DNA of 64,000 nt from Cyclobacteriaceae bacterium (GTDB lineage: Bacteria > Bacteroidota > Bacteroidia > Cytophagales > Cyclobacteriaceae): positions 37,140 to 101,139 of the forward strand of contig PXCO01000184.1 in the NCBI GenBank assembly GCA_003565295.1. The letters are read 5' to 3'. Below are positions 1 to 64,000 of the stretch, piece after piece. The notes under the pieces are model-generated. The model was not told the DNA's origin. It saw nothing but the letters and a program-made list of their open reading frames with translations, and did not search any database. A program made the translations under genes and the position numbers. Position 1 is the first letter of the stretch. Each line of letters starts with the position of its first letter.

Positions 1-1584
1 TTGCTCAGAACAAATACGAGTTTTCTGAGGGCTAACGTGGCAGGTGGGTTGGATTTCCTTCAAAACAGCACAATGGTTTATTTGCCCGAGTTTTTACAAT
101 TTCAGCGGGGCCAGGCAAATCCAGGAGACGTATTTTTAGGCAGACAAGAAAGCTTCAACACCAATTTCCAAGCGGCCTTGGTGTATAATTGGAACTTGGG
201 CAAAGTAAACATGAACTCCCAAGGCGGCCTAGTAAGGTTGGATTTTAGAAATAATGCCCTTTTTAATAGGGGAAGGGGGCTAGTTCCCGGTCAAACCAAC
301 CTTCAGCAAGCTACCATTCAAGAAATTGTCCAGCAATTTGACAGCCAAGTACAGGAAGCGGGCATATTCTTGCAACAGGAGGCGAACTTTGACGATAAAA
401 TTGTCGGAACAGTAGGGGTAAGATGGGACAAATCTACCCTCAATGGTAATCCAAATCAATATTATGCCTTTCCAAGGGCATCTTTGGCAGTAAATGTGGC
501 CAACTTTGATTTTTGGAACGTGGGAGCCATCAACCAGCTAAAGCCGAGAATTGCCTATGGTGAAACTGCGGGTCCTGTTGCTTTTGGGAATACTTTTACT
601 CCACTAAGCGGGGCTAATATTGGAGGGCTTTTGGGCTCTGTAGTAGGAACCCAAGTAGGAAACACTGAAATATTACCCGAAACAGCTACTGAATTAGAAT
701 TTGGTGTGGACATGGGATTTCTAAATAATCGCATCGGCCTGGAAGCTACCTATTATATTAAAAGCACCCAAAACAACATTCAAGACTTACGTTTATCACC
801 CTCCACCGGCGTATCTGTTTCTCCTAGTAATGAAGCAGAGCTCCAAAATAAGGGTATTGAGCTTGGTTTAACAGCCAATGTACTGGATATGAGTAATTTT
901 AAATGGAGCACACGTATACTCTATTGGCAAAACCGAATAAATATGACCCGATTGGGCATCCCGGTATATACCCTTGGGGGCTTTGGACCTGCCCTGGGGA
1001 CCTTCCTTTATGCGGAGGGATTTTCTCCAACTACCATAGTGGGAACGCCAGCAGATCCGGAAATACCGGGAGGATTTACAGTTTGGGGCAATAGCCAACC
1101 CAAATTCAATACCTCCATGTTTAACTCCTTTACCCTTTACAATAACCTCGAATTTTCCTTCCTTATGGAATGGAGACAAGGAGGGGATAACATCAACCTT
1201 ACTTCCTTCCTCACAGATTCAGGGGGAACCACAAAGGGCTGGTTTGATGATGATACGGGGGATGGAATTCCAAACGGGAGGCAAAGGCCACCCGCCCCGC
1301 ATAATAATGCCGCAAGATGGGTACAAGATGCTTCTTTTGTCAAAGTAAGAGAAGTAGGGCTGTTTTATACGGTACCCAGAACCAGGGTGCTGGAAACCTT
1401 TGGTGGTGCTGTGCAAAATATCCGGTTTGGTTTCTCCGCCAATAATTTGTTCTTGTTTACAGATTATGAAGGTTATGACCCGGAAACCTCCACTTTTGGA
1501 GCACAATCAGTAGCCAATAATGTGGATATTGCACCGTATCCCACACCAAGAAGGCTTTTCTTCCATGTCAATTTGGATTTTTAA
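1..1584 (+). CDS. SusC/RagA-type TonB-linked outer membrane receptor, C-terminal part (5' truncated by window edge)
   Basis: Beta-barrel C-terminus typical of SusC (FVKVREVGLFYTVP..., FSANNLFLFTDYEGYDPE..., PTPRRLFFHVNLDF*), open at position 1 and followed directly by a SusD-like gene. Confidence 0.9.
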   Translation: MLRTNTSFLRANVAGGLDFLQNSTMVYLPEFLQFQRGQANPGDVFLGRQESFNTNFQAALVYNWNLGKVNMNSQGGLVRLDFRNNALFNRGRGLVPGQTNLQQATIQEIVQQFDSQVQEAGIFLQQEANFDDKIVGTVGVRWDKSTLNGNPNQYYAFPRASLAVNVANFDFWNVGAINQLKPRIAYGETAGPVAFGNTFTPLSGANIGGLLGSVVGTQVGNTEILPETATELEFGVDMGFLNNRIGLEATYYIKSTQNNIQDLRLSPSTGVSVSPSNEAELQNKGIELGLTANVLDMSNFKWSTRILYWQNRINMTRLGIPVYTLGGFGPALGTFLYAEGFSPTTIVGTPADPEIPGGFTVWGNSQPKFNTSMFNSFTLYNNLEFSFLMEWRQGGDNINLTSFLTDSGGTTKGWFDDDTGDGIPNGRQRPPAPHNNAARWVQDASFVKVREVGLFYTVPRTRVLETFGGAVQNIRFGFSANNLFLFTDYEGYDPETSTFGAQSVANNVDIAPYPTPRRLFFHVNLDF

Positions 1585-1603
1585 AACTTAAACTGTGAAA
1601 ACA

Positions 1604-2983
1604 ATGAAAAAGTCGCTATATCATATATTATATTTCATCAGCCTAGGATTGATAGGCTTTGCCTGCAACCCCTTGCAACTGGATGAAATTGAAGATCCTA
1701 ACAACCCCTCCGTTCAGAGTGTAACCAACAATGCAAGTAGGTCCCAAATTCAGTTTGTACTTACTGGCCTGGAATCCAGACACAGGGGATATGTGACCAA
1801 TGTTTCTCAAGCCTGGAACACCTTCGGAAGAGAAATATGGTATTTGAATGCCTCAGACCCCCGTTTCCAGACGGATTGGTTAGGCCAAGGAGGCAGGGTG
1901 CCCGACAGAAGTTACTTTGGTTTCGGAATCACCGGAGGAGGATCATATTTTGCCCCCTTTCAGGCAATCCTCCAAGCTCAGGTACTTATAGATGCAGCCA
2001 GAAATACCAATTCCATCAATGAGGCCGAAAGAAATGCGATAGAGGGTTTTGCTCGGATGATCCAAGGCTATCAGTTTATGATTCCAGCAAATTTTGTTTA
2101 TGAAAATGGTATCCGAATAGATGTGGAAAATGCACTCGACCCAGGGCCCTATGTATCCTACGAAGAGGCACTGGATCATGTACGATCCTTATTACTTCAG
2201 GCTGATCAATTATTCGCCTCTGCCGGAACCGGAGAATTCCCTTTTACCTTGACCCCTGGCTTTAATAACTTTAATTCCATTCCTGCGCTAAGGCAGGTAA
2301 ACAATGCCATACTCGCAAGGGCAAATGCTTATCGAGAAGATTGGCAAGGAATACTCTCTGCATTGGAGTCCAGCTTCATGGACCTGAATGGCAATTTACA
2401 GTCGGGGCCTGCACATCCGTACTCAGGACCACCGGATTTGTTTAACCCTTTGTTTTATGTCCCCGATGCGGATATCAATACCATTATCGTGGTTCACCCT
2501 TCAGTATTGGATGATGCTACCCCGGGAGATAACAGGGTGACTGAAAAGTTTTTTGAAAGAAGCCAGCCTGTATTGGTAACAACAGATGCCGGTACCCTAC
2601 AGGGAACCCATCAGGATGGAAGATGGCCAAATAACACTTCCCCAATACCATTCATTAGGAACGAAGAATTAATATTGCTTAAGGCAGAAGCACATGCCCA
2701 ATTAGGACAAACTTCTGAAGCGGTTGAAGCCATAAACATTATTAGGGAAGCTGCGGGTATTGGAGCATATTCAGGAGGGACCTCTCAGCAAGCACTTATT
2801 GATGAAATTCTTTACCAAAGAAGGTATTCCCTTTGGGCAGAACCCTGGGGCCATAGATGGATAGATGCTCGCCGCTACGATAGGATGGATGACATCCCCA
2901 CCTCTTACGATCAAGGCAGCATTTTCAGACAATTTCCTCACCCCCAATCTGAAATAAGTTGGGATCAATATGTAGGAGACTAA
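1604..2983 (+). CDS. SusD/RagB family nutrient-binding lipoprotein
   Basis: Lipobox LIGFAC near the N-terminus; SusD-like C-terminal motifs (IRNEELILLKAEAHAQLG, INIIREAAG, EILYQRRYSLWAEPWGHRWIDARRYDR). ATG at 1604 preferred over the GTG at 1595. Confidence 0.9.
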   Translation: MKKSLYHILYFISLGLIGFACNPLQLDEIEDPNNPSVQSVTNNASRSQIQFVLTGLESRHRGYVTNVSQAWNTFGREIWYLNASDPRFQTDWLGQGGRVPDRSYFGFGITGGGSYFAPFQAILQAQVLIDAARNTNSINEAERNAIEGFARMIQGYQFMIPANFVYENGIRIDVENALDPGPYVSYEEALDHVRSLLLQADQLFASAGTGEFPFTLTPGFNNFNSIPALRQVNNAILARANAYREDWQGILSALESSFMDLNGNLQSGPAHPYSGPPDLFNPLFYVPDADINTIIVVHPSVLDDATPGDNRVTEKFFERSQPVLVTTDAGTLQGTHQDGRWPNNTSPIPFIRNEELILLKAEAHAQLGQTSEAVEAINIIREAAGIGAYSGGTSQQALIDEILYQRRYSLWAEPWGHRWIDARRYDRMDDIPTSYDQGSIFRQFPHPQSEISWDQYVGD

Positions 2984-2994
2984 TTTAAAGGACT

Positions 2995-3025
2995 AAAAAA
3001 AGGCGTGGAATCCATGCCTTTTTTT
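2995..3025. terminator. Bidirectional intrinsic terminator between convergent genes
   Basis: AAAAAAAGGCGTGGAATCCATGCCTTTTTTT: stem flanked by A-run and T-run, between convergent ORFs ending 2983 (+) and 3024 (-). Confidence 0.8.
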
Positions 3026-5444
3026 AATCATCTCCCAAAATATCGGATTTTTTTGCTGTGGCCTTGTTTTGATTGATCCTAAAGTTGAGGGATAGGTTAA
3101 TTTGCCTCCTTCTGGGCAATATATCCCCTACGGTCACAAAGCCAGGCCCTTCAAAAATAAAACGGTTCCTCCTGGAATTGGCAATGTCCATGACATTTAA
3201 AACCAGTGTTCCCCTACCGTTAAACACCTCTTTACTGGCAGAGATATCGGCAAAGTACAATGCCCTCCTTACACCCTGAGCTACGCGTTGCCTGCCCTCA
3301 TAATTCCCCCTGATCTGCAGGTCTACGGCATTGGCAATGGTAAACCTACTGGTAAGTCTGGTAAACCAACTATAGGTATTGGTTTGGTAAAGGTCCATAA
3401 TATTGCTCGCATCAATATCTGCGTAAAAGAAGTTGAGGTTAAGATCCATTTTCCACCAGTCTGCCAACTGGTAATCGGTGGTAAATTCAGCTCCAAACGC
3501 CCGCTCTCCTACAAGGTTTTCAGGTATGGTGATGGAGTTGCCCATCTCATCTACTCTTCTTATCCTATCTATTTTATCCTTGGTGTCCCTAAAATACAAG
3601 GAAGAAAATATGGATCCGCGCTCAAGGTACTTTATGTGACCTATCTCAAAAGCATCCGTAAATTCGGGATCCAAATCAGGGTTTCCACTGAAAAAATTCC
3701 TTTGATCTGCAAAAGTCATAAAAGGGCTTAGGTCATTATAAAACGGTCTTCTGATCCTTCTGCTATAGCTAATCTGAAATGCATCATCCGGGGAAACATT
3801 GTAAGTCAAATGGGCACTGGGGAATAGGTTCATATATTCCCTGGGATTCACTTCACCGGCCCTAACCAGGGTGGTCTTCACATCCGTATATTCAGCCCTT
3901 AATCCAGCTTGATAGGTGAGCTTGTTGGATTTATTCCCCAAAATAGCATAGGCAGCATGGATGTTCTCATTGTAGAGAAATATATCGTCCAGCCCGGGCA
4001 AGGGCACAAATTCACCTGTCTCAGTTTGCTCGCTGACGTTAAAGTCGTTTTCCATGTCTCTGAAACTACTCCGAAGGCCAGTCTCAAAATTACCTTCCTT
4101 GCCTATGGGCTTGGTGTAATCCAACTGGAAAAGCCACTGATCCTCAAACTCATCATTAAGAGAGGTTTGAAGCAGACTTCTGGATGGGATTGGGGTACCA
4201 TCTGGCCTAAAAGCTCCTTCGGTATACACCTGATCCGAATTTTCCCAATATTTCAAAAAGGTGACCGAGGCCACCAGCTCATGCCCACTTTCCTCAAAAG
4301 ACCTCTTAAAGGAAACATTGTACTCGGAGTTGGGCTCTTTTTCGTCTTCTATCTGCCTTCTTAACGCATAACTGTCCATTACCCCGGAAGGGGAATAGTC
4401 TTCATAGCGGATATCTGTAATCCTCTCCGCATCACTTCTTCGTAACAGGTAGGAAGCTGTCAAAATATTGTTATCATTGAAGAAGTAATCCAATCCGGCC
4501 CTGATATTATTGTTTATACTATTTACCGTGCCAGTGGTAAATTGTTCAGAATAAAAGGTGGTATCGGCATTGGCAATATCCTGCCTTAGGTCACCAACCC
4601 TGGGGACTTTCCGATATGCCAACCCATAATTGATGAACCAATTGATCTTGTTATGCCTATAATTCAGGTTGGCGGCAAACCCATAGTTTGTGGGATTACC
4701 CAGTATGCCTTCAAAGGAACCGTTAAATCCCTGGGCACTTTCTTTTTTGAGTACAATGTTGATAACCCCTGCCATGCCCTCCGCCTCGTATCTGGCCGAA
4801 GGATTAGTGATCACCTCCACCCTCTCTATCAAGTTGGCAGGAAGCTGCTGCAGTCCGCTGCTCCCTTTGAAACTTACCAGACCGGAAGGTTTGCCATCCA
4901 CCAATATCCTAACATTTTCACTTCCCCTTAGCCTGATATTCCCCTCGGGGTCCACCGCTATGGAAGGCAGGTTCATCAGTACATCCGTAGCCGTTCCCCC
5001 TATATTTGCCAGGTCCTTACCAACGTTAAAAATCCTTTTGTCCAAGGCCAGTTCCATCATATTCCGCTGACCCTGTATGACCACCTCATCCAGGTCTTCC
5101 GCGGAGGCATCTAAGAGAATGTCTCCTAGGTTTACCGGGTTTGCACCTGGAGCAACCTTCACATCACCAATACGCTTTGGGGAGTAACCCATAAATTCTA
5201 CTACCAATTCATAGTTTCCTTGGGGGGCGCTCAGGCTGAAATTTCCGTTTTGATCGGTGATACTGCCATCCACCAATTGGCGACCGCTATCCGAACTACG
5301 GTAAAGGCTCACCGTGGCAAACTCCAAGGCCTCTTTGCTCTGCGTATCGACCACCTTGCCGGTGATTTTTCCATTGCCCTGGGCCCAAGCCGAGGGGAAA
5401 GCGCAAATAAGAAATAAAAAATAAAGGGGTATAAATCTTTTCAT
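3024..5444 (-). CDS. TonB-dependent receptor with N-terminal carboxypeptidase-regulatory-like domain (outer membrane beta-barrel family)
   Basis: GKITGKVVDTQSKEALEFATVSLY domain, plug (VLMNLPSIAVDPEGNIRLRGSENVRILVDGKPSGL) and barrel repeats. Confidence 0.9.
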   Translation of the reverse strand: MKRFIPLYFLFLICAFPSAWAQGNGKITGKVVDTQSKEALEFATVSLYRSSDSGRQLVDGSITDQNGNFSLSAPQGNYELVVEFMGYSPKRIGDVKVAPGANPVNLGDILLDASAEDLDEVVIQGQRNMMELALDKRIFNVGKDLANIGGTATDVLMNLPSIAVDPEGNIRLRGSENVRILVDGKPSGLVSFKGSSGLQQLPANLIERVEVITNPSARYEAEGMAGVINIVLKKESAQGFNGSFEGILGNPTNYGFAANLNYRHNKINWFINYGLAYRKVPRVGDLRQDIANADTTFYSEQFTTGTVNSINNNIRAGLDYFFNDNNILTASYLLRRSDAERITDIRYEDYSPSGVMDSYALRRQIEDEKEPNSEYNVSFKRSFEESGHELVASVTFLKYWENSDQVYTEGAFRPDGTPIPSRSLLQTSLNDEFEDQWLFQLDYTKPIGKEGNFETGLRSSFRDMENDFNVSEQTETGEFVPLPGLDDIFLYNENIHAAYAILGNKSNKLTYQAGLRAEYTDVKTTLVRAGEVNPREYMNLFPSAHLTYNVSPDDAFQISYSRRIRRPFYNDLSPFMTFADQRNFFSGNPDLDPEFTDAFEIGHIKYLERGSIFSSLYFRDTKDKIDRIRRVDEMGNSITIPENLVGERAFGAEFTTDYQLADWWKMDLNLNFFYADIDASNIMDLYQTNTYSWFTRLTSRFTIANAVDLQIRGNYEGRQRVAQGVRRALYFADISASKEVFNGRGTLVLNVMDIANSRRNRFIFEGPGFVTVGDILPRRRQINLSLNFRINQNKATAKKSDILGDD

Positions 5445-5603
5445 CTGTTTATAATTTCTTTTCAGCGGTCATTACCTGTCCCGAACTTGTTTCGGGAACT
5501 TGCCCCGTACCACAGGTCGGGGTGGAATCTCGCTTTGATAATCATCCCTCTGTGTGAGGTTCTCCTCATGCCCTGACCGCCGTCAGGACAGGCTCGATTT
5601 CAT
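5445..5603 (-). repeat. Intergenic element copy A, abutting ATG of the TonB receptor
   Basis: Reverse complement reads ATGAAATCGAGCCTGTCCTGACGGCGGTCAGGGCATGAGGAGAACCTCACACAGAGGGATGATTATCAAAGCGAGATTCC...CCCGAAACAAGTTCGGGACAGGTAATGACCGCTGAAAAGAAATTATAAACAG|ATGAAAAGA. Confidence 0.9.
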
Positions 5604-5997
5604 GGGTACAAATTTGCCTTAAAAGTACTTAATATCTAAGGTGCCCGATGTAATTTTTACATGAAAAGAAAATGAAGGGTATAAGCAGTGTAAATGTGTT
5701 AGGGCGAAGGAATTTACCAGTTTTTCTAAAATAGGACAGCTTTGGATCCCAAAATATACTTTTTAACGGATTCATTTCTCAAAATCTTGTCCTTTAGCTT
5801 CGGGATCAAGTTTTATTTCCTTATTCCCAGCAACCAGGGATTGCAAAGGTATTCCCAAAGACTTAATCAATAAAATGTTCATTTTTAATGTCAAAGCACA
5901 TTTCCCATTCAAAATCTCTGAGAACCTTGTTTTCCTCCCAAAAGAGGGGCAATATTTATTTGTTTTAAACTCATCTGGTCCATTCGGAATTTAATTG

Positions 5998-6141
5998 CTA
6001 CTGTGGGGAAAGGTGCTTGAACAAGGGAATGTTCATGTTCATATGTTTCACCAGGAAAGACAGTAGCTTAATTTCTTCGTTCTCAATTTCAGATCGTTCT
6101 TTCTTGCTGATCCCCTCCCCCAGATATCCCTTGCGATAGGA
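5998..6141 (-). pseudogene. Short open fragment, possible gene remnant
   Basis: Minus frame reads SYRKGYLGEGISKKERSEIENEEIKLLSFLVKHMNMNIPLFKHLSPQ* with an in-frame stop just upstream and no clear start; lies in an otherwise empty ~580 bp intergenic region. Confidence 0.25.
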
Positions 6142-6187
6142 TCAATTTTACTATTTGATCCTACTTTTTGCAAACATAGGTCATCAA

Positions 6188-9037
6188 TTATTTCAAATCT
6201 GCCTTAATTTCATAGACCCCAGACCCTAATTGAAGAGGACAATATCCTTCCTGTAACTTCCCAATACTGATCCCTGAAGACATCAGTTTTTTTCCGTCCA
6301 GATAGATGGATTTTTCATCAGAAGTTGGGATATAAACCACTGCACGAGTATTAACAGGAATTTCCACTTTCAGCATTACTTGATCCCCCTCCTTTTTCCA
6401 ACTACTGAGAATTTTCCCGTTTATGGTGCGATTCTCAGTGGAAACAAAGGAAATGGAGTGACTAGGGATTTCGGGCTTTATGGTAAATTTTCTGTACCCT
6501 GGTTCCTCTGCGTTAATCCCACCCATATTTCTGAACATCCATTCGTAAACCGATCCAAACGCATAATGGCTAAATGAATTCATGCCCGCATTCAATGCCT
6601 CCATTTTCTCCGGGTCATCCTTCACATAGCTATCCCATCTTTCCCAAATGGTGGTTGCCCCATTCTCAATCTCAAATCCCCAAGAAGGGTATTCGGTATT
6701 TAACAACAATTGGTAGGCAAGATCTACATGACCTGTTTTGGAGAGGGCCGGAAGTAGCTGCTTCACCCCTAGGAATCCCGTGGCAAGTTTACCGTCATTC
6801 TCTCTAATAAGGTTGGCCAAATATTCACCGGCTTTATGCTCCTGTTCAGGAGTGAGGAACCCCATATAAATGGCATTGGCATAGGCAGTTTGGGTATGAC
6901 CGGAAAACCCCATCTGCCCATCCACATATCCTTCCCCGTCTCCATAAAGGGTTGCATCCGTTTTAAACCTACCAGTGGATTGATCCATATAATGGGCGGC
7001 AAATGCCTGCTTTACTTTTTCTGCTAATTGACCGTAGTGGCTGGCCCTATCGACTTTCCCAATGGCCCTGGCCATTTCGGACATCAATCCAGCCACATAA
7101 CCATAATAAAAAGTGGCCAGCATATCAGGTGGGGTCTTCTTACCTACAGAAAGCCAGTCCCCATACCCCCCTTTAGGGTTGAGGTCCGCAAATGAACCCT
7201 CCGGATAAAAATACTTGCCATTGCTCCTTTTGGCATGGAAATCCATGAAATGCTCCATTTGATCCCAGCCTTTCTCAATGATCCGTGTATCCCCATAGGC
7301 CCTGTACATTTCATAAGGGTTGATCACCCCGGCTTCCATCCAGCCAGGCGCAAAGGTGTCCGTGGCTCTTATGGGGGGTGCCGGTGCATAATCGGGATAA
7401 GCTCCATATTCCCACTGCGCATCATGTAAATCCTGGATCCACTTGGTGAAAAAGGCAGCTACGTCCATATTGAGAGTGGAGGTTCCCCCATAGGTCTGAG
7501 CATCACCTGTCCAACCCATGCGTTCATCACGCTGGGGGCAATCTGTGGGAATATCCACAAAATTGGCCCTTTGTGTCCAGACAATATTGGAGTACAACTG
7601 ATTGACCATTTCATTATCCGTCTCAAAATGACCTGCCCTGGGTGTATTGGAGCCCAGCACCAAGCCTGTGATACTGCTTTCATCAGGAACACCCGGATAG
7701 CCCGTGACTTCTACATATTGAAAACCATGATAAGTGAACTTAGGAGCCCAGACCTCTCCCTGTGGATCACCATTGAGCACATAGGTGTCAGTAGCCCTGG
7801 CCATTCGGAGATTCTCTACCATCAGGCTGCCGTCTTCGTGCAGCATTTCTCCAAAACGCAATACCACTTCATCCCCGGGGTTACCCTTTACCTTGAGGCT
7901 TACCACTCCGGCAAAATTTTGACCCATGTCAAAAATGTATTCTCCATTCCCCCTGTCTGTGATGGAAACGGGTCTAAGGGTGTCCGTAACTTGAACAGGC
8001 TGGGCCGGGTACACTTGAAGATTTCTAGGACCGACCTGAATAATGCTCGCATTTTCCCATTTGCTGTCGTCAAAACCCGGTTGGTGCCAAGTGGTTGGTT
8101 CTTTCCCGGCATCATAGGTCTCCCCATGTAAAATGTCGGAGGCTAGGGTTCCTCCTTTGGTAAGTTTCCAAGAATCATCCGTTTGCCATTTTTCAGTACT
8201 TCCATCCTCATAGCTAAGGTGTAATTCCGCCTTTAAAGCGGGGGTTTGCCCATAAAAGGCCCTCACCGTAGGATTTCCTACCAGCAGGGCATAGCCAATA
8301 TAGCCGCTGTACCATCCGTAAGACAATTCTGCCTGAAGCACATTTTCACCATCTGCCAACCATTCCTCTACATCGTGCACCGAATAATACACCCTTTTAT
8401 CATAATCCGTCCAACCTGGGCTGAGGTAATCTTTGCCCACTCTTTCCCCATTAATTTTAAATTCGTACAAGCCCAAGGCCGTCACATACAGCCTTGCTTT
8501 TTTTACCTTCTTTTTTACATCAATGGGCTTTCTAAGCAATGGAGAAGGAGGGAGTATCAGGGGTTTACCTTTATAGGTAATTGGCTCTGCCTCATCCGTA
8601 TAATCTTTTCCGATCCACTCAGCTCCCCAATCGGCATCCTCAAGAAGACCCATTTCCCAGGCGGTCGCTTCACTCCAAGGGCCAACCTCACCATTTTTAT
8701 CCCAACTGCGCACTTTCCAATAGCAAATTTGACCCGATTGCAGGGGTTTGCCTTCATACACTACTTGATAGGTCTGTCCACCTTCCACTTTCCCAACATC
8801 CCAAAGATCGGCTTTTCCTTTCTCCAAAAGATCTGGACTGCTTGCCACCAATACTTGATAGGCGGATTGAACCTGGTCCCTCATGTCAGACTTAAGCACC
8901 CAACTCAACCGTGGGGAGGTTTCATCGATTACCGGGTTCACCAGGTACTCGCAACGGAGGTAGGTGGGCAGAATGTCTGAAGCAAAACCGTTAAGGGTAA
9001 GGCTTATGAACAAGGTTAGCATGAGTTTGGTCGGCAT
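6188..9037 (-). CDS. Alpha-L-rhamnosidase, GH78-like
   Basis: RCEYLVNPVIDETSPRLSWVLKS N-terminus, NFVDIPTDCPQRDERMGWTGDAQ, ATTIWERWDSY, FSHYAFGSVYEWMFRNMGGI are characteristic of the GH78 family; signal peptide present. Confidence 0.93.
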   Translation of the reverse strand: MPTKLMLTLFISLTLNGFASDILPTYLRCEYLVNPVIDETSPRLSWVLKSDMRDQVQSAYQVLVASSPDLLEKGKADLWDVGKVEGGQTYQVVYEGKPLQSGQICYWKVRSWDKNGEVGPWSEATAWEMGLLEDADWGAEWIGKDYTDEAEPITYKGKPLILPPSPLLRKPIDVKKKVKKARLYVTALGLYEFKINGERVGKDYLSPGWTDYDKRVYYSVHDVEEWLADGENVLQAELSYGWYSGYIGYALLVGNPTVRAFYGQTPALKAELHLSYEDGSTEKWQTDDSWKLTKGGTLASDILHGETYDAGKEPTTWHQPGFDDSKWENASIIQVGPRNLQVYPAQPVQVTDTLRPVSITDRGNGEYIFDMGQNFAGVVSLKVKGNPGDEVVLRFGEMLHEDGSLMVENLRMARATDTYVLNGDPQGEVWAPKFTYHGFQYVEVTGYPGVPDESSITGLVLGSNTPRAGHFETDNEMVNQLYSNIVWTQRANFVDIPTDCPQRDERMGWTGDAQTYGGTSTLNMDVAAFFTKWIQDLHDAQWEYGAYPDYAPAPPIRATDTFAPGWMEAGVINPYEMYRAYGDTRIIEKGWDQMEHFMDFHAKRSNGKYFYPEGSFADLNPKGGYGDWLSVGKKTPPDMLATFYYGYVAGLMSEMARAIGKVDRASHYGQLAEKVKQAFAAHYMDQSTGRFKTDATLYGDGEGYVDGQMGFSGHTQTAYANAIYMGFLTPEQEHKAGEYLANLIRENDGKLATGFLGVKQLLPALSKTGHVDLAYQLLLNTEYPSWGFEIENGATTIWERWDSYVKDDPEKMEALNAGMNSFSHYAFGSVYEWMFRNMGGINAEEPGYRKFTIKPEIPSHSISFVSTENRTINGKILSSWKKEGDQVMLKVEIPVNTRAVVYIPTSDEKSIYLDGKKLMSSGISIGKLQEGYCPLQLGSGVYEIKADLK

Positions 9038-9207
9038 AGCTAGTAGGTAGATTCTGGTTTAAAATTGTAGATACTTCGCAGGCTGTCCTTGTTTTAGCAA
9101 TCTGCGGAGGATAAACTCCCTGATATTCTGATTGGAAGTCTTCAGGTTCTCTGCCCTTAGTTAAATCATGTGGCTACTTCTGTACCCTTTAAAGGACAGG
9201 CTTTTCT

Positions 9208-9693
9208 TTATTTTGTCTGGTCCAACATTTCCACGATTGCCTCCGATTGGAGGTGACAATTAATCCATCCGTCCTCAAATTCAGCATGGTATTTCTCGTA
9301 AAAACGTATGGCCGGGTCATTCCAATCCAAAACTTGCCACATCATGCCGGTACATCCTTCCTCCAGGGATTTTTGCATCACTGCCTCAAACAGCAGCTTG
9401 CCCCCACCTTTTCCCCGTTCCTTCTCTGTGATGATGTAATCCTCCAGGTAGAGTCTCTTTCCTTTCCAGGTACTGTAGCGGTAATAGTAAATGGCAGTAC
9501 CCACAATGGTCTGGGAGGATTCCTTTACCAATACAAAAAAGCCAAATACAGGTTCTGGCCCAAACCCATCTCTTTCCATCATAGAGATGGAATTGGTCAC
9601 CTGATCAGGAGCTTTCTCATATAAGGCCAATTCTTTGATCAATTCAAATACGGCTGGAATATCCTCCTTTTTCCCTTTTCTGATGCTAAACAT
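9208..9693 (-). CDS. GNAT family N-acetyltransferase (diamine acetyltransferase-like)
   Basis: MFSIRKGKKEDIPAVFELIKELALYEKAP..., RLYLEDYIITEKERGKGGGKLLFEAV, DWNDPAIRFYEKYHAE. Internal ATG preferred over the ORF-track start at 9708. Confidence 0.88.
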   Translation of the reverse strand: MFSIRKGKKEDIPAVFELIKELALYEKAPDQVTNSISMMERDGFGPEPVFGFFVLVKESSQTIVGTAIYYYRYSTWKGKRLYLEDYIITEKERGKGGGKLLFEAVMQKSLEEGCTGMMWQVLDWNDPAIRFYEKYHAEFEDGWINCHLQSEAIVEMLDQTK

Positions 9694-9762
9694 AAGTACT
9701 TGATACAAAAATCAATTAATTCATTGCTACATTTTTTATCTTTGAGATCAAATATACACTTT

Positions 9763-10533
9763 ATGTTTTTATCTATTGATGCCGGAAACTCCAACATTGT
9801 ATTCAGCTTTAGAGATGAAGATGAAAAATCATGGCTACATGAAATTCGCATCAATACCCACGACAGGCTTAGCCTCGCCACTTTAGACCAACGTTTGGGC
9901 CTATTGTTTTTAGAAAAGGATTTAAGTCCTGCCAGGGTATCCGGTATTGGCCTGAGTTCGGTGGTCCCTCAGCATAATCCCACATTACAGGAGTTTTGTA
10001 GAAAGTTTTTTGGCAAAGAATCCTACCTGCTCAAGGGCGATAGTTACAGTGTTCTTCCTATCCAAACCCATAAGCCTGATGAAATAGGTTCCGACCTTGT
10101 GGCCAACGCCATGGCCGCCTTTACCCTTTTTCAGCAAAATTGCATCATTGTTGACTTCGGCACGGCCTTGACCTTTACGGTGGTAGACCAAAAGGGGGAA
10201 ATCATTGGGGTTAACATTGTACCGGGCATAAAGACTGCCCTAAAATCCCTGGCCAGGAACACGGCCAAATTACCCGAGGTAAAGCTGGAAATGCCTTCAT
10301 CCGTACTTGGACAGGGAACTGTACACTCCATTCAGGCTGGTATATTGTACGGTTATACCGGACTGGTAAACGGCATGTTGGACGCAATCGTCCAGGAATG
10401 CGGAACAGATTTCCGCATAGTAGCTACCGGGGGTCTTTCCACCATTTTGACCACCCTTCAACATCGGTTTGACAAGGTGGATCCCAATTTAACGGTGGAA
10501 GGCATCCGCCTGATCACGATGGCTAATCAGTAA
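9763..10533 (+). CDS. coaX: Type III pantothenate kinase
   Basis: MFLSIDAGNSNIVFSF, IGLSSVVPQ, DEIGSDLVANAMAAF, CIIVDFGTALTFTVVD, GVNIVPGIKTALKSL, IVATGG. ATG at 9763. Confidence 0.92.
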   Translation: MFLSIDAGNSNIVFSFRDEDEKSWLHEIRINTHDRLSLATLDQRLGLLFLEKDLSPARVSGIGLSSVVPQHNPTLQEFCRKFFGKESYLLKGDSYSVLPIQTHKPDEIGSDLVANAMAAFTLFQQNCIIVDFGTALTFTVVDQKGEIIGVNIVPGIKTALKSLARNTAKLPEVKLEMPSSVLGQGTVHSIQAGILYGYTGLVNGMLDAIVQECGTDFRIVATGGLSTILTTLQHRFDKVDPNLTVEGIRLITMANQ

Positions 10534-10629
10534 ACAATAGTTTATTTTTTGGTATTCCTTTGGTTTGGTATTTATTGGCAAAGCCGTTATTTTGTGTGAA
10601 ATAAAATTTTAATTTAAATCATTATTACA

Positions 10630-10719
10630 ATGAACGCACAACCCCAGCCATTTGAGAATAAATATGGCCCCAACCCAAAGGATAGCCTGGTGAGAAATTT
10701 TACCGGAGGAGATGCATAA
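10630..10719 (+). CDS. Candidate small ORF, 29 aa
   Basis: MNAQPQPFENKYGPNPKDSLVRNFTGGDA*, short intergenic ORF after coaX with AT-rich leader; absent from the supplied ORF track because of length. Confidence 0.35.
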   Translation: MNAQPQPFENKYGPNPKDSLVRNFTGGDA

Positions 10720-10819
10720 TATTGGAAATTAGACTTGCGGAGTTTGGGATCTTATTCCCATTTGGCCAAAATGGATTAATGAATATATTTTTCTCAATTA
10801 CGCCTTAAACTAAAACAAA

Positions 10820-10845
10820 ACCCCGGTCACCTGAGCAGCCGGGGT
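10820..10845 (-). terminator. Intrinsic terminator for the ThuA-like gene
   Basis: Minus strand ACCCCGG-ctgctcaggtga-CCGGGGTTTTGTTTT; stem then U-rich tract. Confidence 0.75.
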
Positions 10846-10866
10846 ATGTTATAATATTTTTTTAGG

Positions 10867-11646
10867 TCAAAAGGGCCGGTTCAGTGCCGCATACCAAATG
10901 CCTCCCAATACATGCAATAGGAAACCTTCATCTTCAAAGGCCTCATCCGTATGCCCCAGACCGGTATAAAAGACCCTACCCCCGTCATACTCATGGTACC
11001 AGGAGATTGGATGCGTGCCCATGCCCATGCTTTTGCCATCTCTTTCCCCTACTTCATAAGAAGTCTCATCTAGTTCCACCAACACCTTCACGTCCTCATT
11101 GAAATTCTTAAAAGCATACCACTCATCGGTCATCAACCAGTATTCCGGCAGGTGGTAAGTGGAGGGATGATTTTTATCCACTACTTTGAGCCGTGCAGTC
11201 TGCTGATGGGGATGATAGGCAAATTGGCCTCCTATCAGTCCAGTATACCAAGGCCACTCATATTCCGTATCCGTGGCGCTGTGTATGCCCACCACACCTT
11301 TTCCACTGCGAACAAAATCTTCAAATGCTTCTTTCTGCTCAGCATTAAAAATGGTACCCGTGGTGCTCACCAGGATGATTACATCATAGTTTTTCAATTT
11401 TTCCTTGGTAAACTCTCTATCATCTTCTGTGGTATAGACACTGAAGCGGTGTTTTTCCGCCAATTTCTTCATGGCCACTACCCCATCGGGAATGGATTGG
11501 TGCCTGAATCCCTTGGTCTTACTGAACACCAATGCCTTAAACTGAGGTTTTTGCTGTGAAATGGCCTCGGGGAGGCAAAGAAACACCATAAGGACAAATG
11601 CCAACAGGTATTTTGAGTTTGATCGTTGTGTGCTACTTTTATTCAT
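10867..11646 (-). CDS. ThuA-like domain protein (secreted)
   Basis: ALVFSKTKGFRHQSIPDGV, GVVGIHSATDTEYEWPWYTGLIGGQFAYHP, WYHEYDGGRVFYTGLGHTDEAF. Confidence 0.9.
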   Translation of the reverse strand: MNKSSTQRSNSKYLLAFVLMVFLCLPEAISQQKPQFKALVFSKTKGFRHQSIPDGVVAMKKLAEKHRFSVYTTEDDREFTKEKLKNYDVIILVSTTGTIFNAEQKEAFEDFVRSGKGVVGIHSATDTEYEWPWYTGLIGGQFAYHPHQQTARLKVVDKNHPSTYHLPEYWLMTDEWYAFKNFNEDVKVLVELDETSYEVGERDGKSMGMGTHPISWYHEYDGGRVFYTGLGHTDEAFEDEGFLLHVLGGIWYAALNRPF

Positions 11647-11884
11647 GTGTTTATAATTTGATTTTCAATGGTCATTACCTGTCCCGAACTTGTTTCGGGA
11701 ACTTGTCCCGATCTTCGGGATGGCCCCTGCCTGCCCCGAACTCGATTCGGGGAACTTGATTCGGGGAACTTGCTTCGGGGGAATCTCGCATCTCCCCGAT
11801 AGCCCCGATAGCTATCGGGGGGGCATCCCTCTGTGTGTCGCTTGCGTCATGCCCTGACTGCCGTCAGGACAGGCTCGATTTCAT
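11647..11884 (-). repeat. Intergenic element copy B (long form with expanded subrepeats)
   Basis: Reverse complement ATGAAATCGAGCCTGTCCTGACGGCAGTCAGGGCATGACGCAAGCGACACACAGAGGGATG...CCCCGATAGCTATCGGGG...CCCGAAGCAAGTTCCCCGAATCAAGTTCCCCGAATCGAGTTC...CCCGAAACAAGTTCGGGACAGGTAATGACCATTGAAAATCAAATTATAAACAC|ATG. Confidence 0.9.
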
Positions 11885-11916
11885 ATGTTTATTCTTTGTA
11901 TGGTAATCCTAAACAA

Positions 11917-12696
11917 TTATTCCACTATGGAAAACTTTTCGGCAGCCTGTTTCCTACTATAGGCATCAAAGTGCCACCATTCTGAGCCAATACCGCTAAA
12001 ACCGCCAGCTTTCATGGCTTGCCTAAGAATCTTTCTTCGGGCTACATGCTCTTGCGTTAATTTTCCCTCCCGGAGCATTTGCTCTTCCCTGTCGGGATAG
12101 GCGGGATAGCCAAAATAATCGTAGGGGGTACCTAAATCAAGCGCCTCACCCGTTTCCGCATTGGCCAAGGTAAGGTCTACTGCCACCCCATAATTATGAA
12201 GGCTTCCTCTTTTAGGGTCAGCCACATAGAGGGGTTTGATGCTGTCAGGTTTGTCCAGGTTGTCCCAAAGAATTTGTTGCACGCTTCTGGGTCTTACCCC
12301 GTCATAAATCAAGAAAGTTAAGTCGGGATGGCGCACTTTGAGCCAGTCATGGGAAATTTTAAGCTTCTCTGCAACTACAGGTTGAAGGTAGGCATTTTTC
12401 AAATCCCCATATACATCCTCCCCAAAAAAATTGTCTGTACTGCTGTACTTTAAATCCACAAATACCCCAGGAATTACTTCTTTAATGTTTACCAAACCTG
12501 CCGCAATTAAGCCTTTCTCCAGTTCTCCGAGGGTGTCACCCGATACCGAAAAGTCCAAATGCTCAGCATCGGATTCCCTTATAGTATATCCCTCCCCCAC
12601 ATCCACGGGCTTGGGAGAATCATAAGCCTCTGTTCTCTCCCCTTGACAGCCCAACAACAAAAAACCAAAACCCAGAGAAAGAAGGACAACTTTCAT
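11917..12696 (-). CDS. D-alanyl-D-alanine dipeptidase (VanX/DdpX-like), lipoprotein
   Basis: VDLKYSSTDNFFGEDVYG, YDGVRPRSVQ, SLHNYGVAVDLTL, GSEWWHFDAY; lipobox FLLLGC. Confidence 0.9.
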   Translation of the reverse strand: MKVVLLSLGFGFLLLGCQGERTEAYDSPKPVDVGEGYTIRESDAEHLDFSVSGDTLGELEKGLIAAGLVNIKEVIPGVFVDLKYSSTDNFFGEDVYGDLKNAYLQPVVAEKLKISHDWLKVRHPDLTFLIYDGVRPRSVQQILWDNLDKPDSIKPLYVADPKRGSLHNYGVAVDLTLANAETGEALDLGTPYDYFGYPAYPDREEQMLREGKLTQEHVARRKILRQAMKAGGFSGIGSEWWHFDAYSRKQAAEKFSIVE

Positions 12697-13455
12697 TTAT
12701 GTGTTTTTAGTGAAAATGGTGGTGCTAGCCTGGGCTAAGGGGTAAACCAAAATATCCGCCAATACGACCCGTTTTGGACGGGTAACCGCAAAGGTAATGA
12801 TATCGGCAATATCCTCGGCTTTAAGCGCATCAAAACCCTGATAAACCTTGTCTGATTTTTCCTTATCCCCTTTAAACCGAACCAGGCTAAATTCAGTCTC
12901 CACAAGGCCGGGATGGATGCCCACCACTCTAATACCATAAGGGTTGAGGTCTTTCCGCATGCCCTCGGTGATGGCATCCACGGCTGCTTTTGACCCGCAA
13001 TACACGTTGCCCTTGGGATAAATGTCTTTACCTGCGGAAGAGCCTACATTGATCACCTGTCCACTCTTCCTGGCCACCATGCCCGGAAGGATTTTCTTCG
13101 ATACATATAGGAGTCCTTTCACATTGATGTCCATCATGGCGTCCCAATCATCCTCGCTTCCTTCATGAATAGGGGCCAGACCATGAGCATTTCCTGCATT
13201 GTTGATCAGGACTTCTATTTCCTGCCATTCCTCGGGAAGGGAATCAACGGCGGAATATACCTCGTCCTTATTTCGCACATCAAATACCAGGTATTGATAG
13301 GGTGTTCCCGAGGGCAATTCCTTCTCGAGTTGGACAAGCCTTTCCTTCCTCCTTCCGCAGGCGACTATGGCAAATCCTTCCTTGGCCAGTGATAGTGCGC
13401 AGGCCTTACCTATACCTGAGGTGGCTCCTGTGATGAATGCGATTTTTTTTTCCAT
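12697..13455 (-). CDS. SDR family NAD(P)-dependent oxidoreductase
   Basis: TGATSGIGKACALSLA, LINNAGNA, YCGSKAAVDAITEGMRKDL. Confidence 0.92.
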   Translation of the reverse strand: MEKKIAFITGATSGIGKACALSLAKEGFAIVACGRRKERLVQLEKELPSGTPYQYLVFDVRNKDEVYSAVDSLPEEWQEIEVLINNAGNAHGLAPIHEGSEDDWDAMMDINVKGLLYVSKKILPGMVARKSGQVINVGSSAGKDIYPKGNVYCGSKAAVDAITEGMRKDLNPYGIRVVGIHPGLVETEFSLVRFKGDKEKSDKVYQGFDALKAEDIADIITFAVTRPKRVVLADILVYPLAQASTTIFTKNT

Positions 13456-13525
13456 AGCTGAATTTAAAAAGTTCGTAAGGCAAAAAAAAGCAAAGATTGA
13501 TTTTCTTCGGGTAAATTACGCTTTG

Positions 13526-14305
13526 CTACTGAAAGTTGAGATAAATGGTAATGGATTTCCTCCGGATATCGGTAATCGCACCATCAAACCTGGGATCTGC
13601 GAAACCCTCCCTATAGAGGTTTGTTAACCCATGAGAAAAGCGGATTTCCGGGGAAAACTTGAAATACTTAAAATAAAAATCAAAGCCCATGCCCATCTCC
13701 AATGCCAGGTCCCTTCCCTTGAGCACCACGTCATCCTCATCTGCCTCTTCCTGGTTTTTAGTCCTTATCTGACCATTTAGGCCTCCGATAAAAAACATGC
13801 GGGTGTTGTTAAAGCGCTGTGACTTGTACTTGAACAACACCGGGAACTCCACCAAAGTCTCCTCGGTAAAAAGTGGCACAGTACTGATCCCCAGCCCACC
13901 GGGGGCATTGGCATCATCCGCAAAGAGCTGAATTTCGGTTCTATGTTCGTAAAAGCCCACTTTTGGTGTAAAAAGTACATTGAGTTGATCGTGTATCCTT
14001 CCCGTCACCAAGAAACCCAGGGCAAAGCCGGGTGAAAATACAGGCATTACTGCTCTGACATTTCCGATATTGGGCGCATCAGGGTTCAAAAATTCATCCG
14101 AATACTTGACCCGTAAGCTGCTGTTGTGGGCGGCAAGGAAAAAACCATAGGATATCCATTGGTCGTCACTACCAGATTGGTGGAAAATCAGCCCCCTGTC
14201 CTGGGCAAAGGTATGAACATGAAATAAACAGTATAACAACAGGGTAAGGAAAATTACTTTTCCCCAAGGTAAATGGAGCTGATGCCGAAAGTAAGTGGTT
14301 TGCAT
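13526..14305 (-). CDS. porT: PorT-like outer membrane beta-barrel protein (candidate type IX secretion component)
   Basis: Signal peptide, ~250 aa barrel (FSPGFALGFLVTGRIHDQLNVLFTPKVGFYEHRTEI), immediately downstream of ubiE, a recurrent PorT context in Bacteroidota. The true start may be downstream of 14305 because the ORF overlaps ubiE. Confidence 0.75.
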   Translation of the reverse strand: MQTTYFRHQLHLPWGKVIFLTLLLYCLFHVHTFAQDRGLIFHQSGSDDQWISYGFFLAAHNSSLRVKYSDEFLNPDAPNIGNVRAVMPVFSPGFALGFLVTGRIHDQLNVLFTPKVGFYEHRTEIQLFADDANAPGGLGISTVPLFTEETLVEFPVLFKYKSQRFNNTRMFFIGGLNGQIRTKNQEEADEDDVVLKGRDLALEMGMGFDFYFKYFKFSPEIRFSHGLTNLYREGFADPRFDGAITDIRRKSITIYLNFQ

Positions 14306-14976
14306 GATGTGTTTTTAAAACCTACTTTTTCTAATATGTCCAGGAAGTCCTTTCCGTCTGGAAAGGCCTGTACAGATTCAGGCAGGTAGGTATAGGCCGA
14401 GTTATCCTTGGATACAAGTTTCCCTATTTTTGGTAAAATATACTTAAAATAAAGATGGTAAGCTTGCTTCAAGGGAAATTTTTTGGGTTTGGAAAATTCA
14501 ACGATCACGGTTTTGCCCCCGGGCTTTAATACCCGGTACATGTCCGATAGCCCTTTTTCCAGGTCCTCAAAATTTCTCACACCAAAAGAAACGATGACTG
14601 CATCAAATTTATTTTCCGGGAACAAAAGCTTTTCAGAATCCCCTAACTGCAATTCTATCCGGTCCTCCAGCTTCTTCTTTTTGAGCTTTTTCCTTCCCTG
14701 CTCCAACATTCCCTCAGAAATATCTACCCCAATCACCTTTTCAGGGGCTAGAGCCAGGGCTTCAATGGCGAAATCCCCGGTACCGGTAGCTATATCCAAA
14801 ATCAGTTTCGGCTCATCCTTTTTTAAAAGCTTAACGGCTTTTTTTCTCCAGGTGATATCAATTCCCAAACTAAGGACATGGTTGAGCAGGTCATATTTTT
14901 TACTGATGTTGTTAAACATACTGGCCACCTGCTCTTTTTTGCCTTCGTTTTTATCCTTGTAGGGTACTACTGCCAT
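14254..14976 (-). CDS. ubiE: Demethylmenaquinone methyltransferase
   Basis: MFNNISKKYDLLNHVLSLGIDITWRKKAV, ILDIATGTGDFAIEAL, VSFGVRNFEDLEKGLSDMYRVLKPGG. Confidence 0.95.
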   Translation of the reverse strand: MAVVPYKDKNEGKKEQVASMFNNISKKYDLLNHVLSLGIDITWRKKAVKLLKKDEPKLILDIATGTGDFAIEALALAPEKVIGVDISEGMLEQGRKKLKKKKLEDRIELQLGDSEKLLFPENKFDAVIVSFGVRNFEDLEKGLSDMYRVLKPGGKTVIVEFSKPKKFPLKQAYHLYFKYILPKIGKLVSKDNSAYTYLPESVQAFPDGKDFLDILEKVGFKNTSCKPLTFGISSIYLGEK

Positions 14977-15094
14977 GAAATTATATTTTGTTCACAAAAC
15001 TAAGAAGTAAACATGAGCAAAGGAAAAATGTTAATGATTAATTAGAAAGCCGAATTTGCCCGATAAACCTTAACTTTGTGAAAAATGCAGAGAA

Positions 15095-15709
15095 ATGATC
15101 AAGAAGGCCAAGTTTTTAATCAGTAATACGGACTATACCAAATGTCCCCCTCCCACAAAGCCTGAATTTGCGTTTATCGGTAGGTCTAATGTAGGGAAAA
15201 GCAGCCTTATCAACATGCTGGCCAATCATAAAGGGTTGGCCAAAACCTCCGGAACCCCCGGGAAAACACAATTGATCAATCATTTTGAGGTAGACGGCCG
15301 TTGGTACATGGTGGATCTTCCGGGTTATGGATTTGCCAAGGTGAGTAAATCGGCAAGGGGGGAATGGGAGAAAATGATTCGTCAATACCTTACCCTGCGG
15401 GAAAACCTGGAAGCCGTATTTGTGCTGATCGACAGCCGGCTTAATCCCCAGCAGATTGATCTTGAGTTTGTCTACTGGTGCGGTCAAAATGGGATTCCTT
15501 TAGCATTGCTCTTTACAAAGGCCGACAAGCAGGCCAAATCAAAAACTCAACTAAATGTTAAAAAATTTTTAGATAAGATGCTGGAGCTTTTTGAGGAGGC
15601 TCCGGATTATTTCATCACCTCAGCGGAAACTTCTCAGGGAAAAGAGGAAGTGACTGAATACATAGCGCACCATGTGGAGGAATTTTACCAAAATAGCCGG
15701 CAAGGTTGA
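15095..15709 (+). CDS. engB: Ribosome biogenesis GTP-binding protein YihA/YsxC/EngB
   Basis: FIGRSNVGKSSLINML, TSGTPGKTQLINHF, MVDLPGYGFAKVSK, LFTKADK. Confidence 0.95.
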   Translation: MIKKAKFLISNTDYTKCPPPTKPEFAFIGRSNVGKSSLINMLANHKGLAKTSGTPGKTQLINHFEVDGRWYMVDLPGYGFAKVSKSARGEWEKMIRQYLTLRENLEAVFVLIDSRLNPQQIDLEFVYWCGQNGIPLALLFTKADKQAKSKTQLNVKKFLDKMLELFEEAPDYFITSAETSQGKEEVTEYIAHHVEEFYQNSRQG

Positions 15710-15759
15710 TGATTGTGGGTTAAGCCCTATATTTGCAACCTAATCTAAACTAGTGAAGC

Positions 15760-16197
15760 ATGGAATTTAAGGAAATAGCAACAGTTTCAGGAAAACCAGG
15801 GTTATATAAAGTGCTCAAACCGAGTAGGACAGGGGTGATATTGGAATCGTTGGACGAAAAGAAGTCCAAATTGGTAGTAGGTGCCTCACAACGAGTTTCA
15901 TTGCTAAGTGAGATTTCCATCTATACCATGGATGAGGAAGGTTCGAAGCCCTTGCAAGAGGTATTAAAAAACATTGAGAAAGAATTCAAGGGAGATACAG
16001 GACTAGCCGGTGCAGATAATGATGAGTACAAGGCCTTTCTTAAGCACGTCCTTCCAGAATATGACGAAAACAGGGTATACGTTTCGGATATCAAAAAATT
16101 AATTAGCTGGTATGGGATCATTCGGAAGCATTTCCCGGAGTTGCTTGAAGAACAAAAGAAGGAGAGTGATTCTGAGGCTAAAGATAAGGAGGAGTGA
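15760..16197 (+). CDS. DUF5606 family protein
   Basis: MEFKEIATVSGKPGLYKVLKPSRTGVILESLDEKKSKLVVGASQRVSLLSEISIYT is typical of this Bacteroidota family. Confidence 0.8.
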   Translation: MEFKEIATVSGKPGLYKVLKPSRTGVILESLDEKKSKLVVGASQRVSLLSEISIYTMDEEGSKPLQEVLKNIEKEFKGDTGLAGADNDEYKAFLKHVLPEYDENRVYVSDIKKLISWYGIIRKHFPELLEEQKKESDSEAKDKEE

Positions 16198-16305
16198 AAT
16201 TAGAAATTAGACAAGGCTGAAGTTGTAGGTTTTAGTTGCTATCCATTAGCTTCTAGCGGATCACCCGGTCACTGATCAAACCATTAAGAAATTAGATTCT
16301 ACGTT

Positions 16306-16623
16306 TTGGAAGCATTTGCCCATAACAAAGAAATTATACAGCAAACGGGAAAGGTGCTGCAAAAAGCCTTTGACCTTGCCCTTCCTGCCCGATTGGATGA
16401 TCTGGAGCAATTGATTGCCCTATTGGTTCCCGCAATAAGGCAATGGTTGGACCATGATCTGGAAAAACTGCTTCAGTTTTGCTATAGAATTGATCTAAAC
16501 GAGGAGAAACTCAAAGGGATTCTGCATGAATCGGCCCCCGGGAAAATAGCCGAGGACCTCAGCAGGGCTATTATTTTGAGACAGATACAGAAGTTTGAAT
16601 TGCGGAAAAAGTACAGTAGCTAG
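16306..16623 (+). CDS. Hypothetical protein (105 aa)
   Basis: Complete ORF, TTG start, plausible helical composition, converges on fbp with a 4 bp overlap. Confidence 0.6.
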
Positions 16624-17639
16624 AGGTTCAAATAGAAGCTCCCTAAATCTTTTACCATGGACTCACTTCCTATGAATAGAGGTGTCCTTTGGTGAAGTTC
16701 TTTGGGTGTGATGTCCAAGATCCTAGCTTTTCCATCTGTGGCCATTCCTCCGGACTGCTCGGCTATAAAGGCCAGGGCATTTGCTTCATATAGCAGTCGG
16801 ATTTTTCCATTCGGATTTTTTTTGGTAGAAGGATAGAGATAAATACCTCCTTTGAGTAAATTTCTATGAAAATCAGCCACCAGGCTTCCAATGTACCTGG
16901 CTGTATATCCCATTTCCTTGCATTGCTGAATATAAGACTTAATGGTTTCGCCCATTTCACGGAATAGTCCTTCATTGATGGTATAGATATTTCCTACTGA
17001 TGGTGTTTTCATTAGGGGGTGGGAAAGAAAAAACTCCCCCAATGACCATTCATAAGTAAAACCGTTTACCCCCATTCCGGTGGTATAGACCAACATGGTG
17101 GAGGATCCATACAATACATAACCAGCAGCTACCTGCTCGCTTCCTTTTTGTAGTACATCCTCGGCCTGAATGGGGGATCCTATTGGAGTCTTTCTCCTGT
17201 ATATGGAAAATATGGTACCTATGGAAACATTGACATCAATGTTAGAGGACCCATCCAATGGATCAATGGCCACCACATATTTTCCCTTGCTGTTTTGTAG
17301 GTCAATGACTTCATCTTCTTCCTCGGATACCACCGCACATACCTCTCCACCCTTTGTCAGTGCCCTTGTAAATCGTATATCAGCCACCACATCCAGTTTT
17401 TGTTGCTCCTCTCCCTGAACGTTGGTAGCTCCGAAGGCACCGGTAACTTGACCAAGTCCTGCCCTACTGATTTCCCTGGAGACAATTTTAGCGGCCAATG
17501 CGATGTCCCTGAGTAATTGCGAAAGCTCTCCCGTAGCAAAGGGAAAGTGGGATTGATGGCTCTTTATGAACCTGTCCAAGGTAACCCCTACGGCATATCC
17601 CAAGGCCGAATTATCTTGCTTATAAGGCTTTGTCTTCAT
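16620..17639 (-). CDS. fbp: Fructose-1,6-bisphosphatase class I
   Basis: [72 protein letters not shown]. Confidence 0.95.
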
Positions 17640-17695
17640 AGTTTTGCCATGAATTTACAAAAATTTTCTTCCCATCACCAAATCAAAATCCTTTA

Positions 17696-18991
17696 ATGAT
17701 CCAGGCATTCGTGTATAAATTCGGCGGTGCATCTGTAAAAGATGCAGCATCCATAGAAAATGTGGCCAACATACTCAGCGAAAACTGGAAAAGGGGTCTT
17801 GTGGTCGTGGTCTCTGCCATGGGGGATACCACCGATCAGCTGGAAAAAATCATTCATCTTGCCCATACTAAACAACCTTATCATAAAAACCTGGACGAGC
17901 TAAAGGCGTTCCACTTAACCACCTGTGCATCCTTATTTCCCAATCAGCATGCGGTTTTTAGCCGGTTAGATAATGACTTTTCTAAACTACAAAAAGTACT
18001 TGAAAACCCTGGCTACCTTCAAGAGGGAGAAGCCTTTTTATATGATCAGGCCATAGGGTTTGGAGAATTGATATCCACCCGTATTCTTCAGGAATTTCTT
18101 TGCTTAAAGGGAAATTACTGTCTTTGGCAGGATGCACGGGAGCTAGTGGCCACAGATTCCAATCATAAAGCCGGAAAGGTGGATTGGGTACTGACCATGC
18201 AGCAGTGTAGGAAATTGCTGACACAACAATTAGAGAGTTACCCTGTAATCACCCAAGGCTTCATTGGAAGCGACTGGCTTAACCATACAGTAACCCTTGG
18301 CCGTGAAGGTTCGGACTTTACTGCCGCCATTCTAGCCGTTAGTCTTGGAGGAAAAAGTGTTACCATTTGGAAGGATGTCGCCGGAGTCCTCAATGGTGAC
18401 CCTGATTTGTTTCCCGAGGCGGTGAAGTTCGAATACCTGGATGTGGAGGAGGCGGCGGAGATGACTTATTTTGGGGCTAAGGTAATCCATCCCAAAACAG
18501 TAAAACCCCTGGCAAAGCATAAGATCCCACTCTATGTGAAGTCCTTCCTCGACCCGGGTTCGGCAGGAACGGTGATTGGCAGTTTTAAGGATGACCCCAG
18601 GATCCCCATCACTGTGATCAAAAAACACCAAATATTGCTCAGTTTCCGCATAAGAGACTTATCCAGGGTGGGAGGGTTCCATTTCGAGGAAATTTTTAAA
18701 TCCGCCAAAAAATTCAACTGGACCATCAACCTGCTCCAAGCCTCTGGTATTACCCTGCACGTGGCAATGGATGACACAACCGGTAATGCCATAGATCTGC
18801 CCAAAAGTCTGTTGGAGATTTTTGTGATCGATCAATCCACCCGTCTTTCGCTTGTAACAGTCAAGAATTATACTCAACGTCATGAGGAATTATACGGGCA
18901 GGAAAAAAATGGGATAAAGTTGATTCAAAAAAGCACAAATACCTTACAATTCCTGATGGAGAAGGTGCCTCTTTTGGCCTCAGGAGAGTAA
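17696..18991 (+). CDS. Aspartate kinase
   Basis: VYKFGGASVKDAASIENVANIL, TLGREGSDFTAAILAVSL, DVAGVLNGDPDLFPEA, AAEMTYFGAKVIHPKTVKPL. Confidence 0.93.
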   Translation: MIQAFVYKFGGASVKDAASIENVANILSENWKRGLVVVVSAMGDTTDQLEKIIHLAHTKQPYHKNLDELKAFHLTTCASLFPNQHAVFSRLDNDFSKLQKVLENPGYLQEGEAFLYDQAIGFGELISTRILQEFLCLKGNYCLWQDARELVATDSNHKAGKVDWVLTMQQCRKLLTQQLESYPVITQGFIGSDWLNHTVTLGREGSDFTAAILAVSLGGKSVTIWKDVAGVLNGDPDLFPEAVKFEYLDVEEAAEMTYFGAKVIHPKTVKPLAKHKIPLYVKSFLDPGSAGTVIGSFKDDPRIPITVIKKHQILLSFRIRDLSRVGGFHFEEIFKSAKKFNWTINLLQASGITLHVAMDDTTGNAIDLPKSLLEIFVIDQSTRLSLVTVKNYTQRHEELYGQEKNGIKLIQKSTNTLQFLMEKVPLLASGE

Positions 18992-19846
18992 CCGCTTTAC
19001 GGTTCGTTCCACTCCAGACAAATATCCTCTGCCAAATAGATTGACATGTACCAAAAGCGGATAGAGATTATACACGTCTACCCTTTCTTCAAAGCCCGGC
19101 TCAAGAGGAAATATCGAATGATAGGTTTGGTAAAAGCGATGGTCAAATCCACCAAAAAGCTTTGAAAAGGCCAAATCCATTTCCCTGTGTCCATAATAGA
19201 CTGCCGGGTCTATAATGGCTGGAAGGCCCTTTGGCCCTGTGATGACATTTCCCGCCCATAGGTCCCCATGAAGTAATGAGGGTTTTTCATTGGGAAAATA
19301 ACCGTTGAGCTTGGGATAAATTTCTCTGAACCTTGCCACAAACCTCTCATCCACCAACCCTTCGTACAATGCCCGCTGTAGCATGGGTTCCAGCCTTTTC
19401 TCTATGAAAAAACTTACCCAATCCGATCTCATCTCGTTGGATTGGGGCAGGATAGAAATATAATTGTCCACTTCCAAGCCAAAATGAGATTGAGTGGCCA
19501 TGTGCAATTCGGCCAGGCCTTCCCCAAGCACCTGGGAATATTCCGATACTGTCTTGCCACTCTTGATCCACTCCATCAGTAAAAAATTGCGATCCTCCAG
19601 TCTCCCTTCTGCAATAGCTTGGGGAACCAGTAATTGACAGTTGCTTCTCAGTAGATCCAGTCCCTCTTTTTCTCTTTTAAATAGGTCAGTAAAATCCTGA
19701 TGATTGGTTTTCAACAAGAACTCACCTTTTTCTGTGTTAAGGTATATGGCCTGGTTAATATTGCCTGCTGCGATCATTCGGTACTCGGCACATTCCAGTT
19801 CCCTTCCAAATACTTCCAAAAAAACCTGGTTAAAGAAAGCTTCCAT
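18980..19846 (-). CDS. Fructosamine kinase family protein
   Basis: GNINQAIYLNTEKGEFLLKTN, LLHGDLWAGNVITGPKGLPAIIDPAVYYGHREMDLAFSKLFGGF. Confidence 0.92.
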   Translation of the reverse strand: MEAFFNQVFLEVFGRELECAEYRMIAAGNINQAIYLNTEKGEFLLKTNHQDFTDLFKREKEGLDLLRSNCQLLVPQAIAEGRLEDRNFLLMEWIKSGKTVSEYSQVLGEGLAELHMATQSHFGLEVDNYISILPQSNEMRSDWVSFFIEKRLEPMLQRALYEGLVDERFVARFREIYPKLNGYFPNEKPSLLHGDLWAGNVITGPKGLPAIIDPAVYYGHREMDLAFSKLFGGFDHRFYQTYHSIFPLEPGFEERVDVYNLYPLLVHVNLFGRGYLSGVERTVKRLLS

Positions 19847-19847
19847 A

Positions 19848-20327
19848 TCAAAGCTTAAACTCTTTTTCCATCATTTTGATTAATCCGTCTATGGATTCGT
19901 CCAGGATTTCATAAACTTTTTCAAAGCCATCCTCCCCTCCATAGTAAGGGTCTGGGACGTCCAAAAAATCGGGATTATCTTGAAATTCCCGGATCAAAAA
20001 AAGTTGTCTTGGCTGTGTATTAAAGGCAGTTGCCATTTTTTTGATGTCCCTGCAGTTTGCCTGATCCATGGCGATAAATAAATCGAAGTCCTTAAAATCA
20101 CTTCGGTTAAGCTGCCTGCCCCTATGGTGAAGGGGAATAGCGTGTTTTTCTGCACAGGTCAAGGTACGCTCATCAGGAAGCTCCCCTATATGGTAATCAG
20201 AAGTTCCACAGCTGTCACAGCAAATTTTCTGCTTATAGTCCTTATGAAGTAACTTCTCTGCAAAAATTGCAGCCGCCAATGGGGACCTACAGATGTTTCC
20301 TAAACAAATAAACAATACTTTAATCAT
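19848..20327 (-). CDS. Low molecular weight protein-tyrosine phosphatase
   Basis: MIKVLFICLGNICRSPLAAAIF (CX5R loop) and VPDPYYGGEDGFEKVYEI. Confidence 0.94.
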   Translation of the reverse strand: MIKVLFICLGNICRSPLAAAIFAEKLLHKDYKQKICCDSCGTSDYHIGELPDERTLTCAEKHAIPLHHRGRQLNRSDFKDFDLFIAMDQANCRDIKKMATAFNTQPRQLFLIREFQDNPDFLDVPDPYYGGEDGFEKVYEILDESIDGLIKMMEKEFKL

Positions 20328-20480
20328 GGGACTGCCTGTTTAAGGGCCTGATAATCTGTTAAGATGGGCTAGATTAGGGGCACAAAAGTACTTATTATAT
20401 TCAGGGAAACCTTGGGTTACCACCATTTTTTTCCTACCTTTGCGCACTAATTCTCAAACAGGAATAATTCTTATCTGATA

Positions 20481-20894
20481 ATGATTGCAGAAACGGCAAG
20501 AGAAAAGATTACCGAAAGCGGGCTGAAGTTCACCCATCAAAGGATGGTGGTTTACAATGCCCTCCAAGTTTCTGCGGATCATCCCACGGCGGAAATGGTC
20601 TTCGCCAAGGTGAAGGAAGCCAATCCATCCATTTCCCTAGGTACGGTTTACAAAACGTTGGAAAATTTCGTGAAAGCGGGTTTACTACAGAAATTCACAG
20701 ATGATTCCGGGGTCATGAGGTTTGACCCCATGCTGGAAACCCACAGTCACCTTTATTGCACTGCCACACAACAGATCAAGGATTATAAAAACCCTGAATT
20801 GGAGCTTCTTTTAAAAAAATACCTGCAAGCGAACCAAATTGAGGACTTTGAAGTTGAAGAAGTATCATTGGTAATCAAGGGAAAAACGAAATAA
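20481..20894 (+). CDS. Fur family regulator, PerR-like
   Basis: GLKFTHQRMVVYNALQVSADHPTAEMVFAKV, SLGTVYKTLENFVKAGLL, HSHLYC; directly upstream of a peroxiredoxin gene. Confidence 0.88.
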   Translation: MIAETAREKITESGLKFTHQRMVVYNALQVSADHPTAEMVFAKVKEANPSISLGTVYKTLENFVKAGLLQKFTDDSGVMRFDPMLETHSHLYCTATQQIKDYKNPELELLLKKYLQANQIEDFEVEEVSLVIKGKTK

Positions 20895-20943
20895 ATTTCT
20901 TAATTATATTATATTTTATCCGTAAACTTTAAAAAAATAATTT

Positions 20944-21576
20944 ATGTCATTAGTAGGAAAAAAAGCACCTTTATTCAATGCCCCGGCTGTGATAGACGGA
21001 GAGGAGATTGTGGAAAATTTTTCTTTGGAGCAGTACCTGGGAAATAAAGATGTGGTTCTATTTTTCTATCCAAAAGATTTCACCTTCGTGTGCCCAACGG
21101 AAATCATCGCCTTCCAAGAGAAGTTGGAGGAGTTTGAGAAGAGAGGCGTAGCGGTGATAGGAGCTTCCTGCGATACTGAGGAGTCTCACCTTGCCTGGTT
21201 GGCAACCCCAAGAGACAACGGTGGAATCGAGGGAGTGACTTATCCCATCATTGCTGACCCGGTGAAGACCATCGCCCACAATTATGGCGTACTTGCCGGT
21301 GATTGGAATTACAACGAAGACGGCGAACTTACCTATGAAGGCCTTCCTGTTGCCTACAGGGCTACCTTCTTGATCGACAAAGAAGGCGTGGTTAGGCATG
21401 AAACTGTGAATGACCTTCCCTTAGGAAGAAATATCGACGAAATGTTGAGACTTATTGATGCCTTGAGGCATGTAGAAAAATTCGGCGAGGTTTGTCCTGC
21501 CAACTGGGAAGAAGGCAAAGAAGCAATGGCCGCCACTAAGGAAGGGGTTTCTACTTACCTTGCCAATCAGAAATAA
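20944..21576 (+). CDS. Peroxiredoxin (2-Cys, AhpC/Prx1-like)
   Basis: VVLFFYPKDFTFVCPTEIIAFQ, YRATFLIDKEGVVRHETVNDLPLGRN, HVEKFGEVCPANWEEGKEAM. Confidence 0.95.
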   Translation: MSLVGKKAPLFNAPAVIDGEEIVENFSLEQYLGNKDVVLFFYPKDFTFVCPTEIIAFQEKLEEFEKRGVAVIGASCDTEESHLAWLATPRDNGGIEGVTYPIIADPVKTIAHNYGVLAGDWNYNEDGELTYEGLPVAYRATFLIDKEGVVRHETVNDLPLGRNIDEMLRLIDALRHVEKFGEVCPANWEEGKEAMAATKEGVSTYLANQK

Positions 21577-21598
21577 TCATTAACACTTCAAAATTAAG

Positions 21599-21627
21599 GC
21601 CCCGCCCTGACAGGTGGGGTTTTTTTA
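21599..21627 (+). terminator. Intrinsic terminator after the peroxiredoxin gene
   Basis: GCCCCGCCCTGACAGGTGGGGTTTTTTT, GC stem plus T-run. Confidence 0.8.
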
Positions 21628-22416
21628 TGGGCTTTGAAAAAACCGGGCAAAGATGGAATCAATTTGAAAAGTCGTAACCCCATTATCCTTCAAAATCGAT
21701 ATCTTTTTTTCAGCTTCTCCTATGGGGTTGTGCTTATCAAAATGAAAACTGTTGACGGCTGCCACCACCATAATACCATGGGCTTCAGCCCAGGTCAAAT
21801 CCTCCCTGCTTATCATCCTGTCAAATAAGTAATAGTGGCCTGGATCAAATTCCGGATCCAACCTATAACTTTCTAATTGTTCCCTGGTGCTACTCAATTT
21901 AACTTTTCCGGTAAAAAAATCCTTCGAGGCGGAAGTCCCAATCATGATGGCGTTTTCCTTTAACTGATATTGGGTCAGAAGATCCATAAGACCTAAAAAT
22001 GCCTTTTCCTCATATCCAGAAATTTTATTATCAATCATCACTTCTATTCTCCCTTCGCACCTTCTCAAAAGCTCTTCCACGGTACAGACTTTATAGCCAT
22101 TTTGCCCTTCAAGCACCGCGATTTCCTGCCACTCCAACTCCCGAATGGTCTTATCCACCCCAAAGGTATTGCGAAAGTGGGCGTCATGGTGAGCTATCAA
22201 AACACCGTCTTTGGTAAGTCTCATGTCTATCTCTACCCGGTGATATCCCTGCTCGATAGCCGCCTCTAAAGCCTCATGGCTATTTTCCATGGCTTCCGGG
22301 CTCACCACGCCTCCCCTATGTGCGATTAGTTGGTATTCATTTGAAAGCTGGGCAAATCCGCTATTGCCGAGGGTGCAGAAAAGGGCAATTGTAAAAAATA
22401 TCCACAAACGACTCAT
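21625..22416 (-). CDS. Glycerophosphodiester phosphodiesterase family protein (secreted)
   Basis: LIAHRGGVVSPEAMENSHEALEAAIEQGYHRVEIDMRLTKDGVLIAHHD. Confidence 0.92.
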   Translation of the reverse strand: MSRLWIFFTIALFCTLGNSGFAQLSNEYQLIAHRGGVVSPEAMENSHEALEAAIEQGYHRVEIDMRLTKDGVLIAHHDAHFRNTFGVDKTIRELEWQEIAVLEGQNGYKVCTVEELLRRCEGRIEVMIDNKISGYEEKAFLGLMDLLTQYQLKENAIMIGTSASKDFFTGKVKLSSTREQLESYRLDPEFDPGHYYLFDRMISREDLTWAEAHGIMVVAAVNSFHFDKHNPIGEAEKKISILKDNGVTTFQIDSIFARFFQSP

Positions 22417-23024
22417 GACTTAATGATTAATCTGTCCTGAAAATACCTCAAATCTTCCAGATTATCCAGGTCCCTGAGTGTTGGGAGCAGGTAATAAGAT
22501 AGTTTTTCATGGGTGATTTTTTCTATGGTCTTCTGAAGAACCACATTGGTACTCCATTTTATCTGATCAAAAAGCATGGGGTGCTTTTTTTTCATGCCAA
22601 TGAGGTAATATCCCCCGTCAAAGGCCGGCCCCAACACCACGTCGTTTTTCTCCAATGCTGAAAAAGCCATCATCAAAATCTCTTGAGAAATCTCCGGACA
22701 ATCGGTCCCTATAAGTAGGACCTTTTCATTTTTCCCTTGTAAAACCTCTTCAAAAGCCTTGCTCATGCGTTCCCCTAAATCCTTTCCATCTTGGATCCTA
22801 TAGTGGTAATTCTTTCTTTGGTCGTCCTTTTCCGGAATATTTCCGTCTCTATAGACAAAAATACTTGCCTTAAAATTCTGTAAGACCGAATGGGTTATGG
22901 AGAGTAGGTTACTATATACTTTCACTGCATTTTCCTGGCCTATATCCTTGGCCAACCTGGTTTTCACCAATCCTGGCACAGGTTCTTTTTCAAATACAAT
23001 TACCGCATCCTTCATTGGCCTCAA
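22413..23024 (-). CDS. DUF2064 / TIGR04282-type glycosyltransferase
   Basis: EKEPVPGLVKTRLAKDIG, VLLIGTDCPEIS, DVVLGPAFDGGYYLIGMKK. Confidence 0.88.
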   Translation of the reverse strand: MRPMKDAVIVFEKEPVPGLVKTRLAKDIGQENAVKVYSNLLSITHSVLQNFKASIFVYRDGNIPEKDDQRKNYHYRIQDGKDLGERMSKAFEEVLQGKNEKVLLIGTDCPEISQEILMMAFSALEKNDVVLGPAFDGGYYLIGMKKKHPMLFDQIKWSTNVVLQKTIEKITHEKLSYYLLPTLRDLDNLEDLRYFQDRLIIKS

Positions 23025-23035
23025 ATATACCCATA

Positions 23036-23062
23036 CAAAAAAAGAAAAGGCCCTTAGGGCCT
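23036..23062 (-). terminator. Intrinsic terminator for the 23074-23502 gene
   Basis: Minus strand AGGCCCTAAGGGCCTTTTCTTTTTTTT. Confidence 0.75.
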
Positions 23063-23073
23063 AATTTAAGATT

Positions 23074-23502
23074 TTATTTCCGTGAATTATCACCGCGCCT
23101 GCCTTGTCTGGGGCCAGCTTCATTACCTCCCCTAGGGCCTTTACCCCTTCTCTGCTGCATCTTTTCGCGGTTTTCTTTTCGCTTTTCCTCCCAGGCTTTC
23201 TGCTGCTCGGGGGTCAGTATATTTTCCATTTTGGAATGTAATTCTGCCCGGTTCGCTTTCATGGCCTCCATTCTTGCCTTTCTCTCGGCCTCTCTTCCCT
23301 TGGCCTGTTCCAAATGCAGGGCATAAACCTCCGATTTCTGATTCTCACTAAGGTCTAGCTGTTCGGCCAGCCGTTGGGAAACCCGCTCGGCCATTTTCTC
23401 GGGGCTGCGCTCTGCACCTCTTCTAGTTCTGTTGTCATCTTGTGCCCATCCCTGAAAGCCGGATACCAATACCATCGCGATTACTACTGCTAACTTTTTC
23501 AT
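23074..23502 (-). CDS. Spy/CpxP- or DUF4890-like periplasmic protein
   Basis: Signal peptide; charged helical repeat LAEQLDLSENQKSEVYALHLEQAKGREAERKARMEAMKANRAELHSKMENILTPEQQKAWEEKRKENREKMQQRRGK. Confidence 0.75.
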   Translation of the reverse strand: MKKLAVVIAMVLVSGFQGWAQDDNRTRRGAERSPEKMAERVSQRLAEQLDLSENQKSEVYALHLEQAKGREAERKARMEAMKANRAELHSKMENILTPEQQKAWEEKRKENREKMQQRRGKGPRGGNEAGPRQGRRGDNSRK

Positions 23503-23589
23503 GATTATCTAGTTTTAGTTTTCATGAGGTTAGACCTTAGCGGTGCCCTGCCGTTTAATCCCCATATCATAATTATTTGTTAAAGAACC

Positions 23590-24924
23590 TTAATTTTTGT
23601 CCTCTACCAATTTGTCCCTATCCCTGGGTTTTACGTAGCTTGGGCGGATCAAAAGTCTTAATGCCGGGTCAAAAGATAGGTAGTTCCAGGCCCAATCCAG
23701 GAAAATAAACAGCCTGTTTTTTACTCCTACGATGGCCATTAAATGCACAAAAAGCCATGTCAGCCAGGCCAACACTCCCTGAAACCGGATAAAAGGCAAG
23801 TCCACTACTGCGAGTTTCTTCCCTACTGTGGCCATGGAACCCAGGTCTTTATACTTGAAGGCTTTTAGTGGTTTACCCCTTAGCATATTTTTGAGATTTA
23901 CTGCCAATGTATTGGCCTGTTGTAGCGCCACCTGTGCCACTTGAGGGTGGCCATTTGGATAAGCTTCATCCTGCATCAAGCAAATGTCACCCAAGGCATA
24001 AATGGCCTCAGAATCTTTGATGCGATTATATTGATCCACCAAATACCTCCCACTTTTGGATAGGCTCCCTGCATTAATACCCCCGATTTTGTTGGGCGTA
24101 ATACCTGCCGCCCACAATACGGTTTGAGTATAGATCTGTTCCCCTCCCTTTATTCTCACTAGCTTTCCGTCAAAATCCTCCACGGCAGCACCTAGTTTCA
24201 CTTGCACACCTAATTTCTCCAAATATAGCTTTGCCTTCTTAGATGAGATTTCAGACATCCCGGATAGGAGCTGGTCTCCCATTTCTACCAAAACCACTTT
24301 CATATTGGCAAAATCAAGCTGGGGGTAATCTTTAGGCAAGACCCTGTTTCGCAATTCGGCCATGGCACCGGCAAGTTCCACACCGGTGGGACCACCACCC
24401 ACAATCACTACATTCAGTAGGGATTTCAGTGCCTCCTCATCTTCAATATTGATTGCCCTTTCGTAATTGGATATTATCTTATTTCTGATGAAGAGTGCCT
24501 CTGATACACTTTTCATTGGGATACTATGTTCCATGATATTGTTAAGACCAAAATAATTGGTATTGGCTCCCATGGCCAGTACCAGGTAATCATAGTCCAG
24601 GTATCCAATATTCGTATATACCCTTTTTCCCAACTGGTCTATTTCCTTTGCCTCAGCCATCCTAAAAGTAATATTAGGTGTGTCGTGGAATACCCTTCGT
24701 AAAGGAAAGGAGATCGCACTGGGCTGCAATCCTGCTGTGGCCACCTGATAAAATAGTGGTTGAAATTGATGATAATTGTTTTTATCCAGCAAAACCACAT
24801 TATAGGAGGATCCTTTTAACTTCCTGGCCAGCCTCAGACCAGCAAAACCTCCGCCTATGATAACCACACGCTTATAGCTAGGTGAAGGAAGATTGGGAAT
24901 TGGGTGCTGGGAGATGCTTTGCAT
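23590..24924 (-). CDS. NAD(P)/FAD-dependent oxidoreductase (type II NADH dehydrogenase-like)
   Basis: VVIIGGGFAGLRLARKL, DKNNYHQFQPLFYQVATAGLQPSAISFPLRR, VVIVGGGPTGVELAGAMAE, YALGDICLM, hydrophobic C-terminus. Confidence 0.93.
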   Translation of the reverse strand: MQSISQHPIPNLPSPSYKRVVIIGGGFAGLRLARKLKGSSYNVVLLDKNNYHQFQPLFYQVATAGLQPSAISFPLRRVFHDTPNITFRMAEAKEIDQLGKRVYTNIGYLDYDYLVLAMGANTNYFGLNNIMEHSIPMKSVSEALFIRNKIISNYERAINIEDEEALKSLLNVVIVGGGPTGVELAGAMAELRNRVLPKDYPQLDFANMKVVLVEMGDQLLSGMSEISSKKAKLYLEKLGVQVKLGAAVEDFDGKLVRIKGGEQIYTQTVLWAAGITPNKIGGINAGSLSKSGRYLVDQYNRIKDSEAIYALGDICLMQDEAYPNGHPQVAQVALQQANTLAVNLKNMLRGKPLKAFKYKDLGSMATVGKKLAVVDLPFIRFQGVLAWLTWLFVHLMAIVGVKNRLFIFLDWAWNYLSFDPALRLLIRPSYVKPRDRDKLVEDKN

Positions 24925-25185
24925 GGCCTTTTATTTATTACCACAATTAAAATGAAATTTCTGTGAATTACTCAAATTATCTACTATTAATGGCTTCAAT
25001 CCGTTCATCTTTAGTGATTTTCTATGAACGGCTTTTGAGTTCCCGAACAATCAAAGTGAGGATTAAAAAAAAATTAAGGGCAAAAAGTAAACCAAAACAA
25101 TGAACCCTTAACAAAATCATGAAAATATAAAAGCCAGAAAAGTCGTTTAATCACCCGATGTAAAAGTAGGATAGATTTGGAATAA

Positions 25186-25213
25186 AAAAAATACCCCGAT
25201 CGGGGTATTTTTT
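25186..25213. terminator. Perfect 28 bp palindromic bidirectional terminator
   Basis: AAAAAATACCCCGATCGGGGTATTTTTT, directly downstream of lutC (minus strand). Confidence 0.8.
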
Positions 25214-25247
25214 AATAAATATCGAAGAAAAGTAATGGTAAAAGCCG

Positions 25248-25835
25248 CTATAAGTCTAGAATGAACACCGTCATACTCCTGGGTCCATGGGCACCTATCA
25301 CCAAGGATTGCTCAATATCTGCTGTTTTGGAAGGGCCTGCAATGAAAACCCCATAATCAGATGCTGCAACATCAATTTTCCGGTACGCTTCGTGCATATC
25401 CGGCAGCAAATTTTTTGATTCCAAAACAACCACTAAATGCTGCGCGATAAAGGGAAGTGCCCTATGGGCTAATTTCTCCTCGGGCATCCAAATAGCCGCA
25501 TTCTCCGCGACACCGTAAGTGCCTTCTAAAATAGCCAATTCCACTTTTTCAAGGTCATGGGGATCCAATATACTAGCTATGTCCAGATTCCCATTCAGGT
25601 CGGGCGATAGGGAGACGGTTTGCTTATCGAGATCAAATTTCGACTTTAAATAGCTTTCAATTTCTTCCCAACTTTTCACTACAATAGTAGTCCCTCCATT
25701 GAGCGCAGAGGATGCTGAAAATTGTTCTAACCATTCTTTGCGTTCCCCTGACCCAAAAGAAAGCAGTTCAGGCAAGGTATTCTTGGGGGGTTTATTCTTT
25801 GCTATTTTGTCCAGCATTTCATTTTTGCTGCTCAT
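25248..25835 (-). CDS. lutC: LutC/YkgG-like LUD domain protein
   Basis: Third gene of the lutABC arrangement; C-terminal DYGVFIAGPSKTADIEQSLVIGAHGPRSMTVFILDL. Confidence 0.9.
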   Translation of the reverse strand: MSSKNEMLDKIAKNKPPKNTLPELLSFGSGERKEWLEQFSASSALNGGTTIVVKSWEEIESYLKSKFDLDKQTVSLSPDLNGNLDIASILDPHDLEKVELAILEGTYGVAENAAIWMPEEKLAHRALPFIAQHLVVVLESKNLLPDMHEAYRKIDVAASDYGVFIAGPSKTADIEQSLVIGAHGPRSMTVFILDL

Positions 25836-27208
25836 GGTTTTCTGTTTTTACGGTACCACTCCTTAAAACTTTCTTTTGGGGGCTCAGGAAGATCCCTACT
25901 TTTACCCCAGGTGTTCACACGACTATACACCAATTTCTTGGGAGTCAATTTAAGGGCTGACCTTGCCGATTTGCCCAAAAAATCATACAAAGATGGGCTT
26001 CCCATAACCTTACCGCCTATCTTCATGGCCCATTTTTTGGCAGCAGAATCATGACCTGCCTCAGTGACCACCTGCCTCCATTGATAGAGCTGCTCGTGAA
26101 TATTGATTTTTACAGGACAAACATCGGAACAAGAACCGCATAATGTAGAGGCAAATGGGAGGGTACTGTGCTTTTTCAAATCCATTCCGGGAGACAAAAT
26201 AGATCCAATTGGCCCGGGAACGGTAGCGTTGTAACTGAACCCACTACTTCGCCTGTAAATGGGGCAGGTATTCATACACGCCCCACAGCGGATGCACTTT
26301 AATGAGTTCCTGAAATGTTCTCTTCCCAACTGTTCCGTCCTTCCGTTATCCACCAGAATCAGGTACATTTTCTTCCCCGATCTTGGCCGGTGGAAGTGGG
26401 ATGAATAGTTGGTGATGCTCTGACCTGTGGCACTCCTGGCCAATAGCCTCAAATAAACCCCTAAGTCTGCCTTTCTTGGTATCAATTTCTCAATTCCCAT
26501 GCAGGCAATATGGACATCTGCCAAGTGTGTGCCCATGTCCGCATTACCTTCATTGGTACACACCACAAAGCCTCCTGATTCCACAATTCCAAAATTAACC
26601 CCTGTAATGGCAGCGTTGGCATTAATAAACTTTTCCCTCAAATGGTTCCTTGCAGCTTCCGTAAGATAGTTTGGGTCATCTGCTCCTTGCTGTGTGCCAA
26701 GATGGGTATGAAAGATGTCCCCTATCTCCTTCTTTTTAAGATGGATAGCAGGCATTACGATGTGACTGGGAACCTGTTTGTTGAACTGAATGATCCGCTC
26801 GCCCAGATCGGTATCCACCACGTCAAAACCCTTATCCTCAAGAAAGTGGTTCAGCCCACATTCCTCAGTAAGGATGGACTTACTTTTTACGATATTTTGA
26901 ACACTGTGCTTTTGAAGAATTTCATAAACGTGTTGGTTGTGTTCTGCGGCATCCTTTGCCCAAAGTACCTCAATCCCGTTTGCCTTGGCATTTTTTTCGA
27001 AAGTGACCAGCAGTTCATCTAAATGGGATAGGACGTACTCCTTTACTTTGGAGGCATTTTCTCTTAGCTGCTCCCATTCGGGAAGCTTTTGTGCGGCGGT
27101 ATCCCGTTTTGTCCGGACATGCCATAAGGTTTCATCATGCCATTGGGTACGGTCTGCATCTTTTAAGAAAGCTTCAGCCGCTTCTGCATGTGTGATTGTT
27201 TTAGCCAT
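25832..27208 (-). CDS. lutB: LutB/LldF-type L-lactate oxidation iron-sulfur protein
   Basis: CIRCGACMNTCPIYRRSSGFSYNATVPGPIGSILSPG, CGSCSDVCPVKINIHE, GVNFGIVESGGFVVCTNEGNADM; 4 bp overlap with lutC. Confidence 0.95.
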   Translation of the reverse strand: MAKTITHAEAAEAFLKDADRTQWHDETLWHVRTKRDTAAQKLPEWEQLRENASKVKEYVLSHLDELLVTFEKNAKANGIEVLWAKDAAEHNQHVYEILQKHSVQNIVKSKSILTEECGLNHFLEDKGFDVVDTDLGERIIQFNKQVPSHIVMPAIHLKKKEIGDIFHTHLGTQQGADDPNYLTEAARNHLREKFINANAAITGVNFGIVESGGFVVCTNEGNADMGTHLADVHIACMGIEKLIPRKADLGVYLRLLARSATGQSITNYSSHFHRPRSGKKMYLILVDNGRTEQLGREHFRNSLKCIRCGACMNTCPIYRRSSGFSYNATVPGPIGSILSPGMDLKKHSTLPFASTLCGSCSDVCPVKINIHEQLYQWRQVVTEAGHDSAAKKWAMKIGGKVMGSPSLYDFLGKSARSALKLTPKKLVYSRVNTWGKSRDLPEPPKESFKEWYRKNRKP

Positions 27209-27227
27209 ACAATGAGCATTATTATTT

Positions 27228-27947
27228 TTAAGATGGTTTTGCGCCGTTTAGGATCTGGGCTATGTGCATTATCTTCACGGGATGTTGGTTCCTTTTGGAC
27301 AAGCCCTGAAGATGCATGAGGCAGGACATGTCCGCAGAGGTGATTACTTCCACACCACTGTCTTCATGATCCGCCAATCTGTCCATCCCCATACGTACAG
27401 AAATGGCCTCTTCGGACACTGCAAATGTTCCCCCAAAGCCGCAGCATTCATCCTTGCGTTGCAATTCCACTAACTGAATATCTTTCACTTTTTCCAGTAG
27501 CGTCCTGGGCTTATTGAAATCATCCCCCACGATTTCAGAGGACTTGGCAAGCCTTAACCCTCTAAGCCCATGGCAACTGGCATGTATGCCAACTTTAAAA
27601 GGAAAACTTACTCCTACATCCTCTACTTTCAGAATATCGGTAAGAAACTCGCACAACTCATAAACCTTTACTTCACTCTCACCAAGCACGTGTTCCTTCA
27701 CGTGTAGGGTACAACTCCCGGAAGGTGCGACCACGTATTCGTAATCCCCGAAGTTTTCCATAAAAACCCTGGAGGCATCATCTCCAAAGCGCTGATAACC
27801 CGAATTGGCCATAGGTTGCCCACAACAGGTTTGTTCAAGAGGGTATTCCACTTGCACACCATATTTTTCCAAAAGCTCCAAGGTGGCTATTCCCACTTCT
27901 GGATAAAACTGTTCCACGTAGCAAGGGACAAATAAAGCAACTTTCAT
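27228..27947 (-). CDS. lutA: LutA-type (Fe-S)-binding protein
   Basis: VALFVPCYVEQFYPEVG, EQTCCGQPMANSGY, IHASCHGLRGLRLAKSSE, DECCGFGGTFAV. ATG at 27947 preferred. Confidence 0.94.
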   Translation of the reverse strand: MKVALFVPCYVEQFYPEVGIATLELLEKYGVQVEYPLEQTCCGQPMANSGYQRFGDDASRVFMENFGDYEYVVAPSGSCTLHVKEHVLGESEVKVYELCEFLTDILKVEDVGVSFPFKVGIHASCHGLRGLRLAKSSEIVGDDFNKPRTLLEKVKDIQLVELQRKDECCGFGGTFAVSEEAISVRMGMDRLADHEDSGVEVITSADMSCLMHLQGLSKRNQHPVKIMHIAQILNGAKPS

Positions 27948-28382
27948 AAACATCTTATTCAACAATAAAAAAGGGGCTGCTGTTTTAAGGCCCCCTTAAA
28001 GATAAGCAGCAGATTGCATACGGCCATAGCATTCATCATTTTCAAGATACTGCATTAGACAGATGCGACTACTCTCACTTTTTTTGGTAAGGATCCAAGA
28101 TGTAAGGTAAAAGCATACCATCGAAAAACTGTCCTGTACTATGCTGAGGTATGCCATCTCTTTACATTCTACAGGTCTTTAAAGTGATTTAGATGTAGCC
28201 GCTTGTACTCCCCATTGATCTATTCAATCCTATTCAAAAACAGGAGGATTTTATTAATGGGATTTGAGGATGGACAAATAAAAATCATAGAACTGTTTGT
28301 TTGATGGTTATAAAGCCCAGAGGCAGCCCCAATAGTCCATTTAATCTCTGCCAGAGTAGTATTCATAGTAACTGTCACTATT

Positions 28383-28485
28383 ATGAAATCGAGGAAATCC
28401 CTAACAAGGGTGGATGATGATCATTTACTAGGCTGCCCCGAAACGAGTGATGGCAGGTTATGACTGCCGAAAAGAAATAATAAAC
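28383..28485 (+). repeat. Intergenic element copy E (decayed)
   Basis: ATGAAATCGAG at the left; ...GGATGATGATCAT...CCCCGAAACGAGTGATGGCAGGTTATGACTGCCGAAAAGAAATAATAAAC at the right, an eroded match to the conserved 3' module; same orientation relative to the next gene. Confidence 0.7.
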
Positions 28486-28574
28486 ATAAGGCTTAATTGG
28501 TTGACACATCCACTGATTAGAACGGGATAAATTTAATGGTAACCAGTCAAGATTAGAACAATATTATCAATTAC

Positions 28575-29621
28575 ATGCTAACATTTCGAGATACATCCAG
28601 ACGAAAATTTATAAGCAATTCGGCTAAAGGCATATTGGGTTCTCTAACTGGCCTGGCATTAGCCGATAACTTAATGGCCCAGCCCCACCATTCAAGAAAG
28701 CCAAAGGAAATGAAGAGAAATATTCCCGTAATGTTAACGGCTTATAAAAGAAATGGTGAAATTGATTATCCGGGCATGAGCAGGTTAATGGATTTTTATC
28801 TTGAGTCCGGTGCCAGGGGTTTTTTTGCCAATTGCCTGAGTAGTGAGATGTATCATCTGAGCCCGGAGGAAAGAATAAAGCTGACCAAACATGTAGTAGA
28901 CCATGTAGATGGAACCTTTCCGGTAGTCGCCTCAGGTTCTTTTGGGGATTCGGTGCAGGAAAAGGCAGATTTCATCAGAAAAATGAAGGATACGGGTGTG
29001 GATGCCGTAATATTGATTACGGCTCATTTGGCAGATAAACAGGAGACTGATGAGCAGCTTATGACCACAACCCAAAAAATAATGGATAATACCGTGGGCA
29101 TAGCCCTGGGTACCTACGAATGCCCAAACCCTTATAAACGGGTGGTAACTCCTGCAGTGACCCGTTTTTTGGTGGAAAGCGGAAGGTTCATCTATCACAA
29201 GGACACCACTGAGGACATACAACAAATCCGGCAAAAACTTCAACTATCAAAAGGCAGCAACTGGGGGCTATATAATGCCCATATAGGTTCTGCTGCAGAT
29301 AGCCTTCGCTCCGGGGCTTTGGGCCTATCCCCAATTGCGGGGAACTTTTACCCTGAAATTATTTCCTGGATGTGTGAAAATGCAGAGCGACCCGAAAAAA
29401 AAGAAGATGTGGACTGGTTACAAGACCAATTGATCCTGACCGAGAAAAAGATCGGAAGGCAATACCAGTTGGGAGCCAGGTATTTTCTAAACAAAAGGGG
29501 ACTTAAAATATCCCCTAATTGCAGATCATCGGATGGTAAACTGGAAACTGAGCAACGGAATGTTTTGGATGGAGTGCTCCAAGACTTGAATTCCTGGCAC
29601 GAACGGTTGGGCATTTCATAA
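28575..29621 (+). CDS. Dihydrodipicolinate synthase/N-acetylneuraminate lyase family protein with Tat-like N-terminus
   Basis: RRKFISNSAKG leader; IPVMLTAYKRNGEIDYPGMSRLMDFYLESGARGFFANC; TYECPNPYKR (catalytic Tyr region) and FIYHKDTTED (Schiff-base Lys region). Confidence 0.85.
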   Translation: MLTFRDTSRRKFISNSAKGILGSLTGLALADNLMAQPHHSRKPKEMKRNIPVMLTAYKRNGEIDYPGMSRLMDFYLESGARGFFANCLSSEMYHLSPEERIKLTKHVVDHVDGTFPVVASGSFGDSVQEKADFIRKMKDTGVDAVILITAHLADKQETDEQLMTTTQKIMDNTVGIALGTYECPNPYKRVVTPAVTRFLVESGRFIYHKDTTEDIQQIRQKLQLSKGSNWGLYNAHIGSAADSLRSGALGLSPIAGNFYPEIISWMCENAERPEKKEDVDWLQDQLILTEKKIGRQYQLGARYFLNKRGLKISPNCRSSDGKLETEQRNVLDGVLQDLNSWHERLGIS

Positions 29622-29626
29622 GGCGA

Positions 29627-30229
29627 TCATTTCCTGATTAGATTGAACAATCGGGTGGAAAACTTCCTTTTATCCTCCATCATGTCAAAATCATCCTCAC
29701 TGATCTTCTTCACACTTTCAATGGTGTAGAAGGCTTTTTGGTTGCATTCTTTGACTTTCTCTATGTATTCTTTAAGGGTATCCCGTTTGAGCACAGTGAA
29801 CAAAAGTTGTACCCTGCCATAACTTCCCTCTGCACCTACCATGGTAAATCTATACCCCCTTTCTTTCATATAATCAATAAGATCATGCATTGGTTCAGGG
29901 GTGATCACCCTCACCAGCACCCTTCCCATTGCTAACTTTTCCTCTATTGTCATTCCCACAAAAATCCCCATGGCAAAGCCGCCGGCATAGGCAATATAGG
30001 ATAATGGATTGTTGATATTTTGAATGATCTGCCCTATGGCCAATAACCAAATCAATGCCTCAAAGAATCCTAGCATGGGTGCAATGAACTTCTTACCGTT
30101 GAGCACGAATACAATCCTCAGGGTATTGATAGAAACATCTCCTACCCTTGCGATAAAAATCAGAAGGGGCATGATAAGGTAATTGAAAAGCTCTTCCGAA
30201 ACGCCCATTTGAGAAAGAAAATCCTGCAT
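29627..30229 (-). CDS. DUF2179/DUF5698 (UPF0316) membrane protein
   Basis: FIARVGDVSINTLRIVFVLNGKKFIAPMLGFFEALIWLLAIGQIIQNINNPLSYIAYAGGFAMGIFVGMTIEEKLAMG. Confidence 0.9.
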   Translation of the reverse strand: MQDFLSQMGVSEELFNYLIMPLLIFIARVGDVSINTLRIVFVLNGKKFIAPMLGFFEALIWLLAIGQIIQNINNPLSYIAYAGGFAMGIFVGMTIEEKLAMGRVLVRVITPEPMHDLIDYMKERGYRFTMVGAEGSYGRVQLLFTVLKRDTLKEYIEKVKECNQKAFYTIESVKKISEDDFDMMEDKRKFSTRLFNLIRK

Positions 30230-30250
30230 CTGACTTTATGGTTAAAGGTT

Positions 30251-31183
30251 TTATTGAATTTGTTCCAATTTGGCATGTTTGCCCTCATTTCCTTGCACCT
30301 GATAGCCGTTCTCGAGTATAAAGGAAACGATTGGGGTAGGGTCTTGCAGAGAGTGCGGGTGATGCCCTACACTATCTTTTAGGATGAGATGGATACTGCT
30401 ACCATGTTTTTCAAATAAGTCCATCAAAGGATAGGTGTTTTCCTCCATGGGCACTACATCGTCCAGGGCCCCACAGACATGAATGACCGGGATTTTAGCC
30501 TGGGCCACAGAATAGGCATTGAAAAGAGGGATGTCTTCATAGCCCTTCGCAGCTTCTTCATCGAGCCCATAGGCGTCCAAGAGTTTCTCCCAATCGGGCT
30601 TGGATCCTTCACCCCTTCCCATTCCTCCCGGCCAGCTTTTGATGTCACATACCGGGGCATCCGCATAAATGCAAGTGACCTTATCGGTATTTTTAGAGGC
30701 CCAATTATAAACGTACAGTCCTCCTCTGCTCATACCCTCTAAGACACATTTTGCATTCAATGCATAATTTTCCAACAAATAGACATAGAAATTATTCCAT
30801 AATGCCACTGCCTTTGGGCTCCCGTACAAGTTGGGGGCATCCACAAATACCAAATGAAAGCCCTGCTCTAGCAACGCCAAATCCACTTGTGGTTCATGTG
30901 CCCAAAATCTGGCCCTCCACACCCATGGGTTATCAGTGGCAGGAACCTGAGGTTTTACCACTACTGCGGGATATCCTTCAAAATTAAACCGGTCTTGTTC
31001 AAAGCGGGAAAAAGGATCCTCCGATCCTGATGTTGCAAAAAACTGATTTAATGCAAAATAAAGAATTGCCCCCACCAATAGCCCAAGAATAAATAATAGG
31101 ATTTTGTTCTTCCTCATCATCACCAAAAAGCTTTGTTTTATTTTCGCCACAAAAGTAACTAATCGCAGGTGAATCATAATCAT
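30251..31183 (-). CDS. Alpha/beta hydrolase, membrane-anchored or secreted
   Basis: GMSRGGLYVYNWASKNTDKV (GxSxG-like), HVCGALDDVVPMEENTY, VGHHPHSLQDPTPI; N-terminal TM. Start may be ~31117. Confidence 0.82.
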   Translation of the reverse strand: MIMIHLRLVTFVAKIKQSFLVMMRKNKILLFILGLLVGAILYFALNQFFATSGSEDPFSRFEQDRFNFEGYPAVVVKPQVPATDNPWVWRARFWAHEPQVDLALLEQGFHLVFVDAPNLYGSPKAVALWNNFYVYLLENYALNAKCVLEGMSRGGLYVYNWASKNTDKVTCIYADAPVCDIKSWPGGMGRGEGSKPDWEKLLDAYGLDEEAAKGYEDIPLFNAYSVAQAKIPVIHVCGALDDVVPMEENTYPLMDLFEKHGSSIHLILKDSVGHHPHSLQDPTPIVSFILENGYQVQGNEGKHAKLEQIQ

Positions 31184-31193
31184 TTCCTCAATC

Positions 31194-32366
31194 TCAAATT
31201 ATCCGTGCTCTTCCTGAAAAATACCCAAATAGCCCAAAAAGAAAAGTGGATCCAAGCATCAGGAAAATCAGTAGGTCCCAGTCCTGCCAAATATCATAGG
31301 CCATTCCAAAAAACAAGGGCCCAAAAGCAGCCAGATAATAGCCAGAAGATTGAGCCATTCCGGACAATGATGCCGTAGTCTGGTCCCTTGAGGTTCTCAG
31401 CGCAATTAAGGTATATGCCATGCTAATGCTTGCACCCATGCACAGTCCAGTAATGGCTATCCCCAGTAGGTTTATACCAATGCCCAAGGGAAATAATAAG
31501 CTAAAGCCCAATAGATAGGTAAGGCTGAGCAAAAGGTTGAGACCGGATTGCTGTTGATATCGGGTGGCGACGATGGGTGCCAAAAATGTGCCTATCAGCG
31601 CAGTAATTTGCATAAAAGAGGCGGCATACCCTGCCTCCGATGCACTCATACCCCTTGAAATCAACATGTCCGGCAGCCATGTGATCAAGGTGAAAAACAT
31701 AAGGGATTGCACACCCATAAAAGAGCTAACCTGCCATGCCAAGCTTGATTTCCAAACGTTTACCTTCGCGGTAGTTTGAGCCATATTTTGAGAAGTTGAC
31801 GGATGCGGACGTATATGTGGATACCATAATATCAAGGTGATCACCAGCATACTGGCCCAAAATAAGAGGGAGCCCCTCCAGCCCCAGGCCTGGGAAAGAG
31901 GTACACTTACCGCAGAAGCTATGGCGGCCATTAAGGTCATACCAGTGGTGTACATGCCGGTGATTTTCCCTGTCTTTCCTGGCAGACGATTCTTCACCAA
32001 AGGGATCAGTAGCACATTGCAAACCACTATACCAATTCCTGTCAAGGCAGTTCCAAAAAACAATAGCCAGGTGCCACCCACCACCCTTAATGCTGTCCCT
32101 GTCAATAGTACCAACAGGCCTATGAAAATCGCCTTGGCATGTCCGAAACGTTGGCCGAAACTGGCCGAAAACAATGAAAAGGTAGCAAAAGTAAGTAAAG
32201 GCAAGGTGGTTAAAAACCCCGCCCACGCATTACTGAGGGCCAAATCAGAACGGATCATGGGAATCAATGGCCCTACAGCTGTAATAGAAGGCCTTAGGTT
32301 AAAGGAGACCAGTAATATCCCTAAAATCAAAAAAGATGGCTTATTGGTACGTAAGGCATTTCGCAT
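31194..32366 (-). CDS. MFS transporter (CynX/NimT-like)
   Basis: SFNLRPSITAVGPLIPMIRSDLALSNAWAGFLTTLPLLTFATFSLFSASFGQRFGHAKAIFIGLLVLLTGTALR. Confidence 0.9.
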   Translation of the reverse strand: MRNALRTNKPSFLILGILLVSFNLRPSITAVGPLIPMIRSDLALSNAWAGFLTTLPLLTFATFSLFSASFGQRFGHAKAIFIGLLVLLTGTALRVVGGTWLLFFGTALTGIGIVVCNVLLIPLVKNRLPGKTGKITGMYTTGMTLMAAIASAVSVPLSQAWGWRGSLLFWASMLVITLILWYPHIRPHPSTSQNMAQTTAKVNVWKSSLAWQVSSFMGVQSLMFFTLITWLPDMLISRGMSASEAGYAASFMQITALIGTFLAPIVATRYQQQSGLNLLLSLTYLLGFSLLFPLGIGINLLGIAITGLCMGASISMAYTLIALRTSRDQTTASLSGMAQSSGYYLAAFGPLFFGMAYDIWQDWDLLIFLMLGSTFLFGLFGYFSGRARII

Positions 32367-32546
32367 GCTGCAAAAATAGAGCTTAAAAACAATATCCTAT
32401 CTCTATCAACCCCGTATATGTAAAAAATGGCCCCCCTAACCTGCCTATTTCGGGGTTCTCGAAATAATCATTGCCCATTTGGGCTAAATGTGTATTTTAA
32501 TGGTATTGTTCCCATCTAACTGTGAGCATTAGCTAGTAAAAAACCA

Positions 32547-33917
32547 ATGGAACTTTATGCCAAAATATTGAATTTCACAATGCCCCTATTCTTATTGCTT
32601 ATCCTTCTAGAGGTAATCGTGGAAAGAAAGTTGGGCAAGAGGGTATTTCGTAGTATGGATGCGGTATCTAGCATTAGCTCCGGTATTACCAATGTGATTA
32701 AGGATGTGCTGGGGCTTACTGTTTCCTTCTTCACCTATGAATGGATGCTGTCGCATTTGGCAATATTTGAAGTTACCCCCACCTGGTGGGTATATCTCAT
32801 CACCTTCATCGTTGTGGATTTTAAAGGATATTGGACACACCGATGGGAACATAAGATTAATTTTTTATGGAACAGGCATGTCATCCATCACAGCAGTGAG
32901 GATTTTAACCTGGCCTGTGCGCTCCGGCAGACTATTTCTACCGTTTTCGATTATTTTACCTTTTTACTACTTCCGGCAGCTCTTATTGGAATCCCCGTAG
33001 AGGTGATCGTGGTTGTAATCCCCATCCATCTTTTTTTGCAGTTTTGGTACCATACTCAATTGATTGGAAATTTAGGTTTTTGGGAAAAAATCATCGTAAC
33101 CCCGTCCCATCATAGGGTACACCATGCGGTAAACAAAGAATACATCGACAAAAATCTGGGTCAGATCTTTATCGTTTGGGACAAATGGTTTGGCACCTTT
33201 CAAAAAGAGCTGCCCAATTTACCTTGTGTATATGGCATAAGTAGGCCGGCACGTACCTGGAACCCCATCAAAATCAACTTTCAACATTTCGGGCTTTTGG
33301 CAAGAGATGCCTTTTATACCAAAAATTGGAAGGATAAATTCAGACTTTGGTTTATGCCCACAGGGTGGAGGCCAAAGGATGTAGAAAAACGATTTCCAGT
33401 TTCTACCATGTACAATTCTGGAGCCTATGAAAAATATGATACCTCAGCTAGCCCAATGCTGAGGGGATGGTCATGGACTCAATTGTTTTTTAATTATGCA
33501 CTATTGATTTACCTCTTCGCATTTATCGGAAGTATAGGTTGGTGGAATGCTTTAGCATACGGACTATTCGTTATTTGCTCGGTATATGCATATACTGACC
33601 TGATGGATGGTAACCGTTCTGCATTTCTTTGGGAAACCTTCAAGGGGGTGGCGATACTGTGCTTCATTTTGTTTACTGGTGATTGGTTTGGGGCTGGGCC
33701 ACTATTGGGTGCCTGGGCACCCATACTGGTGGCGACTTACCAAGTAATTGCCATAGCCATGAGTGCATATTTTGTTTTTTGGGAAAAAATAAAAAGGCCA
33801 ACAATCCCTAATACCTCCGAAGAGCAGAAAGATCATCAAGAAAGTAACATGCAGGGTGCTTTTCCATCCCGATTTTTGGATAATAGTCCACTGCTTTCGG
33901 AGCGGAAAGCAGAATAA
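32547..33917 (+). CDS. Sterol desaturase / fatty acid hydroxylase superfamily protein
   Basis: Histidine boxes HRWEHKINFLWNRHVIHHSSEDFN, PSHHRVHHAVN; multiple TM segments. Confidence 0.92.
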   Translation: MELYAKILNFTMPLFLLLILLEVIVERKLGKRVFRSMDAVSSISSGITNVIKDVLGLTVSFFTYEWMLSHLAIFEVTPTWWVYLITFIVVDFKGYWTHRWEHKINFLWNRHVIHHSSEDFNLACALRQTISTVFDYFTFLLLPAALIGIPVEVIVVVIPIHLFLQFWYHTQLIGNLGFWEKIIVTPSHHRVHHAVNKEYIDKNLGQIFIVWDKWFGTFQKELPNLPCVYGISRPARTWNPIKINFQHFGLLARDAFYTKNWKDKFRLWFMPTGWRPKDVEKRFPVSTMYNSGAYEKYDTSASPMLRGWSWTQLFFNYALLIYLFAFIGSIGWWNALAYGLFVICSVYAYTDLMDGNRSAFLWETFKGVAILCFILFTGDWFGAGPLLGAWAPILVATYQVIAIAMSAYFVFWEKIKRPTIPNTSEEQKDHQESNMQGAFPSRFLDNSPLLSERKAE

Positions 33918-34272
33918 GCTTGGCCATGGGAGCACACTCCTTTGTCATTTTGATCAAGGTTGTGCCTATTCCCTGCCCCTGATACGCCTGATCCACGGCA
34001 AGGTCAGACAAATAGGTGCAATAGCTATAATCGGTTAAAGCCCTGGATATCCCCACCAGTTTTTCCCCGGCCCAGGCAGTAATCATTAGTTGAGCATGGT
34101 CGAGCATATGCTGAAGCCGGTCAAGGTCTTCGATGGGCCTCCTTTCCCCCAAAGTGGAAAGGACCAATATATCCCTGAACTGTGCTGCGTCAATTTTAGT
34201 GTCTTGGGAATAGGTAATTGTTTCTTTCATAATCCATGTAAAAAGCAAAAGGAATTGATGTATAAATTGTCC
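33808..34272 (-). CDS. GNAT family N-acetyltransferase
   Basis: AWAGEKLVGISRALTDYSYCTYLSDLAVDQAYQGQGIGTTLIKMTKE; C-terminal coding overlaps the convergent desaturase ORF. Start is approximate (an internal Met is likely, ORF-track start 34338). Confidence 0.85.
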   Translation of the reverse strand, partial: GQFIHQFLLLFTWIMKETITYSQDTKIDAAQFRDILVLSTLGERRPIEDLDRLQHMLDHAQLMITAWAGEKLVGISRALTDYSYCTYLSDLAVDQAYQGQGIGTTLIKMTKECAPMAKLILLSAPKAVDYYPKIGMEKHPACYFLDDLSALRRY

Positions 34273-34362
34273 AAAGGTCTTTAGTTCTATCCCAATTTGC
34301 AATATATTGCAATGAGTAAATTTCAAGCATTTAATCATTTAACCCATTAAACCCATTCAAAC

Positions 34363-35490
34363 ATGAAATCAAGAAGAGATTTTTTACACAAAATTACCCT
34401 TTCGGCTATGGCCATTCCCTTTGTGCATCACCTTCAGGCGACACCAACAAGCAATCATATCATGGTAGGAAATAATCGGGAGGAAGTATTAAGAGTGGCC
34501 ATCATGGGATTGGGAAGTTACGGCACCCGTGTGGCTGAGGCCATGAAAGACAGCAAAAAATCCAAATTGGTAGGAGTTATCAGTGGCACCCCTTCCAAAA
34601 TCAAGGATTGGCAATCCAAATATGGCATCCCCGAAAAAAACTGCTACAATTATGAGAATTTTGACCAAATAAAAGACAACCCGGATATTGATGCGGTGTA
34701 TATCATCACCCCAAATGCCTTGCACAAAGACCAAACGATAAGGGTGGCCAATGCCGGGAAACATGTAATCTGTGAAAAGCCCATGGGGCTGAATGAACAG
34801 GAAGGCCGGGAAATGGTGGAGGCATGTAAAAAAAACGATGTAAAACTTTTAGTGGGGTACAGGATGAGACTGGAACCCAACACCCTGGAAATAGTACGCA
34901 TGCGCGAAGAAGGTGAACTGGGAAAGATCATGTTTTTTCAAGGATTAAGTGGGTTTAGAATAGGTAACCCCGATCAATGGAGACTGGACAAGGAGCTTGC
35001 CGGTGGTGGTGCCATGATGGACATAGGAATTTACTCTGTCAACGGGGCAAGGTATATGGTGGGTGAAGATCCAATTTGGGTAACCGCCCAAGAGACCAAA
35101 ACAGATCCGGAAAAATTCAAAGAGGGTGTGGATGAAACCATACAATTCCAATTCGGCTTTCCCAGTGGTGCAGTGGCTTCGTGCCTATCCACTTATAACA
35201 TGAGCCATTTAGACCGGTTTTTCCTTAATGGTCAAAAAGGCTTTGCCGAGTTACAACCTGCCACGGGATATGGTCCAATTAAGGGCCGTACGCATCAGGG
35301 GCCTTTGGAAAAACCCCATGTTACCCATCAAACCCTTCAAATGGACGAAATGTCCGATATCATATTGAGAGGAAAAGAACCAAAACTACCCCTTGACGGA
35401 GTTGAGGGCACCAAGGACTTGATCATCATTGATGCCATCTATAAAGCAGTGGCTTCCGGCCAAAAAGAAAAAATCAACATCAATATTTGA
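34363..35490 (+). CDS. Gfo/Idh/MocA family oxidoreductase with Tat-like signal
   Basis: MKSRRDFLHKITLSAMAIPF; LRVAIMGLGSYGTRVAEAM; GKHVICEKPMGLNEQEGREMVEAC. Confidence 0.93.
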   Translation: MKSRRDFLHKITLSAMAIPFVHHLQATPTSNHIMVGNNREEVLRVAIMGLGSYGTRVAEAMKDSKKSKLVGVISGTPSKIKDWQSKYGIPEKNCYNYENFDQIKDNPDIDAVYIITPNALHKDQTIRVANAGKHVICEKPMGLNEQEGREMVEACKKNDVKLLVGYRMRLEPNTLEIVRMREEGELGKIMFFQGLSGFRIGNPDQWRLDKELAGGGAMMDIGIYSVNGARYMVGEDPIWVTAQETKTDPEKFKEGVDETIQFQFGFPSGAVASCLSTYNMSHLDRFFLNGQKGFAELQPATGYGPIKGRTHQGPLEKPHVTHQTLQMDEMSDIILRGKEPKLPLDGVEGTKDLIIIDAIYKAVASGQKEKININI

Positions 35491-35531
35491 TCAGATTTCT
35501 TCCCCGGTTTTAGCTACCGGACACTTAAATA

Positions 35532-35557
35532 AAGGGGAAGCGACGATGCTTCCCCTT
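35532..35557. terminator. Hairpin between convergent genes
   Basis: AAGGGGAAGC-GACGAT-GCTTCCCCTT, perfect 10 bp stem between ORFs ending 35490 (+) and 35601 (-). Confidence 0.75.
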
Positions 35558-35600
35558 ATCTATTTGTAATTCATTATTTCAGGCCATAAGGCGTGCTGGT

Positions 35601-36953
35601 CTAATATCCGGCATTTTGATCCAGATTGGGGTTAAGGTCCAGTTCCAACTGTGGAACCGGGAATACAAAGCGTTGTTGGGAGGGCACGCCAAGGACTTCC
35701 GACGCTAAGCCGGTCCGGCATAGGTCAAACCACACCTCCGACTCAAACATCATCTCTTTTCTTTTCTCTTCCTGTACGGCCCTCACAAACTCCTCCAGGC
35801 TCAGCCCCGGAGAAATTGGTTCCAAACCAGCTCTTTCACGAATTATGTTTAAGCTTTCTATGGCCTGATTGTTTGGGGCATTATTACTTCTTGCCGAAGC
35901 TTCTGCATGAATCAGGTGCACTTCTCCCAGTCTTAGGACGGGTATGTTCTGAGCGGGAGGGTTAAAGTTCCTGTATTTACCCACATAGAGCCTTTCGGCC
36001 CCTGTGTTGTCCTGGGCCCTTCTCAAGGTGAAGTCCCTTCTTAAATCTCCCTCTTCAAAGACCTCGCTTGCAGATTCCCTTGCAAAAAATTCTTGTCTAG
36101 AAGCGGGGTTTGCATTTTGTACAAAGGTATTCGGGGTTTGCTGATCAAACTGCAACTCAAACAATGCCTCTTCCGTGTTTTCATTCAGCCAAATATCTTC
36201 GAAATTTGAAACCAATCCATATCCTCCTGTGGCCAGTACCTCGGTGGCCAATTGAGCAGATTCACTGAAATTGCCGGCATATAAATTCACCTTGGCCAGT
36301 AAAGCCTTTGCGGCAATACCACTGGCGCGACCTTTTTGTGAGCCAGAAGCCATCATTGGTAAGGTGCTGGCCTGTTCCAGGTCTTGAATAATGGACGCAT
36401 AAATGTCCCCCACGGCATTTCGGCTTACCCTTAAATCCGCACTAGTGCTCTGTTCCGAAGTAGGAATCAGAATCAGCGGTACCTCACCCCAACCCCTGGT
36501 TAGATTGAAGTAGGCCAACGCCCGAATAAACCTTGCCTCATTCACCAGGTTTTGCAGCGCAGTATTATTGTGAAAACCTTCTATTTCGGGGGCATACGTA
36601 ATAATATTGTTACATGCATTGATAGTGCCGTAAAAAGCAGTCCACATATTCAGCGACCAAGGGTTGTCTATCCTTATGGAAAAGTTGGTATATTCCATGT
36701 ATTCCGGGAACCCGGAGATATGTTCCATATGACCTGCAGCAAATTCAGGCACCACAATAAAGGCCTGGCCATAACTGAATGAGGTAGTGAGGCTTCTGTA
36801 AGCACCGATCACCGCCGTCCTAGTGGTAGGCTCATCCGCAAAAAAGGTGGCCTGACTCAATTGATCAATGGGTTGTTTATCAATAAAATCATCACAGGCA
36901 GCAAGTAGCTGCAACAGTGTCAGACAAAGGGCAATTATTTTTATATTTTTCAT
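35601..36953 (-). CDS. SusD/RagB family lipoprotein
   Basis: Lipobox LLAAC; LRLGEVHLIHAEASARSNN, INIIRERAGLEP, EEKRKEMMFESEVWFDLCRTG. Confidence 0.93.
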   Translation of the reverse strand: MKNIKIIALCLTLLQLLAACDDFIDKQPIDQLSQATFFADEPTTRTAVIGAYRSLTTSFSYGQAFIVVPEFAAGHMEHISGFPEYMEYTNFSIRIDNPWSLNMWTAFYGTINACNNIITYAPEIEGFHNNTALQNLVNEARFIRALAYFNLTRGWGEVPLILIPTSEQSTSADLRVSRNAVGDIYASIIQDLEQASTLPMMASGSQKGRASGIAAKALLAKVNLYAGNFSESAQLATEVLATGGYGLVSNFEDIWLNENTEEALFELQFDQQTPNTFVQNANPASRQEFFARESASEVFEEGDLRRDFTLRRAQDNTGAERLYVGKYRNFNPPAQNIPVLRLGEVHLIHAEASARSNNAPNNQAIESLNIIRERAGLEPISPGLSLEEFVRAVQEEKRKEMMFESEVWFDLCRTGLASEVLGVPSQQRFVFPVPQLELDLNPNLDQNAGY

Positions 36954-36964
36954 GGCTAAACGAA

Positions 36965-39964
36965 TTAAAAGGTGATGGATAAACCTCCGGTAAAAATTCT
37001 CGGTTGAGGGTAATTGGAGTGGTCCGTTCCATACGCAATGCCATCGCTAGACATGGCATTTACCTCCGGATCATACCCTGTATATTTGGTAAAGACAAAG
37101 GCGTTTTGGATGGTAGTGTAGATTCTCATATTGGATAGTTTCAACCTTTCTAGAACCGGAGAAGGCAAAGTGTACCCAAAAGAGATGTTTCTGATCCTGA
37201 AGAAAGAGCCGTCCTCCACCCAGCGGGTGGATACCGCGGCATTGTCCAAACTGCCGGGGGAAGGTCTGGGCACATCAGTAATGTCGCCTGGCTGCCTCCA
37301 TCTTCGGGTCCAGGCACTGTCTCCATTCCCACTCAAGTTAAAACCCGAAAACCTGTAAAAAGCCGTATAATTATAAAGATCCACTCCTCCCACAAATTGA
37401 CCCATCACGCTTAGGTCAAAGTTTTTGTAAAAGAAGTTATTGGTGACACCACCATAAAAATCGGGGTTAGGATCACCGATGATTCTCCGGTCCTCCTGCC
37501 TGTTAGGCGGCCCTAGGCTCCCATCTTCCCTCTCAAAGTCTATCATGCCAGTTTCGGGATTTACCCCATGCATGGCCCAGCCAAAAAATGACCCCAGTGG
37601 AAGTCCCTCCCTTGCAATGTTAAAATTACCTATGCCCCCCAATAGGTCGCCTTCCGGAAGGTTCATGACGGTATTTCTGTTAAAGGTCATATTGAAGGAA
37701 GTATTCCAGACAAATTCTCCCGTCAAATTTCTGGTACTCACTTCAAACTCCAATCCTTTGTTTTGGATCTCGCCCAGGTTGGTAAAGGTATTCTGGTAAC
37801 CGGAGGTACGCGGAATTTGCACTTGAATAAGCAGATCCCTGGTATTCTTCACATAATAATCCGCCAACACCTGTACCCTGCCGTCAAATAGCCCAAAATC
37901 AAGACCGAAGTTAAACTGCTCGGTGGTTTCCCAGCCTAGCTCCCCGCTACCATAAACATTGGGCAAGAACCCCGGCTGCTGGTTGTAAACCTGTCCCCCT
38001 GAATACAATATCTGGTTCACGTAATTTGGAATTTCCTGGTTACCTGTCAGGCCCCAGCTTGTCCTTAGTTTTAGGTCTTCAAATAAACCATTGTCTTTTA
38101 AAAAATTTTCTTCCCCCAGTCTCCAGGCAAAGGCCATGGCGGGGAAATGTCCGTACTTGTTCAGGGCCCCAAAACGGGAGGAACCGTCTATCCTGTAATT
38201 AAGAGAAAAGAGGTATTTGTCGTCCAGGTTGTAATTGACCCTTGAAAAGTAGGAGACTATACTCCATTCCTGAACACTGGCGTTGGCACCGCTTACTATA
38301 CCCCCGGCGCTTATTACCGGGATCTCATTGAAGGGAAAGTTGGTCCTGCGGGCATCGGTAAAGCCAAAACGGGATTCTTGAAAGGAAATTCCCAGAATGG
38401 CGTCTACACTATGCCTTTCCCCAAAACCTTGGTTATACCGAAGAAAATTTTCATTTAACCACAGCTGGTCTTTGGTAAACCTGCTGCCCCCAAGTCCAAT
38501 ACCCTGATTAAACCTCACGCCAAAAGGAGGCAGAAAAAAGGTCTCCTCAATGTTGTTGATATCCACCCCAATATTTGTTTTGAAGGAAAGTGCATCGGAG
38601 AATTGGTATGTGGCACCCACATTGGTAAGCAGCCGTAAGTTTTCAGCATTATTAGTGGGTAAGGTAAGCCATGCCACAGGGTTTTCCCTAGAGGTCACTT
38701 GTGGATCAAAGACAAATTCACCTGACTCATCCCTTACCGGGAGGGTGGGAGGTGTAACCAGGCCATTTCGAATAGGTGCAGACCTGGAATTCTCTTCCTG
38801 AATTCTTCTGTTAAAGGCCCGTGTAATATTTACATTGGCATTGAACTGCAGCTTTTCGCTGTGTTGGTGGTCCAGGTTTAGCCGAAAACTTAAGCGGTCA
38901 AAACCGGAGTTTAGTATAGTGCCCTCCTGGTTGTAATACCCAAAGGAAGTATAATATTGCGTCTTTTCACTACCTCCCGTGGCCGAGATCTCATAGTTTT
39001 GGATAGGGGCGGTACGGAAAGTTTCCCGCTGCCAATCCACATCTACATTGGGATTCAGCAGGTCAGGATGAGGGCTACCTCCCTGGGGTCTATAACTCCA
39101 TAAGTCTTGAATATAATCTATATACTCCGGGGCGTTCATAAATGGCAACCATCTTTCCCTAGGTACTTCAGACACCCCTGCATAGGCATTGATGCTAATT
39201 TGACTTTCATTAGCCCTCCCCCTTTTCGTGGTGACCATCACCACCCCATTGGAAGCCCTGGCTCCGTAAATGGCAGTGGCAGCGGCATCTTTTAGCACCT
39301 CCACCGAGGCAATGTCATTGGGGTTTATGGATGCCAAAATATTGATCCCTTGATCTGCCCCTCCAAAGTTGAAATCCTGGCCTCCCCGAAAATTGGTACT
39401 GCTATTCACGGGTACACCATCGATTACATACAAGGGTTCTGAACTTGCATTGATGGAGGTGGTTCCCCTAATTCGAATGCTTATCCCACCTCCAGGAGTG
39501 CCTGAGTTTTGAGTAACCTGTACCCCTCCAGCCTTTCCCTGGATAGCTTGGGTCAGTGAAGGCAATGGGTCTCTCTCAATTTCATCACTGCTGATGGTAC
39601 TTACAGCACTTGTCAGTCTTTTCCGATCCATGGTACCATATCCTACGACCACGACTTCATCCAATCTCTGCTGGTCTTCTGCCATGAAGATGTCAAAATT
39701 ACTTTGATTACCGATAGGCACTTCTTTCCTTGTTAGGCCAATATAGGAAAAGACTAAGATCCTGCCTTGATCGGGTAAGTTGAGGGCAAACCTTCCATCT
39801 TCATCAGTCACTACGCCTGTGCCCGTCTCCTTCACCATGATACTTACACCCGGTATGGGTTCACGATCAGCTTCGGAACGTACCGTTCCAGTAATTTCAC
39901 GCTGCGCTACTGCAAATTGGCACATGGCCAAGTAAAAGCACAAAAGGGATAAAATTTTTTTCAT
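36965..39964 (-). CDS. SusC/RagA family TonB-linked outer membrane protein
   Basis: REITGTVRSEADREPIPGVSIMVKETGTGVVTDEDGRF, DEVVVVGYGTMDRKRLTSAVSTISSDEI, plug and barrel; paired with SusD. Confidence 0.96.
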   Translation of the reverse strand: MKKILSLLCFYLAMCQFAVAQREITGTVRSEADREPIPGVSIMVKETGTGVVTDEDGRFALNLPDQGRILVFSYIGLTRKEVPIGNQSNFDIFMAEDQQRLDEVVVVGYGTMDRKRLTSAVSTISSDEIERDPLPSLTQAIQGKAGGVQVTQNSGTPGGGISIRIRGTTSINASSEPLYVIDGVPVNSSTNFRGGQDFNFGGADQGINILASINPNDIASVEVLKDAAATAIYGARASNGVVMVTTKRGRANESQISINAYAGVSEVPRERWLPFMNAPEYIDYIQDLWSYRPQGGSPHPDLLNPNVDVDWQRETFRTAPIQNYEISATGGSEKTQYYTSFGYYNQEGTILNSGFDRLSFRLNLDHQHSEKLQFNANVNITRAFNRRIQEENSRSAPIRNGLVTPPTLPVRDESGEFVFDPQVTSRENPVAWLTLPTNNAENLRLLTNVGATYQFSDALSFKTNIGVDINNIEETFFLPPFGVRFNQGIGLGGSRFTKDQLWLNENFLRYNQGFGERHSVDAILGISFQESRFGFTDARRTNFPFNEIPVISAGGIVSGANASVQEWSIVSYFSRVNYNLDDKYLFSLNYRIDGSSRFGALNKYGHFPAMAFAWRLGEENFLKDNGLFEDLKLRTSWGLTGNQEIPNYVNQILYSGGQVYNQQPGFLPNVYGSGELGWETTEQFNFGLDFGLFDGRVQVLADYYVKNTRDLLIQVQIPRTSGYQNTFTNLGEIQNKGLEFEVSTRNLTGEFVWNTSFNMTFNRNTVMNLPEGDLLGGIGNFNIAREGLPLGSFFGWAMHGVNPETGMIDFEREDGSLGPPNRQEDRRIIGDPNPDFYGGVTNNFFYKNFDLSVMGQFVGGVDLYNYTAFYRFSGFNLSGNGDSAWTRRWRQPGDITDVPRPSPGSLDNAAVSTRWVEDGSFFRIRNISFGYTLPSPVLERLKLSNMRIYTTIQNAFVFTKYTGYDPEVNAMSSDGIAYGTDHSNYPQPRIFTGGLSITF

Positions 39965-40284
39965 AGAAATTTTTTTAAGTTGATATATGGAAAAAAGTTC
40001 TAGAAAAATAAATAATTAATTTTAAATGTGATAGATTATTTAGTTTATTTTACTAAAAAATTATTCATGGTAAAGGATCAATAGTAGTTAAGATAAATCC
40101 AACAACTTTTTATTATCTAGAATATACCTCATGTGGATATTCAGTAATGACTCTTCATTCCACAAAACACTTGAATTTTCAAATTCTAAGCAGTGTTAAT
40201 GCCCGGAGCGGATTTTTGTTCTGTGAAAGATTATTTAATTTTATCAAAACCAGATTTTTAAACCCTTCTTTTCCACCTCGGATT

Positions 40285-41667
40285 ATGAGCAAATCTAAAA
40301 GAGATCTTCCTACTCCTCCAGCTTGGTTAGCCATGATCCCTCTAGCCGTGACTGGGATTTCACTTGGTGCTTCCGTTTTTATTTTTGAGGTAGAGCCTCA
40401 TTTTTCATTGTTCCTTGGGGCGGTTGTAGCAGGTTTCTGTGCCTACGCATGCGGGTATTCCTGGAAGGAAATTGAGGAAGGGTTCACCCACCCTATCAGT
40501 AGGACAGTTCCTTCTGTGATTATTTTACTTATAATAGGCATGTTAATGGCTGTATGGATAGCCAGTGGCATTGTCCCTGCACTTATGTATTATGGGTTTA
40601 AATTTTTTGTGGCAAAATGGTTCCTACCGCTTATTTTGATTGCTTGCTGTATCATGGCTTTGGTCACAGGAAGTTCATGGTCTACAATAGGAACACTAGG
40701 GGTTGCGGCCATTGGGGTAAGTGAGGGATTAGGTGTCCCTACTGCCATCACAGCAGGTGCAATAGTATCCGGTTCATTTTTCGGAGACAAACTTTCCCCT
40801 ATGTCCGATTCCACTAACCTCACCCCCTCCGTTTTGGGGGTAGGGCTGTATCCGCACATCAAACACATGCTTTATACCACCCTTCCCTCTTTGGTGATTT
40901 CCCTGGCAGCTTTTACGGTGATCGGTTGGGTATTGCCTGCCAATGATTCCACTGCCGATACCGAAAAATATTTGGAACATATACAGGAAAATTTTAACCT
41001 TTCCACGATAATGTTCATACCCCCACTGCTGGTGATTTTGCTAATTATAAAAAAAGTTCCTGCTATTCCAAGCCTCAGTATTGGAGTTGTCTTGGGAGGT
41101 ATAGGGTTTTTGGTGTTTCAGGAGGGCAACTTAGCATCTCTATTAGAAGCCCTACATTCAGGGTTTAAGATGGACACGGGTAAGGATGAGATGGATTCAC
41201 TTTTTTCAACCGGCGGTATGGAGAGCATGTATAATGTGATCAATCTGGCACTCATTTCACTTGCCTTTGGCGGTATCATGCATAAAACGGGAATGCTTCG
41301 AAGTATTGTACAACTTATTTCCCGGTTTGTGGAAAGTACCGGTAACCTTACCGTCACCGTCCTATCCACTGCTGTATTTGTAAATATTTTTGGAGCCAAC
41401 CAATACCTTGCAGTCATTTTGCCCGGACAGATGTTTGAGGAAACCTTTAGAAAAAAGGGATTAAAGCTAAAAAACCTAAGCCGGACCTTAGAGGCGGGTG
41501 GAACCCTCACGGCCCCGCTGATACCCTGGAATAGCAACGCCATTTTCGTATATTCCACCTTAGGGGTTTCAGCCACTAATTACTTTCCTTATGCAATTTT
41601 ATGTTGGTTAACGGGCATAGTTGTGGCAATTTATGGATATGCGAATATTACCATGGAACGGGATTAA
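40285..41667 (+). CDS. Na+/H+ antiporter NhaC family
   Basis: ITAGAIVSGSFFGDKLSPMSDSTNLTPSVLGVGLYPHIKHMLYTTLPS, GGTLTAPLIPWNSNAIFVYSTLGV; ATG at 40285 preferred over 40147. Confidence 0.92.
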   Translation: MSKSKRDLPTPPAWLAMIPLAVTGISLGASVFIFEVEPHFSLFLGAVVAGFCAYACGYSWKEIEEGFTHPISRTVPSVIILLIIGMLMAVWIASGIVPALMYYGFKFFVAKWFLPLILIACCIMALVTGSSWSTIGTLGVAAIGVSEGLGVPTAITAGAIVSGSFFGDKLSPMSDSTNLTPSVLGVGLYPHIKHMLYTTLPSLVISLAAFTVIGWVLPANDSTADTEKYLEHIQENFNLSTIMFIPPLLVILLIIKKVPAIPSLSIGVVLGGIGFLVFQEGNLASLLEALHSGFKMDTGKDEMDSLFSTGGMESMYNVINLALISLAFGGIMHKTGMLRSIVQLISRFVESTGNLTVTVLSTAVFVNIFGANQYLAVILPGQMFEETFRKKGLKLKNLSRTLEAGGTLTAPLIPWNSNAIFVYSTLGVSATNYFPYAILCWLTGIVVAIYGYANITMERD

Positions 41668-41857
41668 TCAACATAATTCTCAAGCGACAAAATCTTTGCT
41701 GCCAGGTGTCAAATTAATGTAATACAATGAATGGTTCAGTAGCCGGTAGATGATTTCTTAGTAGCTTTTAATTTGCGTATGTTTGAAAAACAATCCAAAT
41801 CCGGAGTAACTTACCTTCAGGTCCATAGGTTCAACCTACAATTGAGAAATAGATTTT

Positions 41858-42457
41858 ATGAGGATTAAAACTTTGTTGATTTTAATAGTATTTATTGGTG
41901 CCATTACCCAACTTTCTGCCCAACAAGAAACACATGATTATGAGATCACACTGGCCGGATTCACTATTGGGGAAATGCAGGCCACCAAAAGCCAGCTGGG
42001 CGATACCACGCTTTTCCGGCTGCGTAGTGAGGTGAGTTTTTGGCTGTTTGGAAGGATACACGTGGACTATACCACCGAAGTAAAGTACTTGGGAGAAAAA
42101 TTTATCTCCTCCCGTGTGGAATCCAACTCCAACCGTGGCAACTTCCTCTCCACGGTTGATTGGGATGGAAATTATTATCACATACACGCCAACTCCTATA
42201 AATATGAACATAAAGAGCGACTTTCCGAAACCATCACTTACTCTGCTGTTCGCTTGTTTTTTGAAGAACCTAAGGGTATATCCAAAATGATGGCGGAAAA
42301 CTATGGAAAGTTTGCCAGTGTTACCCCTATGGGTGATGGACAGTACCACACCTTAGTAGCAGGAAACAAAAACCGGTATTGGTATGAAAATGGCAAGATG
42401 CAGCGAGTAAGCATGCAAAGCCCTGTGAAAAACTATATCATCCAAAGAAAAGAATGA
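41858..42457 (+). CDS. DUF6134-like secreted protein
   Basis: Signal peptide; YEITLAGFTIGEMQATKSQLGDTTLFRLRSEVSFWLFGRIHVDYTTEVKYLGEKF. Confidence 0.7.
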   Translation: MRIKTLLILIVFIGAITQLSAQQETHDYEITLAGFTIGEMQATKSQLGDTTLFRLRSEVSFWLFGRIHVDYTTEVKYLGEKFISSRVESNSNRGNFLSTVDWDGNYYHIHANSYKYEHKERLSETITYSAVRLFFEEPKGISKMMAENYGKFASVTPMGDGQYHTLVAGNKNRYWYENGKMQRVSMQSPVKNYIIQRKE

Positions 42458-42460
42458 ACA

Positions 42461-43111
42461 ATGAAAAAACTTCATAGATTCCTGGAACATACGCTTCTAA
42501 AAGCAGACATGAACTATCAAAACGTAGAAGAAATCGTGGACCAGGCAAAGGAGTTTCAGTTTAAAGGAGTGTGCATTCCTCCATTTTGGGTAAAAAAAGT
42601 CAAAAGAGACCTACTTGAAGAGGACATACAGGTGGTTACGGTGATTGGGTTTCCACTGGGAAACACCAGCACAGAAGCTAAGGTAGCTGAAACCCTACAA
42701 GCCATTAAGGATGGTGCAGACGAGTTGGATGTCGTTTGGTCGCTTACTGCTTTTAAGGCTGGTATGAACTGGCCAAAAATTGAACTGGCCAAGTTATCAG
42801 GCCTATGTCATGAGCAAGAGAAAATACTTAAAGTGATCATAGAAACAGCCTACCTCAATAAGGAGGAAATCCTAAAAGCCTGTGAAATCTGCAGGGATGC
42901 GGGAGCTGATTTTGTGAAGACTTCTACAGGATTTGCTAAGGAAGGTGCAAAATTGGAGCATATTCGACTGATGAGAGAGCATCTTCCCAGTCAGGTGGGA
43001 ATTAAGGCAAGTGGAGGGATCAAAACAAAAGAGCAGGCACTGGCCTTTATAGCAGCGGGTGCAGACAGGATTGGCACTAGCAATGCAGTAGGCATTGTAA
43101 ATGAAACTTAG
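42461..43111 (+). CDS. deoC: Deoxyribose-phosphate aldolase
   Basis: LEHTLLKADM, FKGVCIPPFWV, VVTVIGFPLGNTSTEAKVAE, LKVIIETAYLNKEEI, FVKTSTGFAKEGA, GIKASGGIKTKEQA. Confidence 0.95.
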   Translation: MKKLHRFLEHTLLKADMNYQNVEEIVDQAKEFQFKGVCIPPFWVKKVKRDLLEEDIQVVTVIGFPLGNTSTEAKVAETLQAIKDGADELDVVWSLTAFKAGMNWPKIELAKLSGLCHEQEKILKVIIETAYLNKEEILKACEICRDAGADFVKTSTGFAKEGAKLEHIRLMREHLPSQVGIKASGGIKTKEQALAFIAAGADRIGTSNAVGIVNET

Positions 43112-43186
43112 TTGACTTAAATTTTTAAGGCCTTTTTTTCTCAGCGACCAGGCTTTCACCAAAAAAACCCAAACCTTATCGCATAA

Positions 43187-44221
43187 TTATGAATTTTTCT
43201 CTACCAATGCCTTTACACAATTTATCCATGTATCATTGGAATTGAGACTGGGAACCAGGTCCCATCTTTCTCCACCCCGTTCTTCAAACTCCTCCTTATA
43301 TTCTTCACCCACTTCAACCGTAGTTTCTAGGCAATCTGCCACAAATGCAGGAGAAAAGGCAAGTACCTTCTTGACCCCCTTCTTAGTAATCTCTTTGATC
43401 ACATCTTCAGTGTAGGGCTTGATCCAAGGATCATTTCCCAGTCTGGATTGAAAGCAGGTTTTTACTTTTTCCTCGGGAAGCTGAAGCTTTTCAGCAATCT
43501 GTCTGGTGGTCAGGAAACACTGGGCCCTATAACAAAACTGGTTTTTCTTCGTGTAATTGGCGCAGCAATTATCACTCAATTGGCAATATCCATCCACAGA
43601 TCCCTTTTTTATTTGTCTTTCGGGTAAACCATGGTAGGAGAATAGGAAAAGGTCATAGTCTTCCTTTTCCATCATTTCCTTGCCCAGCTCTGACCAAGCT
43701 TCCAAAAACAAGGGTTCTTCCACGAAATTGTTGATAAAGGTGATACTGGGTATGATCTGCCATTTTCTTGCTTCCTCCATTACCTTGTCTACCACCGAGC
43801 CATTTGTGGCCGATGCATATTGGGGAAAAAGCGGTAACACGATGATCTTACGCACATTGGCGTTATTTAGGGCTTTTAGCCCTTCGGAGATGCTGGGGCT
43901 TTGATAGCGCATGGCCATTTCCACTTGATATAATTTGGGGTCTAGCTTCTTTCTTAATTTATCTCGCAGATCTTCGGTATGGAAAAGTAATGGAGATCCT
44001 CTTTCTGTCCACAGCTTCCGGTATTCCTTGGCCGATTTAGGGGCGCGAAAGGGTGCAATGATAAGGTTGACCAGCATCCATCTGGGTATTGCCGGTATGT
44101 CGATTACCCTTCCGTCCATCAAAAATTCCCTGAGATATTTTCTTACATCCCCTGTATCGGTACTATCAGGCGTACCCAGGTTTACTAAGAGCACGCCTAT
44201 TTTGGCTTTATTTTTATTCAT
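43187..44221 (-). CDS. hemH: Ferrochelatase
   Basis: KIGVLLVNLGTPDSTDTGDVRKYLREFLMDGRVIDIP, FSYHGLPERQIKKG, SRLGNDPWIKPYTE, FSPAFVADCLETTVEVGEEY. Start at 44221 preferred over 44365. Confidence 0.95.
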   Translation of the reverse strand: MNKNKAKIGVLLVNLGTPDSTDTGDVRKYLREFLMDGRVIDIPAIPRWMLVNLIIAPFRAPKSAKEYRKLWTERGSPLLFHTEDLRDKLRKKLDPKLYQVEMAMRYQSPSISEGLKALNNANVRKIIVLPLFPQYASATNGSVVDKVMEEARKWQIIPSITFINNFVEEPLFLEAWSELGKEMMEKEDYDLFLFSYHGLPERQIKKGSVDGYCQLSDNCCANYTKKNQFCYRAQCFLTTRQIAEKLQLPEEKVKTCFQSRLGNDPWIKPYTEDVIKEITKKGVKKVLAFSPAFVADCLETTVEVGEEYKEEFEERGGERWDLVPSLNSNDTWINCVKALVEKNS

Positions 44222-44476
44222 GAAATTCCAGTTATGGCCATTTTCTACTGATAACCAAAGGTAATAAGCTTTGGTTATCCAGAATAGCCTTCGAGGAAAA
44301 TATAATGTTGGTTTATACTGATATTTGATGCCTCCCATCTTTTCATTTCTGGGAAAATCTCCCATATCTACTCAGATGAGTTGAAATAGAAAACTTGAAA
44401 GAGGGTTTCGGCTTTGGGATAGCCTGGGTAAAGTCCGCTTCTAAAATGTCGTTGCTCTTTGTCGCTCAAAGTGCTT

Positions 44477-44745
44477 CTAAAGTATAAGCCTGTGATTTCG
44501 TGGCTTGGGTTTCTCAGGGCAAAGACTGCTGTCCACGCACACCATCATGGGGTGGGTGGCATAGTGCCCCAGTGAGCAGGGCAGCTCATGGGCGTCCAGG
44601 ATGTCCTGTACCGCCATCAGGTCGGGGTGGCCGGCCACATGGTTGGCCAGGAGTTGGTTTAAGGGATAGCCGCTGGCACTGAGGTTGTTCAGGTAGCTCT
44701 CCAGATGGTTGGACACCAGGGTGCTGTCGGAGGGGGAGAGCCCGA
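44477..44745 (-). pseudogene. GC-rich ORF fragment, unidentified gene remnant
   Basis: Minus frame ...YGIGLSPSDSTLVSNHLESYLNNLSASGYPLNQLLANHVAGHPDLMAVQDILDAHELPCSLGHYATHPMMVCVDSSLCPEKPKPRNHRLIL*; abrupt boundary to AT-rich sequence. Confidence 0.4.
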
Positions 44746-44891
44746 TTCCATATATAGTTTAAAAAAAAACACTATATTTTTGATTAAAATAGATTTATCC
44801 GAGAAATTAAAATATAAAAGAAACGCTGTTTCCAATTGAATGAATTAAATTTAAAAGTATTGGAAATGGAAATCACCTAACCAACAGAGAA

Positions 44892-46097
44892 ATGCAAAAA
44901 TTAGGTTTATGTTGGTTGGAGCTCACTTGGGAAAAAGTACCATATCATACTCATTTGACTAGGATATATGAATTCTGGAATTGGAAATATTTAGTGTTTT
45001 CAGTAATAATGTATATGTCCTTTTCTTGCCAAAAGAGGAGTACTGAACAAGATGGTCAGCTCATTGGGTATGTCGTAGATACAGTCCTCATAAACTCAAA
45101 AGAGCGGATCTTGGATGTGGGGGGGTATATGCAAGCATCCGACCTGGATGATGATGGAAGATCCTTTTTCCTGTATAATCACCATGATCATTCCGTTGAC
45201 GAAATCAACCTCGATCGGAAAGAGTTTGTGAAAACCTATCCCCTGGATGCTGAAGGACCCAATGGGGTAGGACAGAATATTTTTGGATTGCAGTGTTTGG
45301 AGGAAAATCTACTTTTTCTAAAATCACAATTTATCTCGTCAGTAATCGATAAAAGCGGGCGGGTAGTTCAAAAGTTCAATTGGCTTACTGCAAAGGATTC
45401 TTTAGGAGAGCAATTTGTTGAAGAACCGCCGATTTCGGAAGTAGTAGTAGACACCAAAAATTGGACGGTGATGGGAACCAATATTGACGTCCTGAATTCG
45501 ACAGCTTTTTTGGGTGTTCTTTCAGTTGAGGAGAAATTGGGAAAAAATATCGAAGTACATGCCGAGAATTCGTTTTCTAATTATTTCCTGCAGTTTCCCT
45601 ACAATTACCGACCCCCATGGGTATTTCTTGGGGCTTACGAGAACTACGTCTACCTAAGCCACGAATATTCCAACGAAATTTCCCTATTTAATCCAGGGGG
45701 TGAACTTGTGAAAATTATCCAGTATCAACCGAAATTAACACCTAGCCGGGCAATAGCACCGGAGGTTTTGATCAGCACCCGGGAAAAAGTCCGACGCGAA
45801 AGTCGGAAGCTTATGGAACAAGTCCGTTTTGAAGCCCCTGTCTGGGACTACGTAACCCGGCGCTATTTCCGATTGTCCTCAAAACGGATCTTTGAGGACG
45901 GACCAGAGGATGAAATCTTACCGATCAAAAGGATTCATATATTTTTGTCGGTGTTCGATGCAGAGTTCAACCTCGTTTCGGAGGTTGAACTTAAGGAGTT
46001 ATTTTCCGAGAATTTTAAGTATTTTGCAAAAGACGGGAAGCTTTGGGTATGTCTGAATTTCTCGGATGAACTTGGCTTTCTTGTTTTTGATCTATAA
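44892..46097 (+). CDS. DUF4221-like lipoprotein (beta-propeller-like)
   Basis: MYMSFSCQKRS lipobox (true start probably ~45009); long beta-rich protein resembling the DUF4221 family by eye. Confidence 0.65.
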   Translation: MQKLGLCWLELTWEKVPYHTHLTRIYEFWNWKYLVFSVIMYMSFSCQKRSTEQDGQLIGYVVDTVLINSKERILDVGGYMQASDLDDDGRSFFLYNHHDHSVDEINLDRKEFVKTYPLDAEGPNGVGQNIFGLQCLEENLLFLKSQFISSVIDKSGRVVQKFNWLTAKDSLGEQFVEEPPISEVVVDTKNWTVMGTNIDVLNSTAFLGVLSVEEKLGKNIEVHAENSFSNYFLQFPYNYRPPWVFLGAYENYVYLSHEYSNEISLFNPGGELVKIIQYQPKLTPSRAIAPEVLISTREKVRRESRKLMEQVRFEAPVWDYVTRRYFRLSSKRIFEDGPEDEILPIKRIHIFLSVFDAEFNLVSEVELKELFSENFKYFAKDGKLWVCLNFSDELGFLVFDL

Positions 46098-46207
46098 GTC
46101 TAATTGAATGGTAGATTTTTTCCTCTTTATCTTTTCCAACAAAACGCAATTCAAACCCAGAAAGGATTATTAAATATCACTTTTGATTCTATTCTGTCTG
46201 ATCTATC

Positions 46208-46600
46208 CTATTCAAGAATTGATAATCCCGGAATCCTTCGGAAATGATCCGTGTTTTTTGTGGCAATTTTCAAACCATTATTTTTGGCAGTTGCCCCAAT
46301 CAATAAATCGGGAATGGCTATCATCATGTTGTTTAGTTTTAAGTTCTTCTGAATGCTGACCGCTTCTTTTGCACATTGGCTATTAAACTCCAATAACCTC
46401 ATATTACCGAAGAGTAGATCCCAAAACCCCTTCTGGTCATGAGTGGCACCTATATATACTTCATATTCGGTGATGACTGAAACAGCAAAAAGGTATTTCT
46501 TTGTTTGAAATAATTGAAAAAATTCTGAATTTCTTTTATTCTTTTTTCTGAAATAATCAATTAGGATAGAAGTATCCAACAATATTACCTCTCCCGCCAT
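46208..46600 (-). CDS. PIN domain ribonuclease toxin, VapC-type
   Basis: VILLDTSILIDYFRKK, VITEYEVYIGA, IAIPDLLIGATAKNNGLKIATKNTDHFRRIPGL. Confidence 0.9.
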   Translation of the reverse strand: MAGEVILLDTSILIDYFRKKNKRNSEFFQLFQTKKYLFAVSVITEYEVYIGATHDQKGFWDLLFGNMRLLEFNSQCAKEAVSIQKNLKLNNMMIAIPDLLIGATAKNNGLKIATKNTDHFRRIPGLSILE

Positions 46601-46818
46601 TGGCTAAATTTTTTTCTGTTATTTTCAAACTCTCTGTATTTTTCATCGCTCATCACCGGCCCATCGGCGATTATGCTTTCTAGTTCATCAGAGGTATCAA
46701 CTTGTTTTTCAAGTGAAATTTTTTCAATTTCTGCTTTCAATTTAATTACTTCGTCTACAGGTAATTGATTGATGATAGCGATCAGCTGCTCATATCCTAT
46801 GTTCAATTTGATTTCCAT
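46585..46818 (-). CDS. Cognate antitoxin of the PIN toxin
   Basis: 77 aa, MEIKLNIGYEQLIAIINQLPVDEVIKLKAEIEK...; overlaps the toxin start by 16 bp. Confidence 0.8.
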   Translation of the reverse strand: MEIKLNIGYEQLIAIINQLPVDEVIKLKAEIEKISLEKQVDTSDELESIIADGPVMSDEKYREFENNRKKFSQWRER

Positions 46819-46986
46819 TTTTTTAACGTTGAATCACCTTTCATTGTCTGAATGAACGTATTTTATTATTGAAGGGGTACTTAATTTGCTTCGTTTGTTT
46901 GGTCGAATATACGTTAAAAAGTTAACTGTTACAATGTGAGAAAACCCGTAACTTTTGAGGATATCAGCAATTTGCTTTATTAATAA

Positions 46987-47559
46987 ATGCCGAACAACAA
47001 CGGTTTGGATTGCTCTGACGAATTGATCCCTTTAAATCCTTCGGTTCCTACAGAACCTGATGGCGTAGTAAATAACCCAGCTTACAGAAGTATTTTTACT
47101 CAATTGGGAGGCCTGATTATCACACAGAAAAACATCCTTTGATGCCATTTTGTCCTATATCGCCGTAGCTCCATGGGCACTTATGCCATTGCTGGCCTAT
47201 TTGCAGATAACGCAGCTTATAGAGGCCTTATTCACCAACGGTGATTTCCTGATCATCACCTTCTTTTTTTTCCGGAACATGATCGAAGTAGAAAGGACCT
47301 GGAAACCTTGGATTTGATACAGACCAAAGATGAGGATGAGATATTTATCATCCGATGTGAGAAATTGGGGCTCACCAAAAGGGGAATCGAGATCTGTAAA
47401 CTAGTAAGGGACGGCCGGGTCTACAAAGAGATCGGCGAGACCCTGTTTATCTCAGAAAGGACCGTAAACAAGCACATGCAGAACATCTTCAAAAAAGCAA
47501 AGAGCAACAATAAGTTTGACCTGCTGAACAAAATCACTAGGGGGGCGAGGTCGGCGTGA
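46987..47559 (+). pseudogene. Frameshifted remnant of a membrane-anchored LuxR-type regulator
   Basis: One frame: DAILSYIAVAPWALMPLLAYLQITQLIEALFTNGDFLIITFFFFRNMIEVERTWKPWI*; after a T8 run another frame continues PEHDRSRKDLETLDLIQTKDEDEIFIIRCEKLGLTKRGIEICKLVRDGRVYKEIGETLFISERTVNKHMQNIFKKAKSNNKFDLLNKIT (LuxR-type HTH). Confidence 0.7.
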
Positions 47560-47821
47560 AAGGTAACTCACGCAGTAGTTTTCTCTTCCTCCTAGCCGGC
47601 AAAACAGTCTTAAGTCTCCAACAGAATCAAATTTTTCCTTTGCATCTTCTGTTTACTGTTTAAATGGTTGAAAATAAAATCGCAATCATAGGCAAATAAA
47701 CCAAAATTTAAATCTATTTTCGTGATGTTTAGCAAGGGGTAAGTTGTTAGGATTTTTCACCGCATCTACCTGTGCAAAAAACGGTTACGGGCATAGTTTT
47801 TTAAAATTGTTTTGTGATATT

Positions 47822-49693
47822 ATGAATGCTAAGCAGCTATTTTTCCTAGCCGTACTAGCTGTAATTGGGATACACGGGTGTGTTTTTCAGCCTCATGAGG
47901 AATTTGTAAAAACCATAACTCCTCCCGAAGCAATTACGGTCACATTAGAATTAAACAGCCCAGTTTTTAATCATCCCTATTATCTGATTGAACGCACCAA
48001 TTTCCATATAAAGCTTCAAGACACTGGCTACCCCTTAATCGCAAGTGAAGTGGTTGTGGGTGGTTCGTTAATTCAATCCCAAGTGGAAAACAATAGGGAT
48101 TTGTATTTTTTATTGGACCCCTATCAACATCGAGTCGGCAACCATACCGTTTCAATAAGGTGTTATTTAGATACGAAGTCGGGTAGTTTGGCCAACATTG
48201 TGGGGATGGAGAATTACGTTGTTGACCAGTCCTTTGAAATTCGGATAGATTCCACTCCGCCTGTTTTTGATTCATTTCAGGCTGAAATTGAGAACGGTTA
48301 TCTAACCTTTAATTGGAAGAATCAGTCAAACCTTCAAAACTTTGTCTATACCATTCAGAGAAAAAATCATCCCTATTTACCTATTCCCGACACGGTAATT
48401 TTTGACCCCAAGATAAATCGGTTTATTGACTATGGCTTTATAGGTGGAAATTTAGACTACAAGATAATTGCAAAAGGGTTTGGTTTTGAAACAGTGCTGG
48501 GAGAGGGTTCAATTTATCATAAAGCCGCTGATTTTACCATCACCCGTGAACCGGCCGGGCAAACTAGGTTGTCATGGACAAACAGGCAATTTGCGGGAGC
48601 AAACCAGGAGTTGCACATTAAGCCCCAGTATTATTTTAGTGGGGAAATAAAGGTGCCATTTACCTCTTCCGGACAAGTTGAACTTGGTTATTACCATTTT
48701 GCTCAGCTATTAATGCTCAATGTGGAGTTTTACAGCCTCAACAACAATAGCAGGAAACATGTTGAACTCGTTGAATACATTCCCATACCATCCCTTAAAC
48801 CTTTCACTTTCTTCAGACTTCTTGGTAAATCCAACAAATTATTGATAGGAAACGCGGAAATGCTGTATCGGTATAACTTGGAGGAAACCATACATGTGGA
48901 GGATAGTCTTAGGTTTTCGGATTTGGGATTAACATGGACAAATAATGCAGCAGTCGTATGTCCCGATGAATCCAGAATTTATATTTCTGGAAAATGGGAG
49001 AATATTCACGAAAGCAAATTTTTAAGTTTGGACCCCCATAATTTTGACGACATTCAACCCCAAGTGATGAATAGCATATTAAGTTCGATTAATTTTCCCA
49101 TTGGGGATAGTTATCCTTTGGTGCTGGAGAATGTATCCAACAATGGATTGATTACCATGGGGGTGGCAGGAAACTCATTGCTGTATGACATTTATGAAGA
49201 AAAGGTGATTTGGCATACCTCACAAAACATGAATTATCTGCCGGCTGTTTCCGCAGACGGGAAGTTTTTGACCGTAAATACATTTGAATCATGGGTTTAC
49301 GAAATTAGAGAAGGAAAGGCACATAAATATGGGAGGATAGATCCTGGATACCTGATTTTTCTTAATAACGGGACTGAAATCATGACTGCCCCACATCCTA
49401 TTAATAGATGGGGGACAGATGCCACCCACCTTACGGTATTTGATCTTTCCAATCCACCTGTAAATCCGGACTCCTACCTTACCCGTCTGAGAAGTGACGA
49501 TATGCCCAGCCTTCTTGACTTGTATGGTGTAAATTACGAACCTGTAAGTGGGTACCTTGCTTTTTCCTATAGCGATCAACTCAAACTATATAATGTTACT
49601 TCCATGAGTTTTGAAAAGACCTATCCGGGATACTTTCTTTATGTAGACAAGTACTTGTTATATAACGAAGGGTTTATTTTATGGGCTCCATGA
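47822..49693 (+). CDS. Hypothetical lipoprotein, beta-propeller-like
   Basis: MNAKQLFFLAVLAVIGIHGC lipobox; repeated beta-rich blades in the C-terminal half. ATG 47822 preferred over 47744. Confidence 0.75.
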   Translation: MNAKQLFFLAVLAVIGIHGCVFQPHEEFVKTITPPEAITVTLELNSPVFNHPYYLIERTNFHIKLQDTGYPLIASEVVVGGSLIQSQVENNRDLYFLLDPYQHRVGNHTVSIRCYLDTKSGSLANIVGMENYVVDQSFEIRIDSTPPVFDSFQAEIENGYLTFNWKNQSNLQNFVYTIQRKNHPYLPIPDTVIFDPKINRFIDYGFIGGNLDYKIIAKGFGFETVLGEGSIYHKAADFTITREPAGQTRLSWTNRQFAGANQELHIKPQYYFSGEIKVPFTSSGQVELGYYHFAQLLMLNVEFYSLNNNSRKHVELVEYIPIPSLKPFTFFRLLGKSNKLLIGNAEMLYRYNLEETIHVEDSLRFSDLGLTWTNNAAVVCPDESRIYISGKWENIHESKFLSLDPHNFDDIQPQVMNSILSSINFPIGDSYPLVLENVSNNGLITMGVAGNSLLYDIYEEKVIWHTSQNMNYLPAVSADGKFLTVNTFESWVYEIREGKAHKYGRIDPGYLIFLNNGTEIMTAPHPINRWGTDATHLTVFDLSNPPVNPDSYLTRLRSDDMPSLLDLYGVNYEPVSGYLAFSYSDQLKLYNVTSMSFEKTYPGYFLYVDKYLLYNEGFILWAP

Positions 49694-49841
49694 AATCGAG
49701 CCTTTCCATACGGCAGTCAGGGCATGACGAAAACGTCACACAGTGGGATAGCTATCGGGGAGATGCGAGATTCCCCCGAAGCAAGTTCCCCGAAACAAGT
49801 TCGGGACAGGTAATGACCGCTGAAAAACAAATTATAAACAG
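49690..49841 (+). repeat. Intergenic element copy C
   Basis: ATGAAATCGAGCCTTTCCATACGGCAGTCAGGGCATGACG...GATAGCTATCGGGGAGATGCGAGATTCCCCCGAAGCAAGTTCCCCGAAACAAGTTCGGGACAGGTAATGACCGCTGAAAAACAAATTATAAACAG|ATGAAATTA. Confidence 0.9.
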
Positions 49842-50534
49842 ATGAAATTATTTGCGTTAATCATTCTCCAGTTTGTCATTATTTTCAGCGCAAATGCGCA
49901 GGAAAAATCCACTTTGGTTTTCCGTGTGGGCATGGGCAGTTACTCCATGAAATCGCAAAGACTGTTTCAGAACGATTTTTCAAAGCAATTGCGCATCCCC
50001 TTTAGAAAGGTACACGAATTTCCCAATTTCCCCACTTTTGGCGGAGCCTTGGGCTTTAGGATTTCAGATGTCGCATCAATGGGGTTATGGGGTGAATTTT
50101 CTTCCACGGGCGGCAGGTTACATTATAGCGATTATTCCGGCCACGCATTGTTGGATCAGGTGTTGACCTCCTTTCAGGGAGGCCCCTTCGCCCAATACCG
50201 AATCAATAAATCGGAAGTGTGGCCTTTGTATGTTACGGCCCACGGATCTATTGTGGCAGTGACGGAAAATATAAGGTCTGAATTTAATATCGGGCTTCAA
50301 TCTCAGATAGAGCAAATCAAATTAAAGGCGACCAATTTTGGAATCCGCCCTGGACTGATGCTTGGCCACTCTGTTGGTGTTTTGAATTTTCAGTTTGGCG
50401 TAGGGGCCGAAATCCAGTCGACTGGTAAATTACAGGATAATAAGGATGCGGTATTGATGACGTCCGACAGAAAGGAATTATCAGCACAATGGAGCGGATG
50501 GCGAATGACCCTGGGAGTAGGGTTTGTGCTTTAG
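49842..50534 (+). CDS. Hypothetical outer membrane beta-barrel protein
   Basis: Signal peptide (FALIILQFVIIFSANAQ), alternating hydrophobic strands, C-terminal WRMTLGVGFVL*. Confidence 0.7.
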   Translation: MKLFALIILQFVIIFSANAQEKSTLVFRVGMGSYSMKSQRLFQNDFSKQLRIPFRKVHEFPNFPTFGGALGFRISDVASMGLWGEFSSTGGRLHYSDYSGHALLDQVLTSFQGGPFAQYRINKSEVWPLYVTAHGSIVAVTENIRSEFNIGLQSQIEQIKLKATNFGIRPGLMLGHSVGVLNFQFGVGAEIQSTGKLQDNKDAVLMTSDRKELSAQWSGWRMTLGVGFVL

Positions 50535-50573
50535 TCACATGGCAACGCCTCCTGCGCCATGATACAATTCTTG

Positions 50574-50650
50574 TTTTTAATCTATAAATCTTATAGAATG
50601 GTAGATTTTTTTCGTCTTTTTCTTTTCCAAAAAAGCCCCATTCAAACTGG
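50574..50650 (+). repeat. Apparent 3' tail of a lost DUF4221-like paralogue plus its downstream flank
   Basis: TTGTTTTTAATCTATAAATCTTATAGAATGGTAGATTTTTTTCGTCTTTTTCTTTTCCAAAAAAGCCCCATTCAAACT closely matches 46083-46157 TTGTTTTTGATCTATAAGTCTAATTGAATGGTAGATTTTTTCCTCTTTATCTTTTCCAACAAAACGCAATTCAAACC. Confidence 0.75.
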
Positions 50651-50851
50651 ACCTTAGGGCAATTTCAGTTAAATGGAAAAAGAATCGTTAACTATGATTT
50701 GTACAATAATGTCCTTCATGGGGATGTACCTAAGCGTTAATCCATACCATACGAACGAATATATCCTAAGCCTAGGCCGATCTGTTCCATCTACGGGGTG
50801 AGCTGGGGTTATAGCGTATTTTTTTTTCCATATCATCCGTGGGCACAACAA

Positions 50852-52120
50852 TTAAATCTCCGCCACCACCTCTACTAATGCATCTCCATTTTTAAACAGC
50901 TCCGGGCGGATCTCGGCACCCAGACCCGGGGCATCTGGTGCCTGTACATAGCCATTTTCGGGCACTGGTACGTTATTTAAAAAGTAAGGGTACTGATGCA
51001 TGTATTTCCAGTAATTACTTTCCATGATCATAAAGTTGGGCAAAGAAGTACATAACTGAATAGATGCCAACCACAGCAATGGCCCTCCTGCGGTATGCGG
51101 GGAGGTGGGAATCAAATAGGTATCGGCCATGTCTGATATTTTCTTTGCTTCTGTAATTCCCCCACACCAACTGAGGTCATACATGACCACATCGCATGCG
51201 TTCCGTTCAAAGAACTCCCTATATTCATACCTGGTGGCCAAGGTTTCACTGTGGCAAATGGGAACCGAGGTTTCCTGGGTTAATGCCTCATAAGCCCTGG
51301 CATTATTCATCAGCATCACATCTTCCATGTACAAGATATCGTAAGGATCCAATGCTTTGGCAATACGTTTAGCACTGGCAAGGTCAAACCTTCCCCAGCA
51401 ATCCACACATATATCCATTTCAAGCCCAGCAGTATCCCGGATAGTCTCTATCCATTCCAGGCCTTTCTTGATTTCCGGGTTGGTGATATAGGTCCCCCCA
51501 CCATGATCAAATGGGTAGATTTTCATTCCCTTTATCCCTCTATCCAGCAAAAAGTTTACAATATCCGAAGCCTGGGAGTCCATCCTCATGTTATTGATCG
51601 CCCAATAGTTCGTCACCGTGTTATAGACTTTCACCTTCTCCCTGGTTTTGCCACCAAGCAGTCGGTAAAGCGGTTGTCCTGTAGCTTTGCCAAGTATATC
51701 CATTTGAGCCATATTGATCGCACTCAGAATCCTCATATCTGCCCCACCGGCGTTTCTCATCGCCATATCGTGGTAAAATCTTCGCCATATTCCATCTATG
51801 TCACGTGGATCTTTACCTATCAACAACCTGGCATAATCCTTCAAGGCCCCATATTCCCCATTGGAAAATGGATAGGTCTCACCAATACCTGTAATCCCTG
51901 CATCAGTATGCAAACGCACCCAAAAAAACTCTGCACCATCTGCACCCCCTGAGCCGCCACCGATCTTAATATCTTTCTTAAATCGAATACCCTCAATTTT
52001 GGTGATTTTCATGATATCGGTACCTTCTATTGCCGCAAGGGTATCAAGGGGAAGAAATGCCCCACCTATAGAGCCCACAGCTGCCATGCTGGAATTCTTC
52101 ATAAAGGATCTTCTGTTCAT
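50852..52120 (-). CDS. Mandelate racemase/muconate lactonizing enzyme family protein with Tat-like signal
   Basis: MNRRSFMKNSSMAAVGSIGGAF; KIYPFDHG, MDICVDCWGRFDLASAKRIAKAL, YMEDVMLMNN, CHSETLATRYEYREFFERNACDVVMYDLSWCGGITEAKKI. Confidence 0.92.
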   Translation of the reverse strand: MNRRSFMKNSSMAAVGSIGGAFLPLDTLAAIEGTDIMKITKIEGIRFKKDIKIGGGSGGADGAEFFWVRLHTDAGITGIGETYPFSNGEYGALKDYARLLIGKDPRDIDGIWRRFYHDMAMRNAGGADMRILSAINMAQMDILGKATGQPLYRLLGGKTREKVKVYNTVTNYWAINNMRMDSQASDIVNFLLDRGIKGMKIYPFDHGGGTYITNPEIKKGLEWIETIRDTAGLEMDICVDCWGRFDLASAKRIAKALDPYDILYMEDVMLMNNARAYEALTQETSVPICHSETLATRYEYREFFERNACDVVMYDLSWCGGITEAKKISDMADTYLIPTSPHTAGGPLLWLASIQLCTSLPNFMIMESNYWKYMHQYPYFLNNVPVPENGYVQAPDAPGLGAEIRPELFKNGDALVEVVAEI

Positions 52121-52312
52121 GGTTTTTTGGGATTATTTAGCTCAGTGATTGTTTTGAAAATAATGTAACTTAAAGATAATCAATCGGGGAATTCACCAAC
52201 TTACCATTGAAATAAAATGTGCTTCCATTAACTTTTGAATTAAGGGTAAAACCGATGTGATTTTACCTATTTTTGGGCTGTGGTGGAGACCAAATGACCC
52301 TAACCAAATTAT

Positions 52313-54466
52313 ATGATACTGCTAAGCGAGTTGAATTTTGCGCTGCCATTGGAAAACCCCGTGCTCCGGTTTTCCATCATACTTTTTATCATTTTATTTG
52401 CCCCGTTAGTCTTGAACAAAATACGGGTCCCACAGCTGATAGGGTTGATTTTGGCGGGTGCTTTGATTGGCCCAAATGGGTTTCACCTCTTAGAGCGGGA
52501 CAGCAGTATTGTCCTTTTTGGCACAGTGGGGCTACTCTATATCATGTTCCTTGCCGGATTGGAGATCGATCTGGGTGATTTCAAAAAGAACAAAGACAAA
52601 AGCATTGTATTTGGGTTTTTTACTTTTTCTATTCCTATGCTGTTAGGGTCCTCAGTGGGAGTCTATTTAATGGGTTTTTCATGGATGACTGCCATTTTAT
52701 TGGCCAGCATGTTTGCTTCCCATACACTGATCGCCTATCCTTTGGTGAGCAAATTAGGTGTGGCCAAAAATAAAGCCGTAAACATCACAGTGGGGGGCAC
52801 AATGATCACGGATACCTTGGCATTGTTGGTATTGGCCGTAATTGCAGGAATGGCGGTGGGTGACATTACACCTGATTTTTGGTTCCGCTTAGGTGTCTCT
52901 TTGATGATTTTTGGAGCCATCGTATTTTTATTGTTTCCTTGGGTAGGCACCTGGTTTTTTAAAAGATATGAAGACAATATAAGCCAATATATCTTCGTGC
53001 TGGGGCTGGTGTTTTTAGGGGCTTTTTTAGCGGAAGCCGCGGGTGTGGAGGCCATTATTGGGGCATTTATGGCAGGATTGGCACTTAATAGGCTGATCCC
53101 CCGTACCTCTCCCTTAATGAACCGTATTGAATTTGTGGGCAATGCCCTGTTCATCCCCTTCTTCCTTATAGGAGTGGGCATGCTGATCAATGTCAAAGTG
53201 TTCTTCCTAGACCTGGAAACAATCTCGGTGGCCGTGATGATGACGGTGGTAGCTACCGTTTCTAAATACTTGGCCGCATGGATTACCCAAAAAACTTATG
53301 GTTTTTCAAAGGCACAAAGACAGGTAATATTCGGGTTGAGCAATGCACAGGCAGCTGCCACCCTGGCTGCAGTTACCGTAGGTTATAATATCATTCTTGG
53401 GGAAGCCCCAGATGGGCAACCTGTCCGTTTGCTCAATGAGGCCATTTTAAATGGAACCATCCTTATGATCCTGGTAACCTGTACCATGGCTAGTTTTGTG
53501 GCACAAAAAGGTGCCTCCCAGATTGCCTTAGAGGATATGGATGAGGAACATGAAGGAGGAGCAGACCGGTCTGCCGATGAAAAGATTTTGATCCCCATTA
53601 ATTATCCTGAGAATATTGAAGAACTGGTGAACCTCGCCATTTCCGTAAAGTCAGAAAAGTCTAAAAATGCATTATTAGCCCTTAACATCATACCTACGGA
53701 ATCCAATGATGTAAAACTGGAAAAAGAGGCCAAGAAGCTTTTGGAAAAAGCCAGTATTGCCGCTTCAGCTACCGATGATACCATCAGGGAGCTTGTAAGG
53801 TATGATGCCAATATCATTAATGGGATCACCAATGTGGTAAAGGAACACAAGGTATCTGACCTTATCCTCGGGTTGCACAAGCAGCGTGGGATTTCCGGAT
53901 CCTTCCTCGGTAACCTCACTGAAGGTGTACTTAGCCGCTGCAATGTAACCACCTTGATTTATCGATTTACCCAACCCATCAACACCGTAAACAGGTACCA
54001 CATCATTGCCCCACTAGGGGCTGAAAAGGAAATCGGTTTTCCGTTTTGGCTGTTTAGAATTTGGAACCTTGGAAAGAATACAGGTGCGAAACTGATTTTC
54101 TACGGCAATAAGTCATTTTTAAGATTTATTAAGGATTTGCATAAGAGTCATGCCACTGAGGTGGAATTGAGGGAGTTTTCCGAGTGGGAGGATTTTTTGA
54201 TCATTTCCAGAGAAATGAAGGAAAACGACGCCTTGTTCATCATCATGAGTAGAAAGAATGAAATCTCCTATTCTCCCGTAATGAAACATATTCCAAAATA
54301 CCTGAACAAGTATTTTCAAGCGTTCAATTATGTATTAGTATATCCCATACAACGGGGATTGTCAGACTACAAGGCAGGCAATATCTTTAGCCCCTTCGTA
54401 AGCAATTTTGAAAGCCTGGAGGATATCAGCAAAACCATTTCCACCCTCTTTAAAAAGAACCGCTAA
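52313..54466 (+). CDS. Cation:proton antiporter (CPA2) with C-terminal universal-stress-like domain
   Basis: IRVPQLIGLILAGALIGPNGF, FLAGLEIDLGDFKKN, GAFMAGLALNRLIPRTSPLMNRIEFVGNALFIPFFLIGVGMLI, C-terminal USP-like region. Confidence 0.92.
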   Translation: MILLSELNFALPLENPVLRFSIILFIILFAPLVLNKIRVPQLIGLILAGALIGPNGFHLLERDSSIVLFGTVGLLYIMFLAGLEIDLGDFKKNKDKSIVFGFFTFSIPMLLGSSVGVYLMGFSWMTAILLASMFASHTLIAYPLVSKLGVAKNKAVNITVGGTMITDTLALLVLAVIAGMAVGDITPDFWFRLGVSLMIFGAIVFLLFPWVGTWFFKRYEDNISQYIFVLGLVFLGAFLAEAAGVEAIIGAFMAGLALNRLIPRTSPLMNRIEFVGNALFIPFFLIGVGMLINVKVFFLDLETISVAVMMTVVATVSKYLAAWITQKTYGFSKAQRQVIFGLSNAQAAATLAAVTVGYNIILGEAPDGQPVRLLNEAILNGTILMILVTCTMASFVAQKGASQIALEDMDEEHEGGADRSADEKILIPINYPENIEELVNLAISVKSEKSKNALLALNIIPTESNDVKLEKEAKKLLEKASIAASATDDTIRELVRYDANIINGITNVVKEHKVSDLILGLHKQRGISGSFLGNLTEGVLSRCNVTTLIYRFTQPINTVNRYHIIAPLGAEKEIGFPFWLFRIWNLGKNTGAKLIFYGNKSFLRFIKDLHKSHATEVELREFSEWEDFLIISREMKENDALFIIMSRKNEISYSPVMKHIPKYLNKYFQAFNYVLVYPIQRGLSDYKAGNIFSPFVSNFESLEDISKTISTLFKKNR

Positions 54467-54510
54467 ATCCCTTTTCCAAGAGCTATTACGAACCCAAAAT
54501 CTACAAATTC

Positions 54511-55881
54511 CTATGCCAAGGAAAGTTTTACTTTAAAGCAAGCCCCTTCTTCCTCGCCCGAAATCAACGCCACGCTACCATGATGCAGTTCAAGAATTCG
54601 TTTAACCAATGCCAGCCCAATACCATTACCACTGGCAGCCAGTCGGTTTTTTCCTCTAAAAAAAGGCTCGAATATTGCCTCTCTTTCCTCCAGGGGGATG
54701 CCGGGCCCTTGATCTTGAAAAAAGAGCTCCACTTGATCCGAAAGACCCACAATTTTAATCGAGCAGGTCTGATCAGGGCTGAACTTACAGGCATTATCTA
54801 TCAGGTTGGTAAAAGCCGTGCTTAGCAAGTAACTATTACCCATCACATTCATTTCGGTCATTTCCATTTCTCCGGATTCGGCAAAACTCATCTTGATCTT
54901 ATAGGCAGGGTTTGCCCTCTTTATTTGTTGGGTGGCATCCAAAAGCGCTTCATCCACTCTTATTACTTTGAAATTAATCTCGGACCTATCAAAAGAGGCT
55001 TTTGCAAAGTCGAGTAGATTCGTGCTTAATTTTGCCAGATTGCGGGCATCATTCAGCACCTGACCTATTGCGTTCTGTTTGTCTTTTTTGCTCCTCCCCT
55101 CATTCAAGGCCCATTCCAGTTCTGAAATGATACTTGACAATGGCGTTCTGAGTTCATGTGCCATATAAAAGGCAAATTGTTTTTGGGCTTCAAAGGACTT
55201 TTCCAGGCGTTCCAACATCCTGTTAAAGGTACTTGCCAGCTGCCATAATTCATCCTTGTTCATGCCTTCCTTCAATCTTAGGTCCAGATTGTAAACAGAG
55301 ATATTTTCTGCTTCCTTCACCATTTCCCCCACCGGCAGCAGCGCTTTTTTTGCAAAATACCTGCTGGAGAGATAAATGATGAGCATGCCCGATGAAAATA
55401 CAAGAAGAAGTGTGTTTCCCAGGCTCCTAAGTTTGTTGTATCCATAATCATCATAGGCCGCAGCAGTGACCAAGTATTGATTATCCCCCTTTTGCAAGGC
55501 TATGCCCACCACCTGCCAATCCCCTTCAAAAAAGGCTATTTTACCTTTTTCCAAAATATTTTGCAGCATCTGAGGAGTTTCCTTTACCACATCAATCTCC
55601 ACAGCATCGTGGTACACCAAATTAGCTCTTCCATCATAGATGGCCACTTCCACTTCATGGATGATTTCCCGGTTTTGCCGGTAAATGGTTTGCAAGGTCT
55701 CAGCGTCAAGTTGAGTGTCCAACAAAAGATTGGCTTTCGTAAGCGCCTCTTTTTCCAGTAAAGCATAAAACTCATTGGTTCTGTTATTGGTTGCCGAAAA
55801 ATAGATGATAAGGGAAAATAAGAGAAAAAAGGCCCCTACCAGGACTGTAAATAACAAAGAAAGCCTATTTTGAATCTTCAT
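54511..55881 (-). CDS. HAMP domain sensor histidine kinase
   Basis: FAFYMAHELRTPLSSIISELEWAL (H box), NLIDNACKFSPD (N box), FFQDQGPGIP, GNGIGLALVKRILELHHGSV. Confidence 0.95.
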   Translation of the reverse strand: MKIQNRLSLLFTVLVGAFFLLFSLIIYFSATNNRTNEFYALLEKEALTKANLLLDTQLDAETLQTIYRQNREIIHEVEVAIYDGRANLVYHDAVEIDVVKETPQMLQNILEKGKIAFFEGDWQVVGIALQKGDNQYLVTAAAYDDYGYNKLRSLGNTLLLVFSSGMLIIYLSSRYFAKKALLPVGEMVKEAENISVYNLDLRLKEGMNKDELWQLASTFNRMLERLEKSFEAQKQFAFYMAHELRTPLSSIISELEWALNEGRSKKDKQNAIGQVLNDARNLAKLSTNLLDFAKASFDRSEINFKVIRVDEALLDATQQIKRANPAYKIKMSFAESGEMEMTEMNVMGNSYLLSTAFTNLIDNACKFSPDQTCSIKIVGLSDQVELFFQDQGPGIPLEEREAIFEPFFRGKNRLAASGNGIGLALVKRILELHHGSVALISGEEEGACFKVKLSLA

Positions 55882-56567
55882 GAGGATTGACTTAATATGA
55901 AGCCCATTCCGGTGCGGGTGTGTATCAATTTTTTTGCAAAAGGCTTATCCACCTTTTTTCTGAGGTAGTTAATGTATACATCGATGAAATTTGTGCCCGT
56001 ATCGAAACTCATGTTCCATACTTCCTTGGCAATTTCCTCCCTACTAAGGATTTTCTCGGGATTCCTCAGGAGGTAATTGAGCAGATTGAATTCCTTAGGC
56101 GTCAAGTTGATTTCTACACCCTGCCTGTAAACTCTGGCGGTGTCCATAAACATTTCAAGATCTGCATATTTTAATTGGTTACCGGTCAATTCATCTGGCC
56201 TGTACCGCTTTAATAAGGATTTAATCCTGGCATATAACTCCCTGAAATCAATGGGCTTAACCAAATAGTCATCCGCCCCTGCATCAAAGCCTTCCACTTT
56301 ATCATCTGTGGTGCCTAGGGCCGTAAGCATGATAATGGGAATATGGGTATTCTTTTTCCTGATTTCCTTGCATAGAGTGACACCATCCATATCCGGCATC
56401 ATCAAATCGGTGATGACCAAGTCAAAAGTCCTGTCCCCGAATAAACCTAGCGCCTGCTTTCCATTCCTGGCCACTTCTATGCTGAAACCTTTTTCCTCAA
56501 GGTCTCTGGACAGAAGCGCGGAAAGTCTTTTGTCGTCCTCCACTAATAGCAGGTGATCTTTGCTCAT
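55878..56567 (-). CDS. OmpR/PhoB family response regulator
   Basis: LLLVEDDKRLSALL, DLVITDLMMPDMDGVTLCKEI, DDYLVKPIDFRELYARIK, winged-helix C-terminus; 4 bp overlap with the kinase. Confidence 0.95.
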   Translation of the reverse strand: MSKDHLLLVEDDKRLSALLSRDLEEKGFSIEVARNGKQALGLFGDRTFDLVITDLMMPDMDGVTLCKEIRKKNTHIPIIMLTALGTTDDKVEGFDAGADDYLVKPIDFRELYARIKSLLKRYRPDELTGNQLKYADLEMFMDTARVYRQGVEINLTPKEFNLLNYLLRNPEKILSREEIAKEVWNMSFDTGTNFIDVYINYLRKKVDKPFAKKLIHTRTGMGFILSQSS

Positions 56568-56668
56568 GATGATTGGAATTGCCTTAGGTTACCCAGATTT
56601 TCAGTGATGGCCTATCGATTTTTAAGGGATTTAATTACCTTCGTTCAAAAATAGAAAAAATACTTGGC

Positions 56669-57022
56669 ATGGAAATAAAAGGAAAAATAGTAAACGTATT
56701 AGACGAGGTTTCGGGTAATGGGAGAAACGGCCCTTGGAGAAAGCGTGAATACATATTGGAAACGGAGGGCAATTTCCCCAAAAAGGTCTGCCTTACCGTA
56801 TGGGGGGATAAAATTGACCAATTTGGCATGCAAGAGGGCGAGGAAGTCGTCGCAAGCATAGAAATAGAAAGCCGGGAATACAACAACCGCTGGTATACTG
56901 ATGTGAAAGCCTGGAAAGTGGAAAAAGCATCAGGTGGCGGACAAACCTCTCCCCCTCAGGGAGAGCAGCCCGATGTCAGCACATTTAATGATGAAAGTGG
57001 GGAAGATACCTTGCCTTTCTGA
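56669..57022 (+). CDS. DUF3127-like protein
   Basis: MEIKGKIVNVLDEVSGNGRNGPWRKREYILETEGNFPKKVCLTVWGDKID...REYNNRWYTDVKAWKVE. Confidence 0.88.
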   Translation: MEIKGKIVNVLDEVSGNGRNGPWRKREYILETEGNFPKKVCLTVWGDKIDQFGMQEGEEVVASIEIESREYNNRWYTDVKAWKVEKASGGGQTSPPQGEQPDVSTFNDESGEDTLPF

Positions 57023-57130
57023 TGGTTCAGGTGACAGCTAATTTGAACCCGAGGAATATAACGCCTTCCAGTTCCTGAAAACCTGGAAGGTGTTTTCATT
57101 TAAGGATCATGCGTTTACATATCATCGAGC

Positions 57131-57262
57131 ATGAATCGAGCGTCACACACAGATAATTATCATAGGGAGACAATCCTGGATCAGGCTAGTGTTAAGCAAT
57201 CTGCCTGACGGTTTACCTACGGAAGATTAACAGCAAGGGGGAATGGCAGTCAGGGGTAACCG
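57131..57262 (+). repeat. Intergenic element copy F (strongly decayed), in tandem with copy D
   Basis: ATGAATCGAGCGTCACACACAGATAATTATCATAGGGAGACAATCC resembles the left and middle modules; CAGGGGTAACCGATGAAA resembles the right-end CAGGTAATGACCGCTGAAA and leads straight into copy D. Confidence 0.5.
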
Positions 57263-57372
57263 ATGAAATCGAGCCTGTCCTGACGGCAGTCAGGGCATGA
57301 CGCAAGCGACACACAGAGGGATGATTATCAAAGCGAGATTCCATCTGCCCACTAAAAATAAATTATAAACAG
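57263..57372 (+). repeat. Intergenic element copy D (short form)
   Basis: ATGAAATCGAGCCTGTCCTGACGGCAGTCAGGGCATGACGCAAGCGACACACAGAGGGATGATTATCAAAGCGAGATTCCATCTGCCCACTAAAAATAAATTATAAACAG|ATGAAATGA. Confidence 0.9.
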
Positions 57373-57413
57373 ATGAAATGAGGATTTAAAGCAGTTTTAA
57401 TAAACATTCTCCA

Positions 57414-58040
57414 ATGAGCATCAATAGCTACGATTTTATTGCACCCTTCTATGATCCGCTTTCTTCACTTTTGTTAGGGAATTCTTATCGACAAAGTAAA
57501 CATACCTTTTTTGAATGCATCACACCCAACATGAACATCTGGTGCCTAGGTGGGGGTACAGGTAATATGCTCCCCACTTTATTATCAATGAATGCACCCA
57601 ATGGCAAGGTCATCTATACTGAATCTTCTCAAAAGATGCTGGAATTGGCAAAAAAGAGGGTGCCTGAACAGCAAACTAGGAGGGTAATATTCCATTATAA
57701 TGACACCTTTGATTGGCCCATCAGCGCAAGAGCAGATATGATCATCTGCCAATACTTCTTGGATGTACTCACTGATTTTCAATTGAATGCCTTATTTTCA
57801 AAGTTAGGGACGGTCACCCACCCTGCCACTCGCATGTTGTTTGTGGATTTTTATCCTTTGCCATCTAAATCGCTATTGCTTTACACCATGATCCATACTT
57901 TTGGTTGGGCCACAGGCCATCCGAGAAAGGACCTTCCTGACTATGCATATTATTTTACAAAGTACGGCTGGGTCACCGATGAGGAGAGAAACTTTGAAAA
58001 CGGTTTTATCAAAGCAAAATGTTTGGTAAGGGAGATTTAA
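57414..58040 (+). CDS. Class I SAM-dependent methyltransferase
   Basis: YDFIAPFYDPLSSLLLG, NIWCLGGGTGNMLPTLL, VIYTESSQKMLELAKKRV. Confidence 0.85.
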   Translation: MSINSYDFIAPFYDPLSSLLLGNSYRQSKHTFFECITPNMNIWCLGGGTGNMLPTLLSMNAPNGKVIYTESSQKMLELAKKRVPEQQTRRVIFHYNDTFDWPISARADMIICQYFLDVLTDFQLNALFSKLGTVTHPATRMLFVDFYPLPSKSLLLYTMIHTFGWATGHPRKDLPDYAYYFTKYGWVTDEERNFENGFIKAKCLVREI

Positions 58041-59386
58041 GGTTTCCTAGATGAATGAAGATTTACCTTTTGCAATCCTTTTACCACAAGCTCATGTTGA
58101 TACGCGCCATTGTAGGGACCAAAAAAATTCATGTCCCAGGTTTCATACCACCTCTCCCCATAATATTTATCTGGAGTGATGTAGCCAATATACCCTCCGT
58201 TAAATGAGGTAAAAAGCAAGTTGATGCCGTAAGATGAAGCCAATTTGTCCCAACCCTCATAAAAAACCCCCGATACCTCACCACTGCTGGACAAAAACAC
58301 CACTTGGCCAATCTGAAGGATATCCATGTGAGCAGGGCTTTCTCCATAGACGCTTTCAAACACCCAGGGCCTCAAACGAAGGTTATCCGCTATACGAAAA
58401 TGGGGGCTCCTCAATCCCACTTCAACCCTTGCCGAATATAAGGAAGTAAAGCCTGTGGTGTCCGGCATGGATAAATCAGTCCTTATGGCTTCATACAATG
58501 CATTCGCATAGGCTTTCACTGAATCCGGATCACGACCTTGAGTGCCATCCGGCCTGTGACTCCCCACTGTACCAGCGGCAAAAATGCTGAAGGAAAGCTC
58601 CTCTTCTGCGAATTGCATAAAATAAAAAGGATAATCACCTGAAAGACCCATAAAGCTGCTTTCCAGTAAGGTGGGATGCGCACTATATGTGGCAAACAGG
58701 CAAGTTTCTCCATCCAGCTTTTCTAAATAAAGCTGCCGAATATAGGGGTCTACGGGATCATCCGGTACTAATCTATTGGTAACCAATCGTTCAGCTGAGG
58801 TTTTTTTAAATGATAGCTTCACCGTATCCCTTTTAAAATAAGCATTGCTTACACACTGTGCCGTCTGATAGGCCAAAAAATCAACAAAGTCTTCATCTAA
58901 GCCACCCATGGTCCATTTACCCACCAATCCCGGGGTAAACCCCCCCATCCCACTATGCGTATGGGTAGTAGTGAAATAAACATGATCAATGGGAAGATCA
59001 GTGGCATATAAGGCATCCTCCACTTTTTGGGCTAGAAATGGATGCACAAACAACAACTCGAAATTTACCAATGCCACAGTATGTAGGTCGTTGCTGATCA
59101 CCAGACTTTTTACAAAACTACTGTCGAGGACAAATTCATAGTTTCCCCGGGGTTTATAAGGAATAAGGGGCTGTGGAGAATCGGGAGTGAAATTTTGCTT
59201 GGACCAACCCGCCAGTAAATAACCATTGTCGGCACCCTTTAGTTGAAGTGCTTCCATACGGTCCATGGTTTCCTTAAAATAGGCCATTTCTTCCTTGGGT
59301 GTCCAGTCCACAGTGGTAATTAAGGTTATACCCAGCAGCAACAGGATAACAAAAAAACCTGCCAAATAGCGAAAAATAAGTTTCAC
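58037..59386 (-). CDS. Neutral/alkaline non-lysosomal ceramidase N-terminal domain protein, membrane-anchored
   Basis: N-terminal TM; HVYFTTTHTHSGMGGFTPGLVGKWTMGG, FATYSAHPTLL, AAGTVGSHRPDGTQGRDP. Confidence 0.85.
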   Translation of the reverse strand: MKLIFRYLAGFFVILLLLGITLITTVDWTPKEEMAYFKETMDRMEALQLKGADNGYLLAGWSKQNFTPDSPQPLIPYKPRGNYEFVLDSSFVKSLVISNDLHTVALVNFELLFVHPFLAQKVEDALYATDLPIDHVYFTTTHTHSGMGGFTPGLVGKWTMGGLDEDFVDFLAYQTAQCVSNAYFKRDTVKLSFKKTSAERLVTNRLVPDDPVDPYIRQLYLEKLDGETCLFATYSAHPTLLESSFMGLSGDYPFYFMQFAEEELSFSIFAAGTVGSHRPDGTQGRDPDSVKAYANALYEAIRTDLSMPDTTGFTSLYSARVEVGLRSPHFRIADNLRLRPWVFESVYGESPAHMDILQIGQVVFLSSSGEVSGVFYEGWDKLASSYGINLLFTSFNGGYIGYITPDKYYGERWYETWDMNFFGPYNGAYQHELVVKGLQKVNLHSSRKP

Positions 59387-59398
59387 CGGGTATCCCTT

Positions 59399-60568
59399 TT
59401 AAGCTGTATAATCAAAATTTCCATAGGGGGACTGGATGGTGACGCGCCTTCCTTCACCATCTTGCACCCTACCGATGATTTGGGCATCTACTCCGTGAAA
59501 TTCAGCGATATCTATTACTTCTTCTGCATACTTCTCTTCCAGGTACACCTCCATCCTATGGCCCATATTGAAAACCTTGTACATTTCCTTCCAATCTGTA
59601 CCGCTTTCTTCCTGAATGATGGAAAATAAGGGTGGGGTATCAAAAAGATTGTCCTTAATCACATGAAGGTTATCAATAAAGTGAAGGACTTTGGTCTGAG
59701 CCCCTCCACTGCAATGTACCAGGCCGTGGACATGCGGCTTTAGGTATTTTAGCACCTCTACCATTATCGGTGCATAAGTTCTGGTAGGGGAAAGCACTAA
59801 CCTGCCCATATCCAAAGGGGTACCGGGTGCCGCATCAGTCAATCTATATTTCCCGCTGTAAACCAAATCTTCGGGAACCATGGGGTCAAAACTTTCGGGG
59901 TATTTGGTTTTCAGCAGTTTGGAGAAAACATCATGCCTGGCCGAGGTAAGGCCATTACTTCCCATACCGCCATTATAGCCTTTTTCATAATTCGCCTGAC
60001 CAAAGGAGGCCAAACCTACAATGACATCCCCACTTTGTATTTTGTCGTTACTTATTACTTCGTCCCGCCTCATCCTACAGGTAACGGTACTGTCTACGAT
60101 TACCGTTCTTACTAAGTCCCCCACATCCGCAGTCTCACCTCCGGTTAATACAGCATTTACACCATTTTCCCTCAACATCTCGAGCACTTCCTCTGTACCA
60201 TTGATAATAGCGGCTATGACCTCCCCCGGGATAAGGTTTTTATTTCTCCCAATAGTGGATGAAACCAAGATGTTGTTGATGGCACCCACGCAAAGGAGGT
60301 CGTCCACATTCATGATGAGGGCATCTTGTGCTATCCCCTTCCACACATTCAGGTCTCCGGTTTCCCTCCAGTAGAGGTAGGCTAAAGATGATTTAGTCCC
60401 CGCTCCATCGGCATGCATCACATTGCAATATGCGGGATCATTGCCCAGAACATCTTCCACAACTTTGCAAAAAGCTTTAGGAAACAGCCCTTTGTCCAAA
60501 TTGGATATCGCCTGATGCACATCTTCTTTGGAGGCACTTACCCCCCTTTGCATATATCTTTCGTTCAT
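59399..60568 (-). CDS. purM: AIR synthase (phosphoribosylformylglycinamidine cyclo-ligase)-like protein
   Basis: VMHADGAGTKSSLAYLYW, ALIMNVDDLLCVGA, NAVLTGGETADVGDLV, DVIVGLASFGQANYEKGYNGGMGSNGLTSARHD. Confidence 0.88.
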   Translation of the reverse strand: MNERYMQRGVSASKEDVHQAISNLDKGLFPKAFCKVVEDVLGNDPAYCNVMHADGAGTKSSLAYLYWRETGDLNVWKGIAQDALIMNVDDLLCVGAINNILVSSTIGRNKNLIPGEVIAAIINGTEEVLEMLRENGVNAVLTGGETADVGDLVRTVIVDSTVTCRMRRDEVISNDKIQSGDVIVGLASFGQANYEKGYNGGMGSNGLTSARHDVFSKLLKTKYPESFDPMVPEDLVYSGKYRLTDAAPGTPLDMGRLVLSPTRTYAPIMVEVLKYLKPHVHGLVHCSGGAQTKVLHFIDNLHVIKDNLFDTPPLFSIIQEESGTDWKEMYKVFNMGHRMEVYLEEKYAEEVIDIAEFHGVDAQIIGRVQDGEGRRVTIQSPYGNFDYTA

Positions 60569-60606
60569 ACCTTTTCAGCAGTGGGTTCAGGTACAAAGGT
60601 AAGGAT

Positions 60607-62529
60607 TTAGTCGGTGATTTCTATTACCTTAAATTCCGTACGTCGGTTGACCTGGTGTTCCTCCTCGGTTTGGGCATCTTCAATGATCAACTGCCGTTTT
60701 CCATAACCCTTTGCCTCCAATCTGTCCGCATCTATACCTTGGGAAACGATGTATTCCACGGCAGACTCTGCCCTTTGCTGGGACAATCGGTCATTGTAAG
60801 CGTCAGAGGCACGGGCATCGGTATGAGAACTGAGTTCTATACGAATCTGTGGATTGTCCTTCAGGATTTGTACCAGCTTATCCAGTTCCTCCGCTGCATC
60901 GGGCCGGATGTCCGCCTTATCCAGGTCATAATAGATGTTCTCCAAAACAATGGCCTTCTCCAATTCCAATTTTTCCAACACTATTGTGGTATCCAGCACC
61001 ACATTGGTGACATCCTGGATCAATTCTTCCTGGGATGGGGTTTTGCCTTTCGTACTGTAGGGAATACTCTTGGAAAAATAGCCATTTTTGGAAGCGATCA
61101 AAGTAAAGGTTTCATCGGCTTCCAACTGAAACCTCAACCTTCCGTTTTGATTGGAGAAGTTTCCATCTATGGTTTGATTGTTTTCATCATAAAGTGCCAC
61201 CCTGGTCTGAGGCAGTGGCTCCTCATCGCCGTCCTCCGTTCTTCCCTTTGTGGTAACGTTCAGGAATACATTCAATACCTTAGGCTTGGGGGTAAAGTCT
61301 TGGAAGAAATAAATGTCGTCGTCCCCTTTGCCGCCTTCCCTATTGGAAGTTATAAAGCCTTCTTTTGGGTAATCTGTGAAAAATATGCCAAAATCATCCG
61401 CCACGGAGTTGATGTTTGGCCCCAGGTTTTTCACCACGGTTTTACCATTCTCCTCTTTGGCCACAAAGATATCCAATTTGCCATAGCCCGGATGCCCGTC
61501 TGAGGCAAAGTAAAACTCCCCATTGGACATTGGACGGGGAAACATCTCATTTCCGGCAGTGTTGATTTCCGGCCCCAGGTTTTGCACATTTCCAAAATCA
61601 CCATTGGCTAATTTAGTGGCCTTATACAGGTCAATGCCCCCATAACCTCCAGGGCGGTTGGATGCAAAATACAAGGTTTCACCATCAGGGCTGAACGCAG
61701 GGGTAGAATTCCAATAGTTTGGTTCCTCATTGGCAGCCATATAAATGGGCTCGGTGAATCCCCCTCCCCTAAAATAGGAGGCAAAAAGGCTCACTTCAGG
61801 CAAATCTTTTCTGGAAGCTGTATTCCCCCTCGCGTATACGATGGTGTTTCCATCGGGGCTTATGGCGATGGCGCCCTGGTTAAGTCCCGGTTCATTCCTG
61901 AATTCAGGCAGAGGTTGTACGTTTTGTACATCCACCTTGATGCCCTCAGCACGGGCCCTGTATATCTGTGTGTATCCCTGACCGGTAGCAGGATATACTC
62001 CCCCGGCACCCCGGGAGCTGGTAAAATACAGGTAATTTTCGTTCATTACCGGGGCATAGTCTATGCCAGAGGTATTCAGCAACTCATAGTTTTCCAGTTT
62101 ATGGTTTGGCCAGACAGGTTCTATATCTTCTAAAACCTGCAGATTGTTGATCTCCTTGTCTGCCAAACGGTGCAACTGATCGTCATTTGTCCATTTCTTA
62201 GATTCCGAAAAGGCCGTTTTCGCCTCCTCGTATTTTCCCTGGTCTTTCAGGCTTTTTCCTTTATAATAATAGTTTTCGAAGGTCTCCTCATGCTCTAAGA
62301 GCTGCTCATAGTATGGGGCTGCTTTTTCTACCCTGTTAGAAAGCCTGTAGCTCTCTGCAACATAGAAATTAGCCTCACGGTTTTCAGGCTCCTTTTCCAA
62401 TACTTGAGAAAAGGTGGATATCGCCAGTTGATATTCCCCTGCACTGAATTGATTTTGTCCCCTTTGCAATAAACTGGTACACGATGCAAAAAGCACAGCG
62501 ATTACCAATGAAAAGCAGCTACGCTTCAT
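60607..62529 (-). CDS. TPR - PD40/WD40-like - CarboxypepD-like - OmpA lipoprotein (PorE-like architecture)
   Basis: Lipobox LFASC; TPR-like helices; FSPDGETLYFASNRPGGYGGIDLYKA; NVFLNVTTKGR...VALYDENNQTIDG...; C-terminal OmpA NIYYDLDKADIRPDAAEELDKLVQILKDNPQIRIELSSHTDARASDAYNDRLSQQRAESAVEYIVSQGI. Confidence 0.9.
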   Translation of the reverse strand: MKRSCFSLVIAVLFASCTSLLQRGQNQFSAGEYQLAISTFSQVLEKEPENREANFYVAESYRLSNRVEKAAPYYEQLLEHEETFENYYYKGKSLKDQGKYEEAKTAFSESKKWTNDDQLHRLADKEINNLQVLEDIEPVWPNHKLENYELLNTSGIDYAPVMNENYLYFTSSRGAGGVYPATGQGYTQIYRARAEGIKVDVQNVQPLPEFRNEPGLNQGAIAISPDGNTIVYARGNTASRKDLPEVSLFASYFRGGGFTEPIYMAANEEPNYWNSTPAFSPDGETLYFASNRPGGYGGIDLYKATKLANGDFGNVQNLGPEINTAGNEMFPRPMSNGEFYFASDGHPGYGKLDIFVAKEENGKTVVKNLGPNINSVADDFGIFFTDYPKEGFITSNREGGKGDDDIYFFQDFTPKPKVLNVFLNVTTKGRTEDGDEEPLPQTRVALYDENNQTIDGNFSNQNGRLRFQLEADETFTLIASKNGYFSKSIPYSTKGKTPSQEELIQDVTNVVLDTTIVLEKLELEKAIVLENIYYDLDKADIRPDAAEELDKLVQILKDNPQIRIELSSHTDARASDAYNDRLSQQRAESAVEYIVSQGIDADRLEAKGYGKRQLIIEDAQTEEEHQVNRRTEFKVIEITD

Positions 62530-62548
62530 AACTAGATCCTCCTATGGA

Positions 62549-63052
62549 TTACTGGGTGATTTTTTGTTTTTGAAAATACCTGCTCAGCCAACTCTCCTTT
62601 GCCGGTATATGCCATTTCTCCTCAAGTTCGCCCTTTCTACTTACGCTTGGATTAAAGACGGGGGTGTCTGGCTTCAGTTTTCCCTCTTGAATCACCGAAC
62701 CTACCTGATGAAGTTTCACCACTTCTACACGGCCTTCCGATAAAAAGGCTACCTTTCCCGCATCCAGGATTTCCACATTCAGATGTTGCTCAATCTCTCT
62801 CAACACCCTTACCGAACTGTCAATGGAGCAACCACTGGCTCCCATTTTGGACTCATCCACCAATAAAAGGATGAACTGGTCATATTGAATATCAAATGAG
62901 GTGGGCATCAGCGAACCATGTGTGTTCCATTGATTGCAAAATGCCACTAACTTTGAGATAATCCAGGTTTTTTCTTCCTCGCTAAAAGACCTGCTGGCAC
63001 AATAAACCCATACCCTGGAATGATTGGCCATTTGTTCGAAAGGAATATACAT
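62549..63052 (-). CDS. Conserved hypothetical Bacteroidota protein
   Basis: MYIPFEQMANHSRVWVYCASRSFSEEEKTWIISKLVAFCNQWNTHGSLMPTSFDIQYDQFILLLVDES; no ATPase motifs. Confidence 0.75.
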   Translation of the reverse strand: MYIPFEQMANHSRVWVYCASRSFSEEEKTWIISKLVAFCNQWNTHGSLMPTSFDIQYDQFILLLVDESKMGASGCSIDSSVRVLREIEQHLNVEILDAGKVAFLSEGRVEVVKLHQVGSVIQEGKLKPDTPVFNPSVSRKGELEEKWHIPAKESWLSRYFQKQKITQ

Positions 63053-63184
63053 AATTCTTATTGCCTTTTTTTATGTTTGAAATCATTAATTATTGATTGC
63101 CTCTTCTAAACGACAATCACTTGATTTTGGTACACTTCATTGCCTTCATGATTTAATACAGCCCCATATCAGGGACAGTCAAGT

Positions 63185-63985
63185 TCAGGATAGGTTTAAA
63201 TCCTTAGCGATCAGCTCAGCTATATCCATCACCTTCACCTCTTGTTCCTTTTCTTTGTTTTTCACACCATCTGTCATCATGGTAAGGCAGAAAGGGCAGC
63301 CCACCGCAATGGTTTCGGCCCCTGTACCCAGGGCTTCTTCCGTCCTTTCAATGTTTATGTCCTTCCTACCGGGCTCAGGTTCCTTAAACATTTGGGCACC
63401 TCCGGCACCACAGCAAAGGCCCTTTGACTTGCACCTTTTCATTTCAACCAACTCCATGTCCAAGGCCCGTATCACATTCCTGGGTGCTTCATATACCCCA
63501 TTGGCCCTGCCTAGGAAACAGGAATCATGAAAGGTAATTTTTTTTCCCCGGTAAGTACCTCCTCCCTTCAAAACAATACGTCCCTCGTTGATCAGTTGTT
63601 GCAGAAATTGCGAATGATGAAGGACCTCGTAATTACCACCCAAGGCAGGATATTCATTTTTGATCGTATTGAAGCAGTGGGGGCAGGCGGTCACAATTTT
63701 CTTTATTTCATACCCATTCAGCACCTGTATATTGCTAACTGCCTGCATTTGAAACAAGAATTCGTTTCCAGCCCTACGGGCGGGGTCACCTGTGCAGGTC
63801 TCTTCCTCTCCCAAAACGGCGAAATTGACCCCTATCACATTCAGAATTTTCACAAATGCCTGGGTCACGGCCTTATACCTATCATCAAAAGAACCTGCAC
63901 AGCCCACCCAAAACAATATCTCTGGTGTTTCTCCGCTGCCGGCCTTTTCCGCCATAGTTGGGACTTTATAATTGCTTTCACTCAT
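63185..63985 (-). CDS. (Fe-S)-binding protein with CCG cysteine-rich domains (HdrD/GlcF-like)
   Basis: FWVGCAGSFDDRYKAV, ACPHCFNTIKNEYP, FHDSCFLGRANGVYEAPRNVI, GLCCGAGGAQMFKE. Confidence 0.9.
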   Translation of the reverse strand: MSESNYKVPTMAEKAGSGETPEILFWVGCAGSFDDRYKAVTQAFVKILNVIGVNFAVLGEEETCTGDPARRAGNEFLFQMQAVSNIQVLNGYEIKKIVTACPHCFNTIKNEYPALGGNYEVLHHSQFLQQLINEGRIVLKGGGTYRGKKITFHDSCFLGRANGVYEAPRNVIRALDMELVEMKRCKSKGLCCGAGGAQMFKEPEPGRKDINIERTEEALGTGAETIAVGCPFCLTMMTDGVKNKEKEQEVKVMDIAELIAKDLNLS

Positions 63986-64000
63986 TCGCCGAATTATTTA

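Follow-up and report, generated by a model that had tools for sequence, protein, structure and literature searches.

In the IS200/IS605 family, a guide located 5' of the hairpin foot pairs both with the target in the flank and with the tetranucleotide that ends the element (PMC6006769). Another group of short repeats, the CGTC-tagged palindromes of 20-40 bp, is found in Bacteroidetes and other phyla with no associated transposase; in the mapped examples these lie mostly near gene 3' ends, and neither an ATGAAA target nor a start-codon junction is described for them (PMC3733652). The window, by which we mean the whole stretch of 64,000 nucleotides of a Cyclobacteriaceae genome analysed here, contains several copies of a gene-less element of ~90-200 bases, which is present in at least 200 copies per genome in the source marine bacterium and in its nearest sequenced relative. 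A search for this element in the papers that were available found no earlier account. The window copies are members of a non-autonomous mobile DNA family that inserts precisely, with an exchange point at AT^GAAA and an internal complementary guide.

The first-pass annotation had pointed to ATGAAA repeats bracketing the element, and such a bracket does exist and far exceeds chance. Exact matches to the 13-mer ATGAAATCGAGCC lie at window positions 49690 (+), 57263 (+), 5603 (-) and 11884 (-), for a chance expectation of ~0.002 matches in 64 kb on both strands, and the end motif GGCTCGATTTCAT, with at most one mismatch, gives 248 matches in the genome of the window (5.6 Mb in 403 contigs) vs 2 for the reversed control. 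The right flanks of these four copies, read at each copy, agree with that annotation, being ATGAAAT, ATGAAAT, ATGAAAA and ATGAATA respectively (ATGAAATTA at 49842, ATGAAATGA at 57373, ATGAAAAG at 5444(-) and ATGAATAA at 11646(-)). At the level of the family, 99 of 397 Cyclobacteriaceae genomes and 28 of 85 genera contain the pattern ATGAAATCGAGCMTG, with a maximum of 232 per genome, and its reversed control is almost always zero across the 397 genomes. An Rfam search with the element gave no meaningful match, and the element was not matched in viral contigs (exact 32-mer) or plasmids. Many of the 403 contigs of the window's genome terminate in or beside element copies (e.g. C115, C173, C132, C324 and C168), and the assembly has probably been broken up by the family.

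A set of 47 units was excised from the window's genome and later one of 132 units from this genome and Pleomorphovibrio marinus SW125, a member of the same genus, combined. Unit lengths in the two species cluster at 85-92, 110-140 and 148-175 and above, the shortest units being the core (~88 bp) and the longer ones adding the palindromes CCTGACGGCAGTCAGG, CCCGAAACAAGTTCGGG and CCGATAGCTATCGG. The element can be written as [GAAATCGAGC...ACANAT], with a left end GAAAT(CGAGC/GCCCA). Approximately one quarter to one third of the arrays consist of 2-4 head-to-tail units joined at CANAT-GAAAT; the decayed copy that had been described as running into the next one at the same junction does so, the tandem units sharing the core (Table 1).

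Table 1. Element units, their parts and an empty site in the window
Feature	Position	Strand	Remarks
Element unit, 152 bp	49692..49843	+	AT of the left flank at 49690-49691; on the right, ATG of 230-aa ORF at 49842-49844
Stop TGA of 649-aa ORF, upstream of the 49692 unit	49691-49693	+	Presumed former ATGA stop/start overlap
ATTCC, internal guide half of the 49692 unit	49770..49774	+	Pairs with left end GAAAT (49692-49696)
Right terminus CAGAT of the 49692 unit	49839..49843	+	Last two bases and flanking G form the start codon
Element unit, 110 bp	57265..57374	+	Right end ATGAAATGA; start of a methyltransferase ORF at 57414, 41 nt further downstream
Complete internal guide ATTCC-ATCTG	57338..57347	+	Complementary to own joined ends CAGAT-GAAAT (57370-57374 with 57265-57269)
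Decayed unit (F)	~57127..57262	+	Head-to-tail into the 57265 unit; seen by direct reading, without further alignment
Unit A, 159 bp	5443..5601	-	Ends on start codon of 806-aa TonB-dependent outer-membrane protein ORF; P. marinus site empty
Unit B, 238 bp, with extra internal palindromes	11645..11882	-	Ends on start codon of ThuA-family ORF
Decayed unit, 105 bp	28385..28489	+	Right end ATAAACAT-AAGG; 348-aa ORF starts ~87 nt downstream
Empty site, start codon ATGAAAAAA of 216-aa ORF	42461..42463	+	Reciprocal case: orthologous place in P. marinus holds a 134-bp unit at the start codon (L148:3507-3640)

The comparison of orthologous sites that the annotation had proposed was carried out, and a single ATGAAA or ATGAATA was found in the relatives. 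For copy A, ATGAAA stands once in P. marinus, where the ORF of the outer-membrane protein ortholog begins, and the sequence upstream can be aligned as far as this ATGAAA. For copy B, the orthologous site in P. marinus is a single ATGAATAAAA, and the element is also absent from Lunatibacter, Lunatimonas, Cyclobacterium and Echinicola, so that the filled state of the window is the derived one. Besides the reciprocal case at 42461 (Table 1), another insertion of P. marinus corresponds to a site that is empty both in the window's genome and in a further genome, G034. In addition, two loci that share a 98%-identical 1.7-kb flank have arrays that differ by exactly one 87-bp unit, gained or lost. The element thus inserts precisely and singly, and it does so also into its own junction, giving tandem arrays, and into coding DNA. 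One stretch of ~1.7 kb (L026 and L158) is 98% identical between species whose other orthologous DNA is at ~75%, which suggests that this stretch was transferred recently.

The exchange point is seen in three insertions of G034 that lie within RAYT-like genes (RAYT = TnpA_REP), the targets being deduced from intact homologues of these genes. In one case the target is ACAT^GAAAACC; in a second, CAG^GAAATGCCC became CAG-[GAAATCGAGC...AACCCAT]-GAAATGCCC; in a third, GCAA^GAAATT became GCAA-[GAAATCGAGC...ACAGAT]-GAAATT, a pair that rests on a synonymous AGG/AGA difference. As the AG^ and AA^ targets gained AT on the right only, the right-hand AT and the left-hand GAAAT are the element's own. The two copies of the bracket therefore differ in origin, the left one being composed of flank AT and element GAAAT and the right one of element AT and flank GAAA. 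The arrays of the two species follow this scheme: the left dinucleotide is AT in 71 of 88 and variable in 17, while the right-hand AT is found in 88 of 88 and is followed by GAAA in 75, the constancy of this AT being partly favoured by the search pattern and three decayed copies differing. The left GAAAT is constant while the fourth base of the target varies (GAAT, GAAG, GAAC). The target logo is ATGAAA, with no conserved flanks outside it.

Two interpretations of the bracket had been offered at first reading, a target-site duplication at ATGAAA start codons and a site-specific recombination using ATGAAA as the core. What stands of this pair is a precise insertion at ATGAAA, often at start codons; the duplication does not, and it is excluded by the left/right asymmetry together with the in-gene targets. 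In copy B, where the target is GAATA, the left end is still GAAATCG and the fourth target base (T) has not been copied leftward, and the AG^GAAAT and AA^GAAAT targets became AG- or AA-element-AT-GAAAT. A classical transposon or MITE inserted through a staggered cut, with ATGAAA as a target-site duplication of 6-7 bp, would account for ATGAAA being present on both sides of most copies, but the AT and GAAA halves come from different sources, each constant on the element's side with a variable partner, and no terminal inverted repeats link the two ends of a unit, which makes this explanation barely credible. The recombination proposal was closer, and the data go further in fixing the exchange point at AT^GAAA and in revealing an internal guide.

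Among the arrays with clean ends, the end falls precisely on an ATG that opens an ORF of 80 aa or more in 53 of 89 (in P. marinus, 41 of 57), the corresponding values for controls being 33% of intergenic ATGAAA and 22% of all ATGAAA, with ORF calling that is crude. In six arrays, including the one at 49690, an upstream ORF stops within the same ATGA. At 49690, the stop of the 649-aa ORF is made of the flank T and the element GA, and the start of the 230-aa ORF of the element AT and the flank G. Since GAAA is provided by the left end and AT by the right one, the codons are recreated when the element enters a start codon or an ATGA overlap, and genes may tolerate the element because its ends rebuild the codons that it interrupts. 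We hypothesise that insertions at start codons and ATGA overlaps would survive in this way, both codon halves being restored and the A-rich tail AAATTATAAACA becoming the new leader; ends that restore start codons would explain the presence of hundreds of copies at gene starts. Insertions away from start codons also favour AT (20 of 29), which indicates that ATGAAA is a true target preference and not the outcome of selection alone. It could be argued that the unit is not a transposon but a functional 5'-UTR leader, which homologous recombination or gene conversion has spread and which is retained because it controls genes. Such a role would be in line with the 60% of array ends that are gene starts and with the orthologous arrays that precede the same 401-aa gene in both species, but the insertions within RAYT-like genes and at non-start sites, the precise empty orthologous sites and the gain of one unit in otherwise identical DNA make it most unlikely.

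The internal guide is apparent on the top strand, where GAAAT(C/G) of the left end forms pairs with (G/C)ATTCC inside the unit. The sixth base is C:G in 102 and G:C in 13 of 117 units, a switch that may reflect one or two historical events only. The inner hairpin also shows compensatory forms (GACG/CGTC, GAGG/CCTC and GAGAA/TTCTC). In core units, ATTCC is directly followed by ATN'TG, which is complementary to the right end CANAT, and N:N' is a Watson-Crick pair in 68 of the 88 units having ATN'TG (A:T 31, G:C 20, C:G 17), whereas 5000 shuffles gave 30.6 on average and at most 48, the covariation cells being copies and not independent events. Except for one G-T, the 10-nt guide is consequently the reverse complement of CANAT-GAAAT, the sequence formed when the two ends of the same unit are joined; the ATN'TG half of the guide is missing in 44 of 132 units, many of them long, including window copy A and the unit at 49692. 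As shown by this covariation, the folded strand joins both ends on a single 10-nt guide. The hairpins receive modest support from DNA folding (z ~-1.5 to -2.3). On the bottom strand, the parts follow each other as flank-TTTC^ATN'TG-loop-CANAT-GGAAT-hairpin-ATTTC^flank. No second guide was found at the left end, which is the covarying stem ATN'TG/CANAT, and GGAA appears to be shared.

A guide complementary to both ends could also belong to an RNA, and the element might then be a top-strand RNA with an internal guide like that of group I introns, inserted through reverse transcription. The orientation of the element agrees with transcription at many sites. However, no catalytic core was recognised in the unit, Rfam gave no match and, to our knowledge, the known self-splicing introns are all far larger than 88 nt, so that RNA-level mobility is highly improbable. 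A tyrosine recombinase acting on the folded unit, with ATGAAA as the crossover core, would resemble the movement of integron attC cassettes, which share with the element the head-to-tail units, the identical junctions and the recombination sites folded from a single strand; crossover between identical short cores and a folded strand that brings the ends together are in agreement with such an enzyme. It nevertheless seems unlikely, as the targets have neither conserved arms nor dyad symmetry outside the 6-nt core, the single exchange point between AT and GAAA gives no sign of a multi-base overlap, and no attC-like boxes were seen by eye in the unit alignment. The element moreover differs from integron cassettes in being without cargo genes and in its genome-wide dispersal, with no integrase platform or single attI-like site seen.

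We consider single-strand transposition of the HUH type to be likely, and we propose, with a probability of roughly 60%, that the non-autonomous element is mobilised in single-stranded form, with insertion at AT^GAAA, by a Y1 (HUH) transposase acting in trans. In this mechanism, the bottom-strand GGAA would have the role that the guide tetranucleotide plays in IS200/IS605 and REP elements and would recognise TTTC at the end, in the flank and in the target, and the AT beside GGAA in the guide strand would widen recognition to TTTCAT, that is ATGAAA on the other strand. One shared GGAA guide with its neighbouring AT would thus predict the observed target, and a Y1 transposase encoded elsewhere would cut and rejoin the strand. 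A more specific proposal, which we put forward tentatively and at somewhat less than even odds, is that of a minimal one-guide transposon of ~88 nt, in which two stems and a 10-nt guide would serve both ends and the target, the matching of ends and target would rebuild codons, start codons and the ATGA overlaps within operons would offer a safe harbour throughout the genome, and the element could rewrite many gene leaders. If true, the element would rank with the smallest natural guided single-strand transposons described, with a natural guide-target pairing that spans the cut.

The enzyme was sought around the element and in the genomes that carry it. In the 965 kb examined, no transposase gene was found between family ends, and a search of the same sequence for an autonomous copy with ends 300-6000 bp apart gave a sole plausible match (L155), whose interior consists of common cellular genes and which terminates in a short unit of the usual type. 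The IS200-type TnpA genes (L046, L057-L067) have flanks that hold other palindromes and no matching ends, and the Y1 genes of seven genomes are without the element's ends. In the window's genome, one intact IS200-type TnpA gene (L046:700-2530, contig C161) lies amid several copies of another palindromic family of the GTTCAACCCGCTTCGGGGTTGG and CCCTTCGGGCTTCGG types. An IS91-type Y2 transposase was rejected as a general mover, being absent from the window's genome, G019 and G022; a second RAYT type (L077) was rejected as well, as it is missing in four element-rich genomes. Part of a unit also stands upstream of a Y1 gene that has decayed (L047:1095-1152), probably by chance. An L079-type RAYT subfamily (at least 68% identity, intact or relic) accompanies the unit in each of its six best-match genomes and is otherwise present in a single one of 53, counts that ignore shared ancestry. 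Its intact genes are flanked by their own GTGTAGT..ACTACAC (GTAG) repeats, and no element units were found near them within the stretches read. In the window's genome and P. marinus, this RAYT is found as relics only, and the family may now be stranded there. The relics are short (L332-L335 in the window's genome, L336 in P. marinus), and GTAG-type palindromes adjoin those of the window's genome. In G034, several RAYT-like genes (L083, L085, L341, L342 and L343) are broken by the element at three different positions; repeat insertions within the gene itself have been described for TnpA_REP subclass 2.4 too (PMC6006769). At another locus (L082), near the start of a RAYT, a short part of a RAYT-like gene has been replaced by the palindrome CCCCGATAGCTATCGGGG, which long units contain as well, as if inner palindromes moved on their own. 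The element constitutes a ready system in which to find the enzyme that moves transposase-less palindromic repeats in Bacteroidota.

Several features of the element recall described repeats and transposons. Its inner hairpin is often GACG...CGTC, as in the CGTC-tagged repeats. With REP sequences and REPINs it shares the hundreds of short palindromic copies per genome, mostly intergenic, a guide located 5' of a hairpin and a transposase presumed to act in trans; a RAYT subfamily is present in the six best-match genomes. The GT[A/G]G guide of the REP/RAYT systems is not present, however, the guide here being GGAA(T); the element has precise termini and a defined target, and the co-occurring RAYT carries GTAG repeats of its own. 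The likeness to IS200/IS605 elements such as IS608 and ISDra2 concerns insertion beside a short fixed target with no target duplication (here the bottom-strand TTTC^AT), the last four bases of the element, which are the target tetranucleotide (TTTC, bottom strand), and the guide GGAA, which lies immediately 5' of a hairpin and pairs with the end, ATTTC with GGAAT. In contrast to the hairpin and guide that each end possesses in these elements, one guide at a two-stem junction apparently serves both ends and the target here, there is no tnpA between the ends, and tandem arrays and a six-base recognition across the cut are observed. The process is of a known kind; what appears to be new is the use of one guide and the ends that restore codons.
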